Shown here: piece by piece, positions 1 to 64,000 of the stretch
Layout: every line of letters begins with the position of its first letter
How positions within the stretch are numbered: the stretch's first letter is position 1
From: Thermosulfuriphilus ammonigenes
GTDB taxonomy: Bacteria > Desulfobacterota > Thermodesulfobacteria > Thermodesulfobacteriales > ST65
NCBI RefSeq assembly: GCF_011207455.1
Contig: NZ_CP048877.1
Location: 1,418,576 to 1,482,575 of the forward strand
Direction: 5' to 3'
Length of the DNA: 64,000 nucleotides
Translations under genes and position numbers: made by a program
The notes under the pieces: generated by a model
Told to the model about the DNA's origin: nothing
The model's input: the letters and a program-made list of their open reading frames with translations, nothing else
Database searches by the model: none

Positions 1-123
1 CTTTTGGCCAATGTCGGCACAGTAGGCCACCACAGGGCACTGGTAGGTCTCTTTGAGCCACCTGAGGATGACCGAGGTATCCAGCCCCCCTGAGTAGGCA
101 AGGACGATCTTTCGCGGTTTCAT
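1..123 (-). CDS. argG: Argininosuccinate synthase, N-terminal part only (window edge)
   Basis: The first 41 codons of argininosuccinate synthase, which joins citrulline and aspartate using ATP in arginine synthesis. Translation from the ATG at 121-123 gives the N-type ATP pyrophosphatase loop SGGLDTS at residues 11-17, followed by a stretch ending YCADIGQK, as in the family. The rest lies beyond the window. It is 13 bases downstream of argF on the same strand, so aroF, argF and argG read as one operon. The identification rests on a short but very characteristic N-terminus. Confidence 0.93.
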
Positions 124-136
124 GTCGGCAACTCCT

Positions 137-1060
137 TTAGCTATTTTCTGGATTAAGAAGCCACTCCAGCAGGGCCATGTGGAGCCACATTTTGTTTTCC
201 GCCTGCTCCCAGACCACCGACTGGGGGCCTTCAAGAACCTCTTCGGTGACTTCCTCCCCCCGGTGGGCGGGAAGACAGTGGAGAAAAATGGCCTCTTTTT
301 TGGCTTGGGCCATCAGAGAGGCGTTTACCTGATAAGGGGAGAAGACCTTCCTCCGGACATCCGCCTCCTTTTCCTGGCCCATACTGGCCCAGACATCGGT
401 GTTGACTACATCGGCTCCGGCCACGGCCTCCTCTGGCCTTCGGAGAAGGCGAATACGGTCACCGGCTAGGGCCTGGGCCTCGGCCAGTATCTGGGGATCG
501 GGATCGAAACCTTCCGGACAGGCCAGGACAAGTTCGAACCCCAGGCGGGCCGCGGCCTCTATCCACGAGTGGGCGACGTTGTTGCCATCTCCTACCCAGG
601 CCACCCGGATGCAGGAAATGTCGCCCTTTTTTTCCATAACCGTTAAAAGATCCGAGAGGACCTGACAGGGATGGTGCTGGTCGGTAAGGCCGTTGATTAC
701 CGGGATCTTGGCCCATCGGGCCAGCTCCTCGACCACCTCCTGACCAAAGGTGCGGATAACCAAGGCATGGAGATAACCTGAAAGCACCCGGGCGGTATCC
801 TTCAGGGGTTCACCGCGCTGGAGCTGAAGATCCCGGGTGGACAAGAAGGTCGTCTCACCACCTAAACGATACATGGCGGCCTCAAAAGAAACCCTGGTCC
901 TGGTAGAGGGCTTCTCAAAGATGAGACCTAATATTTTGCCCACCAGCGGTCTATGGGGAATTCCCCGGCGACTTCTCTCTTTGAGCTGCAAGGCCTGCTT
1001 AAGAAGATCTAGTATCTCTTCGGTGCTGAGATCCAAGACCCTCAGAAAATGTCTGGGCAT
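137..1060 (-). CDS. argF: Ornithine carbamoyltransferase
   Basis: Catalyses carbamoyl phosphate plus ornithine to citrulline in the cytoplasm. The 307-residue length is normal. The carbamoyl-phosphate loop STRTRVSFE is at residues 52-60, HPCQ lies in the middle, and the ornithine-side HCLPAHRG is near residue 262. The last two motifs and the arginine neighbourhood favour ornithine over aspartate carbamoyltransferase. The ATG is preceded by GGAGA at a good distance. It sits 11 bases after aroF and 13 bases before argG, indicating co-transcription. Confidence 0.96.
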
Positions 1061-1071
1061 GATCGTTCTCC

Positions 1072-2082
1072 TTATTCTTCCAAGAAGAGATTCATGGCTT
1101 TAAGTTCGTTTACCAATTCTTCAAACTGCCGGGGGTAGAGGGATTGAGGACCGTCTGAGAGGGCCTTTTCTGGCTGGTGGTGAACCTCTACCAGAAGTCC
1201 ATCTACGCCTACGGCGGCAGCGGCCTTGGCTAGAGGGATAACCAGGTCGCGGCGACCGGCGGCATGGCTGGGATCAACCACTATGGGTAGATGGGTCTCC
1301 CGACGCAGATAAGGAATGAGGCCCAGGTCTAGGGTGTTACGGGAGTGGTTGGCAAAGGTTCGAATGCCTCGTTCACAGAGGATTATCTGGGAATTGCCCT
1401 CGGCCATTATGTATTCGGCCGCCATAAGGAGTTCTTCCACACTGGCGCACATACCCCGTTTGAGAAGGATGGGCTTTTGGGCCTGGCCGGCCCGGCGGAG
1501 GAGACGATAGTTCTGCATGTTTCTGGCCCCGATCTGGATAATATCCGCGTACTCCTCGACCAGATCCAGAACCTCATGATCTGTGGCCTCGGTAACAATT
1601 AAAAGACCTGTTTCCTCCCGGACTTTGGCCAGGATCTTAAGCCCTTCTTCGCCCAGCCCCTGAAAGGAGTAGGGTGAGGTGCGCGGTTTAAAGGCCCCGG
1701 CCCGGAAGACACGAGCTCCGGCGGCCTTAACGGCCCGGGCAATGGTCATGGCCTGGTTGAGGCTCTCTACGGCGCATGGTCCGGCCATAAGGATCAGCTG
1801 CCCATCGCCGATGTTCAGCCCCCCGGGAAGCTTTATCTGGGTTGGGACAGGCTTCATCTCTCGGGAGACTAGCTTGTAGGGCTTGGAGACGGGGATGGCC
1901 TCTTTTACCCCCGGCAACTGGAGGAAGATCCCCGGGTCAATGGGACCTTTGTTGCGAAGGACACCGATGGCTGTCCGCTCCCCTCCTGGAATGACTTTGG
2001 CCTCCCAGCCGTGGCCCCTGATAACCTCCTCTACCCGCCGGATATCTTCTTCTGTGGCCCCTTTGGCCATCACTACCAGCAT
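1072..2082 (-). CDS. aroF: 3-deoxy-7-phosphoheptulonate (DAHP) synthase, type I-beta with regulatory N-domain
   Basis: First enzyme of the shikimate pathway, condensing phosphoenolpyruvate with erythrose 4-phosphate. Residues 1-70 form a small ferredoxin-like domain, as in Thermotoga-type enzymes where it mediates feedback inhibition. Residues 80-336 are the catalytic barrel, with GPCAVES, KPRTSPYSFQG and DPSHAAGRRD. The start has GGGGAGG upstream. It is the first gene of an operon continuing into argF and argG, an unusual pairing of aromatic and arginine synthesis. Feedback by tyrosine or phenylalanine is inferred from the domain, not seen. Confidence 0.95.
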   Translation of the reverse strand: MLVVMAKGATEEDIRRVEEVIRGHGWEAKVIPGGERTAIGVLRNKGPIDPGIFLQLPGVKEAIPVSKPYKLVSREMKPVPTQIKLPGGLNIGDGQLILMAGPCAVESLNQAMTIARAVKAAGARVFRAGAFKPRTSPYSFQGLGEEGLKILAKVREETGLLIVTEATDHEVLDLVEEYADIIQIGARNMQNYRLLRRAGQAQKPILLKRGMCASVEELLMAAEYIMAEGNSQIILCERGIRTFANHSRNTLDLGLIPYLRRETHLPIVVDPSHAAGRRDLVIPLAKAAAAVGVDGLLVEVHHQPEKALSDGPQSLYPRQFEELVNELKAMNLFLEE

Positions 2083-2123
2083 CTTTTGTCTGCCTCCCCT
2101 TTAGAACTCTCCAAAATACCCGA

Positions 2124-2151
2124 AAAATATTCCAAATATAAGGATCGTCAA
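2124..2151 (-). promoter_or_regulatory. Candidate sigma-70 promoter of aroF-argF-argG
   Basis: On the minus strand TTGACG (2146-2151) is followed after 16 bases by TATTTT (2124-2129). This predicts a transcript starting near 2117, with a leader of about 35 bases that contains the aroF ribosome binding site. The -35 box overlaps the inverted repeat at 2149-2167. Confidence 0.5.
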
Positions 2152-2167
2152 AGGGAAAATCCCTTTG
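2149..2167. repeat. 8-bp inverted repeat in the aroF / sensor intergenic region
   Basis: CAAAGGGA and TCCCTTTG are perfect arms around AAA. The element lies between the divergent aroF and solute-binding-protein genes and touches the candidate aroF -35 box, so it could be an operator. No T-tract follows on either strand, so it does not look like a terminator. Confidence 0.35.
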
Positions 2168-2236
2168 GGAGCGAAGATTTTAGTAAAAGCTGTCAGCCTT
2201 ATGTGTTAAAGTTGTCGTCTCTGACGGGGTTCTGTC

Positions 2237-3367
2237 TTGTCAAGTAAAATGATGTTCAAGAGGTGGGTCTGGTTGGGGATCGTGGGGCTTTTTTCCCTTT
2301 GGGGATGTCAAAGCCTCCAGCCTCAGCCCATAAAGATTGGTCTGGCCATTGATTTGAGTGGTTCTGGAGGCGTGGTGGGCGAGTATATTCGCAACGGGGT
2401 GATGCTGGCTGTCCGGGAAATCAATGAAGCCGGGGGTATAAATGGACGCCGGCTTAAGTTGATCATCCAGGACGATGCCGGCACCCATCAGGGAGCCCTG
2501 ACCGCCGATCAAAGGCTAGTTTCTCAGGGGGTAGTGGCCATATTGGGGCATTCTACCTCCTCGACAACCCTTGTTGGTCACTCATACCTTTCTTCGCGGA
2601 AGATTTTGGAGATTACCGCCTATGCCACCACCTCGGAGCTTTCCGGCAGGGACGATTTTCTTTTTCGCACCTGTGTGGACACCAGGCTCTATGCCCGGGT
2701 AATTGCCCGCTACCTTAAAGACAGGGGGTATCACCGGGTGGTTACCTTGCTCGATGTGGGCAATTTTGCCTACTCTTTGGATCTCTATCGCTACCTGGCC
2801 ACCATCTTCCCGGGGACGATAGACTTTGTGCGGTATCATCCGGCGAAAGATCGCTCCCGTTATAAGAGCCTGGTGGAGCGCATTCTTTCCCTAAGGCCCG
2901 AGGTGGTCTTTCTTTTAACCGATACCTATACCACCGCCTTTTTTGTCCAGCGACTCCGGCAGGCGGGCTTTAAGGGCAACTTTTTGGCCACTATCTGGGC
3001 CCAAAGCCCGGAGCTTAAAGAATTTGGCGGTCCAGCCACAGAGGGCCTGGAGCTGATCTCCTATGTCCCCTGTCAGCGAAAGACCAGAGCCTACAAGGCC
3101 CTTAAGGAAAAGGTCAAAAGATATTTTCATCACTCCCTGACAGCCTGGACAGCTACCGGATACGAAATGGTAGAAGTCCTCTCCCAGGCCCTTAAGGCCT
3201 GCCCCCAGGCCCAGCCCGACTGTCTCAAGGAAGCCCTACTTAAAGGCACCTTCCCTACTGTTTTAGGGCAGATCCATTTTGACCCTTATGGAGACGTTGT
3301 CCGCCCTCTTTATTTGATAAAAATTCAGAACAATCGTTTTGTTGATCTCGGGATAATTGAACCATGA
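2237..3367 (+). CDS. Periplasmic solute-binding lipoprotein (Peripla_BP_6 / LivK-like)
   Basis: A branched-chain-amino-acid type ABC binding protein. The signal peptide ends in a lipobox LWGC (Cys24 from the TTG start), and the mature part starts IKIGLAIDLSGSGGVVGEYI, typical of the family. The TTG at 2237 opens the frame, but ATGs at 2249 and 2252 are equally possible; no clear Shine-Dalgarno decides. No permease or ATPase genes are nearby. Its stop overlaps the start of the hybrid histidine kinase by four bases (ATGA), so it probably acts as the ligand-sensing partner of that kinase rather than in transport. The ligand is unknown. Confidence 0.85.
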   Translation: MSSKMMFKRWVWLGIVGLFSLWGCQSLQPQPIKIGLAIDLSGSGGVVGEYIRNGVMLAVREINEAGGINGRRLKLIIQDDAGTHQGALTADQRLVSQGVVAILGHSTSSTTLVGHSYLSSRKILEITAYATTSELSGRDDFLFRTCVDTRLYARVIARYLKDRGYHRVVTLLDVGNFAYSLDLYRYLATIFPGTIDFVRYHPAKDRSRYKSLVERILSLRPEVVFLLTDTYTTAFFVQRLRQAGFKGNFLATIWAQSPELKEFGGPATEGLELISYVPCQRKTRAYKALKEKVKRYFHHSLTAWTATGYEMVEVLSQALKACPQAQPDCLKEALLKGTFPTVLGQIHFDPYGDVVRPLYLIKIQNNRFVDLGIIEP

Positions 3368-5961
3368 AGCCTCTGACCGTCTCCCTCCGCAACGCCATCA
3401 TTGTCATCGGAATTTTCTGGTTCATGCTCTCATTTGTTCTGGTTTTCTTGGCCCAGAAAAGGGAGCGGGAGGAGTTTTATGCCACCTTAATTATCTCTCG
3501 GGTAGGGCTTTTCTGTGAGACCTTAGGAGAATCCATTTCTGAAAAGGCCCAGACCATCGAACAACTCATTGCCCATGGCCGTAATCATCCAGATGAGCTT
3601 CTCAAGCGTCTGGATTTCCTGCCACCTAAAGATCTCTTCTATCTTCTTGATCCTCAGGGCCAGATAGTGGCCATTCGTAAAGGTTACGAGGAGTACTTAG
3701 GCCTTGATCTTTCTCGGGTGAGCTATGTCCTTGAGGAGACTAGGGGAACAGAGGTCCGTCAGTCCTTTTTTAGCCAGCGTCCGGTAGTTATTTGGGTCTG
3801 GCGTCTTGATGGAGGCCAAAGCCTGGTCCTGGAGATGGATTTGAGCTTCATCGCTCGGGTGGCTCGTTCTTTTGATCGGGCCATTCTTGGTCATGAAGGA
3901 CTCCTTTTCGTTCTTTCTCAGACGGGCTCGGTGGTCTATCATCCGGAGGAAGAGTTTGTCCGCACCAGGCACAACCTGGGGTTTGATATGGTATCCCAGG
4001 AGGATATCGATGATTCGGAGCTCTTCCAGGTAACCTTCCACAACCGGAGCTATTTTGCCTATCGGCGAAAGATTCCCTATGTCGGTGGATGGCAGGCCTA
4101 TTATGTTATCCCCGTAACCGCAGTCTGGAAGGCTGTTTTTCGGGATACCTTTTTAGCCGGCGTGGCCATGGGAGGGATCCTGGTCTTGATCCTCTTTTCC
4201 ATCCATCATCTTCTTGCCAGACGCTTTTCCCGGCCGGTGACCAAGCTAGTGGAGGCCATCGCCCAGCTGGAGAAAAAGTCGGCCAATGCCCTTATCCCGA
4301 ACCATATAGCCGGCGAGACCTGGGAACTTCAAACTATTGTTCGGGCCATCAACGACCTGGTGGCTGACCTTAAGCGGGCCAACGAGGAGCTTTTGGCCTC
4401 CAAGGAGGGGGCCGAGGAGGTCAAAGGCTTCCTGGAAACCATTATCAGCAATCTGAGCATTGGTTTGGCCGTCCTTGAACCCGACGGCCGTGTGCGTCTG
4501 GTTAACCCGACCCTCTGCGCCATGGTTGGACGGGATGAAGAAGAACTCATAGATCTCCCCTGTTACACGGGCTTCCGAAGGCGGGAGACCCCGTGTCCCG
4601 AATGTTCTTTGGAGGAAGTGGCCGCTGGTAAGGTGGCCTCGGCCAGGACTGTAGTCTCCGTCCTCCGAGATCAGGAGCCTTTTTACTATGAGGTGATTCT
4701 CTCTCCGGTCAGAGATGCCTCGGGAAAGGTGCGGCAGATAATCGAACTCGTCAGGGATATTACCGAGATGAGGCGGGCCGAGGAGGAGAAGGAGGCCCTT
4801 CAGGCCCAGCTCATTCAGGCCCAAAAGATGGAGGCTATCGGCCGGTTAACGGCTGGCATCTGTCATGATTTCAATAACATCCTTATGGCCGTCATGGGCA
4901 ATGTGGAGCTTCTACTATACACTACCGATGAGGGTGACACGGCCTATCAGAGGCTGATAGTTATAAAAGAGGCCGTAGAAAGGGCCAATCGGCTCACCCG
5001 AGACCTGCTGGCCTTCTCCCGACGTCAGATATTCTCCCCCAAGGTGATAGACTTAAACGAACTCATTGAGAACCTGAAGAATCTCCTTCAGCGGACTTTG
5101 GGAGAAGACATCAGGCTTCGACTCAACCTGGTGGAGAGAGTCTGGCCTATCAAGGTTGACCCCTCTCATCTGGAGCAGATCATCCTTAACCTGGCTGTCA
5201 ACGCCCGTGAGGCCATGGAGGAGGGAGGAGAACTCCTCATTAAGACCGAAAATATCGAAGTTGATTCTTCCTGGGCGGAACGTTACCAGATGCCCCCTGG
5301 GGCCTATGTCCGCCTGACGGTGGCCGATACCGGTTGCGGGATTCCGGAGGAGATTCAAGACAAGATTTTTGAGCCCTTCTTTACCACCAAAAAGGAGGGT
5401 ACCGGGCTGGGGTTGGCCACGGTTTATGGAATCGTCCGCCAGAATCGGGGGCATATTCACGTCTTTAGCCGGCCTGGTGAAGGAACCACTTTTTACATCT
5501 ATCTTCCTCGCGCTGATGAAGCTATGGTGGCTTCGGAGGAGGGCGGCCGGGAAGAGTCTCCCGCTGGGGGGCAGGAAACAATACTGGTGGTAGAAGATGA
5601 AGACTGGGTGCGCAACCTAATTGTCGAACTGTTGTCCAGCCAGGGCTATCATGTCCTTTCGGCCGAGGATGGGCCTACGGCCCTTAAGGTGGCCGAGGAA
5701 TATCAAGGCCCTATACATCTTGTCGTTTCGGATATTGTCATGCCCGGAATGAAGGGACCAGAGCTGGTCAAGAAGCTTTGGGAACATCGGCCCCGGATGG
5801 CAGCCCTTTTTATCTCTGGCTACCCCAAAGATTCTTTTAATCTGGAGGCCCTGGGATTGTCACATCTTTCTTTTCTGGCTAAGCCCTTCAGCACTAAAGA
5901 TCTCCTCTCCCGGGTGAGAGAGATCCTTGACGGACAACAGGCGACGGCAGAGGGTAAATAA
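3364..5961 (+). CDS. Membrane hybrid sensor histidine kinase with receiver domain
   Basis: An 865-residue signal transducer. In order: membrane helix at 10-30, extracytoplasmic Cache-like sensor to about 260, second helix at 262-284, HAMP, PAS at about 355-470, HisKA with phospho-acceptor His501 in ICHDFNN, HATPase with NAREAMEEGG, DTGCGIPEE and GTGLGLATVYG, and a C-terminal receiver with Asp790 in VSDIVMPGM. The PAS domain holds Cys400, Cys411 and Cys414 (Cx10CxxC), a spacing shared with the kinase at 56930-58360. It is translationally coupled to the upstream binding lipoprotein. The end of the gene overlaps the convergent HAD gene by 102 bases. The output regulator is not in the window. Confidence 0.93.
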   Translation: MKPLTVSLRNAIIVIGIFWFMLSFVLVFLAQKREREEFYATLIISRVGLFCETLGESISEKAQTIEQLIAHGRNHPDELLKRLDFLPPKDLFYLLDPQGQIVAIRKGYEEYLGLDLSRVSYVLEETRGTEVRQSFFSQRPVVIWVWRLDGGQSLVLEMDLSFIARVARSFDRAILGHEGLLFVLSQTGSVVYHPEEEFVRTRHNLGFDMVSQEDIDDSELFQVTFHNRSYFAYRRKIPYVGGWQAYYVIPVTAVWKAVFRDTFLAGVAMGGILVLILFSIHHLLARRFSRPVTKLVEAIAQLEKKSANALIPNHIAGETWELQTIVRAINDLVADLKRANEELLASKEGAEEVKGFLETIISNLSIGLAVLEPDGRVRLVNPTLCAMVGRDEEELIDLPCYTGFRRRETPCPECSLEEVAAGKVASARTVVSVLRDQEPFYYEVILSPVRDASGKVRQIIELVRDITEMRRAEEEKEALQAQLIQAQKMEAIGRLTAGICHDFNNILMAVMGNVELLLYTTDEGDTAYQRLIVIKEAVERANRLTRDLLAFSRRQIFSPKVIDLNELIENLKNLLQRTLGEDIRLRLNLVERVWPIKVDPSHLEQIILNLAVNAREAMEEGGELLIKTENIEVDSSWAERYQMPPGAYVRLTVADTGCGIPEEIQDKIFEPFFTTKKEGTGLGLATVYGIVRQNRGHIHVFSRPGEGTTFYIYLPRADEAMVASEEGGREESPAGGQETILVVEDEDWVRNLIVELLSSQGYHVLSAEDGPTALKVAEEYQGPIHLVVSDIVMPGMKGPELVKKLWEHRPRMAALFISGYPKDSFNLEALGLSHLSFLAKPFSTKDLLSRVREILDGQQATAEGK

Positions 5962-6585
5962 ATCCATCTGCTGGCGGTAGAGGACGGCCGGCATTCCTAA
6001 GGATTTGGCCGCTGGGAGATCTTCCTCGGGATCATTCCCGATGAGGACGGCCTGTTGGGGGGTGACTCCAAGCCTATTTAAGGCCACCTTTAGGATCCGG
6101 GGGTCTGGCTTGGCCACCTTTGCTTCACAGGCCAGAACAATGGCCTCGAAGTAATCGTGGAGTCCAAAATCAACCAAAAGTTCTCTTAGGCGTCCATCCC
6201 AGTTAGAGACAATGGCCAAGAGGATTTTTTCTTCTTTGAGCCACGAAAGGGCCCTTCTGGCCCCGGCGGCCAGACGGAAGGCCTCCCGGCGACCAAAGGC
6301 CTGGTAGGCAAGTCTAAAGGCCGGCTCAAGCAGATCAGGGGGGATGAGCCCCGCTACCGTCTGGCTAAATATCTGCCTCCAGATCCTTTGGCATCTTTGG
6401 GGGCTGGGGTTGGCACGTAGCTTAAGACGCCCCTTCCGCCAGGCCTGACGAAAGCGATCTTCAAGGATCTCCGGATCAACTTTAATGCCCAGCCCTCTCA
6501 AGGACTTAGCATAGACAGCCCCTACAGTAGGGTGAATGTGAAAGAGGGTTCCTTCAGCGTCAAAGAGGAGGGCCTTAATCTTCAA
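5860..6585 (-). CDS. HAD-superfamily hydrolase, last gene of the biotin operon
   Basis: A 241-residue HAD phosphatase-like protein. Motif I is DAEGTLF (the second Asp of the usual DxDGTL is Glu), motif II is VSNWDGR, the motif III Lys is in AKVAKPDP, and motif IV is GNDPEEDLPAAKSLGM. An upstream TTG (6609) would add eight residues, but AGGAGG sits seven bases before the TTG at 6585, which is therefore the better start. It overlaps bioD by 11 bases, so it is co-translated with biotin genes. Its last 34 codons are antisense to the hybrid kinase gene. The substrate is unknown. Confidence 0.82.
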   Translation of the reverse strand: MKIKALLFDAEGTLFHIHPTVGAVYAKSLRGLGIKVDPEILEDRFRQAWRKGRLKLRANPSPQRCQRIWRQIFSQTVAGLIPPDLLEPAFRLAYQAFGRREAFRLAAGARRALSWLKEEKILLAIVSNWDGRLRELLVDFGLHDYFEAIVLACEAKVAKPDPRILKVALNRLGVTPQQAVLIGNDPEEDLPAAKSLGMPAVLYRQQMDLFTLCRRLLSVKDLSHPGEEIFSAEGLSQKRKM

Positions 6586-7249
6586 GGAGAAACCTCCTGG
6601 CGGCTTCAAGGAGCTTCTTGTCGGCAGACAACCCCTCCAGGGGCGGTAGGGTAAAGGTCCGGGCTATATCGGCCCGTTGGGTGATGGCCCTAAGGCTCTC
6701 TTGGGCCAGAAAGGGATCTTTGGCCAAAAAGAGATTATAGACCAGGCCTTTGACGGGGATTCCTCTAGTCTTCAGGGCCTCTAAAGTCAGCAGGGTGTGG
6801 TTGATGGTTCCCAGCCGGGCTGGTGAGACAACCACCGCCTTGGCTTTAAGGGCCAGAATAAGATCGGCTGTGGTCGTGGTAGCGGTAAGGGGGACCAGCA
6901 GACCGCCGGCTCCCTCAATAAGGAGAAAGTCGTGCTTCCGGGCCAGGGTTTGGGCCGCCTTAATGATGGTCTCAAGGGAGATGTCTTTTCCGGCCACCCG
7001 GGCCGCAGTCTCCGGGGCCGCGGGATAGGGGAAGATATAGGGACAGGTGAGTTTAAGGAGCTCTGGTGGGTCGGGAGGAAGCTCCATTACCCGGCGGTGG
7101 CATTCTATGTCTTCGGGAGAGGTGGTCCCGGTCTGGACTGGTTTTTGGGTGATCACTCGTTTGCCTCCCCCCATGAGGGCTCGAGCCAGGATTCCTGTGG
7201 CCACGGTCTTGCCGATCCCGGTGTCAGTGCCGACCACAAAGAGGATCAT
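6575..7249 (-). CDS. bioD: Dethiobiotin synthetase
   Basis: Closes the ureido ring of dethiobiotin from diaminopelargonate, CO2 and ATP. At 224 residues it has the normal length. The P-loop GTDTGIGKT is at residues 7-15 and IEGAGGLLVPL is mid-protein. The open frame extends upstream, but the family N-terminus MILFVVGTDTG and the ATGA overlap with the bioC stop fix the start at 7249. It follows bioC and precedes the HAD gene in the biotin operon. Confidence 0.95.
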   Translation of the reverse strand: MILFVVGTDTGIGKTVATGILARALMGGGKRVITQKPVQTGTTSPEDIECHRRVMELPPDPPELLKLTCPYIFPYPAAPETAARVAGKDISLETIIKAAQTLARKHDFLLIEGAGGLLVPLTATTTTADLILALKAKAVVVSPARLGTINHTLLTLEALKTRGIPVKGLVYNLFLAKDPFLAQESLRAITQRADIARTFTLPPLEGLSADKKLLEAARRFLLED

Positions 7250-7995
7250 CTTCTTCTCTCCCACACAAAGAGCATTGGTTGATAGGTAAGAGGTAGCCCC
7301 CGGGGGCCAGCTAACCTTTGGTAAGCCATCTCCCACTTTCTTAGATCTTTAAGAGACCAGAGGGGCCTAAAGTGTCCCATGGCCCCGGTAGCTCGGATAT
7401 GGTTTAAAACCTCCCTGGGGCTGCTGAAATAGAGTTTCTTTTGCCAGGTGCGCTCCTTGAGAGGAATAAAATAGTCTTCTTTTAAGGCTTTTATCTCTTC
7501 GTGGGAAAGGATGGGCCCGGGGCGTCTGGCGGTGGTAAAGACCTCGGCCATGGTCTCCGGGCCAAAGGTGGTAAAGGCCAAGATTCCTCCGGGGGTAAGC
7601 CTGCCGGCCATCTGGACAAAGGCCTTCTGGGGGGCGAGAAACCACTGGAAGGTGGCGTTGGAGACAATGAGGTCAAATTTTCCCCTGACCCAGGAGAGAT
7701 CTTCTCCGTCGGCAGCAACAAAGAAAAGCGGAAGGCCCCGGAGATAGCCTCCGGCCTCAGGTACAATATCGCTGGCCAGGTAGCTCCTGATAGGAAGACG
7801 TCTTAAGGCCTCCCTTGAGAAGAGGCCTGTTCCGGCCCCAATCTCAAGGACCCGGTCAAATTTTCTTTTCAGGGCTTCAAGGGCGCGCACAAGCTCTGTG
7901 GCCATTTCTTTTTGAATGAGGGCTTGGGCCTCATAAAGGGGAAAGGCCTTGGAGAAGCGGAGGCGGAGGCGTCTCTTAAGCCTGTCAGGCTTCAT
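7246..7995 (-). CDS. bioC: Malonyl-ACP O-methyltransferase
   Basis: Methylates malonyl-ACP so that fatty-acid synthase can build the pimeloyl chain. It is a class I SAM methyltransferase of 249 residues, with motif I VLEIGAGTGLFS and a post-motif stretch LIVSNATFQWF (the family usually shows SNA..QW). The start MKPDRL at 7995 is preceded by a GGGAAAGGGA stretch and overlaps the end of bioG by 11 bases; the longer upstream frame is rejected. Pairing with BioG supports BioC rather than a generic methyltransferase. Confidence 0.92.
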   Translation of the reverse strand: MKPDRLKRRLRLRFSKAFPLYEAQALIQKEMATELVRALEALKRKFDRVLEIGAGTGLFSREALRRLPIRSYLASDIVPEAGGYLRGLPLFFVAADGEDLSWVRGKFDLIVSNATFQWFLAPQKAFVQMAGRLTPGGILAFTTFGPETMAEVFTTARRPGPILSHEEIKALKEDYFIPLKERTWQKKLYFSSPREVLNHIRATGAMGHFRPLWSLKDLRKWEMAYQRLAGPRGLPLTYQPMLFVWERRR

Positions 7996-8653
7996 TTGTC
8001 CCTTTCCCCAGAAGATTTCCCAAATGCTGGAAACGATAGAAGGGGAAATGCCCCCAGTTTTTTTCCTGATAATTAAAACCAAACCTTACCCAGAAGGCTT
8101 TCTGGCTCCGGGGAGGAACTATTCTGTCTCTTGTTCCTACCAGGATATTTACCTTCCCTTTAGGAACCACTCTCCTGGCCTCAAGGGCCGTGAGGGCCTT
8201 GAGTTCTTCCAGAATCTCGGTTGGATTTCGCCGGGGGCGATTTTGCCAGAAGCGTTTAAGCCCCTCTTCTCCCTGAAACATGTTTTTATAAAAAGCCTCA
8301 AGGGTTTTCTGAGGGCTGGCTTTAAGGGCGGAAATGGTTCGAGTCATGATCCGGGGGTGTATGCCCCAGTCGGGGTGACAGAAGGCCCCGGTGCCGTTTA
8401 TGAAAGTCCAGGTGTCGGCCGAAAGGCGATCGATCAGGGAGAGGGCCACAGAAACTCCGGCAGACCAGGCTAAGACGTGTATCCGTGGGTAAGGGGGAAG
8501 GTCGGGAAGGCGAATCTGGCGATAGTCATAAACTAAGGCCAAGTCATAGGGGCCCTTGATTAAGGGGAGGAAGGGCCGTTCATCCATGGCCCAGCCCGTA
8601 AAGAAGAGGACCAACTCTGGTCGGCCCTCACGGATCAAAAAGACCAGGTTCAT
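7985..8653 (-). CDS. bioG: Pimeloyl-ACP methyl ester esterase, BioG type
   Basis: Removes the methyl group from pimeloyl-ACP methyl ester, ending the BioC cycle; it replaces BioH. The 222-residue alpha/beta-hydrolase starts MNLVFLIREG. The nucleophile Ser lies in LAWSAGVSV, the acid in GTRDRIVPP, and the His in WGHFPFY near the C-terminus. The start ATG shares one base with the bioF stop (TGATG), which fixes it at 8653; a longer upstream frame is antisense noise over bioF. BioG is assigned from this N-terminus, the small size and the operon position. Confidence 0.88.
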   Translation of the reverse strand: MNLVFLIREGRPELVLFFTGWAMDERPFLPLIKGPYDLALVYDYRQIRLPDLPPYPRIHVLAWSAGVSVALSLIDRLSADTWTFINGTGAFCHPDWGIHPRIMTRTISALKASPQKTLEAFYKNMFQGEEGLKRFWQNRPRRNPTEILEELKALTALEARRVVPKGKVNILVGTRDRIVPPRSQKAFWVRFGFNYQEKNWGHFPFYRFQHLGNLLGKGTNEA

Positions 8654-9795
8654 CAATCCACTACCAGTTCTACCAGATTGGCGAGATCTTTCCAGGTCAT
8701 CTCGGAGGAGAGGGAAAGGCGCATTCTGGCCGATCCGCGGGGAACAGTGGGGGGACGAATGGGAAGAACAAAGAACCCGGCCTGCCGTAGCCGATTGGAG
8801 AGTTCTACCGTCTTCTGGTTCTCTCCCACAACCACCGGGACTATCTGGCTTTCTCCCAAAACGGGGAAGGGGCCTCGGGAAAGGGCCTGACGGAGACCGG
8901 TGGCCAGTTCTTGAAGGTGTCGTCTCTGCCGGGAGAGGCGCGGCAGCTGTCTTACGGCCCATAAGGCTGCGGCCACCACTGGAGCTGGCAGGGCCGTGGT
9001 GAAAACCAGTGACCGGGCTCGGTTGATCAAATATTCTTTAAGCCCTTCTTCAACAATAGCGAAGGCCCCGTAAGCCCCGAGGGCCTTACCAAAAGTGCCC
9101 ACCAAAACATCGATATTATCTATAAGATTCAGCTCTTCAGCCAGCCCCAGTCCTCTCTCCCCGCGGACACCAATGGCGTGGGCCTCATCTACCAGCAAAA
9201 TGGCCCGGTAGGCCTCTTTTAGACGAACCAGGGTGGCCAGGTCGGCCAGGTCTCCATCCATGCTGAAGATGGATTCGGTGACAATAAGGGCCCTTCGGAA
9301 GCGAGGACGTTTTTCCTGCAAAAGGCGCTCTAAGGCCGCCATGTCTCCATGGGGGTAACGATAAAAGGTGGCTCCGGAGAGCCTGAGGCCGTCAATGAGG
9401 CTGGCGTGGATGAGACGATCAGCAAAGATGACATCTCTTCTGCCTACCAGGGCAGAGATGATCCCTAAATTGGCCATATAACCACTGCCAAAGACCAAAG
9501 CCGCCCGGCCATAGAGCCGGGCCAGCTCTGACTCAAGGGCCTCGTAAAGATCATGATTGCCGGAGAGAAGACGAGAGGCCCCGGCTCCCAGCCCCAATTG
9601 ATGGGCCGCCTCGGCCAACTGCCCCCAGGGAACCTGACTGGCCAGCCCTAGATAGTCATTGCTGGAGAGATTCAGATACCACCTGCCCTTGACCTTAACG
9701 TAAGGTCCCCTTCGGGCCTCTACTGAAAGAAGTCGTCTTTTCTCTCCTCGCAGGTCGATTTCCGCAAGTTCGGCCTCATATGCCTCCCAGGCCAT
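8653..9795 (-). CDS. bioF: 8-amino-7-oxononanoate synthase
   Basis: PLP enzyme joining pimeloyl-ACP and alanine to 8-amino-7-oxononanoate (KAPA). It has 380 residues. Recognisable are LSSNDYLGLA near residue 44, DEAHAIGVRGERG, and the PLP lysine in GTFGKALGAYGAF. The start overlaps bioA by 20 bases and the stop overlaps the bioG start by one. Other alpha-oxoamine synthases (Kbl, HemA) are excluded by the biotin context. Confidence 0.95.
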   Translation of the reverse strand: MAWEAYEAELAEIDLRGEKRRLLSVEARRGPYVKVKGRWYLNLSSNDYLGLASQVPWGQLAEAAHQLGLGAGASRLLSGNHDLYEALESELARLYGRAALVFGSGYMANLGIISALVGRRDVIFADRLIHASLIDGLRLSGATFYRYPHGDMAALERLLQEKRPRFRRALIVTESIFSMDGDLADLATLVRLKEAYRAILLVDEAHAIGVRGERGLGLAEELNLIDNIDVLVGTFGKALGAYGAFAIVEEGLKEYLINRARSLVFTTALPAPVVAAALWAVRQLPRLSRQRRHLQELATGLRQALSRGPFPVLGESQIVPVVVGENQKTVELSNRLRQAGFFVLPIRPPTVPRGSARMRLSLSSEMTWKDLANLVELVVD

Positions 9796-11173
9796 GGATG
9801 ACCCTCCTTATGACCCCCCGGCTTTTCTCCAGGATTTCGTCTATCTCTGAGACGGTTACGCATAAGGGTAAAAACCAGTAAATAACATCCCCCAGAGGGC
9901 GAAGGACCAACCCCTCTTTAAGGGATTCCATGTAGATCTTAAACCCCACTCTGGCCTCCACAGGAAAGGCCTTTTGGGTGGCCCTGTCAGCTACCAGTTC
10001 GATAGCTCCCACGTATCCGAGATATCGGATGTCGCCCACATAGGGCTCCTCCCCAAAGAGCCTCCTTAATTGACGCTGGAAGTGGAGGCGTACCGGTTCA
10101 CCCTTCTCCAAAGGACGTTCTTTAGCAAAAAGTTTGAGATTGGCAATAGCCACGGCACAGGCCAAAGGGTTGGCTGTATAGGAGTGCCCGTGGAAGAATG
10201 TCTTGCCGGCCAGATAGTCATCGTAGAAGGCCTGGAAGATTTCTTCTGTGGCCACCGTAAGGGATAAAGGAAGGTAGCCTCCAGTGAGCCCCTTGGCCAG
10301 ACAGACTATATCCGGGACCACCCCGACCTGTTCCATGGCGAACATGGTTCCGGTGCGGCCAAAGCCGGTGGCCACCTCATCGAAGATCACCAATACATCA
10401 TATTTTCGGGCCAGCTCCCAAAGCCCCTTAAGGTATTCTTTGGGGTAGACGATCATTCCACCGGCGGCCAGGAGGCGAGGTTCGACAATAATGGCGCAAA
10501 TTTCGACAGCTTTTTCCTTGAGGATCCCCTCAAGGGCCTCTAGGCAGGTGAGGCTGCAATCAGGGAGGGGAGCGTCTAAGGTGAAGCCCTCCGCTGGCTT
10601 ATCCGGACAGCGAAGACAATAGGGGGCCCTGGTTTTATAAGAGAAAAAGGTCAAAGGACGGTATAGCCGATGAAAGAGATCTATGCCGCCAACGCTTACC
10701 GCTCCCATGGTGTCCCCATGATAGGCGTTCTCTAAGAAGATGAAGCGGGTCTTCTCTTTAAAACCTTGGTTTTGCCAGAACTGGAAGGCCATCTTGAGGG
10801 CCACCTCCACAGCGGTAGAGCCGTTGTCAGAGTAAAAGAAGCGGCAAAGCTCCTGAGGGAGGAAGCCTCGCAGGCGATCGACCACCTCTACCGCCTCTCG
10901 GTGGGTGAATCCAGAAAAGTTGACATGATCCAGGCGATGGAGTTGCTCTATCAAGGCCTCATTGAGCTCGGGGTGGTTGTGACCATGGAGATTTACCCAC
11001 CAGGAGGATATGGTGTCATAGAGGAGCTGGCCCTCGATGGTCTGAAGCTGGAGGCCCTTGGCGGCCACGATTACCGGGGGGTCGCGATCTTCATAGTCCT
11101 TCATCTGGGTAAACGGGTGCCAGAGATGACGGCGGTCAAGGTCAAGAATTTTTTCTTTTGTGTACCGGCTCAC
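9776..11173 (-). CDS. bioA: Adenosylmethionine-8-amino-7-oxononanoate aminotransferase
   Basis: PLP class III aminotransferase turning KAPA into 7,8-diaminopelargonate with SAM as amino donor. It has 465 residues, with early WHPFTQMKDY, the SSWWVNLHGHNHP segment, DEVATGFGRTG, and the PLP lysine in CLAKGLTGGYLPLS. It starts with GTG, preceded by AAGGGGGG. It is the first gene of the biotin operon, divergent from bioB across 91 bases. Confidence 0.96.
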   Translation of the reverse strand: MSRYTKEKILDLDRRHLWHPFTQMKDYEDRDPPVIVAAKGLQLQTIEGQLLYDTISSWWVNLHGHNHPELNEALIEQLHRLDHVNFSGFTHREAVEVVDRLRGFLPQELCRFFYSDNGSTAVEVALKMAFQFWQNQGFKEKTRFIFLENAYHGDTMGAVSVGGIDLFHRLYRPLTFFSYKTRAPYCLRCPDKPAEGFTLDAPLPDCSLTCLEALEGILKEKAVEICAIIVEPRLLAAGGMIVYPKEYLKGLWELARKYDVLVIFDEVATGFGRTGTMFAMEQVGVVPDIVCLAKGLTGGYLPLSLTVATEEIFQAFYDDYLAGKTFFHGHSYTANPLACAVAIANLKLFAKERPLEKGEPVRLHFQRQLRRLFGEEPYVGDIRYLGYVGAIELVADRATQKAFPVEARVGFKIYMESLKEGLVLRPLGDVIYWFLPLCVTVSEIDEILEKSRGVIRRVIHGLGGI

Positions 11174-11197
11174 GTAGGCCCCCCTTATTTTCTTGGC

Positions 11198-11211
11198 GCC
11201 CCATTTGGGGC
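11198..11211. promoter_or_regulatory. Palindromic operator candidate between bioA and bioB
   Basis: GCCCCA and TGGGGC form perfect 6-bp arms around TT, in the 91-base space between the divergent biotin operons. A bioB -10 TATAAT lies at 11230-11235, which puts the palindrome over the expected -35 region for bioB. On the opposite strand it lies where the bioA -35 is expected. A biotin-responsive repressor site is therefore plausible. The sequence is unlike the BirA box known from enterobacteria. Function is inferred from position. Confidence 0.45.
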
Positions 11212-11229
11212 TCCTCGGTGAAGAGGCAT

Positions 11230-11235
11230 TATAAT
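11230..11235 (+). promoter_or_regulatory. bioB -10 box
   Basis: A perfect TATAAT stands 29 bases before the bioB ATG; a start of transcription near 11242 would leave a leader of about 23 bases with the AAAGGGGAGA ribosome binding site. No good -35 is seen at the usual distance (TTGGGG is 19 bases away), consistent with a regulated promoter. Confidence 0.5.
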
Positions 11236-11264
11236 CAGATCTCGTCTAAAGGGGAGACCCGGGT

Positions 11265-12197
11265 ATGAAGATTAAACAGAGTCAGCTTAAAGCCATTTTG
11301 GCCGGAGAGACGCCGCTTCTTCCCTGGCTAGAGGTGGCCAGGCGGGTAAAAGAGGCCCGTTTCGGAAAAAAGATAGAAACCTGTGCCATAGTCAATGCCA
11401 AAAGCGGCCGCTGCCCTTCTGATTGTCATTTCTGTGCCCAGGCTAAAGAGTGGGCTACGGAGGCAAAAATCTACCCTTTACTTGCCGAAGAGGAGCTCCT
11501 CAGGCAGGCTGAGGAGGCAGCGGCGGCTGGAATTGACCGCTTCAGTTTTGTGACCAGCGGTATTTCGCTGTCAACAACTGAGCTGGAGCGTCTCCTCCGG
11601 GTGATAGAGACCTTGAGGGAGAGGGTTCCGGGGCTTGTTCTCTGTGCCTCTCTGGGACGCCTTTCCCGGGCTCAACTGGCCGAGCTTAAGGCCGCCGGTC
11701 TTGATCGATATCATCATAATTTGGAGACCTCCGAGGAGTTTTATCCCCGAATCTGCAGTCGTCAGCTCTGGCGGGACCGGTATCAGACGATTCTGGCCGC
11801 TAAGGAAGTCGGGCTTTCTACCTGTTGTGGGGGGATCTTCGGTATGGGGGAGACAGATGAAGATGTTTTAAGCTTGGCAGGAGCCCTAAAGGTTCTCGAA
11901 GTGGATTCGGTGCCTGTAAATTTTCTTCATCCTATTCCGGGGACCCCTCTTGAGGGAGTAAAACACCTTACCCCTCTCAAAGCCTTAAGAATTCTCATTG
12001 TTCTCAGACTTCTTCTTCCCGGGGCAGAGATCCGGCTCTGCGGCGGTCGGGAATATAATCTTGGGGATCTCCAGGCCCTTTCCCTTTATCCGGCAAGTGG
12101 CCTGATGGTGGGCAACTACCTGACTACCCGGGGACGAGATCTGGCCCAGGATAGGGAAATGATCCGGGCCCTAGGATACACCTCAGGTCTTCTTTAA
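11265..12197 (+). CDS. bioB: Biotin synthase (radical SAM), unusual auxiliary-cluster cysteines
   Basis: Inserts sulfur into dethiobiotin. It has 310 residues. The radical SAM cluster is Cys50-x3-Cys54-x2-Cys57. YHHNLETS and GIFGMGET match the family. Aligned by eye to the E. coli enzyme, the first auxiliary-cluster Cys (E. coli 97) is Ser94 here, Cys127 and Cys187 are kept, and extra Cys188 and Cys259 appear beside the active-site region; the Arg at 257 is kept. This resembles the type II enzymes of anaerobes reported to use a 4Fe-5S cluster. The start has AAAGGGGAGA upstream. The 3' end overlaps rsmB by 15 bases. Confidence 0.94.
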   Translation: MKIKQSQLKAILAGETPLLPWLEVARRVKEARFGKKIETCAIVNAKSGRCPSDCHFCAQAKEWATEAKIYPLLAEEELLRQAEEAAAAGIDRFSFVTSGISLSTTELERLLRVIETLRERVPGLVLCASLGRLSRAQLAELKAAGLDRYHHNLETSEEFYPRICSRQLWRDRYQTILAAKEVGLSTCCGGIFGMGETDEDVLSLAGALKVLEVDSVPVNFLHPIPGTPLEGVKHLTPLKALRILIVLRLLLPGAEIRLCGGREYNLGDLQALSLYPASGLMVGNYLTTRGRDLAQDREMIRALGYTSGLL

Positions 12198-13523
12198 GGC
12201 TACAGCAAAGAAACCATCCATGGCCTGACGATGGGGAAATGTCCGGAAAAAACCTTGAGAGTCGAGAAGACCAGGGGCCGGAAAGCCAGGGGGGCTTATG
12301 GGAGAAAACTCCGGATGGCCTTTAAGAAAGGCCTCGATAAGCCCCTCCCCCTCCTCTGGTTCCAGGCTACAGACGGCATAGACCAGCACCCCTCCCTTTT
12401 TGAGCAGGGGAGATAAGGTCTCCAGGAGACCTCTCTGCTTTTGGGACATAGTCTTTATGTCTTCAGGCCTCCGGCGCCACTTTATATCTGGATGGCGTCG
12501 AATGACCCCGGTGCCGCTACAGGGGGCATCTATCAGAATACGGTCATATATGGCCGCTCCAAGGCCGCGAAGAGCTTCCGTGACATCTTGACTGATAATT
12601 TCTACATTGCTTATCCCCAGGCGCTTGAGGTTTTCCTCCAGCCGCCTCAGGCGCCGCTTGTCTATGTCAAAGGCCTGGATCTGCCCCTGGTTTTTCATCA
12701 GCTGGGCTAGGTGAGTGGTCTTTCCTCCCACCCCGGCGCAGGCATCAAGGACTTTTTGCCCCGGCTCCGGGGCCACCAGGTGGCCCACTAACTGGCTGGC
12801 CTCGTCTTGGACCTGGAACCAGCCCTGCCGGTAGCCGGTGAGCTTGGTTACCGGCCCCCGCGGGCGACGCAGGATAAGTCCTTCGGGGCTATAACGACAG
12901 AGATTGAGCTCTTGGGCCTCCTTCTTAAGGAAGAGGGCCAGTTGATCCCGGTTGATTCTTAAGGTGTTGGTTCGGATAACCAGAGGAGGGACCTCATTGC
13001 CTGCAGCCAGGAGGGATTCGATCTCCTCTTCCCCTACCAGATTAAGCCAGCGCCGAACCAGAAAGGTCGGATAGGAATATCTTACCGCCAGGTAGAGGGC
13101 AAAATCCCTTTCTTTGGGAGGCCAGGGGAGATGGTCCTTCTCGCGACAGAGACGTCTCAAGATGGCATTTACAAAGCCCGTGATATAGGTCGGGCGGCCC
13201 TTAAACAGGCTTACAGTTTCGTTCACCGCGGCCCGATCCGGAATCCGGGTATAGAGAATTTGGTAGATTCCCAGACGAAGACCGCAGAGGACCTCTTTGT
13301 CCAGACGGTGGCGGGGTTTTTTGGAGTAGGCGTCAATTAGCCAATCCAGACTGGCCTGGTAACGGATTGTTCCATAGACCAGCTCCATGACCAGATTACG
13401 ATCTCGGCTGGAAAGCTCGGGAGCCTGCTCCAAAACGCGGGTCAGGGTTTCATCCAGAGGGGGGCGATCCCTTTCAAAACGCACTAAAGTCCTCAGAGCC
13501 AGCTCTCTGGCACTGGTAAACAT
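12183..13523 (-). CDS. rsmB: 16S rRNA (cytosine-967-C5)-methyltransferase
   Basis: Methylates C967 of 16S rRNA. At 446 residues it has the full two-domain form: an N-terminal NusB-like RNA-binding domain (residues 1-150, with ARELALRTLVRFE and ELVYGTIRYQ) and a C-terminal Rossmann methyltransferase. SAM motif I is VLDACAGVGGKTTHLA; the two catalytic cysteines are in DAPCSGTG and YAVCSLEPEE. The start shares one base with the fmt stop (TGATG). Pairing with fmt is common in bacteria. Confidence 0.94.
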   Translation of the reverse strand: MFTSARELALRTLVRFERDRPPLDETLTRVLEQAPELSSRDRNLVMELVYGTIRYQASLDWLIDAYSKKPRHRLDKEVLCGLRLGIYQILYTRIPDRAAVNETVSLFKGRPTYITGFVNAILRRLCREKDHLPWPPKERDFALYLAVRYSYPTFLVRRWLNLVGEEEIESLLAAGNEVPPLVIRTNTLRINRDQLALFLKKEAQELNLCRYSPEGLILRRPRGPVTKLTGYRQGWFQVQDEASQLVGHLVAPEPGQKVLDACAGVGGKTTHLAQLMKNQGQIQAFDIDKRRLRRLEENLKRLGISNVEIISQDVTEALRGLGAAIYDRILIDAPCSGTGVIRRHPDIKWRRRPEDIKTMSQKQRGLLETLSPLLKKGGVLVYAVCSLEPEEGEGLIEAFLKGHPEFSPISPPGFPAPGLLDSQGFFRTFPHRQAMDGFFAVALKKT

Positions 13524-14461
13524 CAGCCCAGCCTCATCCCCGGCTTAAGGTGGTAGCCCCGGGTGAATTCTGCTACCGGTAGTCGTTTTCGTCCCTCAAG
13601 CTGGACCTCTTTGATTAACAAAAGCCCTCGGCCGGTGGCGATGGTGATTCCCTCTTCGGAGACGGCTACAATGGTCCCCGGTGGGGCTTGAGAGGGAGCC
13701 TCGATAACCCGGGGGCGGAAGAGCTTCAGCCGGCGTCCTTGAAGGAAGGTATAGACGGTAGGCCAGGGATCAAACCCTCGGATAAGTCGATCCAGTTCTT
13801 CTGCCGGTCGGCTAAAATCAGCCAGCCCGTCCTCTTTTTTGAGAGGGGGGGCGTAGGAGACTCCCGTCTTGGGTTGGGGGCGGGGATGAAGCCGGCCCTC
13901 TTTAAGCCCCTCTATGGCCTCAAGGATCAACTCGGCCCCCAGGTCGGAGAGCCGCTTGGCCAGAGATCCGGCAGTCTCTTCAGGCTCGATAGGAATCTCC
14001 CTGGCGAGGATAATGGGACCGGTATCCATGCCTTCGTCCATCTGCATGATGGTCACGCCGGTCTTTTCTTCTCCGCTGATGATGGCCCAGTTGATAGGGG
14101 CGGCTCCTCGAAACTTTGGCAGAAGTGAGGCGTGAACATTTATACAGCCTCGAGGAGGAAGTTTCAGAATCTCTGGCGGAAGTATCTTCCCATAGGCAGC
14201 CACCACAATAGCCTCTGGAGAGACTGCCTTAAGTTGGGAGATGAAGGCCGGATCGCGGATCTTCTCCGGTTGATACACAGTGATACCGGCCTCCTGGGCT
14301 ACGATTTTGACCGGGGGAGGGCTTGGCTTGCGGCCCCTCCCCCTGGGCCTGTCTGGCTGGCAGACTACAGCTACCACCTCATCAGGGCCGGCGATAAGGG
14401 CCTTTAGGATGGGGACGGCAAACTCTGGGGTACCCATGAAGATAAGAGACCAGGATTTCAT
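13523..14461 (-). CDS. fmt: Methionyl-tRNA formyltransferase
   Basis: Formylates initiator Met-tRNA with 10-formyltetrahydrofolate. At 312 residues the length is normal. It shows FMGTPEFAVPIL at the N-terminus, the CQPDRPRGRGRK loop, VHASLLPKFRGAAPINWAI with the catalytic His, and MDEGMDTGPI. The C-terminal tRNA-binding domain is present. It is first in a two-gene operon with rsmB; the usual upstream def (peptide deformylase) is not here. It is divergent from the radical SAM gene. Confidence 0.96.
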   Translation of the reverse strand: MKSWSLIFMGTPEFAVPILKALIAGPDEVVAVVCQPDRPRGRGRKPSPPPVKIVAQEAGITVYQPEKIRDPAFISQLKAVSPEAIVVAAYGKILPPEILKLPPRGCINVHASLLPKFRGAAPINWAIISGEEKTGVTIMQMDEGMDTGPIILAREIPIEPEETAGSLAKRLSDLGAELILEAIEGLKEGRLHPRPQPKTGVSYAPPLKKEDGLADFSRPAEELDRLIRGFDPWPTVYTFLQGRRLKLFRPRVIEAPSQAPPGTIVAVSEEGITIATGRGLLLIKEVQLEGRKRLPVAEFTRGYHLKPGMRLG

Positions 14462-14489
14462 AGATTAATTATGCCTTAAATATTACGGA

Positions 14490-16187
14490 ATGGCCAAGTG
14501 GCAATCGGAACGATTGTTTGGGATAATCTTGGTTATGCGCGAGGTAGGGGCCATCAAGAAACGTTGGTCAGGCCGTCTGCCCATAGCCCTGGTCTTCCCC
14601 AATACCTATTACTTGGGGATGTCCAACCTGGGCTTCCAGGTGGTCTATGGCCTTCTTAATGCCTTTGATGAGGTTGTCTGTGAGAGAGTCTTTCTGCCTC
14701 AGAGGGGGGAAAAAATACGTTCCATAGAGGGAGGACGCCCCCTTAGGGACTTTCCCGTGATTCTCTTTTCCGTTTCCTTTGAGCAAGATTATCCCAATGT
14801 GGTCAAAATTCTGGTTGACTCCGGCATCCCACCCCTGGCCCGGGGGCGGAAGGCCCCGTTGGTTCTGGCCGGGGGAGTGGCCACCTTTATGAATCCGGAG
14901 CCCCTGGCTGAGTTTGTCGATGGCTTTTTAGTAGGGGAGGCGGAGGCCTTCGGCCATAATCTCGTAGAGGTTTTACTTGAGGCCCGGGGGGAGAAGGAAG
15001 AGGCCCTTTTTCGGCTAAAAGAAAGGCTTAAAGCCATCTATATTCCGGCCGAATATGAGCCTATTTATTTACCTGATGGGCGCCTTAAGGAGATAAGGCC
15101 TCAGGGCGGTGCCCCCTTACCCATTTCCCGAGCCCTGGCTCCCTACCCCCCAGAAGTGGCTCCTCACTCGGTAATCGTGGCCGAGGATACGGAATTCGCA
15201 GACACCTTTCTGCTAGAGGTGGGCCGGGGCTGTGGTCGGGGCTGCCGTTTTTGCGGGGCCGGTTATGTATACAGACCCCCCCGTCCTTATCCTCTGAGCG
15301 CCCTTTCAAGGGCCTTGGAGACTAACCCCACTAATAAAGTGGGGCTCATAGGCCTTGAGTTTGCCGATCGTCAGGAAATTGAAACCCTGTGTCGTTACCT
15401 GATTGATCGAGGCTTAGCCCTTTCCTTTTCCTCTCTTCGGGCTGATGCCCTGACCGATGGTTTTCTGGAGCTTCTGCGGGCTACCGGAGCCCGGACAGCC
15501 ACTATCGCCCCGGAGGCCGGAAGTGAAAGACTCCGACAGGTTATCAATAAGGGACTGGATGAGGCCACTATCCTTGAGGCCGCTGAAAGACTGGCGACCA
15601 CAGGGATTGTCCATCTTAAACTATACTTTATGATCGGCCTGCCCACTGAGGAGGATGAGGATCTTAAAGAATTGGTGGCCTTGGTCCGTCGCATACGTCA
15701 TCGTCTTCTTAAGGTTAGTCGGGGGCGGGGTCAGATGATAGATCTCCGGGTGAGCGTAAACTGTTTTGTCCCCAAACCCTGGACTCCCTTTCAGTGGGTA
15801 GGCTTTGCCGGAGTCTCCCTTCTTAAGGGGCGTCTTTCCTGGTTGAAAAGGGTCTTGGGAAAGGAATCCAACGTTACGGCAACCTTTGATTTACCCAAGT
15901 GGGCCCACTTTCAGGCCGTCCTGGCTCGAGGTGACCGTCGTCTAAGTCAGCTTTTGTTGCTCCTTGGTCAGGGGGTTAACCTTAATAAAGCCTACAGAGA
16001 GGTAAATGTGAATCCGGCCTTCTATGCCGAAAGGGAGCGGGAAAAAGACGAACTTTTCCCCTGGGAGGTCATCGATATCGGTATTAATCGGGAATTTCTC
16101 TGGCAGGAGTATCAGCGTTCTTTGGCTGCCCGTCCTGGCCCTCCCTGTCGTCCGGGACGTTGCCGTCTCTGTGGCGTCTGTGGCTAG
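14490..16187 (+). CDS. Radical SAM protein with N-terminal B12-binding-like region and C-terminal Cys cluster
   Basis: A 565-residue radical SAM protein of unknown function. The N-terminal 200 residues resemble the B12-binding-like region of uncharacterised family proteins (PNTYYLGMSNLGFQ). The cluster motif is CGRGCRFC (Cx3CxxC) in GRGCGRGCRFCGAG, and the C-terminal tail has CRPGRCRLCGVC (Cx4CxxCxxC). The start is uncertain: ATG 14490 leaves only 28 bases to fmt, while ATG 14535 (MREVGAIKKRW) leaves room for divergent promoters and fits the family start better. Neither has a strong ribosome site. The end overlaps the PilZ gene by four bases. The reaction cannot be told from sequence. Confidence 0.85.
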   Translation: MAKWQSERLFGIILVMREVGAIKKRWSGRLPIALVFPNTYYLGMSNLGFQVVYGLLNAFDEVVCERVFLPQRGEKIRSIEGGRPLRDFPVILFSVSFEQDYPNVVKILVDSGIPPLARGRKAPLVLAGGVATFMNPEPLAEFVDGFLVGEAEAFGHNLVEVLLEARGEKEEALFRLKERLKAIYIPAEYEPIYLPDGRLKEIRPQGGAPLPISRALAPYPPEVAPHSVIVAEDTEFADTFLLEVGRGCGRGCRFCGAGYVYRPPRPYPLSALSRALETNPTNKVGLIGLEFADRQEIETLCRYLIDRGLALSFSSLRADALTDGFLELLRATGARTATIAPEAGSERLRQVINKGLDEATILEAAERLATTGIVHLKLYFMIGLPTEEDEDLKELVALVRRIRHRLLKVSRGRGQMIDLRVSVNCFVPKPWTPFQWVGFAGVSLLKGRLSWLKRVLGKESNVTATFDLPKWAHFQAVLARGDRRLSQLLLLLGQGVNLNKAYREVNVNPAFYAEREREKDELFPWEVIDIGINREFLWQEYQRSLAARPGPPCRPGRCRLCGVCG

Positions 16188-16756
16188 GGATTGTCCTGAC
16201 GCTGTCGTTTAAGCCTCAGGGCCATTACCTGGCGCTCAAAGATGTGTTCAATGAGACGTTCTCGGTCCTCTTCTGTCATCCAGACAAACTTGATCCCCAG
16301 GCGATTTTCATCTCCATCGCACTCTTCTCTGACTATCTCCCCATAGCAGCGAAAAAAGTGCATGGCTGGCAGGAGGCCGATTTCCAGCTCAAGAAGCTGA
16401 CCTGGGGAAAAGGTCTCAGGTAGAGAGAGGCACAGACCGGCAGCGCTTATATTTACCGTATAGAAGCGGAAGTTTTTTTCGATTTCTTCTTTTTCGATCC
16501 GGGCTAAAATGAGATCCAGCTTTTTGTTAAGAATAGAAAACAACTGGGCCAGTTCTTTATTCTTTTCCCGCAGCCTTCTTAAGACCTGATCTGCGGCCCT
16601 GGTTAGCTGAGGATGGGAAAAGGCCAACGGCCAGGGATCGGCCAGGCCCTCTTCGTAGTCTCGAAGACATCTTTCCAGCTCTTCTCCGGTTATCGGACGA
16701 TACCGCAGGAGAATGCGGTCATTTATGCGGACGTATTCTCTCCTTTCTTCTCCCAT
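16184..16756 (-). CDS. PilZ-domain protein, likely c-di-GMP-responsive motility protein
   Basis: A 190-residue cytoplasmic protein. The N-terminus holds YVRIND and, after it, the RYRPIT stretch; the C-terminal half reads YTVNISAAGLCLSLPE, matching the PilZ (D/N)xSxxG element, after an RIEKEEIEKNFR helix. The canonical RxxxR motif is not obvious, so c-di-GMP binding is not certain. It is ten bases downstream of motB, so it probably tunes the flagellar motor as YcgR-type proteins do. A stop-to-stop overlap with the radical SAM gene leaves no room for a terminator. Confidence 0.78.
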   Translation of the reverse strand: MGEERREYVRINDRILLRYRPITGEELERCLRDYEEGLADPWPLAFSHPQLTRAADQVLRRLREKNKELAQLFSILNKKLDLILARIEKEEIEKNFRFYTVNISAAGLCLSLPETFSPGQLLELEIGLLPAMHFFRCYGEIVREECDGDENRLGIKFVWMTEEDRERLIEHIFERQVMALRLKRQRQDNP

Positions 16757-16765
16757 AAGCTCCTC

Positions 16766-17539
16766 CTAGCGCGGAAGGGGACCTTGATCAAGGCCACCGG
16801 AGAAAACCTCCCGAGACTCAAGACCTGAATGGCCCTTTTGGATGAGAATGATCTCTACCCGCCGATTGGCGGCCCGATGCTGAGGGGTATCATTGGGATA
16901 AAGGGGCCGAGAGTCTCCATAGCCGATGGCCGCTGTCTGATAGGGAGCGATGGTCTTTTGGCTGAGAAGAAACTCCAACACCGTGGTGGCTCGGACAGCC
17001 GAGAGCTCCCAGTTGGAGCGCCAGCGGCTTCCCGGTCTGGGGGGGATGCTATCGGTGTGGCCGGCTACCAGGACTTCACCGTCAAAGCCTGCCAGAGCCT
17101 GGGCCAGCTTGATGAGGATGGGCCGGGCCGCCGGGCGAAGTTGAGCACTTCCGGGATCAAAGAGAATCTCATCCTTGAGGCGAAGAACGACCCGATCCTC
17201 CAGGGCCTCTATCTCTATCTCTCCCTTAATGAGTTCCAGCTTGATGGCGCTTTTCACCCGCTCTAGAAGTTCATCTACCGTAAACTGGGGGGTGAACTCC
17301 TTGGAGACAATATCCAGCCCCTTAGGGATATCATAAATAATTTCTTGTCGTTGGACGCCGAAGGCGTCCTTAAGAGAGCCGGCCACCTCTTTAAAGCGGG
17401 CCACGTCCATTTCGGAGAAAGAGAGGAGGAGAACAAAAAAACAGAGAAGCAGGGACATAAGGTCGGAGAAGGTGGTCATCCACATGGGAGCGCCACTTGG
17501 ACATTTTTTCTTCTCCTCTGGTTGTCCCTTCTTTCCCAT
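16766..17539 (-). CDS. motB: Flagellar stator protein MotB
   Basis: Anchors the stator to peptidoglycan. It has 257 residues: a basic N-terminus, then MWMTTFSDLMSLLLCFFVLL as the single membrane helix with the essential ion-binding Asp26, a plug and linker, and an OmpA-type peptidoglycan domain (VAGHTDSIPPRPG ... GYGDSRPLYPN ... NRRVEIIL). It sits 12 bases after motA and 10 before the PilZ gene. Whether H+ or Na+ drives the motor cannot be decided from the helix alone. Confidence 0.94.
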   Translation of the reverse strand: MGKKGQPEEKKKCPSGAPMWMTTFSDLMSLLLCFFVLLLSFSEMDVARFKEVAGSLKDAFGVQRQEIIYDIPKGLDIVSKEFTPQFTVDELLERVKSAIKLELIKGEIEIEALEDRVVLRLKDEILFDPGSAQLRPAARPILIKLAQALAGFDGEVLVAGHTDSIPPRPGSRWRSNWELSAVRATTVLEFLLSQKTIAPYQTAAIGYGDSRPLYPNDTPQHRAANRRVEIILIQKGHSGLESREVFSGGLDQGPLPR

Positions 17540-17551
17540 AATTCTAGATCT

Positions 17552-18307
17552 TTATGAAGAAGTAGTTCTCTTTTTGGGCGGCAGAAAGGTCATCAGGAGC
17601 TCTTCGAGAACTCGAGGGTTAAGGCCTTTCTGGAGCCCCAGGACCCCTTCGACAATAAGTCGTTTAATGAGTTGTTCTTCCTGGGAACGCAGGGCCAATT
17701 TGTCAGCAATAGGCAGAAAGACAAGGTTAGCCAGCACGGCTCCATAAAGGGTGGTTAAGAGGGCCACGGCCATAGAAGGACCAATAGATTTGGGGTCGCT
17801 CATGTTGGACAGCATCTGCACCAGGCCAATGAGGGTGCCGATCATTCCGAAGGCCGGGGAGGCGTCTCCCATGGACTTGAACAGGCTTTGACCGATCTCG
17901 TGCCGCTGGGCTGTAAGGCTTATTTCCTGGCCTAAGACCTCTTCAATGAAGTCGGCTTCATGGCCATCGACACAGTACATAATGGCCTTCTTCAGGAAAG
18001 GATTTTTGACTGGTTGTTTCTCCAGTTTAAGAAGCCCCTCACGACGGGCAATGTTGGAGAGGGTGACCAATTCTTTGATGATATCCTCGGGGTTTTCAAT
18101 CTTCTTGAAGAAGGCGTTCATGGCCACTTTCATGGCCCCCAGGACCTCGGCTAGGGAAAAGCGGATAAATGATGAGGCAATAGTTCCACCAACAACAATT
18201 AAAATTGAGGGAATGTTGATAAAGATTCCCAGCGATCCACCAGTAAGAATGGCCCCAAAAAGGAGGATGACTCCCAAAACCAGACCGACAACTGTTCCCA
18301 GATCCAT
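17552..18307 (-). CDS. motA: Flagellar stator protein MotA
   Basis: Ion-conducting stator subunit with four membrane helices. It has 251 residues from the ATG at 18307 (MDLGTVVGLVLG), preceded by AGAGGT; the longer frame to 18403 lacks a ribosome site. The cytoplasmic loop is basic, and helices 3-4 read DASPAFGMIGTLIGLVQML and AVALLTTLYGAVLANLVFLP, with the conserved Pro and Ala residues. The helix 3-4 wording resembles PomA-type stators. It leads a motA-motB-PilZ operon divergent from rpsF. Confidence 0.95.
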   Translation of the reverse strand: MDLGTVVGLVLGVILLFGAILTGGSLGIFINIPSILIVVGGTIASSFIRFSLAEVLGAMKVAMNAFFKKIENPEDIIKELVTLSNIARREGLLKLEKQPVKNPFLKKAIMYCVDGHEADFIEEVLGQEISLTAQRHEIGQSLFKSMGDASPAFGMIGTLIGLVQMLSNMSDPKSIGPSMAVALLTTLYGAVLANLVFLPIADKLALRSQEEQLIKRLIVEGVLGLQKGLNPRVLEELLMTFLPPKKRTTSS

Positions 18308-18387
18308 CGGTACCTCTGTGCTAGTCCTTATTCCCCTGCTTTTGTAATAATCGGCCAGAAGAGGGAAAACCTTAGCTCCGGGAATTG

Positions 18388-18416
18388 TTGACGAGGGGGA
18401 CAAAAGGCATTAAATA
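18388..18416 (+). promoter_or_regulatory. Promoter of the rpsF-rpsR-rplI-dnaB operon
   Basis: TTGACG (18388-18393), a 17-base spacer, then TAAATA (18411-18416). The transcript would begin near 18423, giving a leader of about 68 bases. This is the best promoter-like sequence in the motA/rpsF gap. Confidence 0.6.
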
Positions 18417-18440
18417 CCATCTGTCATTTGGCTCTTAGAA

Positions 18441-18466
18441 GGGCCTCCTTGCCCCGGGTGGGGGCC
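18441..18466 (+). promoter_or_regulatory. GC-rich leader hairpin before rpsF, possible S6:S18 autoregulatory site
   Basis: GGCCTCC (18442-18448) can pair with GGGGGCC (18460-18466), closing a loop that contains GCCCCGGGTG. Leaders of rpsF operons in many bacteria carry an S6:S18 binding element with an exposed CCG; a CCG is in this loop. The match is by position and general shape only. Confidence 0.3.
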
Positions 18467-18490
18467 AGAAGACCAAAAGGAGGTAAAGAG

Positions 18491-18820
18491 ATGTCTCAAC
18501 TGCGTCGTTACGAGTCCTTGTTCATTATCCATCCTGATCACCTAGAGGAGAAGGATCAGGTCTTCTCCCGCCTTAAAGAAATCGTCGAGAAGGCCGGGGG
18601 CCAGGTTGTCAAGATCGAAGAGTGGGGTCTTAAGAAACTGGCCTATCCTATCCAAAAGAAAAAACAGGGTTTTTATGTTTTGGCCGAATTCGGTGGTCCG
18701 CCAGAGCTTCCTCGTTCTTTAGAATCTTTCATGCGAATTGATGAGCGGGTGATCCGCTTTGTCATTGTCAAGCTAGATGATCATTTTGTGCCCGAGACCG
18801 GTCAGGCCGAGGCGGCTTAA
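18491..18820 (+). CDS. rpsF: 30S ribosomal protein S6
   Basis: Small-subunit protein that pairs with S18 on the platform. It has 109 residues starting MSQLRRYESLFIIHPD; the family signature region reads VVKIEEWGLKKLAYPIQKKK. The start at 18491 has AAGGAGG nine bases upstream; the open frame continues back to 18428 but that part is leader. It is followed 21 bases later by rpsR, in the usual rpsF-rpsR-rplI order. Confidence 0.97.
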   Translation: MSQLRRYESLFIIHPDHLEEKDQVFSRLKEIVEKAGGQVVKIEEWGLKKLAYPIQKKKQGFYVLAEFGGPPELPRSLESFMRIDERVIRFVIVKLDDHFVPETGQAEAA

Positions 18821-18841
18821 GCTCTTTTTAAGGAGGAGAAG

Positions 18842-19087
18842 ATGCAACCCAGAAGGAGAAGATTTTATCCGCGCCGGAAGGTTTGTCGTTTTTGTGCCGA
18901 CAGTAACCTGAGGATAGACTATAAAGATCCAGAAACTTTAAAGATTTTCATCACTGAAAGGGGTAAAATTGTTCCCCGACGGATCACCGGTAATTGTGCC
19001 AAGCATCAGCGCCAGCTAACTACGGCCATCAAGCGGGCCCGGATTATGGCCCTTCTGCCCTTTGTGGCCACTCTGGAAGAGATCTAG
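18842..19087 (+). CDS. rpsR: 30S ribosomal protein S18
   Basis: Partner of S6 in the 30S platform, 81 residues. It has a basic N-terminus, then KVCRFCAD with a CxxC pair, and a third Cys in [19 protein letters not shown]. These cysteines match the zinc-binding (C+) form of S18. AAGGAGG precedes the ATG. Confidence 0.97.
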
Positions 19088-19097
19088 GGGGTGAATC

Positions 19098-19544
19098 ATG
19101 GAAGTTATTCTAAGAGAGGCCATCCCCAACCTCGGACAGGCTGGAGATATCGTCAAGGTGGCCGACGGTTATGCCCGCAATTACCTTCTTCCCAAGGGTA
19201 AGGCCATCATCGCCAACCGCAAGAACTTGGCGGCCCTAGAAAAAGAAAGACAGATTATCTTGGCTAAGGCCGAAAGGGAGCGTCAAAAATTGGCCTCGGT
19301 GGCAGAAAGGCTCGAAGGTTTGGTTTTGACTATTGCCCAGCGGGTTGCGGAGGAGAATCGCCTCTATGGATCCGTCTCGGCCCAGGAGATTGTCAACGCC
19401 TTGAAAGAACACGGAATTGAGATCTCTCGACGTCAGGTTATGCTCCGGGAACCAATAAAACATCTTGGCGAGTTCGAGGTGCCTATTAAACTTGGTGGAG
19501 CAACAATGGCCAATATTAAGGTTGTGGTAGTGGCCCAGGAATAG
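19098..19544 (+). CDS. rplI: 50S ribosomal protein L9
   Basis: Large-subunit protein at the base of the L1 stalk. The 148 residues comprise the N-terminal domain (MEVILREAIPNLGQAGDIVK ... YARNYLLPKGKA), a long connecting helix rich in Glu, Arg and Lys, and the C-terminal domain (GSVSAQEIVNALKEHGIEI). It ends two bases before dnaB. Confidence 0.97.
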   Translation: MEVILREAIPNLGQAGDIVKVADGYARNYLLPKGKAIIANRKNLAALEKERQIILAKAERERQKLASVAERLEGLVLTIAQRVAEENRLYGSVSAQEIVNALKEHGIEISRRQVMLREPIKHLGEFEVPIKLGGATMANIKVVVVAQE

Positions 19545-19546
19545 CG

Positions 19547-20920
19547 GTGCCTCGAGGAAAGACCAAGGAAATCCTCTCTCATCGCCTACCGCCTCAAAAC
19601 ATTGAGGCCGAACAGTGTGTCCTCGGCAGCATTCTCATAGAGAACAGTGCCCTCCTTAAGGTGGTAGAAATCCTCCGGCCGGAGGATTTCTACCGCGAAG
19701 CCCACGCCAAGATCTTTGCCGCCATGCTTGATCTCTTCGAGAGGGGCGAACCTATAGATCTCGTTACCGTCCATAACGCCCTTAATGATAAGGCCCAGCT
19801 GAACGAGGTCGGAGGGCCGGCCTATTTGGCTGAGCTGGCTGGTCTTGTCCCCACAGCGGCCAATATTCATTATTATGCCCGAATTGTTCGGGAAAAGGCC
19901 ATCCTGCGGGAGCTTATCCGCAAGACTACCGAAATCGCTGCCGCTTGTTACGACGAGATCGGCTCTGTTGACGACATCTTGGAATCTGCCGAGCAGGCTA
20001 TCTTTGAAGTCTCACAGGCCCGGGTCAAACAGGCCTTTTATCCTCTCAAGAGGGTAATAAACGACAGCGTTCGTCATATTGAGCGCCTTTACGAACGAAA
20101 AGAGCTTATCACCGGAGTCCCCACCGGTTTTCATGAGTTTGATCGTCTAACGGCCGGTCTCCAGCCTTCGGACCTTATCATTGTGGCCGGTCGCCCCAGC
20201 ATGGGCAAAACCTCTTTTGCCCTTAACATTGCCCAGTATGCGGCCCTTGAGGCCGAAATCCCAACGGCCATTTTCTCCCTGGAGATGTCCAAAGAACAAC
20301 TGGCCCTGCGGATGCTCTGTGGCGAGGCCAAGGTGGATGCCCATAAGGTCCGGACAGGATTTCTCTCGGACCGAGACTGGGAACGTCTGACTCGAGCGGC
20401 GGATAAGCTCTCTCGGGCCCCTATATTTATAGATGATACTCCGGGGATAAGCGTATTGGAGATGCGGGCCAAGGCCCGTCGTCTTAAGTCTGAACATGGT
20501 CTGGGGTTGATCATCGTTGACTACCTTCAGCTGATGCGGGGAAGGGAGCAAAAAGATCGCCGGGAGCAAGAAATTTCCGAAATTTCCCGCTCCCTTAAGG
20601 CCATGGCCAAAGAGCTCCATGTTCCGGTAATAGCCCTCTCTCAGCTCAATCGCAAGGTGGAGGAGCGTCCGGATAAACGCCCCCAACTGGCTGATTTACG
20701 GGAGTCAGGGGCTATTGAGCAGGATGCTGATGTCATTGTCTTTATCTATCGAGACGAGGTTTATAACAAAGAAAGTCCCTATAAGGGCACGGCTGACATC
20801 ATCATCGGTAAACAACGCAATGGCCCTACGGGGGAGTTTCGTCTTGCCTTTCTTAAGCAATTCTCGGCCTTCGGAAACCTGGCCTCCCAACCAGAAGAGG
20901 CCCTGGCCAGCCCTGTCTAA
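19547..20920 (+). CDS. dnaB: Replicative DNA helicase DnaB
   Basis: Hexameric 5'-3' helicase of the replication fork, 457 residues with no intein. The N-terminal domain starts LPPQNIEAEQCVLGSILIEN; the P-loop is GRPSMGKTSFAL; then SLEMSKEQLALRM, IIVDYLQLM and the QLNRKVEERPDKRPQLADLR stretch. GTG start, two bases after rplI; no separate promoter is seen, so it is probably read with the ribosomal proteins. A 32-bp perfect DNA palindrome lies in codons for VEILRPEDFY (19663-19694). The stop is one base from the convergent rlmN stop. Confidence 0.97.
   Translation: MPRGKTKEILSHRLPPQNIEAEQCVLGSILIENSALLKVVEILRPEDFYREAHAKIFAAMLDLFERGEPIDLVTVHNALNDKAQLNEVGGPAYLAELAGLVPTAANIHYYARIVREKAILRELIRKTTEIAAACYDEIGSVDDILESAEQAIFEVSQARVKQAFYPLKRVINDSVRHIERLYERKELITGVPTGFHEFDRLTAGLQPSDLIIVAGRPSMGKTSFALNIAQYAALEAEIPTAIFSLEMSKEQLALRMLCGEAKVDAHKVRTGFLSDRDWERLTRAADKLSRAPIFIDDTPGISVLEMRAKARRLKSEHGLGLIIVDYLQLMRGREQKDRREQEISEISRSLKAMAKELHVPVIALSQLNRKVEERPDKRPQLADLRESGAIEQDADVIVFIYRDEVYNKESPYKGTADIIIGKQRNGPTGEFRLAFLKQFSAFGNLASQPEEALASPV
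19663..19694. repeat. 32-bp perfect palindrome inside dnaB
   Basis: The left arm GGTAGAAATCCTCCGG (19663-19678) is exactly the reverse complement of the right arm (19679-19694), with no spacer. Because it is in frame and symmetrical, both strands read VEILRPEDFY in one frame. The RNA could form a long stem and the DNA a cruciform. Confidence 0.9.
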
Positions 20921-20921
20921 A

Positions 20922-21944
20922 TCAGGCTACTCGAGCATACAGTTGGCCGCAGGCGGCTGAGATATCTCGCCCTTTGCTCTTACGAATGATGGTGGTGTAC
21001 CCGGCCTTAAGAAGTTCGGCCTGGAAGGCCAGGATCCTTTCCTCGGAAGGACAGCGGAAGGGGAGACCGGGTGCGGGGTTAAAAGGGATGAGGTTTATCT
21101 TGGCTGGTATGCCCCGCAAGATCCAAGCCAGCTTTTGAGCCGTAGCCCGGGAGTCGTTTATCCCCTCCAGTAGAAGATATTCAAAGGTTATTCGCCACCC
21201 CCGGGGCAGTTTAAGCCTTCGGCAAACACTCAAAAGCTCTTTGAGAGGCCAGGTACGGTTTACAGGCATAAGTTGTGAACGCAATCCTTCCTCTGGGGCG
21301 TGAAGAGAGATGGCCAGCTTGACAACTATCTCCTGGGAGAGCCGGAGGAGCTGAGGAACCAGGCCGGAGGTAGAAACGGTAACCCGTCTCTTAGAAAATC
21401 CAAATCCTAAAGGGTGGAGGATATTTCTTAAGGCGGTCAAGAGGGCCTCATAGTTGGCCAGAGGTTCACCCATGCCCATAAAGACAAGATTGGTTAGCCT
21501 TGAGGCCTCTTCCCCCAAGATCTCCCGGGCCAGGATGATCTGCCCGGTGATCTCCCCAGGAGACAGATTACGTCTGAATTCCATCTTGGCCGTAAGACAG
21601 AAGGCACATCCCATGGCGCAGCCTACCTGGCTGGAGAGACAGAGCGTGTAGTGATCCCTTTCGGGAATAATCACCGTCTCAATGAGGGCGCCATCTGAGA
21701 GCCTTAGAGCCAGTTTGATGGTTCCGTCAGCTCCCTTTTCTTGGGTCGTTAGCCGGGGAAGAGATATATCGGCTGTTTGGGTCAGGTGCCTTCGCAGGGC
21801 CTTGGGAAGATCGGTCATCTCTTCAAAATTTTTGGCCCCTCTGGCCAGCCAGCGAAAGATCTGCCTGGCCCGCCAGGGAGGTTGCCCCTGATCCGAGAGA
21901 TATTCTTCCAAGGCCTCTAAGGTAAAATCTCTCAGGTTTGGCAC
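20922..21944 (-). CDS. rlmN: 23S rRNA (adenine-2503-C2)-methyltransferase RlmN
   Basis: Radical SAM enzyme methylating A2503 of 23S rRNA and A37 of some tRNAs. It has 340 residues. The cluster is CAMGCAFC; the resolving Cys lies just before in TLCLSSQVG and the methyl-carrying Cys is in the C-terminal ISAACGQL. PNLRDF and PPWRARQIFRWL at the N-terminus are typical. It follows the TPR lipoprotein by two bases and converges on dnaB. Confidence 0.96.
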   Translation of the reverse strand: MPNLRDFTLEALEEYLSDQGQPPWRARQIFRWLARGAKNFEEMTDLPKALRRHLTQTADISLPRLTTQEKGADGTIKLALRLSDGALIETVIIPERDHYTLCLSSQVGCAMGCAFCLTAKMEFRRNLSPGEITGQIILAREILGEEASRLTNLVFMGMGEPLANYEALLTALRNILHPLGFGFSKRRVTVSTSGLVPQLLRLSQEIVVKLAISLHAPEEGLRSQLMPVNRTWPLKELLSVCRRLKLPRGWRITFEYLLLEGINDSRATAQKLAWILRGIPAKINLIPFNPAPGLPFRCPSEERILAFQAELLKAGYTTIIRKSKGRDISAACGQLYARVA

Positions 21945-21946
21945 TT

Positions 21947-24223
21947 TTAACTCTCCAAGGACTTGAGGAGCTCCTCGGCGGCCGTCTTCTCCGGAAAAGC
22001 GCGATTTTTCTTAAGTAGGGCCTTAAGCTCTCTGACAGCTTCCTTTTTGTGGCCACTTTGGGCCAGGATCCAGGCCAGATGATAGCGGATGCTGGGGTGA
22101 TTTGGAGCCCCTTTAAGGGCCTCTTCGATTGTCGAGCGAGCTAATTCATAGGAGCCCCTCTTGGCCATTATCCACCCTAGGGTGTCTAACACTCGCGGGT
22201 CTTGGGGGGCCAGTTCCTTGGCCTTTTGGGCGTAGATAAAGGATTCTTCAAGGTCACCCTTCTTTTCGGCCAGGAGCCAAGCCAGATTGTTGAGAGCCGG
22301 GACAAACTTTGGATTTTGCTTAAGGATTAAGCGATATTCTTTCTCAGCTGTTTGCCAGTCTCCCTTCATTTCATAAAGGACAGCCAATGCCATCCGGGCC
22401 GGATAAAAGCGAGGATTTTTGTCAACTATCTTTTGGTATTCGCCAATGGCCTTGTCTAGATCCCCTTGGGCCCGGTAAATAGAGGCCAACATGACATATG
22501 GCCCCAGGAGATTAGGATTTAGCTCCAGGGCCTTTTCATAATAGGCCTTGGCCTCGGCCACGTTACGCTGCCCTAGTTTGATCTGCCCCATGATGGCATA
22601 GATAGGAGCCTGGTCTTTGACTTTTTCGAGCTGCTCCTTGCAGCGGGCCAGGGCCTTGTCTAGATCGCCCTTCAGGCTATATATGGCCACGATCTGGGCC
22701 AAAGCCGAGTAAGCCTCCGGGTTGGCTTTGAGAGTGGCCTCGAATTCTTTAAGGGCCAGGTCATATTTTTTCTGAAGACGGTAAAGGAGCCCCATCTGAA
22801 AGTGAAATCGAGGGTTGTCTGGGGAGGTGGCCAGGGCCTTCTGGAAATATTTTTCCGCTCCGGCAATATCTTTTTTAAGGAGGGCCACGTTACCCAGGAT
22901 AAAGAGGGCCTGAGGGTGATTGGGACGTAGTTTGAGTACTTTTTGGGCCTCTTCCTGGGCCTCTTTAAAGTTGCGTTTCCGGAAGAGGACATCAGCCAGC
23001 ATTAGATGGGCCATAACGTAGCGGGGGTTGATCTCCAGGGCCTTGCGTAAGGCTCCTTCCGCTGATGAGAGTTCTCCCCGACCGAAGTGGGCCAAGGCCT
23101 TAAAGTAGTAGGCTTCAGCCAGTCGAGGCCTGTTTCTAAGAACATAGTCCAGATCATCCATGGCCTCGGAGGTCTTCCCTTCCCGGAGGAGAAGTTTGGC
23201 TCGAACCAGACGGGCCAGAATGTTGCCGGAGTCTTTGGTCAGGACTTCGTCCACCAGAGCCTGGGATTCTTGATACCTTTTGGCATCATAGTAGACATAG
23301 GCTAATTGGGCCTTGAGGTTGCTTGAATCAGGTTTGATTTTAAGGGCCTGCTTGAGGATCTCGGCCGCCTTTTCCTGCTGGCCGAGATTGTTGTAGATTT
23401 CTGCCAGACGGACGAGGGCTTTTTCGTCTTGTGGATGGGCCTGGGCGTAAGCCTCAAGGGTTTCAATGGCCTTTTTAAGGCGGCCTCGGAGGAGATAGAA
23501 GGTGGCCAGATCGTTGGTGAAGGTGAAACGATCAGCATGGGCCTGGGCCAGGGCCCGTAGTTCAGCCTCGGCCTCATCCAGACGCCGCTGGGAGAGATAA
23601 TAGGCAATTAAGGCCTGTCGAGCCCTGACGTTTTCTGGATCCACGGCGATGGCCTTTTTGAATAAGGCCTCGGCCTCTGCAGCCTGCCCTTTTAGCTGAT
23701 AAGCGGAGGCCTTGAGGATATAAAATCCGGCCTTTTCCGGCTCCTCCTGGACGCTGTTGAGGACTTGAAGGGCTTTGTCTGGCTCTTTGAGCCCCAGGTG
23801 GGCCCCTGCAGCCACCATAATGGCCGAGATGTTTTGGGGGTCTTTTTTGAGAATGGCCTCGGCCTCAACGAGAGCTTCTTTGTATTTACGGGCGGCCAGA
23901 AGAAGTTCGGCCAAGTGGCTGCGGGCCTCAAGGTTGTCTGGATCCACATCTACCGTTTTACGGAATTCCGAAAGGGCCTTGGCCGGCTCTCCCACTTTGA
24001 GATAGATTTTGGCCAATTCAAAGTGGGCCTGGGGATGTTTGGGGTCTATTTGGAGGACATTACGAAATTCTATGACTGCTTCTCGCAATTTTCCCTCTTT
24101 GGCGTAGGCCACCCCCTTCTGATAATGCTTGCTTATTTTTTCCTCCGGCGAAGAGCAGCCTACCAAAAAGGCAATAAAGAAGACGACTACAAACTGCCAT
24201 CTGATCCGGGATCTCTGGATCAT
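21947..24223 (-). CDS. Large TPR-repeat lipoprotein
   Basis: A 758-residue outer or inner membrane lipoprotein: the signal helix WQFVVVFFIAFLVGC ends in a lipobox LVGC, followed by SSPEEK. The rest is a continuous run of some twenty tetratricopeptide repeats (for example YQKGVAYAKEGKLREAVIEF, AYYFKALAHFGRGELSSAEG, VLDTLGWIMAKRGSYELARS). It resembles the TPR lipoproteins of the PEP-CTERM/exopolysaccharide type, a scaffold family. The open frame runs 147 codons further upstream but overlaps the divergent KaiC gene; the lipoprotein signal fixes the start at 24223. The binding partner is unknown. Confidence 0.9.
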   Translation of the reverse strand: MIQRSRIRWQFVVVFFIAFLVGCSSPEEKISKHYQKGVAYAKEGKLREAVIEFRNVLQIDPKHPQAHFELAKIYLKVGEPAKALSEFRKTVDVDPDNLEARSHLAELLLAARKYKEALVEAEAILKKDPQNISAIMVAAGAHLGLKEPDKALQVLNSVQEEPEKAGFYILKASAYQLKGQAAEAEALFKKAIAVDPENVRARQALIAYYLSQRRLDEAEAELRALAQAHADRFTFTNDLATFYLLRGRLKKAIETLEAYAQAHPQDEKALVRLAEIYNNLGQQEKAAEILKQALKIKPDSSNLKAQLAYVYYDAKRYQESQALVDEVLTKDSGNILARLVRAKLLLREGKTSEAMDDLDYVLRNRPRLAEAYYFKALAHFGRGELSSAEGALRKALEINPRYVMAHLMLADVLFRKRNFKEAQEEAQKVLKLRPNHPQALFILGNVALLKKDIAGAEKYFQKALATSPDNPRFHFQMGLLYRLQKKYDLALKEFEATLKANPEAYSALAQIVAIYSLKGDLDKALARCKEQLEKVKDQAPIYAIMGQIKLGQRNVAEAKAYYEKALELNPNLLGPYVMLASIYRAQGDLDKAIGEYQKIVDKNPRFYPARMALAVLYEMKGDWQTAEKEYRLILKQNPKFVPALNNLAWLLAEKKGDLEESFIYAQKAKELAPQDPRVLDTLGWIMAKRGSYELARSTIEEALKGAPNHPSIRYHLAWILAQSGHKKEAVRELKALLKKNRAFPEKTAAEELLKSLES

Positions 24224-24334
24224 AAGCCCATCCTCTGAAGATTTTTTCGTAACTTTATCTTTACTGGGAGAAATTGGAAAGCTCTTTTGAGAGGATTTAT
24301 TTTTCTCTCGAGAGCCCTTGCCGGGAGGTGCCTT

Positions 24335-25207
24335 ATGGAAGCTAGAGAGCCGCAGGTGGTCCGGGAAGCAATTATGGGTCTTGGTGAGGCCAGGGATCGG
24401 GCTCCCCGACTTGAGGGAGTGGCTACCGGAGTCGAAGGCCTTGACGAGCTCTTTTTTGCCATTGAGTTCAAAGAGGGGCGCCCCCATCGAAAGCCCCTGG
24501 GAGGGGTTCCTCTGGGAGCAGTGGTCAATATTACCGGCACGCCGGATACAGGTAAAAGTCTCATGGCCGAACAATTTGCTGTTCGCCAGGCCGCCGACGG
24601 CCAGAAGGTCTGTCTGGTAACCGTAGAGACCCCAGCGGCCTTTGTCTCTACAGCCCTGGAACAACGGGCCAGGGCCATGGGGTTTGATTTTTCTAAGATC
24701 GAAAAAAATATCATTCTTCTTGATGCCGCCAGTTATACCCGCTTACGGGAAGATATGCCCACCCTTTTAGATACATTAGCCTATATTTACCGGACTTATC
24801 GGGTCAAACGGACAATTATTGACTCCGTAACAGGCCTTTATGAGGCCCGGGAAATGTTGGCTCGCTCGGTTGTCCGGGCTCTCTATTCTTTCTGCAAAAA
24901 ATGGTATCAAACTGCCCTCTTTATCTCCCAAAAGAGGAGTAGCCATGAGGAGCTCTCGGCTGAGGCTGCCGGTGGCTACGCTGTGGGCCATATTGTTGAT
25001 TGCACCATGGTCTTGTCCAAAGAACTTATCCTTTCGGAAAGGGCGGCTCAGATCTGGAAACAAGAAGTAGGCTCTATTGTTCGACTTTTTCGGATCGACG
25101 GCTGCCGTCTCTGTGGACATGATACCCGCATCCATCTCCTGGAGATCGACGAACTGGGGCTTGTCCATATTGGTCCTCCCCTGGGGGATGTCCGTGGCCG
25201 ACGCTAA
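24335..25207 (+). CDS. KaiC-like RecA-superfamily ATPase
   Basis: A 290-residue single-domain KaiC/RecA-fold ATPase. The P-loop GTPDTGKS is at residues 68-75, followed by LMAEQFAVRQAADGQKVCLV; Walker B-like RTIIDSVTGL and a C-terminal CRLCGHDTR (CxxC plus His) are seen. It resembles the AF_0795 family of KaiC-domain proteins, known almost only from thermophiles; function unknown. GGGAGGTG just before ATG 24335 sets the start. It is not circadian KaiC, which has two domains. It lies 23 bases before the beta-helix gene, probably the same operon. Confidence 0.85.
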   Translation: MEAREPQVVREAIMGLGEARDRAPRLEGVATGVEGLDELFFAIEFKEGRPHRKPLGGVPLGAVVNITGTPDTGKSLMAEQFAVRQAADGQKVCLVTVETPAAFVSTALEQRARAMGFDFSKIEKNIILLDAASYTRLREDMPTLLDTLAYIYRTYRVKRTIIDSVTGLYEAREMLARSVVRALYSFCKKWYQTALFISQKRSSHEELSAEAAGGYAVGHIVDCTMVLSKELILSERAAQIWKQEVGSIVRLFRIDGCRLCGHDTRIHLLEIDELGLVHIGPPLGDVRGRR

Positions 25208-25230
25208 GGTGTTGCCGCGCGGGAGGCAAT

Positions 25231-26037
25231 TTGTTATCTGGTGATATGCTTCAGGCCGAGGCCTATTTTGATCTTGATGCCTTGGGGCGTTACCTCCCTT
25301 TGTTTGAGGGGGTAGGGGCCGTCTGGGAGGCCCTTGATCGCCTGAAAAACTTTATTAAGGAGATCATCCGCCCCAATCTTCCGACCGATTTTCTACAGGG
25401 AGTCCCCTTGGCCAAATCTTTGGTTCTTTATGAAGGCAAGGCCTATTGCCTAGAGGACGGTTTTGATTTGCGACTCGGGGAGCGTCCAGAGGTCCTCAGA
25501 GAAGGGCGGGTCCTTCATGAGGCCACTCTGGTGATGGCCGGGGCCGTCCTCTGGGGAGAAATAGAACTTGGTCCCGGAGTGGTGGTCGAACCTGGGGCCT
25601 TGATTAAGGGGCCCTCAATCATTGGGGCCCGGGCAGAGATTCGTCAGGGGGCCTATGTCCGGGGTAACTGTATCATCGGAGAAGACTGCGTTGTGGGTCA
25701 CACCACCGAGATCAAGCACTCCATAATGCTCTCTGGGGCCAAGGCCGGCCATTTCGCCTATATTGGTGACAGTATCCTTGGTCTGGGAGTTAATCTGGGG
25801 GCTGGAACCAAGTTGGCCAATCTCAAGATGAGGCCTGGCACTGTTCGGATCCTCTGGCAGGGCAAGAGCTATGATACCGGGCGTTGTAAACTAGGGGCTA
25901 TCCTTGGAGACGGCGTCCAGACCGGTTGCAACTCGGTGACTAATCCTGGTGTCCTCTTGGGGCCTTCTTCTTTGATCTTCCCTGGCCTGGCAGTTCCCTC
26001 GGGTATCTATCCGGCCAAAAGTTTTCTCCGTCCCTAA
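25231..26037 (+). CDS. Left-handed beta-helix protein, GlmU/sugar-nucleotide acyltransferase-like
   Basis: A 268-residue protein. Residues 95-230 show hexapeptide repeats (VLWGEIELGPGVVVEPGALI, GARAEIRQGAYVRGNCIIG, VVGHTTEIKHSIMLSG), then the HFAYIGDSILG and GAGTKLANLK elements found in the C-terminal domain of GlmU-like sugar-phosphate nucleotidylyl/acetyltransferases. The N-terminal nucleotidylyltransferase domain is missing, so it is a stand-alone acyltransferase-like or structural subunit. It starts with TTG 25231 four bases after GGGAGG; ATG 25246 is the alternative. The substrate is not known. Confidence 0.8.
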   Translation: MLSGDMLQAEAYFDLDALGRYLPLFEGVGAVWEALDRLKNFIKEIIRPNLPTDFLQGVPLAKSLVLYEGKAYCLEDGFDLRLGERPEVLREGRVLHEATLVMAGAVLWGEIELGPGVVVEPGALIKGPSIIGARAEIRQGAYVRGNCIIGEDCVVGHTTEIKHSIMLSGAKAGHFAYIGDSILGLGVNLGAGTKLANLKMRPGTVRILWQGKSYDTGRCKLGAILGDGVQTGCNSVTNPGVLLGPSSLIFPGLAVPSGIYPAKSFLRP

Positions 26038-26107
26038 TTTGGGAAGACGACGGCCTCCTTTCATGTTAAAGAGCAAGGTGGAAAAACATCAAGGAGGTCT
26101 TTTGCGT

Positions 26108-26974
26108 ATGTGGTGGAAAAGACTTTTAGCCCTAGGGGTGGCTGTCTTCTTAAGCCTTCCTGTGATCGGATTGGCTACAGAGAAAGACAAAATTCTGGCC
26201 CGGGTAGGGCCTTATCAGCTTACTGAAGCCCAGCTTAATGCTCAGGTGGCGGAGATGCCGGCCCAGATCCAGGTCCTCTTGGCCCATCAACCAGAGCTAA
26301 AAAAGGAACTGGTAAATCGTTGGGTAGAGATCTCCCTTCTCTCGCTTGAGGCCGAAAAAGAAGGCCTAAACGAGGACCCTCTGATCAAGGCCCGAATTCA
26401 GCAGGCTCGTTCGGCTATTTTGGCCCAAGAGCTCATTCGACGACAGATCATAGACAAGACCGAGATCAATGATGCCGAAGCCCGGAAATACTACCAAGAG
26501 AATAAGGCCCAGTTTAGTCAGCCAGAAAGGATAAAGGCGAGACACATCCTTATTGCCGTTGAAGATCCAGCCAGTGCAGATTCCAAAAAAGCCGCCCGGG
26601 AGAAGGCGGAAAAGATCCTGGCTCGAGTTCGGGCCGGAGAAGACTTTGCCGAATTGGCAAAGAAGTATTCCGATGATCCAGGTAGCCGAGAAAAGGGTGG
26701 AGACCTGGGCTTTTTTAGCCGTGGCCAGATGATCGAACCCTTTGAGAAAGCCGCCTTTTCTTTAAAGGTCGGTGAGATATCTGGCCTGGTGGAGAGCCCT
26801 TTTGGTTACCACATCATTAAAGTAGAAGAGCGCCAACCGGCCCAAACAACCCCTTATGAGAAGGTCAAAGAGCAAGTCAGGGAAAAGGCCCTTGAGGCCA
26901 AAAGGGAGTCGGTCCTGGAGGCCTATCTTCAGCAGTTACGTAAAAAATATCCGGTAAGTACTTATCTGAAATAA
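26108..26974 (+). CDS. Periplasmic peptidyl-prolyl isomerase, SurA/PpiC type
   Basis: A 288-residue chaperone-isomerase. Signal peptide at residues 1-23 (RLLALGVAVFLSLPVIGLA), SurA-like N-domain to about 140, then a parvulin domain with IKARHILIAVED, FAELAKKYSDDPGS and GGDLGFFSRGQM, ending SPFGYHIIKVEER. AAGGAGG ten bases before ATG 26108 sets the start (TTG 26102 is also possible). It likely assists folding of outer-membrane proteins; no SurA C-terminal second parvulin domain. It sits in a run of plus-strand genes leading to degP. Confidence 0.9.
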   Translation: MWWKRLLALGVAVFLSLPVIGLATEKDKILARVGPYQLTEAQLNAQVAEMPAQIQVLLAHQPELKKELVNRWVEISLLSLEAEKEGLNEDPLIKARIQQARSAILAQELIRRQIIDKTEINDAEARKYYQENKAQFSQPERIKARHILIAVEDPASADSKKAAREKAEKILARVRAGEDFAELAKKYSDDPGSREKGGDLGFFSRGQMIEPFEKAAFSLKVGEISGLVESPFGYHIIKVEERQPAQTTPYEKVKEQVREKALEAKRESVLEAYLQQLRKKYPVSTYLK

Positions 26975-26980
26975 GGCGCC

Positions 26981-27385
26981 ATGGGCTGGCTTTTCCCCTG
27001 CATGCTGACCCTTCTTCTCTGGGGCCTGTGGGGGTTCTGCTATAAGCTCTCGGTAGAAAGGCTCCCGGCCACTGTGGTCCTTCTGATGGCCAGTGTGGGA
27101 GGTCTTGTGGTGGCCGGGGCACTTTTCGCTACCACTTCTCAAAGGCTGGTCCTATCTCCTTACCTGATGCTGGCCTTTGTCGCCGGCCTGATTGGTAATT
27201 TGGGGACTTTCTTTTTTATAAAGGCCCTAGAGAGCCAGAAGCTTTCCATTGTTGTCCCTCTTACAGCCCTTTATCCTTTGGTTAGTCTTGTCCTGGCGGC
27301 CATATTCATGGGAGAAAGGCTTCAACTCAGACACTGGCTGGGAGCGATTTTGGCCACTTTTGCGGGGGCCTTACTGGTTTTTTAG
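26981..27385 (+). CDS. EamA/DMT-family small membrane protein (four helices)
   Basis: A 134-residue integral membrane protein with four predicted helices (WLFPCMLTLLLWGLWGFCYK, ATVVLLMASVGGLVVAGALF, LMLAFVAGLIGNLGTFFFIK, and the last two joined as VVPLTALYPLVSLVLAAIF and LGAILATFAGALLVF). It matches half of an EamA transporter and so would have to dimerise. Substrate unknown. It starts six bases after the isomerase gene and its stop directly abuts the next GTG. Confidence 0.82.
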   Translation: MGWLFPCMLTLLLWGLWGFCYKLSVERLPATVVLLMASVGGLVVAGALFATTSQRLVLSPYLMLAFVAGLIGNLGTFFFIKALESQKLSIVVPLTALYPLVSLVLAAIFMGERLQLRHWLGAILATFAGALLVF

Positions 27386-28141
27386 GTGCTTTATCGGAGC
27401 TTTATTCATCTTCCTCGGGTGGGAGAGGCTCGGGAGCGGGCCCTGTGGGAGCAAGGTGTCTTAAGCTGGGCCCATCTTCTGGCAGCCAGAAGACTGAGGG
27501 GTTTTTCTCCAGAAGAGCTTTCGCTTTTTCGCCGGATTTTGTTGCGTTGTCTGGATCGCTTCCATGATCCGCACTTCTGGATTCGCTGTCTTCCACGACG
27601 TCATCTCTGGCGCCTCATGCCGCATTTTTCCGGAACTACTGTTTACCTGGATATAGAGACCACGGGTCTTTCGTTTAAAGAGAGCCATATTACCGTAGTT
27701 GGTCTTTACGATGGCCAGAAATACCAGGCCTTTGTTAGGGGGCAAAACCTTGAGGAGGTGCCGAAGATCCTTCCCCGATATCAACAAATAATTACCTTTG
27801 GAGGAAGCCGCTTTGACCTCCCTTTTCTGAAGGTTTGCTTTCCTGAGATTCGTCTTCCTCCTCTCCATCATGATCTCTATTATCTGTTTCGTCGCCTGGG
27901 ACTTAGGGGAGGCCTTAAGCGTATTGAAGTTGAGTTAGGGCTTGTCCGTCCCCAAGAGATTGCCCGACTTGATGGCTTGGCCGCTGTCCGGCTTTGGTTC
28001 CGGGCTCGTTTGGGAGACCAAAAGGCCCTGGAGACCCTTTTGGCCTATAACCAGGCCGATGTAATTAACTTGGTCACCTTGGCTCAAATTGCTTGGCAGA
28101 GGCTTTGGGACCAGCTTGACACCCCGTGGGGCCAGCCTTAG
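27386..28141 (+). CDS. YprB-like ribonuclease H-fold exonuclease
   Basis: A 251-residue DnaQ-like nuclease. The first acidic motif is VYLDIETTGLS; the second region reads ITFGGSRFDLPFL; then HHDLYYLFRRLGLRGGLK and the last acidic motif YNQADVINLVTLA. This order matches the YprB family (ribonuclease H-like, exonuclease fold). GTG start right after the stop of the EamA gene. Natural substrate unknown; DNA or RNA trimming is likely from the fold. Confidence 0.85.
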   Translation: MLYRSFIHLPRVGEARERALWEQGVLSWAHLLAARRLRGFSPEELSLFRRILLRCLDRFHDPHFWIRCLPRRHLWRLMPHFSGTTVYLDIETTGLSFKESHITVVGLYDGQKYQAFVRGQNLEEVPKILPRYQQIITFGGSRFDLPFLKVCFPEIRLPPLHHDLYYLFRRLGLRGGLKRIEVELGLVRPQEIARLDGLAAVRLWFRARLGDQKALETLLAYNQADVINLVTLAQIAWQRLWDQLDTPWGQP

Positions 28142-28211
28142 GGTTGGCTCGGAACCTTTCTGGCTGATGCTTTTCCCTCAAGCCAGTAATTCTCTTCAAG
28201 GAGGTTTGGCC

Positions 28212-29240
28212 GTGATGAAGACCCAAGAAGTCTTTCGAGAGATAAGTCCAGCCGACCGGGAGACGGCCCGTCAGTATATCCGCCGACTTCAGGACCGTTT
28301 GGAAAAACTTACTCGGCACATTGATCCAGACCTGAAGCTCCTTCGGGTAGTGGTGGAAGGGATGGAGAAAAAGAAATCCTACTATGTGCACCTTACCCTT
28401 TCTCTTCCGTGGGGAGTAATTAGTGCCCGGGGAGAACACAAGCTTTTAAAGAGTGCCTTCAAGATGGCCCGGGAGCGGTTAGAAAGAGAGTATTCCGAAA
28501 CCATGGCCCGTTTGCGGGGAGAGGCTGTTTACAAGCGGAAAAGACGCTACTATCAAGAGCTCGCCTCGGCCATGCCGGAGCTGGCTGCTGATCGGCAAGC
28601 TGGCCTGAGAGAGCGCTTTGAGGATCGTCTAAAACCCCTTCTGCGCAATCTCTACCGAATTGCCCGGCGGGAGATTGTTTTCTACCAACTTACTGGAGAC
28701 CTTCCTCCTGGGGCTTTGAGCCCGGCTGATGTTGTCGATGAGGTGGTTCTCTGGGCTTATGAAAACTATGATCAACTGGCCGGGGAGCCTTCTTTGCCCA
28801 TGGCCCTTCATCGTAAAATGATGGAGATATTGCGACGAGAGCTGGCCAGATACCGGGCTGAAAGGGTCTCTATTGAGGAGGAGCTTCCCCTTGACCATAT
28901 ACGTTTTCGCCTTAAGGAGGATGTTGACAGCCCTTATTATGAGGGGGAACTTTTGCGCTGGGAGGATGTCTTGCCCTCTGACGTAATTGTTGAACCAGAA
29001 GAAGCCCTGAGTGCTGAGGAACTGAGTAACCTGATCATGCAGGAGCTCTCCCACCTTCCGGAAGAGAAACGTCAGGCCTTTGTCTGGCATGTCATTGATG
29101 GCTACGATATCATGGAGGTGGCCAAGTTGCTTGGTTCAAGCGAGGAAGAGGTCTCCCGCTGGGTAAAGGAGGTTCAAGAGACCCTTAAGCAGCGTTGGCT
29201 GGTAGCCCATCCCAAGGCTACAGAGGAAGGAGGAAAATAA
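28212..29240 (+). CDS. HPF/RaiA-like domain fused to a sigma-70-like regulator
   Basis: About 341 residues. Residues 18-105 look like the ribosome hibernation factor fold (RLQDRLEKLTRHID, then KSYYVHLTLSLP, GEHKLLKSAFKMARERLERE). Residues 140-215 resemble sigma region 2 (RNLYRIARREI, ADVVDEVVLWAYENY). Residues 265-328 resemble sigma region 4, with LSHLPEEKRQAFVWHVIDGY and the helix-turn-helix IMEVAKLLGSSEEEVSRWVK. AAGGAGG precedes GTG 28212 and ATG 28215. Its TAA overlaps the degP ATG. The role may be to link translation state to transcription; this is inference. Domain calls are by eye and need profile searches. Confidence 0.75.
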   Translation: MMKTQEVFREISPADRETARQYIRRLQDRLEKLTRHIDPDLKLLRVVVEGMEKKKSYYVHLTLSLPWGVISARGEHKLLKSAFKMARERLEREYSETMARLRGEAVYKRKRRYYQELASAMPELAADRQAGLRERFEDRLKPLLRNLYRIARREIVFYQLTGDLPPGALSPADVVDEVVLWAYENYDQLAGEPSLPMALHRKMMEILRRELARYRAERVSIEEELPLDHIRFRLKEDVDSPYYEGELLRWEDVLPSDVIVEPEEALSAEELSNLIMQELSHLPEEKRQAFVWHVIDGYDIMEVAKLLGSSEEEVSRWVKEVQETLKQRWLVAHPKATEEGGK

Positions 29241-30721
29241 TGAGATTGAAGGTCCTTGGGTCCATAAGAGGAATAGTCCTTGCTTTGAGTTTGCTGATCT
29301 CATTTTGGCCTGTTTCCGGACAGGCGCTTACCCTTCCGGGGCTGGAGAGGGGGCAAGCGGAGGCCAGCCCCGAAGATGTCAAGGTGTTGCAACGCATCTC
29401 CCGGGCCTTTGCGGCCATTGTCCACAAGGCGGCTCCGGCAGTGGTCTTTGTCCAGGTAGAAAGGGTGGTTGTCCAAAGGGGGCCGGCCTTTGGCCCTGAG
29501 CCCTTTCCCTTTGAAGATCCTTTCCGTTTTTTTGGGCCAGATTTCTTTGAACGTTTTTTTGGCCAGCGTTTTCCTCGGAAGTTTCGCCAAATGGGGGCCG
29601 GATCGGGTTTTATCGTCAGCCCTGACGGCTATATCCTCACCAATAACCACGTGGTAGGCAAGGCTGACAAAATTATCGTCAAGCTAGCCGATGGGCGCCA
29701 GTTTCGGGCCAAGGTGGTGGGGACAGATCCCCAATCCGATATCGCGGTTATTAAAATTGACGCCAAAGACCTTCCTGTTCTTCCCCTCGGAGATTCGGAC
29801 AAAATCGAAGTAGGGGAATGGGTTCTGGCTATTGGTAACCCCTTTGGCCTCACCCAGACGGTGACAGTGGGGATCGTCAGCGCAAAAGGCCGAAGCGGTA
29901 TAGGGATTACGGACTATGAAGACTTTATTCAGACCGATGCCGCGATCAACCCCGGCAACTCTGGTGGTCCTTTGGTCAATCTTCGGGGCGAGGCCATCGG
30001 GATAAACACGGCCATCTTTTCCCGTAGTGGCGGCTACATGGGGATCGGCTTTGCCATCCCGGCTAATATGGCCAAGGTGATCATGAACCAGCTGATCAAG
30101 ACGGGAAAGGTGACTCGTGGCTGGCTGGGAGTGGTTATCCAGGATCTTACCGAAGATTTGGCCCGGTCTTTTGGGCTAAAGGAGCCAGAAGGGGCCTTGG
30201 TAACCGAGGTGGCCCGAAACTCCCCCGCCGCCAAGGCCGGTCTTCGTCAGGGGGACGTGATCATCGCCTACAACGGGCGTACGGTAAAAAACGTAGCCGA
30301 TTTGCGAAATCAGGTAGCCCTTACTGCTCCGGGCACCAAAGTCAAATTGACCATTATCCGCGATGGTCGCCGGCGAACCTTAATGGTAACTATTGGCGAA
30401 CAACCCAAGACCTTTGGTTTCCCCTCTCGAAACGAACTCTTGGAAAAACTGGGTTTCTCAGTCCGCAACCTGACCCCGGATCTGGCCAAAGAACTTGGTT
30501 ACAAGCCTGGTCAGGGGGTAGTGGTTGATGAGGTTGTTCCCGGCTCCCCGGCGGCTATGGCCGGTATTCGCCCCGGGTATCTCATCGAGGAGGTTAATCG
30601 CCGTCGGGTTCGTAACCTGAAGGAGTTTCTGGAGGCCCTTGCAGCTGGGAGTCCGAACCAGGTCCTTCTTCTAGTGAGGGATCATGGCTACAGTCGTTAC
30701 GTCATTCTGAGGTTAGAATAA
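29240..30721 (+). CDS. degP: Periplasmic serine protease Do/DegP family
   Basis: Protease-chaperone of the envelope, 493 residues. A signal peptide ends near residue 35 (LALSLLISFWPVSGQA). The trypsin-like triad is His137 (NNHVV), Asp167 (SDIAVI) and Ser241 (GNSGGP). Two PDZ domains follow (about 285-375 and 400-490, for example GVVVDEVVPGSPAAMAGIRP). Start is the ATG overlapping the TAA of the HPF/sigma gene; the upstream frame is rejected. A strong terminator follows directly. Two PDZ domains match DegP/DegQ rather than DegS. Confidence 0.95.
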   Translation: MRLKVLGSIRGIVLALSLLISFWPVSGQALTLPGLERGQAEASPEDVKVLQRISRAFAAIVHKAAPAVVFVQVERVVVQRGPAFGPEPFPFEDPFRFFGPDFFERFFGQRFPRKFRQMGAGSGFIVSPDGYILTNNHVVGKADKIIVKLADGRQFRAKVVGTDPQSDIAVIKIDAKDLPVLPLGDSDKIEVGEWVLAIGNPFGLTQTVTVGIVSAKGRSGIGITDYEDFIQTDAAINPGNSGGPLVNLRGEAIGINTAIFSRSGGYMGIGFAIPANMAKVIMNQLIKTGKVTRGWLGVVIQDLTEDLARSFGLKEPEGALVTEVARNSPAAKAGLRQGDVIIAYNGRTVKNVADLRNQVALTAPGTKVKLTIIRDGRRRTLMVTIGEQPKTFGFPSRNELLEKLGFSVRNLTPDLAKELGYKPGQGVVVDEVVPGSPAAMAGIRPGYLIEEVNRRRVRNLKEFLEALAAGSPNQVLLLVRDHGYSRYVILRLE

Positions 30722-30726
30722 TTAAA

Positions 30727-30755
30727 GGGGAGCCAGAGGCTCCCCTTCTTTTTCT
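30727..30755 (+). terminator. Intrinsic terminator after degP
   Basis: GGGGAGCC (30727-30734) and GGCTCCCC (30738-30745) form an 8-bp stem with an AGA loop, followed by TTCTTTTTCT. It ends the long plus-strand operon that starts at or before 24335. Confidence 0.9.
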
Positions 30756-30772
30756 TGCCGTGGCGCCGGTTT

Positions 30773-30786
30773 CTATTTAGAAATAG
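30773..30786 (+). repeat. Small inverted repeat before the ftsH ribosome site
   Basis: CTATTT and AAATAG are perfect 6-bp arms around AG, ending three bases before the AAGGAG ribosome site of ftsH. It could be an operator or part of the leader; nothing more is visible. Confidence 0.3.
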
Positions 30787-30799
30787 CCAAGGAGTTTTT

Positions 30800-32653
30800 A
30801 TGAAGGTTAAAGAAAACTGGCGCCGCTATCTTCCTTGGATCTGGCCGGGATTCCTCCTTTTGATCTTGGCGTCTTTTTATCTTTTCCCTTACCACCAGCG
30901 GGAGTTATTAGCCTATAGTGAGTTTAAAGAGCTTCTTCGCCAGGGCTTGGTGGACAACCTGGTCATCTCCAGAGACATCATTGAAGGGGATCTCAAACCT
31001 CAAGCTATAGCTGTCCTCAATCAGTTGCGGAAAAATCCGGTCAAGAAGGATGTTCGCACCTTCCGGACTATTCGTCTGGACGACCCGGATCTTCTCCCTC
31101 TCTTGGAGAAAAAAGGGATTCGCTATGAGGCCCGGCCGGAGGTTACCTGGCTTACCAGCCTCCTTTCCTGGCTAATTCCTCTAGCGCTTTTCTTTGTAAT
31201 CTGGATCTATTTTCTTAAGAGAATTGGCGGCGGTCCTCCAGGAGGGCTTACCGCTATCGGTAAGAGCAAGGCCAAGATCTACATTGAAAATGAAATTGAC
31301 ATCACCTTTGCTGATGTGGCCGGGGTGGATGAGGCGGTAGAGGAACTCAAAGAGATTATCGATTTTCTGAAGAACCCCCAGAAGTTCACCGCCCTTGGAG
31401 GCAAGATTCCCAAGGGTGTTCTTCTGGTTGGGCCCCCGGGGACGGGCAAAACCCTTCTGGCCAAAGCCGTGGCCGGGGAAGCCCGGGTTCCCTTCCTCTC
31501 CCTTTCGGGTTCCTCTTTTGTGGAGATGTTTGTCGGGGTGGGGGCGGCCCGGGTGCGAGACCTGTTCGCCACGGCCGAAGCCAAAGCCCCTTGTATTATC
31601 TTCATTGACGAGATCGACGCCCTGGGTAAGGCCCGGGGAGTTTCTCCTCTTGCTGGAGTGGATGAAAGGGAACAGACCCTTACCCAGCTTTTGACAGAGA
31701 TGGACGGCTTTGACACCAAAAAGGGGGTTATTATCATCGCCGCCACCAATCGTCCGGAGATTCTGGATCCGGCCCTTCTGAGGCCGGGGCGCTTTGATCG
31801 TCACATTGTGGTTGATCGTCCAGATTTAAGAGGACGGGAGGCTATTCTTAAGGTCCACACCCGGCGGGTCAAACTGGCCCCCGACGTAGATCTTCATGTT
31901 ATTGCCGCCCGCACGCCAGGTATGGTGGGGGCAGATCTAGCCAATATTGTCAACGAAGCTGCCCTCTTGGCGGCTCGGCGAGGGAAATCAGCCGTTACCA
32001 TGGAGGAATTCGAGGAGGCCATCGATCGGGTTATTGCCGGCCTGGAGAAAAAGAATCGCTATATTACCCGCAAGGAAAAGGAGATTATTGCCTATCACGA
32101 ATCCGGCCACGCCTTGGTGGCGGCCTCTGTTCCTCATGCCGATCCAGTCCATAGGGTCTCGATAATTCCTCGAGGTGTAGCGGCCCTGGGATACACCCTC
32201 CAGCTTCCCACCGAAGACCGTTATCTTATGACCAAGTCCGAACTACTGGATCGATTGACGGTGCTTCTTGGAGGTCGGGCGGCAGAGGAACTTATCTTCG
32301 GTGAGGCCTCTACCGGAGCCCAAAATGATCTGGAAAAGGCTACGGCTATCGCTCGCTCTATGATCATGGAGTACGGAATGAGTGATAGGCTGGGGCCCCA
32401 GAGTTTTCGGGAAAGACAGGCCCTTTTCCTTCCTGTTATCACTCAAGAAAGCAAACATTACAGCGAGGCCACGGCCCGGGAGATAGATACCGAGGTGCAG
32501 AACATTATTCTCCATTGTTATCAGCGGGCACAGGATATCCTGCTTAAAAATAGGGATCGACTGGAGGCTTTGGCCCAACATCTTTTAGAAAAAGAGATCC
32601 TTGAAGGTGATGACCTAAAGGCCTTTCTGGGAGAGAAAGTCGGTGATTTTTAA
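30800..32653 (+). CDS. ftsH: ATP-dependent zinc metalloprotease FtsH
   Basis: Membrane-bound AAA protease for quality control, 617 residues from ATG 30800 (AAGGAG upstream). The N-terminal helix [16 protein letters not shown], a short periplasmic domain, and the second helix [16 protein letters not shown] are seen. The AAA core has [17 protein letters not shown] and the arginine-finger region RPGRFDRH. The zinc site is HESGH with His433. C-terminal part intact. The longer frame to 30755 overlaps the degP terminator. The 3' end overlaps the next gene by 11 bases. Confidence 0.97.
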
Positions 32654-33311
32654 TCCCTTTGCCCTGATCTTCTTCCTCTTTTTTCTGATCCTCCTTCTCT
32701 TTCTTTTCGCCTTTATCCATATTGGCCTTATCACCGTAGCCTTTGAGAAGCTCGGACTTTCCCCTTTTCAGATCTGGGCCTATCTTTTTCTCTCCCTTCT
32801 TGGTTCAAGTATCAATATTCCCCTTAGAAAGGTCCGGACCATGACCTTCCAGCCTCCCGGGGAGATCGTTTTCTTCGGAATTCGATATCGTATTCCTCCC
32901 CGAATGGAGGAACGAACGACAGTCATCGCTGTAAACGTCGGTGGCTGTTTGATACCCGTCCTTTTGTCCCTTTACCTGACAGTTAAATTGGGAATGCTGG
33001 GGACAGTCTTTTTAGGAACGATTGTCGTGGCCCTGGTGGTTTATTTTTTGGCTCGTCCTGTTCCTGGCTTGGGTATTGCTATTCCGATCTTTATCCCTCC
33101 CATTTTGGCCGCCTTGGTGGGGCTGATTCTTTCTCCTGAACATTCAGCAGCCCTTGCTTATGCCGCTGGCTCACTTGGGACCCTTCTCGGGGCCGATATT
33201 TTTCATCTTCGTGATATTCCCCGGTTGGGGGCCCCGGTGGCCTCTATCGGCGGGGCAGGAACCTTCGACGGAATCTTCCTTACCGGAATAATTGCTGTCC
33301 TTATTGCTTAG
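32643..33311 (+). CDS. DUF1614 family membrane protein
   Basis: A 222-residue integral membrane protein with about six hydrophobic helices. The stretch GSSINIPLRKVRTM and IPPRMEERTTVIAVNVGGCL followed by IPVLLSLYLTVKL match the DUF1614 family, found in archaea and anaerobic bacteria. GTG start inside the end of ftsH (11-base overlap), so translation is probably coupled. Function unknown; it may work with FtsH, but only the overlap suggests that. It converges with the HD-GYP gene with an 11-base overlap. Confidence 0.82.
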   Translation: MIFNPFALIFFLFFLILLLFLFAFIHIGLITVAFEKLGLSPFQIWAYLFLSLLGSSINIPLRKVRTMTFQPPGEIVFFGIRYRIPPRMEERTTVIAVNVGGCLIPVLLSLYLTVKLGMLGTVFLGTIVVALVVYFLARPVPGLGIAIPIFIPPILAALVGLILSPEHSAALAYAAGSLGTLLGADIFHLRDIPRLGAPVASIGGAGTFDGIFLTGIIAVLIA

Positions 33312-34299
33312 GGACTTCTCCTCGGAGAACCTTTTGAGAGGCCTGTGCAATGTGTTGACAAAAGGCCTTAAGGAGGTGGTGATCCAGTTGCCCGCCCATT
33401 TCGTGGCACATACATTCGAGGGCCTTTGAGGCCCGATGGGGCCCCTTATAGGGGCGCCTTGAAGTAAGGGCATCAAAGATATCGGCTAAGGTTACTAGAT
33501 GAACATAAACAGGTATCTCTTCTCCTTTTAATCCCTTGGGGTAACCGCTTCCATCGATCTTTTCATGGTGGTAAAGGACAATCTCTTTGGTAATAGAGGG
33601 TAAAGGGCCGCTTTTACGGATGGGAATAAGGCCCTTTTCCGGATGGGTTTTGATAAGTTCGAATTCTTCTTTGGTGAGGGCTGCAGGCTTGTCTAAAATA
33701 GACAAGGGAATCAAAGCCTTGCCTAGATCATGGAGAAGAGCTCCCTCACCAATGGCCTCAAGCTCTTGGCCTCGGAACCCTAAACTTAAGGCAAAGGTTA
33801 CGGCCAGGGAACAGACGTTTACGGAGTGGGTGTAGGTGGTGTAGTGATGTTCCATGAGAAGGAGGAGGTTGGCCAGACTTATTTCTTCCTTGAGCAGTCG
33901 GACAACCTCACCTTTAGCGAACTCTCGACACATCTTGATAGTTTCTTCTTTGGGCTCTCTGAAGGCCTCCTTTAAGACCAGATTGGCGCAACGATAGAGG
34001 AGAACGGCCTTTTCTGAGGTGGGGATATCCCTGTGGAGACGTTCTCTGGTTTGCCTGACTACGTAAGCCAGCTGTTTCTGACGGTCCTGACGGCGGATGA
34101 AAAGATTTTTGACGCCACTTTTTCGGAGGCGATCCAGGTCTTTCTGGGAGAAGCTCTCTCCACTGGCTTTGTAGAGGACAAACCTTTTTCCTTCTTTGTC
34201 GGTGGCCAGATAGATGGGGAAATCAGCATCTTTCCCCAAGAAGAAGAAATCCAAAGGGACGGCTTCAAATTCTTTCTTTTCGACGGCCAGATTCCCCAT
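33301..34299 (-). CDS. HD-GYP domain c-di-GMP phosphodiesterase-like protein
   Basis: A 332-residue cytoplasmic protein. Residues 1-130 are an uncharacterised N-terminal domain of the DUF3391-like kind; residues 145-310 are HD-GYP, with YTHSVNVCSLAV, LLHDLGKALIPL, HPEKG, HHEKIDGSGYP and DIFDALTSRRPY. All metal-binding motifs are present, so hydrolysis of c-di-GMP is likely. A perfect 24-base palindrome (11-bp arms) lies upstream at 34321-34344. It is 65 bases downstream of glk, so it has its own promoter or is read through. Confidence 0.92.
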   Translation of the reverse strand: MGNLAVEKKEFEAVPLDFFFLGKDADFPIYLATDKEGKRFVLYKASGESFSQKDLDRLRKSGVKNLFIRRQDRQKQLAYVVRQTRERLHRDIPTSEKAVLLYRCANLVLKEAFREPKEETIKMCREFAKGEVVRLLKEEISLANLLLLMEHHYTTYTHSVNVCSLAVTFALSLGFRGQELEAIGEGALLHDLGKALIPLSILDKPAALTKEEFELIKTHPEKGLIPIRKSGPLPSITKEIVLYHHEKIDGSGYPKGLKGEEIPVYVHLVTLADIFDALTSRRPYKGPHRASKALECMCHEMGGQLDHHLLKAFCQHIAQASQKVLRGEVPKQ

Positions 34300-34320
34300 G
34301 CTTTTAATTTTTTCGGTAAG

Positions 34321-34344
34321 ATCAACTTTAAGTTTAAAGTTGAT
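34321..34344. promoter_or_regulatory. 24-base palindrome upstream of the HD-GYP gene
   Basis: The arms ATCAACTTTAA (34321-34331) and TTAAAGTTGAT (34334-34344) are perfect, with GT between. It starts 22 bases before the HD-GYP start codon (34299), inside the 65-base gap to glk. Position and AT-richness favour an operator over a terminator, since no T-tract follows on the minus strand. Confidence 0.6.
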
Positions 34345-34364
34345 TTAAAGTGGGCTGGTTGGAC

Positions 34365-35333
34365 CTATATAAGGGATTGTCCTAGATAGGCGGCTCCCAG
34401 GAGGGCAGTCTCTTCGTTGCGGATGAGATAGACTGGGATTTCTTCTAAGAGGGGCTGCAGGCGTCCCTTGCTCAGGAAGGCTGAAATAAAGGTTTCCCCT
34501 TTAAGGTGGGAGACTATCTTGGGAGCGATCCCTCCACCGAGATAGATTCCTCCGCGGGCCAGAGTCCTTAGGGCCAGATTCCCGGCCTCAGCGCCATAGG
34601 CCCTTAGGAATATTTGAAGGGCCTGACGGCAGGTGGGGCTTTTATTCGCTGCAGCCACTATTTCCGGGGCTCTGGCCTGAGGCCTCTGATGAACGAAGGG
34701 ATCATCAGGGGTAGGTCCTTTTTCTAGAAGATAACGATAGATGTTTTCAATCCCCGGCCCAGAGACGATTCTCTCTACACTTACGTGACCATATCTTCGG
34801 TGGAGATATTTATAAAGTCCCCACTCCAAATCATCTGCTGGGGCAAAGTCGGCGTGACCGGCCTCGGTTGCCAGGGCGAGATGGCCTTTATCCTCCAGGG
34901 GGATGAGCACTGATTGGCCAAGACCAGTGCCGGCAGCAATGATTCCCCGGGGGGCCTGCTGGACCGGATGCCCCTCCTTTAGAGACAGAAGATCTTGAGA
35001 GGGGATAACCAGAGTTCCGTAGGCCGTGGCTACAAGATCGTTGATCAGCCTGACCTGAGAAACTTCTAGGATCTGGCAGAGAGCTTCTTCCGTCAGGGTC
35101 CAGCCGAGATTTATCATCTGACACCGGCCGTCGATGACCGGCCCGGCCAGGGAAAAGACAGCGGCCTTCAGCAGGCCCTTGGAGGAACTTTCTTCAAGAT
35201 AGGTGGTGAGAAGCTCCTTTGCCGAGGGAAAGCGAGCATTTTGATAGATGCGAAGTTCCTGAGGGGCAAAGTCTCCCGGGGCAAAAAGGGCAATGGCTGT
35301 CTTTGTGCCACCGATATCGGCCGCCAGGAGCAT
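34365..35333 (-). CDS. glk: Glucokinase
   Basis: ATP-dependent glucose kinase of the E. coli Glk family (ROK-unrelated), 322 residues. It begins MLLAADIGGTKTAIALF (phosphate 1 loop). NDLVATAYG, GAGTGLGQSV (written AAGTGLGQSVL here), ATEAGHADFAP and RGGIYLGGGIAPK match the family. It follows skp by one base, so it is in the pal-skp-glk operon. Its role in a probably autotrophic or sulfur-respiring organism would be glycogen or sugar use; that is inference. Confidence 0.92.
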   Translation of the reverse strand: MLLAADIGGTKTAIALFAPGDFAPQELRIYQNARFPSAKELLTTYLEESSSKGLLKAAVFSLAGPVIDGRCQMINLGWTLTEEALCQILEVSQVRLINDLVATAYGTLVIPSQDLLSLKEGHPVQQAPRGIIAAGTGLGQSVLIPLEDKGHLALATEAGHADFAPADDLEWGLYKYLHRRYGHVSVERIVSGPGIENIYRYLLEKGPTPDDPFVHQRPQARAPEIVAAANKSPTCRQALQIFLRAYGAEAGNLALRTLARGGIYLGGGIAPKIVSHLKGETFISAFLSKGRLQPLLEEIPVYLIRNEETALLGAAYLGQSLI

Positions 35334-35334
35334 T

Positions 35335-35883
35335 TTATCTGCCGCCTAGGGCCTCCCCCTTCTCGAACTTTTGGTCGTAAAGTTCGATGATCTTCTGGGT
35401 AATTTCGATCTTATCTGAGGTGTAATAAACTCCAGGCATGTTTTTCTCTAAGATGAGATCAAACCCTTCCTTTTTGGCGTAATCGAAGACGATTCCCCGA
35501 AGATCCTTCATGATGGGTTCAAGGGCCTTTTGTTCCGCTTGGCGGATCTCAAACTGAGCATCCTCGCGTTTGGCCTTGTATTCCCGAAGCATTTTTTGAT
35601 ACTCTCGTTCCTTTTCCTGACGGGCCTCCGGTGACAGAAGGGGAGCTTTCTTTTCCAAATCTTCTTTGAACTTTTTAAGCTCGGTCTCTTTGGCCTGAAG
35701 TTCCTTCTGAAGGGCGGCAAACTTTTGGTTAAGTTTTTTAAGAGCGGCCTGTCCGGCCTTTGACTCCTTGACCACCTTTTGCATATGGATGACAGCGATT
35801 TTAGGAGGATTTTGAGCGTGGGCCCACTGCGCTAAAAGGAGAAGAGCAATAATAAGACCTAAAAGACCAAGAAACTTCTTCAT
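35335..35883 (-). CDS. skp: OmpH/Skp family periplasmic chaperone
   Basis: Periplasmic chaperone for outer-membrane proteins, 182 residues. Signal peptide MKKFLGLLGLIIALLLL ... AHA, then KIAVIHMQKVVKESKAGQ, a long Lys/Glu-rich coiled coil (residues 50-125), and a C-terminal strand segment. GGAGG five bases before ATG 35883 fixes the start. Lies between pal and glk. Confidence 0.9.
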   Translation of the reverse strand: MKKFLGLLGLIIALLLLAQWAHAQNPPKIAVIHMQKVVKESKAGQAALKKLNQKFAALQKELQAKETELKKFKEDLEKKAPLLSPEARQEKEREYQKMLREYKAKREDAQFEIRQAEQKALEPIMKDLRGIVFDYAKKEGFDLILEKNMPGVYYTSDKIEITQKIIELYDQKFEKGEALGGR

Positions 35884-35904
35884 GAAGGCCTCCAAATCTT
35901 GAGA

Positions 35905-36528
35905 CTATTTGATGATTACTAAATCGACACGACGATTTTTGGCCCAGGCTTCCTCGGTGTGCCTGGGGTCAAGGGGACGCTCCTCACCAAAGCTTACAGT
36001 AATCAACCTCTGGGCCGAAACTCCACGGTTAACAAGGTATTTTTTTACCGAAAGGGCCCTTTTTTCTCCTAAGGCCAGGTTGTACTCTGTGCTTCCCCTT
36101 TCGTCACAGTTTCCCTGAAGTTCAACGGTTACCTGGGGATGGGCGAGAAGATAGCGGGCATTTTCTTCTAATCGGGAACGCATATCTGGCCGGATGGTGT
36201 AGTCATCAAAATCAAAAAAGATGGCCTTAAGAGGAGGAGTGCTTCGCCCATAAAGGAGTTGCTTCTGTTCCTGAGAGAGCCTCTCTTCTTTAGTGGACTT
36301 CGATGAGGGAGTAAGAACCTCTTCTTTAAGAAGGCCCTGTTTAGGTGCCCTCAGAGAGGCTTCCTGACCAGTCTCAGGAGCGCGGCTTTCTGTTTCCGCT
36401 TGAGCCGTAGGTTGTGTGGCGCTTCCTTCCGGAGGAAGCGAGACCGGCTTTTTGGCACACCCCCAGAAGGCCACGCCCAGGGCTAAAACCAAGAGCCACA
36501 TTAGAAACCATTTACCAAAAGATCTCAC
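35905..36528 (-). CDS. pal: Peptidoglycan-associated lipoprotein (Pal/OmpA family)
   Basis: Outer-membrane lipoprotein tied to peptidoglycan, 207 residues. Lipobox FWGC at residues 21-24, a linker rich in Ser, Thr and Glu, then the OmpA domain from about 105 (AIFFDFDDYTIRPDM, GNCDERGSTEYNLALGEKRA, VSFGEERPLD, NRRVDLVI). GNCDERGS is typical of Pal. The rest of the Tol system is not next door in this window. GGAGGTAGGGG precedes the ATG. Confidence 0.92.
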   Translation of the reverse strand: MRSFGKWFLMWLLVLALGVAFWGCAKKPVSLPPEGSATQPTAQAETESRAPETGQEASLRAPKQGLLKEEVLTPSSKSTKEERLSQEQKQLLYGRSTPPLKAIFFDFDDYTIRPDMRSRLEENARYLLAHPQVTVELQGNCDERGSTEYNLALGEKRALSVKKYLVNRGVSAQRLITVSFGEERPLDPRHTEEAWAKNRRVDLVIIK

Positions 36529-36790
36529 CCCTACCTCCTGAAGAGAGCTGGCGCAAATCTAGCAAAGCTCAAAGAAAATGGCAATGCTTGGTCCGATTTT
36601 TTTCTTTTTCTCCATTTGAGGGATCCATAGCCTCAAAGGCTTCCTTGGTGACAAAAAAGGTCAGCCTTGGCCGCTTATTGACCACCTGTCGTCCTTTATC
36701 GGCTTATGGGATCCCCTTTTGGAGCCGAATTAAGGCAAATAGACCTTAATTTGAGGAGATCTGCTTTAGATCTGCTTTAGGGAATAAATC
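36529..36790. other. 262-base intergenic control region between pal and the pilin operon
   Basis: Divergent promoters for pal (minus) and the pilin operon (plus) must lie here. I see an 8-bp inverted repeat AATTAAGG / CCTTAATT (36728-36751, 8-base loop) and a tandem 11-bp direct repeat AGATCTGCTTT (36757-36767 and 36768-36778). No sigma-54 consensus with correct spacing and no tRNA are found. Confidence 0.7.
36757..36778 (+). repeat. Tandem 11-bp direct repeat next to the pilin operon start
   Basis: AGATCTGCTTT occurs twice with no gap and no mismatch, ending 12 bases before the TTG start of the fimT-like gene. An 11-base period equals about one helical turn, which suits a regulator binding in tandem on one face of the DNA. 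Confidence 0.75.
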
Positions 36791-37339
36791 TTGCTATCTA
36801 ATGCCTTGATGACCTTAGTGATCCCAAAGATTTTCCGAAAATTTCGGGAAAAGACGGGCTTTAGCCTTATTGAGGCTTTGGTGGTGATGGCTATGGTGGC
36901 CATTGTTGCTACTCTGGCCATCCCTAGGCTCAGCAGTCTAAGGGATGATCTGGCCCTTAAAGGGGCCACTAAAACTTTGGCTGCCGATCTTCAGTACGCC
37001 CGGGTAGCCTCACTGCGTCGGCAGTCAAGGGTTGTCGTCAGCCTAACCAATAATGCCAGTAGCTATCAGATCTTTGTTGATGCCAATGATAACGCCTCTC
37101 TTGATGCCGGAGAGACAGTCTTAAAGAGTGTTGCCCTTCCCCAGGCGGTGACCCTTTCCTCCGTTGCCTTTTTCGGCTGTGCTACAGGGCCACAGTTTGT
37201 GAGAGGGCAGCCATCCTGTCTTGCCGGTGGAGGAAATGGGAGCCTAAGGCTTGTCTCGGGGCGAACTAATTCTTTTTACAAGATAAAACTTAGTCGCTCT
37301 GGTCGGGTGGTTGTCTGTGACAAAAACAGTGATTGCTAA
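36791..37339 (+). CDS. GspH/FimT-type minor pseudopilin
   Basis: Minor type IV pilin of 182 residues. The prepilin peptidase site is KTG|FSLIEALVV with Glu at +5, followed by the hydrophobic helix VMAMVAIVATLAIPRL and a GspH-like body (ADLQYARVASLRRQSRVVVS). It has two pairs of cysteines toward the C-terminus (GCATGPQFVRGQPSC and CDKNSDC). The TTG at 36791 has AGGGA seven bases upstream; ATG 36809 lacks such a site. First gene of the minor-pilin operon; overlaps the next gene by 29 bases. Confidence 0.88.
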   Translation: MLSNALMTLVIPKIFRKFREKTGFSLIEALVVMAMVAIVATLAIPRLSSLRDDLALKGATKTLAADLQYARVASLRRQSRVVVSLTNNASSYQIFVDANDNASLDAGETVLKSVALPQAVTLSSVAFFGCATGPQFVRGQPSCLAGGGNGSLRLVSGRTNSFYKIKLSRSGRVVVCDKNSDC

Positions 37340-37955
37340 AACTCAAGGAGTTACTCTGGTAGAGTTGTTGGTCTCCCTGGCCATGATTTCTCTTGTCGGG
37401 TTGGGGATATATGCCGCCCTCAATGGTCAGTTAAAGGCTTCCGCGGTGGTCCATGATACGGCCCTTGTGCAGCAGGATATCCGGGCCAGTCTTAACACCC
37501 TGGTCAAGGAGATCCGGATGACCGGTTATGATCCTTCCGGTTCGGCAGTCTGTGGGAACTGGATAGATACGGCCGACGCCAACAACCTTCAGATTGAAAT
37601 GGATCTAAACGGCGATGGGGACTGCGATGATACCAATGAACGGATAACCTTTGCCTATAGTTCCGCCAATCGGCGCTTGTCGCGAAACACCGATCCCTTG
37701 ATAGGGGGAGAGGGCAGTCAGGTAGATTGCTTTCAATTTACTTACGTTCTTGCCGACGGAACAGAGACCTCTACCCCCTCTGCGGCCCAGCTTTCGTCTA
37801 TTCGAGTCGTCAAGATCCAGATGGTTGTCCGTTCGGCCGAGGCTGATCCTCGGTATACCAACAGCGAAACCTATCCCATTTGTGGTCCCTTTAACGATAA
37901 TTACCGTCGCCGCTATCTGGAGGTGGCCATAGCCCCTCGGAACCTTGGCCTATGA
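37311..37955 (+). CDS. pilW: PilW-like minor pilin
   Basis: Minor pilin of 214 residues. Cleavage site KTQG|VTLVELLVSLAM with Glu at +5, long N-terminal helix, then IRASLNTLVKEIRMTGYDPSG, the sequence typical of PilW. A loop LNGDGDCDD may bind calcium. The start is not certain: TTG 37311, or GTG 37317 or 37329; all lie inside the previous gene. Overlaps pilV by four bases (ATGA). Confidence 0.86.
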   Translation: MSVTKTVIAKTQGVTLVELLVSLAMISLVGLGIYAALNGQLKASAVVHDTALVQQDIRASLNTLVKEIRMTGYDPSGSAVCGNWIDTADANNLQIEMDLNGDGDCDDTNERITFAYSSANRRLSRNTDPLIGGEGSQVDCFQFTYVLADGTETSTPSAAQLSSIRVVKIQMVVRSAEADPRYTNSETYPICGPFNDNYRRRYLEVAIAPRNLGL

Positions 37956-38347
37956 TGGGAACTAAAAAGACTAAAAAGATAGACAAGGCTGGTTTTTCTC
38001 TCCTGGAGGTACTTATTGCCATCTCTGTCCTCTCTGTGGGTATTCTGGCCTTGGCCAGTATGAATATTGCCTCCCTGCGGGGGACCAAAATTTCCAAGGA
38101 GCTTACCTACGCTACCCTTGAAGGTCAGGCCCTTTTGGAGGAGCATGTTTTTAGTCGAGACTTTGAAGATCTGGACACCGTTTGTAACAATATCCCCTCC
38201 ACTCTCAATTATGCGGGTGTATCGTTTTCTGTTCAGTGTCGTCTAATCACCCACTCAGACGAGTTAAAGCAGGTAATCATCACCCTTTTTTGGGGCAGTA
38301 AGCGGCTTCAATACACTATCTTTCGGGCCCGGGGGGATACCTTATGA
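37952..38347 (+). CDS. pilV: PilV-like minor pilin
   Basis: Minor pilin of 131 residues. Cleavage site DKAG|FSLLEVLIAISVLSVGIL is textbook for PilV, followed by ALASMNIASLRGT. A short C-terminal domain has a Cys pair (TVCNN, SVQCRL). Starts in an ATGA overlap with pilW and ends in an ATGA overlap with the next gene. It probably helps prime pilus assembly together with PilW, PilX and PilY1. Confidence 0.88.
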   Translation: MMGTKKTKKIDKAGFSLLEVLIAISVLSVGILALASMNIASLRGTKISKELTYATLEGQALLEEHVFSRDFEDLDTVCNNIPSTLNYAGVSFSVQCRLITHSDELKQVIITLFWGSKRLQYTIFRARGDTL

Positions 38348-38751
38348 TCCAGAATCAGCAAGGGAATACCCTGGTCCTGGCCCTGGTGGTTCTTCTTATT
38401 CTTACCGCTGTAGGTATGTGGGCCAGTCGAGATGCCCTGGTGGAAACCTGGACGGCTGTAGCCAATCGAGACTACTATCAAGACTTTTATGCTGCAGAGA
38501 CGGGTATCCGTTTGGGGTTGAACAAGGTGTCTGAAGGGCTCACAGGCACCTGGAGCCTTACCCTTCCCTCTTCTGAAAACCAAATCACTGTAAATTACTC
38601 GGTTACTTTTCAGGCCTGCTACCAGGGGTCTCAATCCTATAAATGTACCAATCCGTCATCAGCCTGTGAGGAATACCTGATCCGTAGCTGGACCACCAGC
38701 GGGTATACCATAGAGGCTTACGGCCAGCGGGCCGTCTCTGCCTGTCCTTAA
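38344..38751 (+). CDS. pilX: PilX-like minor pilin
   Basis: 135 residues. N-terminus NQQG|NTLVLALVVLLILTAVG is PilX-like: no Glu at +5, as common in PilX, and DFYAAETGIRLGLNKV is the family's YAAE(T) stretch. The C-terminal half carries four Cys (CYQ, KCTN, ACEE, ACP). Position between pilV and pilY1 supports the call. Confidence 0.85.
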   Translation: MIQNQQGNTLVLALVVLLILTAVGMWASRDALVETWTAVANRDYYQDFYAAETGIRLGLNKVSEGLTGTWSLTLPSSENQITVNYSVTFQACYQGSQSYKCTNPSSACEEYLIRSWTTSGYTIEAYGQRAVSACP

Positions 38752-38770
38752 CTATTAAGGAGGTGTCCTT

Positions 38771-41700
38771 ATGAAAGCCTTTACAAAGGCCTTATTGCTG
38801 TTTGTTCTGGGCTTGGCCCTGGGATATCCTCGGCCATCCTTGGCTAACGTCTGTGGGGAGATCCCCATATACTTAGGGACTTATTCCATCCCTGAGATAC
38901 TCTTCGTGGTGGATCTTTCGGGGAGTATGATCTTAGGGCCTCGACCAGACTGGACACCTTCGTATGATCCTACCACTACCTACTCTGGCTTTTATACTGA
39001 CCAGGGGCTTAACAACAAGGTCTTTAATCGTCAATATGTCATTGATGGTAGCCAGCGTTATCATCTAGTTTATCAGTGCTTTGATGACCCAAGCCACATT
39101 ATTACCAACACCTATGACAGTAGCAATCCAGAGAACGCCGAGTGTCCAGTTAATTTATGTACTGGAGCCTTTCAGGATCCTTCGGGTAATGTAACCTCTA
39201 TCCTCAACCAATATGGAATCGCTGACTGGACTTGGCACAGTAGCAATCTTGATCCGCCAACGGTTTTAGTTAACGGTTCAGAGATCTACATCGCCTATCA
39301 CTTTTGTCCGGGAAATTGCGCTTGGTTTTTTACTGGCGGTGGTATTGCCCAGTTTTGTGACAATCAAGGGATTCCCGCCGGCTATGAATCAGACACCCTA
39401 GTGCTGGGGAATTATCTCAACATGAGTCGAATAGAGGTAGCTACCAGGGTCATCCGACAACTGGTAGCTGATTCTTCACTTTCTACCGGGGTAGCCTTTT
39501 TTAAACAGGATTTTCCCACCAACCAGAACTTCACTCGCGTTTATGTAGGCTGTGAGCCCTATAGTGAGGCCCACTTTGCAGAGATAGATAATGCCTTAAA
39601 CAGTATTGCCCACGCCAAGGTTTCCGCTACAGCCAATGTCTTCCGGATTATGGTTGGTGGGGGGACCCCTTTTTCTCCCTCCATTGTGGCGGCTAATGAC
39701 TACTTTGCCGGCAATCTGGCCGATGAATCAGGGAATTATTATTCTCCTCAGCCCTGTGGTAAAAAATTCGCCATCTTCATCACCGATGGTCAGGGTAATA
39801 TTGGTTCAAGTGAGGCCAATGTTGAGACTCGTACCCGGGATCTGGTTCAGAGCGGCGTTACCGCTATTGCTGTCGGCTTTAACCTTCCTCCCAATCAGGA
39901 TGCTCAACTGAGGGTTATGGCCCGGGTAGCCAATGAAGAAGCCGATGGCATAAATACCTTTGCTCTTCATCGAGACAACGACAATGACGGGGTGCCAGAT
40001 CCTTTCATCGCTCGCAACCCGGACGAGCTGGCCGACATTCTGCGCTCCATTATCTATGAGATAAAACAGACCGTTTTTCGGACCGGAAGCGGGACAGCCA
40101 CCAGAACCAACTATGGCAATATCCAGATCTATACAGGTTTTGACGTCTCTGACTGGACTGGTGAGGTCAAAACCGGCCCGTATCGTTATAACTGTGCCAA
40201 TTGTCATTCGCTTTCCAATGCTCGGGCCTTAGCCAGGTGGCATCACTTTAATGATGTTGATGGAGATGGTCATCTTGATGCCCAAGATGAAGACGTAAAT
40301 GGCAACAATCAATTGGATCCCGGAGAGGATATCGACGGGGATGGCAATCTTGATGTGGCAGAGCAAATTGATGAAACCGCCCTGCGTAACTTCCTTCTGG
40401 ACCAAAATGCTGTCTCCGCTGCCATGGGAAGTGAGGCCCTAGTTGGCTACGATGCCAGTAAAATCGACGATATTGTGGCTATGATTATGGGCAATCTGGA
40501 TGCCAGCCTTTGGTATAGTTCCGATACTGGCTGGACAACCAATACCACCCTTGCTTGTGGTTCTTCCCGTAACATTTATACCAAAGATGCCAGCGGCAAA
40601 TTTGCCTTTACGGTGGCCAATCTTACCCGGATAAACGCTATTATCTCACCTGATACCTATGATCTTACGGAAGATGAAGTCCGCTTTATCCGGGGAGAAC
40701 TTGCCTGTGGTAGTAGTAGCAGCAATTTTCGAACCCGAGAACGCCCGCTGGGAGATATTATCAGCAGTCAACCCCGGGTGGAGGACGGTCTTATCTGGGT
40801 GGGAGCTAACGATGGCATGCTTCATGCCTTTGATGTCAACTCTGGTGAGGAGGTCTTTGCCTATATTCCCTCAGCGGTGCTCTCTCGCTACAAGGAGCTG
40901 GGCTACTTCTCGCCCACTTATTGTCATGATTACATGCTAGATGGCACCCCAGTAATAGAGGATCTGGGTAGCCAGAAAATACTTGTCTGTGGTCTGGGAC
41001 GAGGTGGTAACCAATTCTTTGCCTTGGACATAACCACCCCCACGGCCGATGGTGTCCAGCCCCTGTGGGAGTTTTCGGATCCTAATCTGGGAGAGACCTG
41101 GAATCAGGCAGCCATTGCCCAACTTGAAGACGATTCCTGGGTGGCCTTTCTCCCTTCTGGATATGCCCAGGTCGACGCTGATTGGCCTACCAAACAGGCT
41201 TGGCTTTTCGCTGTGGGAGCCACCAATGGGGCCAGCAAGTGGAGTCTTCAACTGGGTAGTGAGGGGGGGAACATGCTTACTACTCCTGTAGCGGTTGATT
41301 CTGATTTTAATGACCGCGTTGACCGCCTCTATTTAGGGGATATGATGGGCCGGCTCTGGCGAGTGGACAATCTTTCCGGGGCGCCTACCTCACAGGTAAT
41401 CCTCAACCTTGGCTCCGGTCATCCTATAACCGCCCATCCGGCCTATGGAGTGGCTGATGGCAAGATCTGGGTCTATTTTGGCACCGGAAAATACTGGGAT
41501 TGGACAGACGGTCAAGATGGTACCGTCCAATATATGGTTGGTGTCCGGGATGAGAATACTGGTCAACTCAGCCTGACAGACCTTAATGTCAATCAGATCA
41601 ACATTGTTGGAGACTACGCCGTTATCACCGGGGGGTGTGATCCTACCAGAAAGGGCTGGGCTATTGAACTCCCTCGGACGGGGCCAGCCGGTGGGGCCGA

Positions 41701-42073
41701 AAGGGTTCTTACCCCTCCTTTAGTCCTTGGGGGATATGTCTTCTTTGTGACCTTTATCCCTACCGGGGATCAATGTAGCGGAAGCGGTGAGGCCTGGCTT
41801 TTTGTGGTTCGTTATGATTCAGGCTGTGTGACCCCCTACGACAGTCCGGTCTTTGACGTCAATAATGATGGGACCATCGATGAAAATGATAAGGTAACCT
41901 TTGGAGGCACTCCAACCTATCCAGCAGGAATAAAGCTGGGTGATGGAGTGCCGGTGGGTGAACTCAGTTCTCTGGGAGACCTTATTATTCAGGCCACTAC
42001 TGAGGGGACCCAGCCGGTGGTTACGGCCATTAAGGCCTGGTTTAAGAAGGGCTCCTGGCGAGATCTTGATTAA
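38771..42073 (+). CDS. pilY1: PilY1-type pilus tip adhesin with VWA domain, CxxCH motif and Ca-binding loops
   Basis: A 1100-residue exported protein. Signal peptide at residues 1-25; von Willebrand A domain with the MIDAS DLSGS (Asp48, Ser50, Ser52), ending near 430. The PilC/PilY1 beta-propeller occupies about 660-1040 (GDIISSQPRVEDGLIWVGAN, GMLHAFDVNSGEE). Between them is CANCH at residues 475-479, then three DxDxDG-like loops (about 492-535: DVDGDGHLD, DVNGNNQLD, DIDGDGNLD). A fourth, DVNNDGTIDENDK, is near the end. AAGGAGGTG precedes the ATG. It caps type IV pili and mediates adhesion and calcium-controlled retraction in known homologues. Confidence 0.93.
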   Translation: MKAFTKALLLFVLGLALGYPRPSLANVCGEIPIYLGTYSIPEILFVVDLSGSMILGPRPDWTPSYDPTTTYSGFYTDQGLNNKVFNRQYVIDGSQRYHLVYQCFDDPSHIITNTYDSSNPENAECPVNLCTGAFQDPSGNVTSILNQYGIADWTWHSSNLDPPTVLVNGSEIYIAYHFCPGNCAWFFTGGGIAQFCDNQGIPAGYESDTLVLGNYLNMSRIEVATRVIRQLVADSSLSTGVAFFKQDFPTNQNFTRVYVGCEPYSEAHFAEIDNALNSIAHAKVSATANVFRIMVGGGTPFSPSIVAANDYFAGNLADESGNYYSPQPCGKKFAIFITDGQGNIGSSEANVETRTRDLVQSGVTAIAVGFNLPPNQDAQLRVMARVANEEADGINTFALHRDNDNDGVPDPFIARNPDELADILRSIIYEIKQTVFRTGSGTATRTNYGNIQIYTGFDVSDWTGEVKTGPYRYNCANCHSLSNARALARWHHFNDVDGDGHLDAQDEDVNGNNQLDPGEDIDGDGNLDVAEQIDETALRNFLLDQNAVSAAMGSEALVGYDASKIDDIVAMIMGNLDASLWYSSDTGWTTNTTLACGSSRNIYTKDASGKFAFTVANLTRINAIISPDTYDLTEDEVRFIRGELACGSSSSNFRTRERPLGDIISSQPRVEDGLIWVGANDGMLHAFDVNSGEEVFAYIPSAVLSRYKELGYFSPTYCHDYMLDGTPVIEDLGSQKILVCGLGRGGNQFFALDITTPTADGVQPLWEFSDPNLGETWNQAAIAQLEDDSWVAFLPSGYAQVDADWPTKQAWLFAVGATNGASKWSLQLGSEGGNMLTTPVAVDSDFNDRVDRLYLGDMMGRLWRVDNLSGAPTSQVILNLGSGHPITAHPAYGVADGKIWVYFGTGKYWDWTDGQDGTVQYMVGVRDENTGQLSLTDLNVNQINIVGDYAVITGGCDPTRKGWAIELPRTGPAGGAERVLTPPLVLGGYVFFVTFIPTGDQCSGSGEAWLFVVRYDSGCVTPYDSPVFDVNNDGTIDENDKVTFGGTPTYPAGIKLGDGVPVGELSSLGDLIIQATTEGTQPVVTAIKAWFKKGSWRDLD

Positions 42074-42091
42074 CTCCATAAGGAGGCCGGA

Positions 42092-42532
42092 ATGAATTAT
42101 AAAATCTGGCTGATAACTTTGATGTTTTATTCTCTGGTTTCTCCTGTTGGATTGGTCCAAGGCGTGCAAGTGCAAGATGGGGATAGGCCCATCAAGATTC
42201 TTTTCGGCCGGGTTCCTAAGGCGGACAAACGTCAGGTTTACGCTCTGGTGGAGAAGCAAATTCTTAAGGGCGGACACCTTAAAGGGGTAGTGCTAAAGAT
42301 CGGGGCCCAAACGCTGACCATCCCTGTAAGCCCTAAGGTTGAGCTTTTCAGGGTCTCAGGGGTGGGCGAGACGGCTCAGATGAAGGCAGCTAGTTGGTCA
42401 GATCTCACCCCCGGGACCCTGCTTCAGGTTTACTATCTTCCTGAGAAGGGGGGGCGGATTGAATCCATCTGTATTATCGGGCACCACGAGCAGCGGGGAA
42501 AGACCGGTCCATGGCAAAGGCATCTACGCTAG
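42092..42532 (+). CDS. Secreted protein of unknown function, end of the pilin operon
   Basis: A 146-residue protein with a signal peptide (LITLMFYSLVSPVGLVQG) and a small beta-rich domain (GGHLKGVVLKIGAQTLTIPV, SWSDLTPGTLLQVYYLPE). I do not recognise the family. AAGGAGG precedes the ATG, 18 bases after pilY1, so it is likely co-expressed with the pilins. It ends with a nine-base overlap on the convergent PP-loop-like gene. Confidence 0.7.
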   Translation: MNYKIWLITLMFYSLVSPVGLVQGVQVQDGDRPIKILFGRVPKADKRQVYALVEKQILKGGHLKGVVLKIGAQTLTIPVSPKVELFRVSGVGETAQMKAASWSDLTPGTLLQVYYLPEKGGRIESICIIGHHEQRGKTGPWQRHLR

Positions 42533-43315
42533 CCCGCTGAGATGCTCGGCTAGCCATTTTTGGGCCTCAGGGATCAGGAAATTCTGAAGAATTTCCTCTA
42601 TCCCCTCCTCAGACACTGGCCGTTTGGCCTCATCAAGGTAATTTTGACTCAAGACACAAGACATCTGTTCGGCCCCTTCGCCCCACGGACGGCCCAGAAT
42701 TCGTTCAATTTCGGCTCCAGAATCCACTTTCCGTAAGGGCAAAACAAGACGAAGACCAACTTCCTTAAGGAGGCTCTCATAAGCATCCAGGGCTACAGGA
42801 AGCTGATTGAGTTTGATCCGTCCATCGTGGGTTTCTCTCTCACCAGCAATGATAAGACGAGCTCCTATCAATCTGGCCAAGGGAACCCTCACAATGTGAA
42901 GATAGAGATGACAGCCAAGGCAGGGAGTGTAGAAGCCAAATTTTTTGATCAGCTGACCAAGGGGGCGACCACACAGACGCCACCACAGTCGCGGATCGCC
43001 CAAAAAGATTGGTTTAAAGACCTTAATATCTTTGCGCTTGAGGTTTTTTAGGCTTAGGGCCTTTTCATAAGGAATGTTCCAATCACCAAATTCTGTCCCC
43101 GTATAGGCGATGGTGGGTAATATGGCTCGAATGTCCTCCTCTTCTGTAGCCTTTAAGACAGCTGCCAAGCTATCTCGACCAGCAATCTCAGCAACAGCCA
43201 CTCCTTTCAGCTTCCTTAATTCTTTAAGGGTGGTTGGCGAAATAAGCCAGGAGGGGAAATTGGTTACTAAGGGCCTTCTCTCACTCAAAATGTCTCGAAG
43301 CCTTTCGGAGATCAT
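42524..43315 (-). CDS. PP-loop-like (adenine nucleotide alpha-hydrolase-like) protein, function unknown
   Basis: A 263-residue cytoplasmic protein. EIAGRDSLAAVLKA at residues 43-56 resembles a degenerate PP-loop (SGGxDS), followed by a motif-rich stretch: TPCLGCHLYLHIV (CxxC-H), ERETHDGRIKLNQLP and LPLRKVDSGAEIERILGRP. The Cys and His pattern could bind metal or accept sulfur. The start overlaps the apgM stop by four bases (ATGA), so the two are co-translated. I cannot name a substrate; tRNA thiolation or a similar adenylating role would fit the fold only. Confidence 0.6.
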   Translation of the reverse strand: MISERLRDILSERRPLVTNFPSWLISPTTLKELRKLKGVAVAEIAGRDSLAAVLKATEEEDIRAILPTIAYTGTEFGDWNIPYEKALSLKNLKRKDIKVFKPIFLGDPRLWWRLCGRPLGQLIKKFGFYTPCLGCHLYLHIVRVPLARLIGARLIIAGERETHDGRIKLNQLPVALDAYESLLKEVGLRLVLPLRKVDSGAEIERILGRPWGEGAEQMSCVLSQNYLDEAKRPVSEEGIEEILQNFLIPEAQKWLAEHLSGLA

Positions 43316-44598
43316 GATATCTTTATAGGATCCCCCGGGCCCGGGAAATATGGCTGATCAATCGGTGAATCCCGCAGGCCAAAGAGCTTGCCTCGATCCA
43401 AGAAATTAAGCACCAGGGCCATAAGCTCCTTTCCTCTGACCTGCCCCAGGGCCCCGGAGGCACAGTCTATTTCATTAAACCGTCGCACATTATCTCTTCT
43501 GGTGTGGCGATTAAGCATTAAGAGAGGGACACTTTCACCGGAATGGATCATAGCCCCTGAGCTAGGAGTAGAATGATCAGCAGTTATCACCAGAAGGTCA
43601 TCTCTTTCCTTTTCCCAGAAATTTACCAAAGGGGTCAAGGCCCTATCCAGGGCCTCAATGACTTTGAGCTTCTCTTTGGGGTCTTTGGTGTGGGCTGCCT
43701 CATCTGGGGCCTTGGTGTGGACATGGATAAAGTCAAAACCTTTGAGATCAAGGGCTTTGCTCAGACGGCGGCTAAGATCCTTCTCTGGATCCTTAGTATC
43801 TCTGTCTAGAATCATCTCCATTCCTAAAAGTTTGGTCAGGCCTTGATAGACACCTCCTGTGCCAATAAAGGCCCCCTTGAGTCCCCATTTTTGGACAAAA
43901 GGGGTTACAGGGCGGAGCCGTCCGGCCCTTTGGGTGGCCAAGGCGTTGGCTGTGGCCAAGCCCCGAGAATGCCTTTCCTGGTTTACTGGATGGGCCCCTA
44001 AGACCCGATGACACCAGATAAGGTATTTATTAAGGACTTTGGCCGTTCTTTGAGCTTCGGTTTTCAGGGGCCGGATCTCCAACAGCGGACGTCCAGGATA
44101 GATGGGATTAGAGTCTGTAAGGTGATGGGAGACGTCTCCTTTGAGGATTAAGACCCCACTTGGGCCTTGAAGAAGAAAGAAACGAACTTCTATTCCCTCT
44201 TGAGAGAAGGAGGATATAGCCGAGGCCAGGGCCTTAAGTTCTTCAGGGGAGAGATCAGGAGAGTCGTGGTGAAGGATAAGATGTCTTTCCCGGGAGGTTA
44301 CGTTTACCAGTCGGGCCAAAATGGCCACCTCTGATTCTTCAAGCTTAATTCCTCCTCCAATAGCCTCTAGCGCTCCCCTTCCCGGAAATTCTTCCAGTGA
44401 ATAGCCAAAAAGGAGGAAATGGGCCACCTCGCTGGGGAGGGGTACCCCTTGACTTAAGGGATGAAAAAGCCCGGTCGTAGCCAGAGAGGCCAAACGGTCC
44501 AGGTTTGGAGTTCGGGCAGACCACAGGGGAGTCCGGCCCTCAAAGAGAGGCTGCCCTCGGTCGCCCAGACCATCTAGGAGGAGGAGAAGACATTTCAT
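43312..44598 (-). CDS. apgM: 2,3-bisphosphoglycerate-independent phosphoglycerate mutase, archaeal type (ApgM)
   Basis: Interconverts 3- and 2-phosphoglycerate. Alkaline-phosphatase superfamily, 428 residues from ATG 44598 (MKCLLLLLDGLGD). Family marks are TPNLDRLA with the catalytic Asp/Ser region, PLPSEVAHFLLFGY, GRGALEA, FIHVHTKAPDEAAH, and ITADHSTPS. This small form is typical of archaea and some bacteria and is not the 510-residue GpmI. The start lies 59 bases inside the TIM-barrel gene; an upstream frame to 44673 lacks family support. Context gives no other glycolytic gene. Confidence 0.9.
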   Translation of the reverse strand: MKCLLLLLDGLGDRGQPLFEGRTPLWSARTPNLDRLASLATTGLFHPLSQGVPLPSEVAHFLLFGYSLEEFPGRGALEAIGGGIKLEESEVAILARLVNVTSRERHLILHHDSPDLSPEELKALASAISSFSQEGIEVRFFLLQGPSGVLILKGDVSHHLTDSNPIYPGRPLLEIRPLKTEAQRTAKVLNKYLIWCHRVLGAHPVNQERHSRGLATANALATQRAGRLRPVTPFVQKWGLKGAFIGTGGVYQGLTKLLGMEMILDRDTKDPEKDLSRRLSKALDLKGFDFIHVHTKAPDEAAHTKDPKEKLKVIEALDRALTPLVNFWEKERDDLLVITADHSTPSSGAMIHSGESVPLLMLNRHTRRDNVRRFNEIDCASGALGQVRGKELMALVLNFLDRGKLFGLRDSPIDQPYFPGPGDPIKIS

Positions 44599-45352
44599 AA
44601 GACCTCTTGCCCTGGAGATATTTCCGGAGAATTTGCTGGCAGGCCAGAACCTCTTCTGGACGGTGAAGCTCAATTACCCACCAGTTACAATTTGGTAGCC
44701 ACCTTAGCACATCGAGTCTGGGCCGTATATCCTCCAGGCTTTTTGGTGGCTCGTGCCCCCGGGGTGTCTCCGTATGGTATATATGGGCCGAAAAAACCTT
44801 TTGGTAGTGAGGTCTGAGATATTCCCAGTAAAGGTCTCTTTTTAGCCTCTGACTTACGACCAGGGCGTGACCGATATCAAAGGTTAGGCCCACCCCTCTG
44901 GAGACCAAATCTCTTAAGATCTCTGGGTTTGCTGTCCACCCTCTAGTAATGTTTTCCAGAGAAACCAAAACGCCCCTTTGGCGTCCGTAACAGGCCAGAG
45001 ACGTAAGGTTTCTCTTAGCCACTTCTAAAGAGAGATCCTCAGGTTTAACCCCCAACCCAATGTGAATGGTAAGGTGCCTTCCCCCAACCAGAGAAACGAG
45101 ATCTATGAAACGACGGTAGATTTCTAAGGCCTCCTGAGCCCGTTGGTCAGAATAGGCAATGTCTATCCCAAAGAACCGGGCATGAAAGCGAACTTCAAGG
45201 CCTTCAAGGATCTTTATCTGCTCTCTTAAGTCTGAAAGCGTGCTGGAGGGCTCAAGGGTCCAGTCTATGGCCTTAAAGCCGTGGTTATAGGCAAAGCGGG
45301 CTAAGGTTTCAGCGTCTGAACCAAAGATGTTGGGAAGGGCCAAGACAGCCAT
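44540..45352 (-). CDS. Sugar-phosphate isomerase/epimerase-like TIM-barrel protein
   Basis: A 270-residue AP-endonuclease-2 type TIM barrel. It begins MAVLALPNIFGSDAETLARF; the metal-site segments are VSLENITRG, LTFDIGHALVV and FSAHIYHT. These match xylose isomerase-like TIM barrels. The end of the gene overlaps apgM by 59 bases, with the C-terminal SSPPPRWSGRPRAASL being a low-complexity tail; this suggests the stop has drifted. Probable sugar phosphate isomerase or epimerase; substrate unknown. Confidence 0.75.
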   Translation of the reverse strand: MAVLALPNIFGSDAETLARFAYNHGFKAIDWTLEPSSTLSDLREQIKILEGLEVRFHARFFGIDIAYSDQRAQEALEIYRRFIDLVSLVGGRHLTIHIGLGVKPEDLSLEVAKRNLTSLACYGRQRGVLVSLENITRGWTANPEILRDLVSRGVGLTFDIGHALVVSQRLKRDLYWEYLRPHYQKVFSAHIYHTETPRGHEPPKSLEDIRPRLDVLRWLPNCNWWVIELHRPEEVLACQQILRKYLQGKRSYEMSSPPPRWSGRPRAASL

Positions 45353-45450
45353 GCTGACTTAGGTTATTGATGGTTTCCTTCGGGGTCAAATCGCTTTTGT
45401 CGGTTGGATTTCGGGGGAGGTATCGGTTTTATCTATCTAATAAAGGAACG

Positions 45451-47211
45451 TCAGATTTGTTTGGCCAGGGCTATGAGCCAGAAAGTGTGCCCAAGGGGAT
45501 CTAACTGAATAAGCGGAAGATCGGCCAAAAGTGAATTGCGGGCTGGGTCTTCAAAATTGGGAAGGCTACTCAGGGCCAAAGTGGCGGCGGCAGGAGGTGA
45601 AGGAACCGCTCCATCGTAATCTTCGTGGACAAGGAGGGGAAGGTCTTCGCCGTCAGAAAGATAAAAGAGCCCTTCTTTTTGAAAGCGGGAGATCATCTCC
45701 TGAGCTAGAGCATCCTTTATGGTATTTGGGCGACCTGTGGTCGCTTCGGCCTCTAAAAGGGCTAGGAGAACCCAGGCATAGTCCTCAAGAAGTCCGGAGC
45801 AGGTGATTTTACCTCCGGCCCGGCAATGCCAGAGTGGTTGGCCGTCTTTTAGGAGTTGATGCATGATCCTTTCAGCCTGCTGGAGATAGGTTTTTTTTCT
45901 CAAAATTCTGGCGGCTCGGTAGAGACTGCGGGCCATCATGGCGTTCCAGGAGGCGATAATCTTCTCGTCCCTTTCAGGAGGCACTCTTTGCCTGCGGGCC
46001 TCTAAAAGGCGCCTTTTGGCCTCATCTAAGGCCTGGACCTGGGCGCGATTCAAGCCCAGCTCCCTTATAAGTTGGTGAAGAGGGGCTCGGAGAAAGATGA
46101 TATTACGTCCGGTTCGTCGGCCTTTTACCGGATCAATAAAGTTGCCTTCGGTCTTGAGGTTAAAAACCTGGCTGAAGAGATCCCCTAGCTCCCGGCCGAG
46201 GATGTCGCGAACCTCTTCCCGGCTCCAAAGATAATACCAGCCCTCCCGCCCCTGACTTTCGGCATCTTGAGAGCTGGCCAGCAGGCCATTAGGTAATAAG
46301 AGGTTTTCCTCAACGTAGCGGAATATCTCCTGGGCTACCTGAGCGTAGAAGGGGCGCCCGGTGAGTTCGTAGGCTTCAAGATAGGCCATAGAAATCAGGG
46401 CCTGATCATAGAGCATTTTTTCAAAGTGAGGCACGTGCCAGGCGGCATCTAGACTGTAGCGGTGAAAGCCAAAGCCGAGATGATCATAAATCCCTCCTAA
46501 CCGGAGATTAAGGAGGGTGTTCTCCAACATCTCAAGGGCTTCAGGACGGGCCAGTCGACGATAGGCTAAGGCCATAAAATAGAGGGTCGAGGGCATGGCG
46601 AACTTAGGAGTTCCTTTAAGCCCACCATGTCGCCAATCAAAGGCCTCTTTGAGAGCCTCAAGGGCCTGAAGGAAGATCCCCTTGTTGGGAAGGTTGGAGG
46701 CCTTTTTCTGGAGAGGAGCAAGGGCCCTGGCAATCTGTCTGGCTGAAGCCTCAAGGCGATTCCTGTCTCTCTCCCAGGCAGTACTTACTCCCTGAAGAAT
46801 TTCCAGAAAACCAGGTCGTTGGCGGCTTCCAGATCGGGGGAAGTAAGTTCCCGCCAGAAAAGGCCACCCTTCAGGGGTGGCGAAGACGGAAAGAGGCCAG
46901 CCGCCATTTCCCGTAAGGAGAAGGCAGGCCCTCATGTAGAGGGCATCTACATCCGGTCTCTCTTCGCGATCTACCTTGATAGGAACGAACTTTTCATTAA
47001 GGAAGGTAGCTATCTCCTGGTCCCGGAAGGACTCCCGCTGCATTACATGACACCAGTGGCAGGCGGCATAGCCGATAGAAATAAAAACCGGCCGTTTGAG
47101 TTCCTTAGCCCGATTGAAGGCCTCCTTTCCCCAGGGCCACCACCGCACAGGATCATCTAGGTGTCGTTGCAAATAAAGGCTGAGGGCCTTCTGGCGAAAA
47201 AGATCAGACAT
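45451..47211 (-). CDS. DUF255 thioredoxin-fold protein (YyaL/spermatogenesis-associated 20 family)
   Basis: 586 residues. N-terminal thioredoxin-like domain (1-160), with WGKEAFNRAKELKRPVFISI, the characteristic YAACHWCHVMQRESF (CxxC), and VDREERPDVDALYMRAC; then an alpha/alpha-toroid of N-acylglucosamine epimerase type (GIYDHLGFGFHRYSLD, HFEKMLYDQALI, ASQDAESQGREGWYYLW). Cellular role in bacteria is not established. It lacks a clear signal peptide, so it acts in the cytoplasm. It overlaps cvpA by eight bases. Confidence 0.9.
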   Translation of the reverse strand: MSDLFRQKALSLYLQRHLDDPVRWWPWGKEAFNRAKELKRPVFISIGYAACHWCHVMQRESFRDQEIATFLNEKFVPIKVDREERPDVDALYMRACLLLTGNGGWPLSVFATPEGWPFLAGTYFPRSGSRQRPGFLEILQGVSTAWERDRNRLEASARQIARALAPLQKKASNLPNKGIFLQALEALKEAFDWRHGGLKGTPKFAMPSTLYFMALAYRRLARPEALEMLENTLLNLRLGGIYDHLGFGFHRYSLDAAWHVPHFEKMLYDQALISMAYLEAYELTGRPFYAQVAQEIFRYVEENLLLPNGLLASSQDAESQGREGWYYLWSREEVRDILGRELGDLFSQVFNLKTEGNFIDPVKGRRTGRNIIFLRAPLHQLIRELGLNRAQVQALDEAKRRLLEARRQRVPPERDEKIIASWNAMMARSLYRAARILRKKTYLQQAERIMHQLLKDGQPLWHCRAGGKITCSGLLEDYAWVLLALLEAEATTGRPNTIKDALAQEMISRFQKEGLFYLSDGEDLPLLVHEDYDGAVPSPPAAATLALSSLPNFEDPARNSLLADLPLIQLDPLGHTFWLIALAKQI

Positions 47212-47770
47212 GGCGTTCCCCCGCCCGGGGGGCTGGCAGACTGTGGCGCAATCGGTATTTGAAGCGGGCCTTGAGGTCCTTCGGTAACAAGAGAACCATC
47301 ACTTCGGTGATTCGCTGAAGATAGGGATAAAGGCGTGAAGTGTTGAGGAGTCGTTCCCCCCTGGGGATGAAGGAGACCAATAAAATAACCAAAATGGCGG
47401 CCGCCACGGTGGCCTTCAGGAGGCCCAGGGCCCCTCCCAAAAGGCGATCAAGCCAGGCCAGGCGAATAAGGGCCAGGGTGCGACGGAGAAGGACACCGAG
47501 GATAAAAAAAGAAAGATAGACAATTAAAAAGACGGTGATAAATGACAAACCAGTGATCAGAAGCTGATTTGAAAGCCACGGAGATAGAATTTTGGCCACC
47601 AGATAATAGAAACGTCCGGCCAGAAAGAGGCCCAGAATAAGCCCTACCAGGGAGGCCAACTCCCGGCTAAAGCCATAAACCAGGCTTTTTATAAAGAAGA
47701 AGGCAAAGATGGCCAGCAGAAGGTAATCAAAAGGGTTCAGGCTGGCGAAGATGGCCTTTGCACCTTCCAT
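47204..47770 (-). CDS. cvpA: CvpA family membrane protein
   Basis: A 188-residue inner-membrane protein with four helices (FDYLLLAIFAFFFIKSLVYG, LASLVGLILGLFLAGRFYYL, LITGLSFITVFLIVYLSFFI, LGGALGLLKATVAAAILVIL), matching the CvpA (colicin V production) family. The start at 47770 lies inside the 3' end of cysS (34-base overlap). Family role is in envelope integrity; exact function unknown. Confidence 0.85.
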   Translation of the reverse strand: MEGAKAIFASLNPFDYLLLAIFAFFFIKSLVYGFSRELASLVGLILGLFLAGRFYYLVAKILSPWLSNQLLITGLSFITVFLIVYLSFFILGVLLRRTLALIRLAWLDRLLGGALGLLKATVAAAILVILLVSFIPRGERLLNTSRLYPYLQRITEVMVLLLPKDLKARFKYRLRHSLPAPRAGERHV

Positions 47771-49230
47771 TTGGTCCCCTCTCTGGTGTCTTGGAGGACA
47801 ACTCCCATCTGCTGGAGCCGATTGCGAATTTCGTCGGCCTTAGCGAAATCTTTCCTCTGGCGGGCGGCCTCTCTTTCGGCCACCAAAGTTTCAATCTTTT
47901 TCTCATCCAGACCAAGTTTTTTTATCAGGCGTCTTCTTTCCTCCAGAAGATAGGTCTCTGGATCCTCCTCAAGTAGCCCAAGGATCTGGCTTACAGGCCG
48001 ACGCAGACGGGAGAGAGCGCAATGGGCTAAGCGTTCATGCTCTCTGGTAGGGGAGGGGCCAGCCAGGGTAAGCAAACGGTTGAGCAGAGAGATTCCCTCA
48101 AAAAACAAGCCAATGGCCCTGGCAGTGTTGAAGTCTTCGTCCATGGCTTCGGTAAATTTCTCCTCAAAATGGGCAAAGAAGGATTCAATCTCTCCCAGTT
48201 TCCGGATTTGCTTTCGTCCCGGAGGCCGGTCCGAAGAAGCCCGCAGGGTAGCTATGGCCTGCATGGTCTCATAGGCCCGTTCTAGGGCCGCCTGCCATTC
48301 AGCCATTGCTTCAGGACTGAAATCCAGAGGGCTTCGATAGTGTTTGGAAAGAAGAAAGAGTCGAATAACCTCCGGATGATATTCAGCCAGTACATCCCGA
48401 ATAGTGACAAAGTTGCCGAGGCTTTTAGACATTTTTTCTTCACGAATGGTTACGAAGCCGTTGTGGATCCAGTAGCGGACGAAAGTTTGACCTGTGGCCG
48501 CCTCACTCTGGGCAATCTCGTTCTCGTGGTGGGGAAATATGAGATCCAAGCCCCCACCATGAATGTCGATGGTCTTTCCCAAATACTTCATCGCCATGGC
48601 GGAGCATTCGATATGCCAGCCCGGACGTCCTCGGCCCCAAGGGCTTTCCCAGGAAGGTTCTCCTGGTTTGGCGGCCTTCCAGAGGGCAAAATCCAGGGGA
48701 TGACGTTTTTTCTCCGAGACAGCTACCCGAGCCCCGGCCTTCATCTCTTCTAGACTGCGACGGGAAAGGGAGCCGTAGCGGGGAAAACGCCGGACAGCAA
48801 AATAGACATCGCCTTCGGATTCATAGGCATAACCCGTCTCGATGAGTCGGGAGATGAGGGCGATAATTTCAGGGATATGTTCTGTGGCTCGGGGTTCTAT
48901 AGAGGGAGAGCTTACCTTTAAGCTTGCCATGTCCTCCCTAAAGGCCTTGATAAACCGCTCGGCCAGACGAAGGGGGTCTTCTCCTGTTTCCTGGGCCCGG
49001 TTGATGATCTTGTCGTCGATGTCGGTGAAGTTGCGCACATAAGTGACCTTATAGCCACGATAGCGGAGATAGCGGTAGATTACATCAAAGACTACGGCCG
49101 AGCGGGCGTGGCCAATATGCGCATAATCATAGGCGGTAATGCCACAGACATACATTCCCACCTGGGGAGGGTTGAGGGGTTCAAAGGGCTCTTTTTGGCG
49201 AGAGAGAGAATTATAGATCAGAAGTCCCAT
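47737..49230 (-). CDS. cysS: Cysteinyl-tRNA synthetase
   Basis: Charges tRNA-Cys. It has 497 residues: the zinc-binding Cys in MYVCGITAYDYAHIGHARS, the HIGH motif there, FTDIDDKIINRA, the second zinc ligands in GWHIECSAMAMKYLG and the Zn-side HGGGLDLIFPHHENE, and KMSKSLGNFV. Length and order are normal. An AT-rich region with the terminator of the next operon lies upstream. It leads an operon with cvpA and the DUF255 gene. Confidence 0.97.
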   Translation of the reverse strand: MGLLIYNSLSRQKEPFEPLNPPQVGMYVCGITAYDYAHIGHARSAVVFDVIYRYLRYRGYKVTYVRNFTDIDDKIINRAQETGEDPLRLAERFIKAFREDMASLKVSSPSIEPRATEHIPEIIALISRLIETGYAYESEGDVYFAVRRFPRYGSLSRRSLEEMKAGARVAVSEKKRHPLDFALWKAAKPGEPSWESPWGRGRPGWHIECSAMAMKYLGKTIDIHGGGLDLIFPHHENEIAQSEAATGQTFVRYWIHNGFVTIREEKMSKSLGNFVTIRDVLAEYHPEVIRLFLLSKHYRSPLDFSPEAMAEWQAALERAYETMQAIATLRASSDRPPGRKQIRKLGEIESFFAHFEEKFTEAMDEDFNTARAIGLFFEGISLLNRLLTLAGPSPTREHERLAHCALSRLRRPVSQILGLLEEDPETYLLEERRRLIKKLGLDEKKIETLVAEREAARQRKDFAKADEIRNRLQQMGVVLQDTREGTKWKVQRPSSPA

Positions 49231-49280
49231 GGCCCTAATTTCTACCCTGATTTATCAGGACTTAAAAGGGCCAAATAAGA

Positions 49281-49307
49281 TTAAAGGGGGGCCAAGCCCC
49301 CCTTTAA
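49281..49307 (-). terminator. Intrinsic terminator after the psrB-like gene
   Basis: TTAAAGGGGGGC (49281-49292) and GCCCCCCTTTAA (49296-49307) form a perfect 12-bp stem with a CAA loop. It lies directly after the psrB-like stop. On the minus strand the TTTAATCTTATTT that follows serves as the T-tract; a bidirectional role is not needed because cysS starts beyond it. Confidence 0.88.
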
Positions 49308-50063
49308 TTAACCAAGCCTTTTCTTAAGGCGCCTGGCCGTGGCCAAGAGGATTCTCCTGCGGTCAGGGGCCTTTACGTTTTCCCAGGTTCGTTCATGGGG
49401 AGCAAACTTTTCCCAGAGGAGATGGAGATCTTTTTTCTGACCAATGTAATATACGTTGGGGCCAATATTGACTTCCTTGGAGGTCAGGCGCATGGCCCCT
49501 TTTCTGTGGACCAACTTATAGACTTCCGAATCTTTATCCGCCAGGTCACCAAAGATTCGGGCGTCAGCGATACAGGTCTTGACACAGGCTGGCACCTCTC
49601 CATGGCGGATCCTTTCTATACAAAAGGTGCACTTGTCGGCCTTGGGCTCATCTAACTCTTCGTTAAGGTACCGGGCTCCATAGGGGCAGGCCTCAACACA
49701 GGCCCCGCAACCAATGCAACGGTCTTTGTCAATAAGGACGATCCCGGTAAAGGGTTCTTTATAGGTGGCTTTAACCATCATTTTGGTGGTGGCTCCGGTT
49801 TTCTTGCAATGGAACTCTTTCTCCCGGGGCTCTACCGGACACACGGTAATGCAGGCCGGGGCATCACAGTGATTACAGAGCCCGGGATAAAAGGTATAGG
49901 AAATACCGTAAGGGGTCTTTTCTGGCCCCAGGCGTTTGAGCCAATTTCTCCGATAGGGAACAGGGACTTGCCACTCCGCCCTGCAGGCCAAAGCACAGGC
50001 ATGACAGCCCACACAGCGATCAAGGTCTATAACCATAGCGTATTGACTGTTTTGGGCGCTCAT
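49308..50063 (-). CDS. Four-cluster ferredoxin subunit, PsrB/PhsB/ArrB type
   Basis: Electron-transfer subunit for the molybdopterin enzyme next to it. It has 251 residues with four Cys sets: CVGCHACALAC; CNHCDAPACITVC; CIGCGACVEAC; and CTFCIERIRHGEVPACVKTC, together binding four [4Fe-4S] clusters. The insert between sets two and three is longer than in PsrB and recalls ArrB/TtrB. No signal peptide, so it would be carried out with the Tat-exported partner. The gene is ten bases downstream of the catalytic subunit. Confidence 0.9.
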   Translation of the reverse strand: MSAQNSQYAMVIDLDRCVGCHACALACRAEWQVPVPYRRNWLKRLGPEKTPYGISYTFYPGLCNHCDAPACITVCPVEPREKEFHCKKTGATTKMMVKATYKEPFTGIVLIDKDRCIGCGACVEACPYGARYLNEELDEPKADKCTFCIERIRHGEVPACVKTCIADARIFGDLADKDSEVYKLVHRKGAMRLTSKEVNIGPNVYYIGQKKDLHLLWEKFAPHERTWENVKAPDRRRILLATARRLKKRLG

Positions 50064-50073
50064 TTCTTACCTC

Positions 50074-52365
50074 CTAGGCCTCTTTGATTTTAAAGCGGGG
50101 AATCTCCGGGGGTAGCGGCCGGAGTTCAGGGATGTCCAGGGTTCGGCCACCTTTGATGATTTTGACGAAGCTGGTGCGGTGGCTGGAAGAACCCATGAAG
50201 GGATCTTCTACGTAGTGAGTGATGAGAAACTGGTCACTGGCCCCCTTTCCGTAAGCCTTGGTCAGACGGGGAGACCGGCTACCAAACCCGTGGGCCAAAT
50301 AGATGGCATCGGGACGGATGCCGGGGGTGACTTTGGCCTTGATGGGATTTGACTTGTAACCGTCCTGGTTAACCAAGACCACCATTTCGCCATCTTTAAT
50401 TCCCAGCTTGGCGGCCACTTCATCATTTATCCAGACCTCATTCTCCGGCCATTCGTTATGAAGCCAGAGATTGTTCATGGTCCGGCTAAAGGTGTGGACT
50501 GGCACTCGACCGTAGATAAGCCGAGCATAACCCTTGGGGGGAGCCGGAGTAGGTTCAAACTTGGGGATGGGGTCAAAATCTTCATCAGCAAAAGCCTCAA
50601 GGTAAAGTTCTACCTTCCCGGTTTCGGTGGCCAGATTCAGACCCTTGTTGGGGTCACGATATGGTTTGCCGGGAAAGGTAATTAGCCCTCCGGCCCGGGT
50701 CAGTTTTTCTACCGAGAGGCCGATCTCTTTGAGTTGACCATTAAGGTAGGCGATTTCGTTTTCACAGGTAAACAGAGAAAGGCCCAGACGGCGGGCCAGC
50801 TGTTGAGCGATCCAGTACGGTGGCCTGGCCTCTCCTAAAGGTTCTACGGCCGGCTGCCTGATGGTGATGAAGGGATGGAGTTCATCATTTTTATAGACGT
50901 GATCGTAACGCTCAAGATAAACCGCATCGGGTAGAACTATGTCTGACCAGATGGCCGTCTCGGTGGGAAGCATCTCTACGGAAAAGATGAAGTCTAACTT
51001 CTTTATGGCCTCCATGGTTTGGTAAGGGTTGGGAATGGTTTGAAGAATATTTATCCCGCAGACGCCCCAGAGCTTTATGGGATAGGGCTTTCCGGTAAGG
51101 GTGGCCTTAATGATTTCATTGGTTGGGCTCCCCGGGAAAGGCTCGGCGAAGGGGAACTTTTCCTTAAGAGGGGTATCGGACTCTCCTGCCTCCTCCTTGC
51201 CAATGAGACATTCGGCTTCACCGATGGGAATGGGCGTGGGGAAATAAATCCCTCCCGGGACTCCTATGGCCCCAAAAAGGGCCGCCAAGATGGCCAGACA
51301 GCGGTGACGCTGGACATCACCGCGGCCATACCAAGTGGAGTGCCGGCCAGGATAGATAACCACCTGAGGCCGGGCCTCGGCCAGTATCTCTATGGCCTTC
51401 TTGATGTCTTTTTCCTTGAGGTCGCAAATTCTGGCCGCCCACTTCAGGTCGTAACCCTTGACAGCCTCTTTAAGCTCGTCAAAACCGTGGCAGTTCTTTC
51501 GAACGAAATTTTCATCATAGAGATTCTTCTGAATGACATAGTTGATCCAGGCCAACAGCAGGGCTGTATCTGTTCCGGGGCGAATAGGAAGCCAGAGATC
51601 GGCCTTGCCAGCCGGGGCAGAGAAGCGAGGATCGACTACCACCAGCTTGGCCCCCCGGGCCAAGCCCTCAACGTACTCTCGGATGTGAGAGACATGAAGG
51701 TTTTCCCCCAGGTGGCTGCCTACCAAGAGCATGGCCTTGGTGTGGCTCATATCAACATATTGTCTTGTCCCTGAGACCACGTATCCCATGGTGGTCAGAT
51801 AGGCTACCGCCACCGGCCCCACACATTGAAAGAAGGCCGGTTCGTTAGAATAATTCTCCGTGCCCAGTTCCTTGAAGATTTCCCGGAAATATTCTGCCGA
51901 GGCCCCATGGTCGAAAAAGGCCAGGGCATGGGGGCCATATTTGTCTTTAATCTTTTTGATGTTATGGGCTACCTCATCTAGGGCCTCATCCCAGGAGATC
52001 CTGGCCCATTTTCCCTCCCCCCGGGCTCCAGTTCGCTTAAGGGGGTACTTGACCCGGTCGGGATCATAGAGAAGCTGGATACCCGAGTTGCCCCGGGCGC
52101 ATACCCGAGGGCCGTTGGCCGGAGAAAGCGGGTTGCCTTCTATCTTTACCACCTTGCCTCCCTTGACCTTGACAACAATAGGGCATCGCCAGAAACACAT
52201 CTCACAGACTGAAGGTACCTCCTTGGCCCCCAGACTGCCGGGTAGGTCTCCGGTTTCAGAGGCCTGGGTTACTTTAGGCCTAAAGAGCCCTTTGCCCTTT
52301 AGCTCCATGGCGGCTAATGTGGCCCAGGTAGCCGCCGAGAGTTTAAGAAAACCCCTCCTTTTCAT
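50074..52365 (-). CDS. Tat-exported molybdopterin oxidoreductase, PsrA/PhsA (polysulfide/thiosulfate reductase) type
   Basis: A 763-residue DMSO-reductase family catalytic subunit. Twin-arginine signal KRRGFLKLSA at the N-terminus. The [4Fe-4S] ligands are Cys54, Cys57, Cys61 and Cys89 (CEMCFWRC ... VCARG). Cys181 in FFQCVGP is the likely Mo ligand, as in PsrA, PhsA and relatives. Later motifs are VVDPRFSAPAGKADLWLPIR and SRTMNNLWLHNEWPE. The substrate is probably polysulfide, thiosulfate or another sulfur or metalloid oxyanion; this cannot be settled from sequence. No membrane NrfD-type anchor gene follows. Confidence 0.92.
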   Translation of the reverse strand: MKRRGFLKLSAATWATLAAMELKGKGLFRPKVTQASETGDLPGSLGAKEVPSVCEMCFWRCPIVVKVKGGKVVKIEGNPLSPANGPRVCARGNSGIQLLYDPDRVKYPLKRTGARGEGKWARISWDEALDEVAHNIKKIKDKYGPHALAFFDHGASAEYFREIFKELGTENYSNEPAFFQCVGPVAVAYLTTMGYVVSGTRQYVDMSHTKAMLLVGSHLGENLHVSHIREYVEGLARGAKLVVVDPRFSAPAGKADLWLPIRPGTDTALLLAWINYVIQKNLYDENFVRKNCHGFDELKEAVKGYDLKWAARICDLKEKDIKKAIEILAEARPQVVIYPGRHSTWYGRGDVQRHRCLAILAALFGAIGVPGGIYFPTPIPIGEAECLIGKEEAGESDTPLKEKFPFAEPFPGSPTNEIIKATLTGKPYPIKLWGVCGINILQTIPNPYQTMEAIKKLDFIFSVEMLPTETAIWSDIVLPDAVYLERYDHVYKNDELHPFITIRQPAVEPLGEARPPYWIAQQLARRLGLSLFTCENEIAYLNGQLKEIGLSVEKLTRAGGLITFPGKPYRDPNKGLNLATETGKVELYLEAFADEDFDPIPKFEPTPAPPKGYARLIYGRVPVHTFSRTMNNLWLHNEWPENEVWINDEVAAKLGIKDGEMVVLVNQDGYKSNPIKAKVTPGIRPDAIYLAHGFGSRSPRLTKAYGKGASDQFLITHYVEDPFMGSSSHRTSFVKIIKGGRTLDIPELRPLPPEIPRFKIKEA

Positions 52366-52894
52366 GACAAACCTCCTCGGACAAGTTTTGAAGAACCTCT
52401 CCTGTGAGCCGAGCCAAAAAGGCGAAATAGGGATGTGGCTTGGCCGCCAGAAGACGGTTCAGGAAGAGCGGATACCATCGGAGGAGATGTTTCTGGAGGA
52501 AGGCCGCCAGTATATCCCACCGGTCTTCCTCAAGTAGGCGTCCGATGAAGGCCAGCTCAAAGGCCAGGTGATCAGCAGGCTCCGGGCCTTCTTGGGGCTC
52601 AAGTCCGGCCTGAGAGTAAAACTTCTGGGCTTCATCGTAGCCTTTTTGGTAAAGAATTCCCTCAGGAGATAAATAGACCGAGGCATACGGGGGAGCAGGA
52701 GGCCCATAAGGGGCGCTTATAAAGAGTCGGGTGTATTCGCTTCGGAGGAGATCTTGACTCAGATTGTCAAGGTCGGGGATGTTAAGGTGAAGTTTTTGGG
52801 CTATAGTCGGGAGGACGGACCAGATTTTAGACTCTCTCGGGTCTGGCGGGGGGTAGGAAAAGCAATCTGCCAAGAGGTAAAATAACCGAAACAC
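52343..52894 (-). CDS. TorD/DmsD-family chaperone for the molybdoenzyme
   Basis: A 183-residue cytoplasmic all-helical chaperone: RLFYLLADCFSYPP at the N-terminus, LRSEYTRLFISAPYGPPAPPYASVYL (the family's EYTRLF and P-x-x-S) in the middle, and DHLAFELAFIGRLLEED. It overlaps the catalytic gene by 23 bases and is first in the operon, as expected for proof-reading of the Tat signal and cofactor insertion. It starts with GTG at 52894, where the promoter predicts transcription starts, so it may be leaderless. Confidence 0.88.
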   Translation of the reverse strand: MFRLFYLLADCFSYPPPDPRESKIWSVLPTIAQKLHLNIPDLDNLSQDLLRSEYTRLFISAPYGPPAPPYASVYLSPEGILYQKGYDEAQKFYSQAGLEPQEGPEPADHLAFELAFIGRLLEEDRWDILAAFLQKHLLRWYPLFLNRLLAAKPHPYFAFLARLTGEVLQNLSEEVCHEKEGFS

Positions 52895-52900
52895 AAGTCG

Positions 52901-52929
52901 TAAATATAGGCTTAAACAAGAATTGTCAA
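52901..52929 (-). promoter_or_regulatory. Strong promoter of the torD-psrA-psrB operon
   Basis: On the minus strand TTGACA (52924-52929) is followed, after 17 bases, by TATTTA (52901-52906). Transcription would begin about seven bases on, at or next to the torD GTG start (52894), with no Shine-Dalgarno. The match is the best -35 in the window. Confidence 0.65.
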
Positions 52930-53119
52930 ATTGAAAAAAGTAATAATTTCCTGCTTAATAATCATGAAGACAGATGATTGTATCGGATTTGATGGCGTAA
53001 ATGTGATTTTTTAAGCAAAAGCTGTTTTTTGGGTTCTCTCTGGCTTTTTATGTCTGTTTTATGCTTTTTTAGCTTTTGTTCCTTCTGTCTTGGAAGCCCT
53101 GGATAAGAAGGAGGAAATC
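52930..53119. other. 190-base AT-rich gap before lapA
   Basis: Very T-rich, with TTGAAA at 52931 and TAATAA-like boxes near 52955 that may form a plus-strand promoter for lapA, and an AGC-AAAA-GCT stem followed by T6. No gene or tRNA is visible. Confidence 0.4.
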
Positions 53120-53422
53120 GTGGAGCTTTATCTTATCTTGGCGGCTATAATAGCCGTGGCCATTGCCCTTTTTGCCATTCAGAATGCCACTCCAGTAGTG
53201 GTGAGTTTTCTGCTCTGGCGGTTTGAGAGCTCTTTGGCCGTGGTCATTATTCTGGCCATTACGGCCGGCATTGCCATTACCTGGTTGATCACTATCCCTT
53301 CTCGAATCCGTCGTCGCCGAGAGCTGGGGGAAAAAAGTCGCCGTGTAGAGGAGCTGGAACGGCGGGTTAAGGAGCTGGAAGAGATTCTGAGTCAAAGGCA
53401 GGGGCCCACCTCTGAGGCCTAA
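53120..53422 (+). CDS. LapA-family (DUF1049) membrane protein
   Basis: A 100-residue inner-membrane protein of the LapA (lipopolysaccharide assembly) family. Two helices, LYLILAAIIAVAIALFAIQN and AVVIILAITAGIAITWLITI, with the motif FAIQNATPVVVSFLLW between, then a charged coiled coil. AAGGAGG seven bases before GTG 53120 sets the start. Its stop directly abuts the convergent pyrF stop. Confidence 0.85.
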   Translation: MELYLILAAIIAVAIALFAIQNATPVVVSFLLWRFESSLAVVIILAITAGIAITWLITIPSRIRRRRELGEKSRRVEELERRVKELEEILSQRQGPTSEA

Positions 53423-54148
53423 CTAAGCCTCTTCTAACCCCTTTAAAATTTCAGAAACTATTTTCTTTACTGCCTCCCGGGGATCAGGTGCCTGACGAAT
53501 AGGGCGGCCGATCACTAAATAGTCGGCTCCGGCCACGGCGGCTTCGGCCGGGGTGGCGACTCGGACTTGGTCATCTTGGCTGGCCCAGGCTGGTCTGACA
53601 CCAGGAACCACGGTAAGGAGACGGGGAAAGGCCTCTTTTACGGCCGAGACCTCCTTGGCGGAGCAGACTATTCCGTGGCAGCCAGAGATACGGGCCAGGG
53701 AGGCCATCTTTAAGGTCAGTTCTCGGATGTCTCGGACTAATTCCGCCGATAGCCCCACCTCCATAAGATCAGCTCTGGTAAGAGATGTGAGCACCGTGAC
53801 CACCAAAATTTTAAGCCCTCCCTCAGCGGCTAGGGCCGCGGCCCGCAGGGCCGCTCGACCTGCTAAGGCGTGAACAGTGAGAAGATCTACCTTGAGATCT
53901 AGAGCCCTGGCGACCGCCCGCTCTACGGTGACTGGTATGTCGTGGAACTTAAGGTCTAGGAATATCCGGGCCCCACTTTCTTCCTTTACCGCCCGGACTA
54001 TCTCTGGCCCTTCAGCGGTAAAAAGCTCCAGGCCGATCTTAAAGACCCCCACCTCTCCGCCAAGGCGTCTGACCCAGGCCAAGGCCTCGGTCCTATCTGG
54101 AACATCCAAAGGGAAGATTATTCTCTCTTTTATTTCTTTTTCGTCCAC
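53423..54148 (-). CDS. pyrF: Orotidine 5'-phosphate decarboxylase
   Basis: Last step of UMP synthesis. 241 residues: IIFPLDVPDRTEAL, FKIGLELF, the catalytic LDLKFHDIPVTV (Asp-Lys-x-x-Asp) and the phosphate loop VTPGVRPA (here VVPGVRPAW) are present. GTG start with AAGGAGGAAGGG upstream. The gene stands alone, divergent from the NIL-ferredoxin gene. Confidence 0.95.
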   Translation of the reverse strand: MDEKEIKERIIFPLDVPDRTEALAWVRRLGGEVGVFKIGLELFTAEGPEIVRAVKEESGARIFLDLKFHDIPVTVERAVARALDLKVDLLTVHALAGRAALRAAALAAEGGLKILVVTVLTSLTRADLMEVGLSAELVRDIRELTLKMASLARISGCHGIVCSAKEVSAVKEAFPRLLTVVPGVRPAWASQDDQVRVATPAEAAVAGADYLVIGRPIRQAPDPREAVKKIVSEILKGLEEA

Positions 54149-54215
54149 CCCTTCCTCCTTGAAAGGCTTATGTTTTCGGGTAAAGTGACTAGCATCTTAA
54201 ACAATGGAGGCCGCC

Positions 54216-54641
54216 ATGTACTCTCGAATGCTGGTCCTTCACTTTCCGGCAGAAATAGTCGATAAACCAATTGTCTGCAATCTGGTTAAGGATTTCGACC
54301 TCCGCTTCAATATCCTCAAGGCTACTATCCTGCCGGGGAAAGAGGGTATCATGGTCATGGAACTTTCGGGCCATCCCAAAAACTTTTCCAAAGGTCTCAA
54401 GTATCTCCGAGAGCAGGGGGTAGAGATCAAAACCATCGGCCAGGAGATCCAGCGCAACGACGAACGTTGTATGCAGTGTGGTCTCTGTACGGCCGTCTGC
54501 CCTACCCAGGCCCTTTTTATAAAGCGACCGGAGATGGAGGTCGTTTTTGCTGCTGATAAGTGTAGCGGTTGCGAACTCTGTATTGCCGTCTGCCCCCCTC
54601 GAGCCATGGAAATCCGCCGTCAGAGTCAAGTTGCCATCTGA
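54216..54641 (+). CDS. NIL-domain ferredoxin (two [4Fe-4S] clusters)
   Basis: 141 residues. Residues 1-75 form a NIL domain (MLVLHFPAEIVDKPIVCNLV, IMVMELSGHPKNFSKGLKYL), residues 80-140 a bacterial ferredoxin with CMQCGLCTAVCP and CSGCELCIAVCP. GGAGG five bases before ATG 54216 decides this start over ATG 54204. Relatives with this build serve in homocysteine synthesis from sulfide in archaea, paired with a COG1900 protein; that partner is not here. It lies 12 bases before mnmA and may supply electrons or sulfur for thiolation; this is inference. Confidence 0.86.
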   Translation: MYSRMLVLHFPAEIVDKPIVCNLVKDFDLRFNILKATILPGKEGIMVMELSGHPKNFSKGLKYLREQGVEIKTIGQEIQRNDERCMQCGLCTAVCPTQALFIKRPEMEVVFAADKCSGCELCIAVCPPRAMEIRRQSQVAI

Positions 54642-54652
54642 ACCACCTTTAG

Positions 54653-55678
54653 ATGCGCATTGCCGTAGCCCTCTCTGGTGGAGTTGATAGCTCTACGGCG
54701 GCCTACCTCCTTAAGGAGGCGGGCCATGATGTCTTTGGTATCTTCCTTCTTTTAGCTCAGCCGGCCCCGGAGGAAGAGATCCAGCGTCTGGAGCGGATTT
54801 GTGCCCATTTATCTATCAGCCTGGAGGTGGTGGATCTTCGGCAGCAGTTTGCCTCCTCGGTGATTGAATATTTCCGGAGAGCGTACTTAAAGGGCAAAAC
54901 GCCCAACCCCTGTGTGGTTTGTAATCGAAAAATCAAATTTGGCCTCATGTTAGAGGCGGCTCGGGCCCGAGGAGCTGAGAAGCTGGCCACCGGTCACTAT
55001 GTCCGCCTTTTCCGAGAGGAGAAGAGCGGTTGCTTTTATATCCGTAAAGGCCGAGATCTTCGTAAAGATCAATCATATTTTTTGTGCCTTCTGGATCAAA
55101 ACCAGCTTCGAGATCTCACCTTCCCCCTGGGGGAATACACCAAAGATGAGGTCATTAAGATCGCCAGACAGGTGGGATACTTTGGCCTTACCTCTGCTGA
55201 GAGCCAGGAGGTCTGTTTTATCCGGGGAGATTATCGGGAACTCTTTCCCCCTGATCTGGCCTCCCCCGGCCCCATTGTTACCACGGATGGTCGAGTAGTG
55301 GGTAGGCATCGCGGGCTTTTTAACTATACCGTCGGACAGCGGCGCGGACTCGGGCTTCGACTGGGAGAACCCTATTATGTCATTTATCTTGATGTAGAAA
55401 ATAATCGTCTTGTTGTCGGCCCTAAGGCGGAGCTCTACCGCCATTTTTTCTGGGTCCGTCGGCCTCACTTTGTCTGCCCTGATCAAGTCTCTCTTCCACT
55501 GCGGGTCAGGGTGAGAATCCGCTATCGCCATACCGAGGCCCTGGCCTGGGTTGAAAGAGACGGCTCAGACCTAAAGGTGGTCTTTGATACCCCTCAAAGA
55601 GCGGTTACTCCAGGTCAGTTTGCCGTCTTTTATCGAGATGATATGGTTTTAGGCGGGGGTGAGATCTTTCTTCAATGA
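54653..55678 (+). CDS. mnmA: tRNA-specific 2-thiouridylase MnmA
   Basis: Thiolates U34 of Lys, Glu and Gln tRNAs. 341 residues. PP-loop SGGVDSS at residues 8-14, catalytic Cys in NPCVVCN and the second in QEVCFIRGDY. The beta-barrel C-domain with YTVGQRRGLGL and VLGGGEI is complete. No clear Shine-Dalgarno precedes the ATG, although MRIAVALSGG is the expected N-terminus. It overlaps mtaB by four bases, so both tRNA sulfur-modification genes are co-translated. Confidence 0.95.
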   Translation: MRIAVALSGGVDSSTAAYLLKEAGHDVFGIFLLLAQPAPEEEIQRLERICAHLSISLEVVDLRQQFASSVIEYFRRAYLKGKTPNPCVVCNRKIKFGLMLEAARARGAEKLATGHYVRLFREEKSGCFYIRKGRDLRKDQSYFLCLLDQNQLRDLTFPLGEYTKDEVIKIARQVGYFGLTSAESQEVCFIRGDYRELFPPDLASPGPIVTTDGRVVGRHRGLFNYTVGQRRGLGLRLGEPYYVIYLDVENNRLVVGPKAELYRHFFWVRRPHFVCPDQVSLPLRVRVRIRYRHTEALAWVERDGSDLKVVFDTPQRAVTPGQFAVFYRDDMVLGGGEIFLQ

Positions 55679-56964
55679 GGGTGGCTCTAACCACGTTGGG
55701 ATGTAAGGTGAATCAGGTCGAGTCCGCCTCTCTGGTGGAGGCCTTTGAGGCTCGAGGGGCCCGGATTGTGTCCTTTAATGAAAGGGCTGATCTCTACGTG
55801 GTCAACACCTGCGCTGTGACCGCCAAGGCTGCCTACCAGTCTCGCCAACTTATCCGGCGGGCCCATCGTCAAGCTCCAGCTGCTCGGGTGGTGGCTACCG
55901 GCTGTTACGCTCAGATAGCCCCTTTTGAGATTATCGAACGCTCCCTAGGTTCTATCTGCCTGGTAGGCAATGACCAGAAAATTAATTTAGTAGATCTGGC
56001 CCTGGGAGAGCAGGGGTGCCTGGATATCTACGTGGGTGATGTCCGTCGGATACAAAAAATAGCCCCCTTTTTTGTTCGTCGGCTCCGAGGCCGGACACGA
56101 GCCTTTTTGAGGGTTCAAGACGGCTGTAATGCCTTCTGTAGCTATTGTATTGTTCCTTATAGCCGAGGGCCTTCACGGAGCCTCCCCCTCAAAGAAGTGA
56201 GAAGGCAAGTCCAGACCTTTCTTGAGGAGGGCTATCGAGAGATCGTTGTTACCGGGATCCACCTGGGGCACTACGGGCAGGATCTTAACCCCCAGCTTGA
56301 TCTGGTGGATCTCCTTGAGGAGATAGAGGCCCTCGGCCCCGAAAGGATCCGTCTTTCCTCTTTAGAGGTGAGGGAGATCTCGGAGAGATTTCTTTCCTGG
56401 GCCCAGGCCTCAAAGAGCCTTTGCCCTCATTTCCATATTCCTCTTCAGAGTGGCGATGATCGAATCCTTCAGGCTATGAATCGCCACTATACTGCCGAGG
56501 AATATCTGGAGAGGGTCCGCCTTCTGCGAGCCCTTTTCCCCCGCGCCGCTTTAGGGGCCGACGTTTTAGTGGGGTTTCCGGGAGAGGGGCCTCAGGAGTT
56601 TGAAAACACCTACCGCTTGGTTGAAAAAAGTCCTCTTTCCTACCTTCATGTCTTTCCCTTTTCCCCTCGTCCGGGCACCCTGGCTGAGGCCATGACTCCG
56701 AGGGTTTCACCGATAGAGTTGGCCGAAAGACTCAAGCGTCTTCGCGACCTTGCTCTCCGGAAGAGGCGGAGTTTTTATCAGAGCCAGTTGGGGGAAGTGC
56801 TTTCTGTCTTGGTGGAAGGGCGTGATAAGGAAACCGGCCTTAAGCGAGGGACTTCGGAAAATTATCTTACTGTTCTCATCGAGGGGGAGTTTCCCCCGGG
56901 GGAAATTATCCCGGTTAAGATTGAACGGATTATTGGCCAGAAAGCCCTTGGGAGGCCTCTTTAA
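55675..56964 (+). CDS. mtaB: tRNA t6A37 methylthiotransferase MtaB
   Basis: Radical SAM enzyme adding a methylthio group to t6A37. 429 residues. N-terminal UPF0004 domain with three Cys (TTLGCKVNQ, VNTCAVT, ATGCYAQ), radical SAM cluster CNAFCSYC followed by IVPYSRGPSRS, and a C-terminal TRAM domain. The LGCKVNQVE start and the N-terminal spacing favour MtaB over MiaB. Its last 35 bases overlap the convergent kinase gene. Confidence 0.93.
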   Translation: MRVALTTLGCKVNQVESASLVEAFEARGARIVSFNERADLYVVNTCAVTAKAAYQSRQLIRRAHRQAPAARVVATGCYAQIAPFEIIERSLGSICLVGNDQKINLVDLALGEQGCLDIYVGDVRRIQKIAPFFVRRLRGRTRAFLRVQDGCNAFCSYCIVPYSRGPSRSLPLKEVRRQVQTFLEEGYREIVVTGIHLGHYGQDLNPQLDLVDLLEEIEALGPERIRLSSLEVREISERFLSWAQASKSLCPHFHIPLQSGDDRILQAMNRHYTAEEYLERVRLLRALFPRAALGADVLVGFPGEGPQEFENTYRLVEKSPLSYLHVFPFSPRPGTLAEAMTPRVSPIELAERLKRLRDLALRKRRSFYQSQLGEVLSVLVEGRDKETGLKRGTSENYLTVLIEGEFPPGEIIPVKIERIIGQKALGRPL

Positions 56965-58360
56965 CAGAAGATGTGGGACGGGGGCAGATAAGAGAGAGTA
57001 TCTCTTCCAGACGGAACGGTTTCTGAAGAAAATGAACCCTGTCTCCTAGGCGGCTTAGGTCGGCTCCATGGTTGTATCCACTCATGGCCACAATGGTGGC
57101 CTGAGGAAAACGGACCAAGGCCTCTTCAATAAGACGAAGTCCGCTTATCTTGGGCATGACCAGATCAAAGATAAGGATTCGATAATCGGCCCTAGAATGC
57201 CTGAGTCTCTCGAGAGCCTCTTGGCCATCGGCGGCCGTATCTACCTCCAGACCCTGACGGACTAAGGCCTCCCTGAGAATTTCTCTAATGAGCTCATCAT
57301 CTTCAGCGATGAGCACCCGCGGTCGCATTCTCGGTCGAGAATGCTCTACCCTTACGGGGAACCTTAACCTGAAGGTGGTTCCCTTATGGGGCTGGCTCTG
57401 GACCTCTATGTCTCCTTTAAGGGCCTTGATTAGCGAATAGACCATGGAAAGACCGAGGCCGGTGCCTTTGTTTTCTTCTTTGGTGGTAAAAAAGGGCTCA
57501 AAGATCCGCTCTTGAAGTTCGGGGGGGATTCCAGAGCCGGTGTCACTAACCTCAAGGATGACCTCGGAACCATCTTGAAAGGTCCTGATAGTCAACTGGC
57601 CTCCCTCAGGCATGGCATCCTGGGCGTTAATAACTAAGTTGAGGATAATTTGCTCAAGGGCCGTGGGATCATAGAGAACCGCAGGGAGATCGTTCGTCAG
57701 CTCGGCCTTAAGGATAATATCCTCACCCAGAAGGCTCTGAATAAGATCCAGGGTCCGTCTCAGCCCCTGATTCAGGTCTCCAGGGCGGGGCTCAAGGACT
57801 TGTCCTTGCCCCAAGGTGAGCAGCTTGCTTGTTAACTCTACCCCCTGCCCCAGGCGGTCCAGGACCTTCTCTAGACGCTGACTTACCTTTCCCGAAGGCA
57901 GCTCTGAAAGGGCCATTTCTATCTGACCCATGGCGGCCATAAGAAGATTATTAAAGTTATGGGCTATCCCCCCGGCTAATCGGGCGACAGCTTCCATTTT
58001 TTGAGCCCGCCGAAGTTGGGCCTCCATCTCCTTGAGGCGGGAGATATCTCTTAAAACGCAGACGGCTATCTTTTGCCCTTGATAATCAGCCGGATATAGC
58101 CAGACATCGAAGTACCCCTCGTTGAGATTGATCTCCAGGCGCACAGGACCTTTCTCCAAGGCCTCTTCTAGAGGACAGAAGTGACAGACCTCTTCAAGGC
58201 CAAAAAGGTATTGATAGCAGGGGCGATCTTCTGGCGGCCCATAAAGGGCTTCAGCCTTTTCATTGGCAAACAGGATTCGGCGCTTTCGGTCAATGCCGAT
58301 AATGATATCCGGAAGGGATCGAAAGAGATTACATATTCCCGAACAGGGATTGGTTTTCAT
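56930..58360 (-). CDS. Soluble hybrid sensor histidine kinase (PAS-HisKA-HATPase-receiver)
   Basis: A 476-residue cytoplasmic sensor with no membrane helix. PAS at about 12-105 with Cys48, Cys59, Cys62 (Cx10CxxC, then PLEEA), HisKA with His134 in GIAHNFNN, HATPase (NAQDAMPEGG, DTGSGIPPE, GTGLGLSMVYS), then a receiver at about 355-470 with its Asp in LIFDLVMPKISG. ATG 58360 has AAAGGA upstream. It is a close architectural relative of the kinase at 3364-5961, minus the sensory membrane part. No response regulator is adjacent. The Cys-rich PAS may bind metal or sense redox. Confidence 0.92.
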   Translation of the reverse strand: MKTNPCSGICNLFRSLPDIIIGIDRKRRILFANEKAEALYGPPEDRPCYQYLFGLEEVCHFCPLEEALEKGPVRLEINLNEGYFDVWLYPADYQGQKIAVCVLRDISRLKEMEAQLRRAQKMEAVARLAGGIAHNFNNLLMAAMGQIEMALSELPSGKVSQRLEKVLDRLGQGVELTSKLLTLGQGQVLEPRPGDLNQGLRRTLDLIQSLLGEDIILKAELTNDLPAVLYDPTALEQIILNLVINAQDAMPEGGQLTIRTFQDGSEVILEVSDTGSGIPPELQERIFEPFFTTKEENKGTGLGLSMVYSLIKALKGDIEVQSQPHKGTTFRLRFPVRVEHSRPRMRPRVLIAEDDELIREILREALVRQGLEVDTAADGQEALERLRHSRADYRILIFDLVMPKISGLRLIEEALVRFPQATIVAMSGYNHGADLSRLGDRVHFLQKPFRLEEILSLICPRPTSSVKEASQGLSGQ

Positions 58361-58873
58361 TGGTGGATCCTTTCTCTGCAAAAGGATACCCAAAAGGCCC
58401 AAATGAGTCCAAAAACAGGGATTAAGGTTAAATTAAAAACACAAAGCCCCCCAGATGACTGATTCTTTGCCTTAAATCAAATATTTGCTTCCTGTCAATT
58501 GGACAAAGATCTTAGGTATTTTTACAGAGGTAAAAATGCTAGGAAATCCTTTTAAGGATTCGAGGGACTTAAGGGCTGAAGAAAAAGGCTCTAAAAAGAG
58601 ATTTTTGATACCGAAAAAAGATTCTGAAAAGTCATTGATTGTTGTGGCCCTCTGGCCCGGAAAAGCAGTTGATTTTTTGCCTCCGTTTCGTGGCAGGGGC
58701 TGAGAAGCAGGGTTTAGGCGCCAGCTAATGAGGTCAGATCGGGTTTGAAGACGACCTCTGCCTCTGAGGCCATCTCATTGAGGGAGGTTGAAGGACTGGC
58801 GTCGGAAAAAACGGGCCAATATGGTGTTCTTGGTCATTTTGCCTATTTATGGAGTCTTGGCTACGGTGAGACC
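58361..58873. other. 513-base intergenic region with a cluster of inverted repeats
   Basis: Lies between the divergent kinase and lipoprotein genes. It holds CAAATATTTG (58478-58487), TGTC-AATTG-GACA (58493-58505), ATTTTTAC-AGAG-GTAAAAAT (58518-58537), AATCCTTTTAAGGATT (58545-58560) and CTCT-AAAA-AGAG followed by ATTTTTG (58589-58607). A possible small ORF lies within (58536-58703). No tRNA, RNase P, SRP or known riboswitch consensus is seen. It is too long for simple promoters alone. Confidence 0.6.
58536..58703 (+). CDS. Possible 55-residue small protein
   Basis: ATG 58536 has AGAGGT four bases upstream and opens a 55-codon frame, giving a highly charged, basic protein (MLGNPFKDSRDLRAEEKGSK at the N-terminus). 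No known family. The start codon region overlaps hairpin-forming sequence, so this may be a chance frame within a regulatory region. Confidence 0.25.
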   Translation: MLGNPFKDSRDLRAEEKGSKKRFLIPKKDSEKSLIVVALWPGKAVDFLPPFRGRG

Positions 58874-59467
58874 ATGAAACGTCTTTTTCCGCTGCTGCTA
58901 TTGCTTGTTCTGTTGGTAGGGTGTAGAGCTCACTCTACAGAACAAGTGCCTACTTCTCCGCCGCCCCTGCCGGCTGGCTTTTCCTACTGGCAGATAGGGC
59001 AAGAATTCTTTCTCTCCTCTCCAGAGAGGCTTATCATTCACGCAGCCCAAAGCGTGAAGGAGGTTCCTGGGGGCTGGCTGGTCAGACCAAAGAAGAGCTG
59101 TGTCAAGGTCATTGCCAACCAGACAGTTCATCTTTGTCTTAAGAAGGTCCCCCCGGTGCAACCTAGGGTTTATCTTTCTCGGGTTGGCTCTCACCAGGTA
59201 GAGCTGAAGGTTATCAGCATCTTTAAAACTTTTATTTTCTTTCGCTGGGAAGAGGGTCAAGACCCAGATTATTCTAGAGGCCGGCGAATTACCGGACACC
59301 TCTTCCGGGATACAGATTTGCCATCAGGGAAAACCCTTTTCTACTCTGCCGCTGTCTATGTTGATGATCATCTCCTGGGGCCGCTTTCTGAACCAGTTAA
59401 GGTGGTCGTTCATCACAGAGGGGCCCCGGCTTCTTCTCCTGGAGGTGGGGTGACAAGGTCAAGATAG
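58874..59467 (+). CDS. Lipoprotein of unknown function with fibronectin-III-like body
   Basis: A 197-residue lipoprotein. The signal MKRLFPLLLLLVLLVGC ends in a LVGC lipobox (Cys17). The mature part is beta-rich: PPVQPRVYLSRVGSHQVELK, FFRWEEGQDPDYSRG and YSAAVYVDDHLLGPLSEPVK suggest a fibronectin type III-like fold. Start 58874 has GGTGAG upstream; the open frame runs further back but without support. Likely outer-membrane or periplasmic. Family not recognised. Confidence 0.7.
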   Translation: MKRLFPLLLLLVLLVGCRAHSTEQVPTSPPPLPAGFSYWQIGQEFFLSSPERLIIHAAQSVKEVPGGWLVRPKKSCVKVIANQTVHLCLKKVPPVQPRVYLSRVGSHQVELKVISIFKTFIFFRWEEGQDPDYSRGRRITGHLFRDTDLPSGKTLFYSAAVYVDDHLLGPLSEPVKVVVHHRGAPASSPGGGVTRSR

Positions 59468-59736
59468 ACTCATCGGATAACTTAAGGCCTAATTAAGAAA
59501 AGGCCTGGTTCTCTGGAAACTGACAAGGTTTGGGAGATAAAAGGAAAGATCCTCTTTGGCCCTCAATGAGAGCTTCCGCTTAAAAAGCTTATCGGCCCCG
59601 AGATCTTGCCTCTTGCCTTCAAGGGAATTGGATATTAGCTATCCCCAAGTGGGCTCACAGAGCTATACTTTCCTTCCTTGCCAGGGGCGACAAGAGGATA
59701 TAAATTCAAGGCCCGTATTTGAAAGGAGTGGCTTCT
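59468..59736. other. 269-base leader region before hisH
   Basis: Contains the promoter of the hisH operon and AAGGAG before ATG 59737. AGGCCT repeats and a TAGCT/AGCTA pair are seen, but no T-tract, tRNA or histidine-codon leader peptide; attenuation is not supported. Nothing else recognised. Confidence 0.5.
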
Positions 59737-60369
59737 ATGATAGGGATCATTGACTATCGGGCCGGCAACCTGACCAGTGTGGCTCGGGCCCTTAGATATC
59801 TGGGGTATCATTGTGAGGTTACCCATGATCTTGAGCGTCTCCGGAGGGCTGAAAGGGTTGTCTTTCCTGGAGTAGGCGCTGCCGGTCAGGCCATGGCCGA
59901 TCTTAAGGAGTTAGGTCTTGATAACTTTCTGAAGGATTGCTTGGCCTCAGGCAAACCGATTTTAGGTATCTGTTTGGGGACGCAAATCATCTTCGACTAC
60001 AGCGAAGAAGACGGTGGTACCCAATGTCTGGGACTTTTGTCGGGAGAGGTTAGGCGCTTTCCGGAACCCCTTCTCGATGAGACTACCGGGCTCCGCCTCA
60101 AGGTTCCCCATATGGGCTGGAACCAGATTCGCTGGGAAAAGGAGCATCCCGTCTTTGCTGGTCTTGATCCCGAACACGAATTTTATTTTGTCCACAGTTA
60201 TTTTCCGGTTCCGGCCGCTGAAGAGACTATCTTTGGCCGTACGGAACATGGTCTGGTTTTTGTCTCCGCGGTGGCCAAAGACAACCTAGTGGCTGTTCAG
60301 TTTCATCCGGAAAAAAGTGGTCGGCCGGGGCTCAAAATCCTCGATAACTTCTGCCGGTGGAGCCCCTGA
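59737..60369 (+). CDS. hisH: Imidazole glycerol phosphate synthase, glutaminase subunit HisH
   Basis: Supplies ammonia to HisF for histidine and purine-linked AICAR synthesis. 210 residues, class I glutamine amidotransferase: MIGIIDYRAGNLTSVARAL, GICLGTQIIFD with the catalytic Cys, KVPHMGWNQIRW, and the His/Glu pair in QFHPEKSG. AAGGAG upstream fixes the start. Operon: hisH, cutA, hisF. Confidence 0.95.
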   Translation: MIGIIDYRAGNLTSVARALRYLGYHCEVTHDLERLRRAERVVFPGVGAAGQAMADLKELGLDNFLKDCLASGKPILGICLGTQIIFDYSEEDGGTQCLGLLSGEVRRFPEPLLDETTGLRLKVPHMGWNQIRWEKEHPVFAGLDPEHEFYFVHSYFPVPAAEETIFGRTEHGLVFVSAVAKDNLVAVQFHPEKSGRPGLKILDNFCRWSP

Positions 60370-60379
60370 AGGAGGACTT

Positions 60380-60727
60380 ATGGCCGATATAGTCCTGCTA
60401 TATGTAACCGCTTCCTCCAAACAGGAGGCCCAGAGCTTGGGGCAAACCCTGGTGGAGGAACGCCTGGCGGCCTGCGTTAATATCTATCCGGAGATTACCT
60501 CCATTTACTGGTGGGAAGGCAAGATGGAGACCTCTTCTGAGGCCGTATTGATAGTCAAGACCCGTTCAGATCTGGTCTCCCAGGTTAAGGAACGCCTTCT
60601 TGATCTCCACTCTTACTCTTGCCCTTGCATCCTGGTTGTCCCCGTAGCTGGAGGTCATCAGCCTTTTATAGACTGGCTTCTCGCTGAGACCAGGAAAGGT
60701 CATAAGGAGAGCGAAGATGCTCAGTAA
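60380..60727 (+). CDS. cutA: CutA1 divalent-cation tolerance protein
   Basis: 115 residues, a small trimeric protein. [32 protein letters not shown] and the [20 protein letters not shown] stretch are diagnostic; the end is short. GGAGG before ATG 60380 fixes the start; the longer frame is rejected. It lies between hisH and hisF, overlapping hisF by 11 bases. The role is copper tolerance in E. coli, unclear elsewhere. Confidence 0.94.
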
Positions 60728-61496
60728 GCGCATAATCGTCTGTCTGGATGTCAAAGATGGCCGGACTACCAAGGGAATTAAATTTAAAAACAATGTTGAT
60801 GTGGGCGATCCGGTAGAAATGGCCCGGGTTTATTATCAAGAAGGGGCTGATGAGATCGTCTTTTATGACATCACCGCCAGCGCTGAACATCGAGGGATCA
60901 TGATCGAGGTGGTCCGGAAGACGGCTGAAGAGATCTTTATTCCCTTTTCTGTGGGAGGGGGTGTCCGAACAGTAGAAGACATGCGGGAGGTTCTTTTAGC
61001 GGGGGCGGAGAAGGTTTCGATAAATACCGCAGCTGTTCTTAACCCCAGACTTATCTACGATGGAGCCAAGGCCTTTGGAAGCCAGTGTATAGTTTTGGGA
61101 ATGGACGTTAAGAAGGTTGAGCCTTCATCTAAAATTCCTTCCGGCTATGAGATCTGGATTCATGGCGGTCGGACTCCGATGGGCATTGATGCCCTTTGGT
61201 GGGCCCGTGAGGCCGAGAACCTGGGGGCAGGGGAGATTTGTCTTAACTCCATTGACGCCGATGGGACCCGAGAGGGTTATGAGATGACCCTTACTCGCCT
61301 GATCTCTGATGCGGTTAACATTCCGGTGATTGCCTCCGGGGGGGCTGGCCGGCCAGAGCACCTCTATGATGTTCTTACCGAGGGGCGGGCCGATGCCGCC
61401 CTCATTGCCTCCATGGTTCATTACGGCACCTATTCCATCTCTGAAATCAAGGAACACCTTTACCAAAGAGGGGTCAAAGTCCGCCGCCTCTGGTAA
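60717..61496 (+). CDS. hisF: Imidazole glycerol phosphate synthase, cyclase subunit HisF
   Basis: Forms imidazole glycerol phosphate from PRFAR and ammonia. 259-residue TIM barrel: [16 protein letters not shown] with the catalytic Asp, [49 protein letters not shown], and [11 protein letters not shown] with the second catalytic Asp. A short insert (about residues 130-140) follows GMDVKK. Paired with hisH in the same operon. Confidence 0.96.
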
Positions 61497-61501
61497 GTTT
61501 C

Positions 61502-62680
61502 ATGGTTATTACCGGCCTTGCTCGGCTCTTAAGGGAGCCTCCAAGTTGGATAAAAGACCAAAGGTTGGCTCTTTTGTGTCACCAAGCCTCGGTAGATGAG
61601 GCCCTTCGTTTGGCTCCTGATCTTGTGGCCGAGGCCTTTCCCGGACAGTTGCGGTGTTTGTTTTCTCCTCAGCACGGTTTCTTTGCCGAGAAGCAGGACA
61701 ACATGGTCCCCTCAGCCGATGGATTCTATGAACCTCTAAAAATCCCCCTTTTCAGCCTCTATGGTCGCAGGCTAGCCCCGGAGGGGGACATGTTAGATCT
61801 ATTTGATATCCTTTTGGTGGATCTTCAGGATGTGGGCTGTCGTGTTTATACCTTTGCTTCCACCATGTTTTTGGCCATGGAGGCCTGCGCGCGGGCTGGA
61901 AAGACCGTGGTTATCCTTGATCGTCCCAATCCTATAGGGGGGCTCAAAACTGAGGGTCCTATTCTGGAGGAAAGCTGGCGTTCTTTTGTGGGTATGGTTC
62001 GGGTTCCCCTACGTCATGGTCTCACTCTGGCTGAACTGGCCCTGGTTTATCAACAGCAGCAGGCCCTAGATCTTGATCTCCGAATTATTCCCATGATTGG
62101 CTGGCGTCGAGACCTCTTCTTTGATCAAACAGGGCTTCCCTGGGTCATGCCTTCCCCAAATATGCCAACCCTAGAGACAGCCTTGGTTTATCCAGGTCAG
62201 GTTCTGCTTGAGGGAACAAATCTTTCCGAAGGACGAGGAACCACCCGTCCCTTTGAACTCTTTGGTGCCCCTTATATTCGGCCAAGGGAGGTCCGAGATT
62301 GGCTTTCCCAAAGGGGATATGAGATTCCCGGGGCCATTTTCCGGGAGGTGGCCTTCGAACCCACCTTCCACAAGTGGCAAGGAAAGACATGCCGGGGGTT
62401 CCAAATCCATGTTCAGGATAGAACACTATTCAATCCTCTTTGGACAACAGCCGTTCTTCTTCAGGCCATCTCTCAGCTCTATCCCCAAGACTTTTCGCTT
62501 AAACCACCTCCTTATGAGTACGACTACCGCCGCCTTCCTCTTGACCTTATAATAGGGCATTCGGGTCTGAGAGAGGCTATCCTTTCAGGGGCCCCTTTGG
62601 TTCCCTTATGGGAGGAGCTGGCCCGAGAGTGGAGAGGGTTCCTTGAGGAGAGCGAGGGCCTCCTTCTCTACAGGAGATAA
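61502..62680 (+). CDS. namZ: Exo-beta-N-acetylmuramidase, NamZ/DUF1343 family
   Basis: 392 residues. Family marks are LALLCHQASVD, FSPQHGFFAEKQDNM, LLVDLQDVGCRVYTF, RPNPIGG and EGTNLSEGRGTTRPFE. Members cleave terminal N-acetylmuramic acid from muropeptides or sugar chains. No signal peptide is seen, so cytoplasmic cell-wall recycling is likely. It lies five bases after hisF and three bases before the DHH gene, in one operon. Confidence 0.88.
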   Translation: MVITGLARLLREPPSWIKDQRLALLCHQASVDEALRLAPDLVAEAFPGQLRCLFSPQHGFFAEKQDNMVPSADGFYEPLKIPLFSLYGRRLAPEGDMLDLFDILLVDLQDVGCRVYTFASTMFLAMEACARAGKTVVILDRPNPIGGLKTEGPILEESWRSFVGMVRVPLRHGLTLAELALVYQQQQALDLDLRIIPMIGWRRDLFFDQTGLPWVMPSPNMPTLETALVYPGQVLLEGTNLSEGRGTTRPFELFGAPYIRPREVRDWLSQRGYEIPGAIFREVAFEPTFHKWQGKTCRGFQIHVQDRTLFNPLWTTAVLLQAISQLYPQDFSLKPPPYEYDYRRLPLDLIIGHSGLREAILSGAPLVPLWEELAREWRGFLEESEGLLLYRR

Positions 62681-62683
62681 CCT

Positions 62684-63751
62684 ATGGCTAATGGGAAAAA
62701 CAACGGTGGTGCTAAAAATGGCAATCGGGGGCGATCTAATGCCTCCAAGGCCTGTCTTGAACCTAAAGTCTGCCGTTGGAAGTCCAATAAAGAGCGATTA
62801 AGGGGCTTCCTTTCCCTGTTTAAAAAGGAGGACAATGTTCTGGTAACCATCTGGGCAGATCCAGATTCCCTGGCTAGCGCCCTGGCCATTAAAAGACTTC
62901 TCACCTATCGAGTAAGCAGTGTGACCATCGCTCACCCCAATGAGATCAAACGGGTTAATAACCAAGCCATGGTTCAGCTTCTCAAAATTCCTTTGGTTAA
63001 GTTGCGTTCATTGAAGGTGGCCGACTTCAGTAAAAAGATTCTGGTAGATTCCCAGCCGCCCCATTTCCCTGAGTTTTCGGCTATCGAATACGATGCAGTC
63101 ATCGATCATCACCCCCTGACCACTGGCTGGCAGGCCCCATTTGTGGACATCCGTCCAGAGTATGGGGCGGTTTCCTCCATGATGACCGAATATCTGAAGG
63201 CCGCCGGGATCAAACCCTCGGTGGCCCTGGCCACGGCCCTATTTTACGGGATAAAGGTGGATACCCGGAATTTTGAAAAGCAGGCCACCGTTCATGATGT
63301 CTTGAGCTTCCAGTATCTTTTTAAACGCATCAATCGTCACTTGGTTCACAAAATTGAGGCCTCAGATATCCGCCGCTCAGAGCTTAAGTATTTTCGCACA
63401 GCCTTTGACGTCATGAAGATCTACAAAAGCCGTATCTTTGCCCATCTGGGCAAGGTCCACAATCCGGACATCCTGGTGGTGGTGGCTGACTTTTTCAACC
63501 ATGTCCACGATATCGGCTGGGTTTTTGTCTCTGGAGAATACAAAGAAAAACTGGTGGTTATTATCCGCTGTGATGGCTACCGGAAAAATGCCGGCTCTCT
63601 GGCCAAAAGGGCTTTCGGGCAACTGGGCACCGCTGGGGGCCACCGGGAGAGTGCTCGAGCCGAGATTCCCCTGGAGAATCTGGAGGGATTGGTAAGGACT
63701 TTGTCTACGAGGACTCTCCAGCGTTTGGTGAGTAAACACTTCCGTTCTTGA
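62684..63751 (+). CDS. DHH-family phosphoesterase
   Basis: 355 residues. A variable N-terminus of about 45 residues (rich in Asn, Gly and basic residues), then motif I VTIWADPDSLASALAI, motif II VDSQPPHFP, motif III AVIDHHPL, and the C-terminal DHHA1 domain with GTAGGHRESARAEI. This matches NrnA-like enzymes acting on nanoRNA, pAp or cyclic dinucleotides; the first motif has DPDSLAS rather than the usual DGDxxGS. It is the last complete gene of the hisH operon. Substrate not decided. Confidence 0.88.
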   Translation: MANGKNNGGAKNGNRGRSNASKACLEPKVCRWKSNKERLRGFLSLFKKEDNVLVTIWADPDSLASALAIKRLLTYRVSSVTIAHPNEIKRVNNQAMVQLLKIPLVKLRSLKVADFSKKILVDSQPPHFPEFSAIEYDAVIDHHPLTTGWQAPFVDIRPEYGAVSSMMTEYLKAAGIKPSVALATALFYGIKVDTRNFEKQATVHDVLSFQYLFKRINRHLVHKIEASDIRRSELKYFRTAFDVMKIYKSRIFAHLGKVHNPDILVVVADFFNHVHDIGWVFVSGEYKEKLVVIIRCDGYRKNAGSLAKRAFGQLGTAGGHRESARAEIPLENLEGLVRTLSTRTLQRLVSKHFRS

Positions 63752-63776
63752 TTTTTCTCTTAACGCCGCCAGGGCC

Positions 63777-63795
63777 AAGGGGGTAGAATCCCCTT
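63777..63795 (+). promoter_or_regulatory. Hairpin enclosing the ribosome site of the last gene
   Basis: AAGGGG (63777-63782) can pair perfectly with CCCCTT (63790-63795), with a GTAGAAT loop; the right arm abuts the ATG at 63796. AAGGGG is the only Shine-Dalgarno-like sequence, so folding would hide it. A temperature or ligand effect on translation is possible. Confidence 0.4.
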
Positions 63796-64000
63796 ATGCG
63801 TCAGCTTCTGGTGGTAGTTCTGCTGTTTCTGACCTTTCTTCCCTCCTTGGGGAAAGCTGGAGAGAACCTTCCCCTGCTCTCTCCTGTTAAGGACCTCCGC
63901 TATCTGGAAGGAGATCCCAGGCTTCGTCAAGACTTCTATGAGGAGCGTTTGCGACTCCTTAAAAAACTCGAAAGAGAAATAGAGCTCTTAAACCAGAAGA
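63796..64000 (+). CDS. Secreted protein, N-terminal part only (window edge)
   Basis: 68 codons are visible. A signal peptide (LLVVVLLFLTFLPSLGKAG) is followed by a charged helical stretch LRQDFYEERLRLLKKLEREI that is typical of a coiled coil. The family cannot be told from this piece. It is 45 bases after the DHH gene on the same strand, with the ribosome site inside a hairpin. Confidence 0.7.
   Translation, partial: MRQLLVVVLLFLTFLPSLGKAGENLPLLSPVKDLRYLEGDPRLRQDFYEERLRLLKKLEREIELLNQK

Follow-up and report, generated by a model that had tools for sequence, protein, structure and literature searches.

The PilY1 pilus-tip protein of Thermosulfuriphilus ammonigenes contains, ahead of its beta-propeller, an insert that is specific to a small PilY1 subfamily and that begins with a conserved CxxCH motif of the type used for covalent attachment of haem c. 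Judged from alignments and a structure prediction, this insert combines the CxxCH motif with tandem EF-hand-type calcium loops, an invariant methionine (Met552) and a predicted C-terminal helix. We tentatively interpret it as an insert with one haem and several calcium loops whose role is to stabilise the tip protein, much like the Myxococcus protein TfcP but in fused form, and we give this reading a probability of roughly 45%.

The protein itself is a genuine PilY1 encoded within a minor-pilin operon. In the window, which is the whole 64,000-nucleotide stretch of DNA that was analysed, pilY1 spans positions 38771-42073 of the plus strand and encodes 1100 residues. The best match in the PDB is PilY1 of Pseudomonas aeruginosa (3hx6, E=1e-31), and the PF05567 propeller was recognised by Pfam at 80 bits (cut-off 28.1), with its core at residues 674-870 (40790-41380, plus strand). 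Part of a VWA domain lies at residues 305-388 (39683-39934, plus strand), where PF00092 scored 19.9 bits and fell under the cut-off of 23.8. By eye, the N-terminus (MKAFTKALLLFVLGLALGYPRPSLA-N) resembles a signal peptide, predicted to cover residues 1-26 (MKAFTKALLLFVLGLALGYPRPSLAN; 38771-38848, plus strand), and near the other end a PilY1-type calcium site, DVNNDGTID (residues 1029-1037; 41855-41881, plus strand), fits the published definition Dx(D/N)xDGxxD (PMC13190605). Directly upstream on the same strand are four minor-pilin genes, encoding proteins of the FimT/GspH type (36791-37339; PF12019 at 44.6 bits, and PF07963), the PilW type (37311-37955; PF07963, and PF16074 at 25.2 bits, just missing the cut-off of 26), a PilV-like type (37952-38347; PF07963 at 28.1 bits) and PilX (38344-38751; PF14341 at 36.8 bits). 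A search of the genome, a single contig of 2,287,345 bases, recovered one copy of pilY1. The gene is directly followed by an ORF for an exported-looking protein of 146 residues (42092-42532, plus strand) that matches no Pfam family and does not clearly resemble the small ORF that follows pilY1 in L017, one of the related loci described below.

The motif is encoded at positions 40193-40207 of the plus strand (tgt gcc aat tgt cat), which reads CANCH at residues 475-479. The DNA and the Pfam domain matches confirm exactly where the initial annotation had put it, since it falls between the sub-threshold VWA match and the PF05567 match. CxxCH also occurs in three other ORFs of at least 150 residues in the window, none of which is a cytochrome by profile, so the motif by itself is no proof of haem. 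One of the three encodes a 4Fe-4S protein. Another, on the minus strand (45451-47211), encodes a DUF255/Thioredox_DsbH protein with CHWCH at 47047-47061, a cautionary case of a CxxCH outside a cytochrome. The last encodes a 263-residue protein without a Pfam family that has CLGCH at 42908-42922; it is encoded on the opposite strand, shortly beyond the pilus operon (42524-43315, minus strand). It is thus the conservation of CANCH, rather than its presence, that carries weight.

Conservation was assessed in the five members of the subfamily that were found, including the window protein, which come from three families in two classes. Three of them (in genomes G001, G009 and G011) are homologous over the whole protein, belong to the same order but a different family, and are 44-56% identical by segment; the fifth is in G076, a genome from another class of the same phylum. 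As a subfamily, the members are about 45-57% identical to the window protein. Three members were also recovered as L017, L018 and L019, from metagenome-assembled genomes of Thermodesulfobacteriales/Thermodesulfobacteriaceae. CA[ND]CH stands at one and the same position in each of the five, so that the motif is kept in every close relative found, in a sample of only five sequences, at least three of them from metagenome-assembled genomes. Across the four full-length members, identity is 80% in the motif and 56% in the calcium loops, compared with ~30% in most of the protein.

Beyond these members, CxxCH was absent from the 38 other PilY1-like ORFs examined, which were taken from the phylum and from the genome contigs that were searched. 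A profile of the insert, run against 395 genomes of the phylum, detected no further carrier apart from a partial match in G366, which covers the acidic-repeat part and leaves out the motif part, and a search of the class of G076 returned no additional members. The contig search retrieved no relative with the window protein as a single query; with the alignment as the query it returned the three members named above together with other PilY1s and unrelated acidic-repeat proteins, and outside those three members no PilY1 ORF among the matches contained a CxxCH. Within the family labelled f2, a PilY1 of the subfamily type is present in some genomes, and no PilY1 match at all was obtained in close relatives of the same genus; this patchy distribution in the family and the order suggests loss or transfer.

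Alignment with 16 PilY1 loci that have no CxxCH delimits the insert to residues ~467-581 (40169-40513, plus strand), and it was found in five genomes only. It sits between a 'WxG' strand (DWTGE in the window protein) and an 'RNIyT' strand, and in the motif-less PilY1s a short stretch stands in its place. Its length ranges over ~85-150 residues among members, with ~85-110 extra residues in the window protein, and the CxxCH is at its start. Three EF-hand-type calcium loops follow in the window protein, all on the plus strand and assigned by pattern: DVDGDGHLDAQD (residues 495-506; 40253-40288), which also has weak EF-hand matches, DVNGNNQLDPGE (residues 508-519; 40292-40327) and DIDGDGNLDVAE (residues 520-531; 40328-40363). 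The same pattern occurs six times in the G076 protein and three times in each remaining member, where additional, less canonical loops are visible in the alignment. The longer inserts of other members are accounted for by the varying number of these DxDGDGxLDxxE loops. A helix predicted at residues 562-572 (40454-40486, plus strand; AlphaFold2 model m08b6c2c5a5cb, helix 96-106) would close the insert.

Apart from His479 and Met552, no His or Met of the insert is invariant. Met552 (40424-40426, plus strand), the sole invariant Met, lies 73 residues past His479 and is a candidate distal haem ligand; the spacing between the two differs among members (73, 98 and 122). Of the Met and His residues that might serve as distal ligand, as the initial annotation had suggested looking for, Met552 stays a candidate by its conservation; the nearby His491 and His492, like His501, are not conserved in all members and were rejected.

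Cysteines are numerous in the window protein, as had been remarked earlier: there are 18, alongside 15 His. Outside the insert, four invariant Cys are found up to residue 329 and six from residue 596 on, and the insert has no third Cys. With the other invariant Cys even in number, the two motif Cys are not required as their disulfide partners, and pairing of the motif with other conserved Cys was set aside as unneeded. The disulfide alternative put forward in the initial annotation would then take the form of a local CxxC bond within the motif. Elsewhere, in the propeller, a Cys-His pair (within YCH) at residues 718-719 (40922-40927) is likewise invariant across all members.

The host has the means of attaching haem. 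As the initial annotation had advised, the genome was searched for cytochrome c maturation genes, and two sets of ResB/CcsA, constituting maturation System II, are present. Among the four other host genomes, ResB was detected in three (the search in G009 gave no match) and homologues of PF01578 maturation proteins in all four. Purified bacterial CcsBA recognises CXXCH peptides and modifies them; both thiols and the His are required, and helix 1 and the cytochrome fold are dispensable (PMC8112865). With CXXCH as the only requirement of CcsBA, PilY1 is a likely System II substrate if it is exported with its CANCH accessible. The genome is also rich in multihaem c-type cytochromes. Attachment is therefore plausible, given the conserved motif, the invariant Met, the System II sets and the multihaem cytochromes, and we lean towards haem being bound covalently to PilY1 at all. 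A His/Met-ligated haem c in the insert is favoured indirectly, from residue conservation.

The multihaem cytochromes include a cluster at about 2,003,650-2,024,430 of the genome (L123 and L124), whose products have 5, 8, 5, 16, 26, 5, 7, 12 and 12 CxxCH motifs and show matches to cytochrome c3/c7 and MtrC/MtrF-like profiles. Other exported-looking ORFs are present there, including one of 652 residues that has no Pfam match and may be a barrel. The cluster looks like a conduit for extracellular electron transfer.

Searches for a cytochrome c fold were negative throughout. Pfam gave no cytochrome c match in any member, with only weak EF-hand-type and unrelated matches; the best NCBIfam match was SoxA, in four members and at E=0.027 or worse; and a search of PDB sequences reached NapB at E=3.7, with no cytochrome c match of weight. 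Homology to class I cytochromes c was not supported by two profile comparisons, in which the class I sequences were taken from the same order: one aligned the motif alone (8.9% probability), and in the other a C-terminal stretch was matched out of register (37.6%). AlphaFold2 models built with three sequences are of low confidence, the mean pLDDT being 44.7 over residues 421-643 and 61.8 over residues 467-581, and neither model led Foldseek to a cytochrome. Helices are modelled after the CxxCH, before Met552 (two) and after Met552 (one), an order that, in so weak a model, may resemble that near the end of a class I cytochrome c. The suggestion of possible haem attachment at CANCH is partly supported, by conservation, maturation genes and the candidate ligand Met552; no cytochrome c fold or profile was recognised.

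These negative searches speak for the strongest alternative, which we regard as a serious one although somewhat short of an even chance. It holds that no haem is bound: Cys475 would be linked to Cys478 in a local CxxC disulfide, or the two would join His479 in a small structural metal site, in either case anchoring the beginning of the calcium-binding insert, and His479 would be conserved for some other reason. PilY1s are exported, Cys-rich proteins, the other CxxCH ORFs of the window encode non-cytochromes, and the clearest similarity of the insert is to EF-hand-type repeats, all of which agree with such a role. Against it, all five members keep His479, which a disulfide would not need, and the host possesses a System II whose substrate requirement is CXXCH.

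The idea of a pilus-tip cytochrome, raised when the motif was first noticed, divides in a similar manner: the haem site is plausible, and the electron-transfer sense of the term found no direct evidence. In its working form the tip haem would perform redox chemistry, for example in contact with elemental sulfur or minerals, or serve redox surface sensing. The multihaem cluster of the host, with its 26-, 16- and 12-CxxCH proteins and MtrC/MtrF-like match, would suit this role, and a part for pili in the use of S0 by sulfur disproportionators has been proposed (PMC8780430). Yet, over the micrometres of a pilus, one haem could pass electrons on only if the filament itself were conductive, and no sign of that was found here; the genes next to pilY1 include no evident redox partner; within the order, only a few genomes have the insert; and electron transfer is not thought to be a function of TfcP, the PilY1-linked cytochrome already known (PMC8833165). 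We therefore consider this role unlikely. The same low standing applies to its fullest version, a PilY1 subfamily of thermophilic sulfur-cycle bacteria in which a covalent, redox-active tip haem coupled to the calcium loops would let the tip sense solid sulfur, minerals or partner cells, or exchange electrons with them. That CANCH is a chance or neutral motif without a role is very improbable, for although the motif is short and three other window ORFs contain a CxxCH, the composition of this PilY1 predicts only 0.004 occurrences, 0.38% of shuffled sequences contain one, and the motif has been retained at the same position in five proteins as divergent as those described above.

Under the reading we prefer, that of a stabilising haem and calcium insert, unfolded PilY1 would meet the periplasm-facing CcsBA synthase of System II during export. 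CcsBA would attach haem at Cys475 and Cys478. His479 would be the proximal iron ligand and Met552, the sole invariant Met or His of the insert besides His479, the likeliest distal one. Haem, together with calcium in three or more loops, would then form the folding core of an acidic and otherwise flexible insert, and the stabilised PilY1 could proceed to assemble the priming or tip complex with the four minor pilins. By analogy, helping this assembly would be the job that a separate cytochrome, TfcP, does in Myxococcus.

Several known systems share part of this arrangement. With P. aeruginosa PilY1 (3hx6) and PilC (PF05567), the window protein has in common a beta-propeller, the C-terminal Dx(D/N)xDGxxD site, a minor-pilin operon and, as far as its sub-threshold match goes, a VWA domain ahead of the propeller; in the ordinary PilY1s examined, by contrast, both the CxxCH and a comparable insert are absent from the region before the propeller. 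Tandem EF-hand-type or thrombospondin-3-like acidic repeats of bacterial surface proteins have DxDGDGxLDxxE loops in variable number, as the insert does, but on their own these repeats have no CxxCH, and the G366 protein shares this acidic-repeat part alone. Class I monohaem cytochromes c likewise have a CxxCH, a conserved Met and a C-terminal helix within ~100 residues. The insert differs from them in giving no profile or fold match, in having tandem calcium loops between motif and Met, and in that a helix follows rather than precedes the CxxCH in the low-confidence model.

The closest parallel comes from Myxococcus xanthus, in which TfcP, a periplasmic cytochrome c in its own right with His/Cys ligation, is encoded in the minor-pilin operon, helps PilY1.1 to bind calcium and stabilises it at low calcium (PMC8833165). 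In the literature searched, subscription-only papers aside, the TfcP paper is the only one on a PilY1-linked cytochrome to contain both 'PilY1' and 'CXXCH', and no earlier report of a haem-site PilY1 was found. In a survey that covers well-studied and myxobacterial PilY1s, cytochrome c comes up for TfcP only, and neither 'heme' nor 'haem' is used (PMC13190605). If haem is attached, the present protein would be a PilY1 with a haem of its own, outside the myxobacteria, where a separate TfcP serves PilY1. This would suggest that haem-assisted, calcium-dependent maturation of the pilus tip arose more than once, or it would point to a redox-active tip. Both systems link a CxxCH to PilY1, to calcium and to a minor-pilin operon. 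TfcP, though, stands on its own as a soluble protein of the periplasm, has a recognised cytochrome c fold with Cys as the distal ligand, and does not form part of the pilus. In the present case PilY1 itself contains the CxxCH, and the candidate distal ligand is Met. Between the minor pilins and pilY1 there is no other CxxCH ORF of at least 150 residues that could be a separate TfcP-like gene, the nearest being that at 42524-43315 on the minus strand, and the insert offers no other Cys as a distal ligand. Since neither a separate gene nor a Cys ligand was found, the relation to TfcP under our preferred account would be one of working alike rather than of membership.
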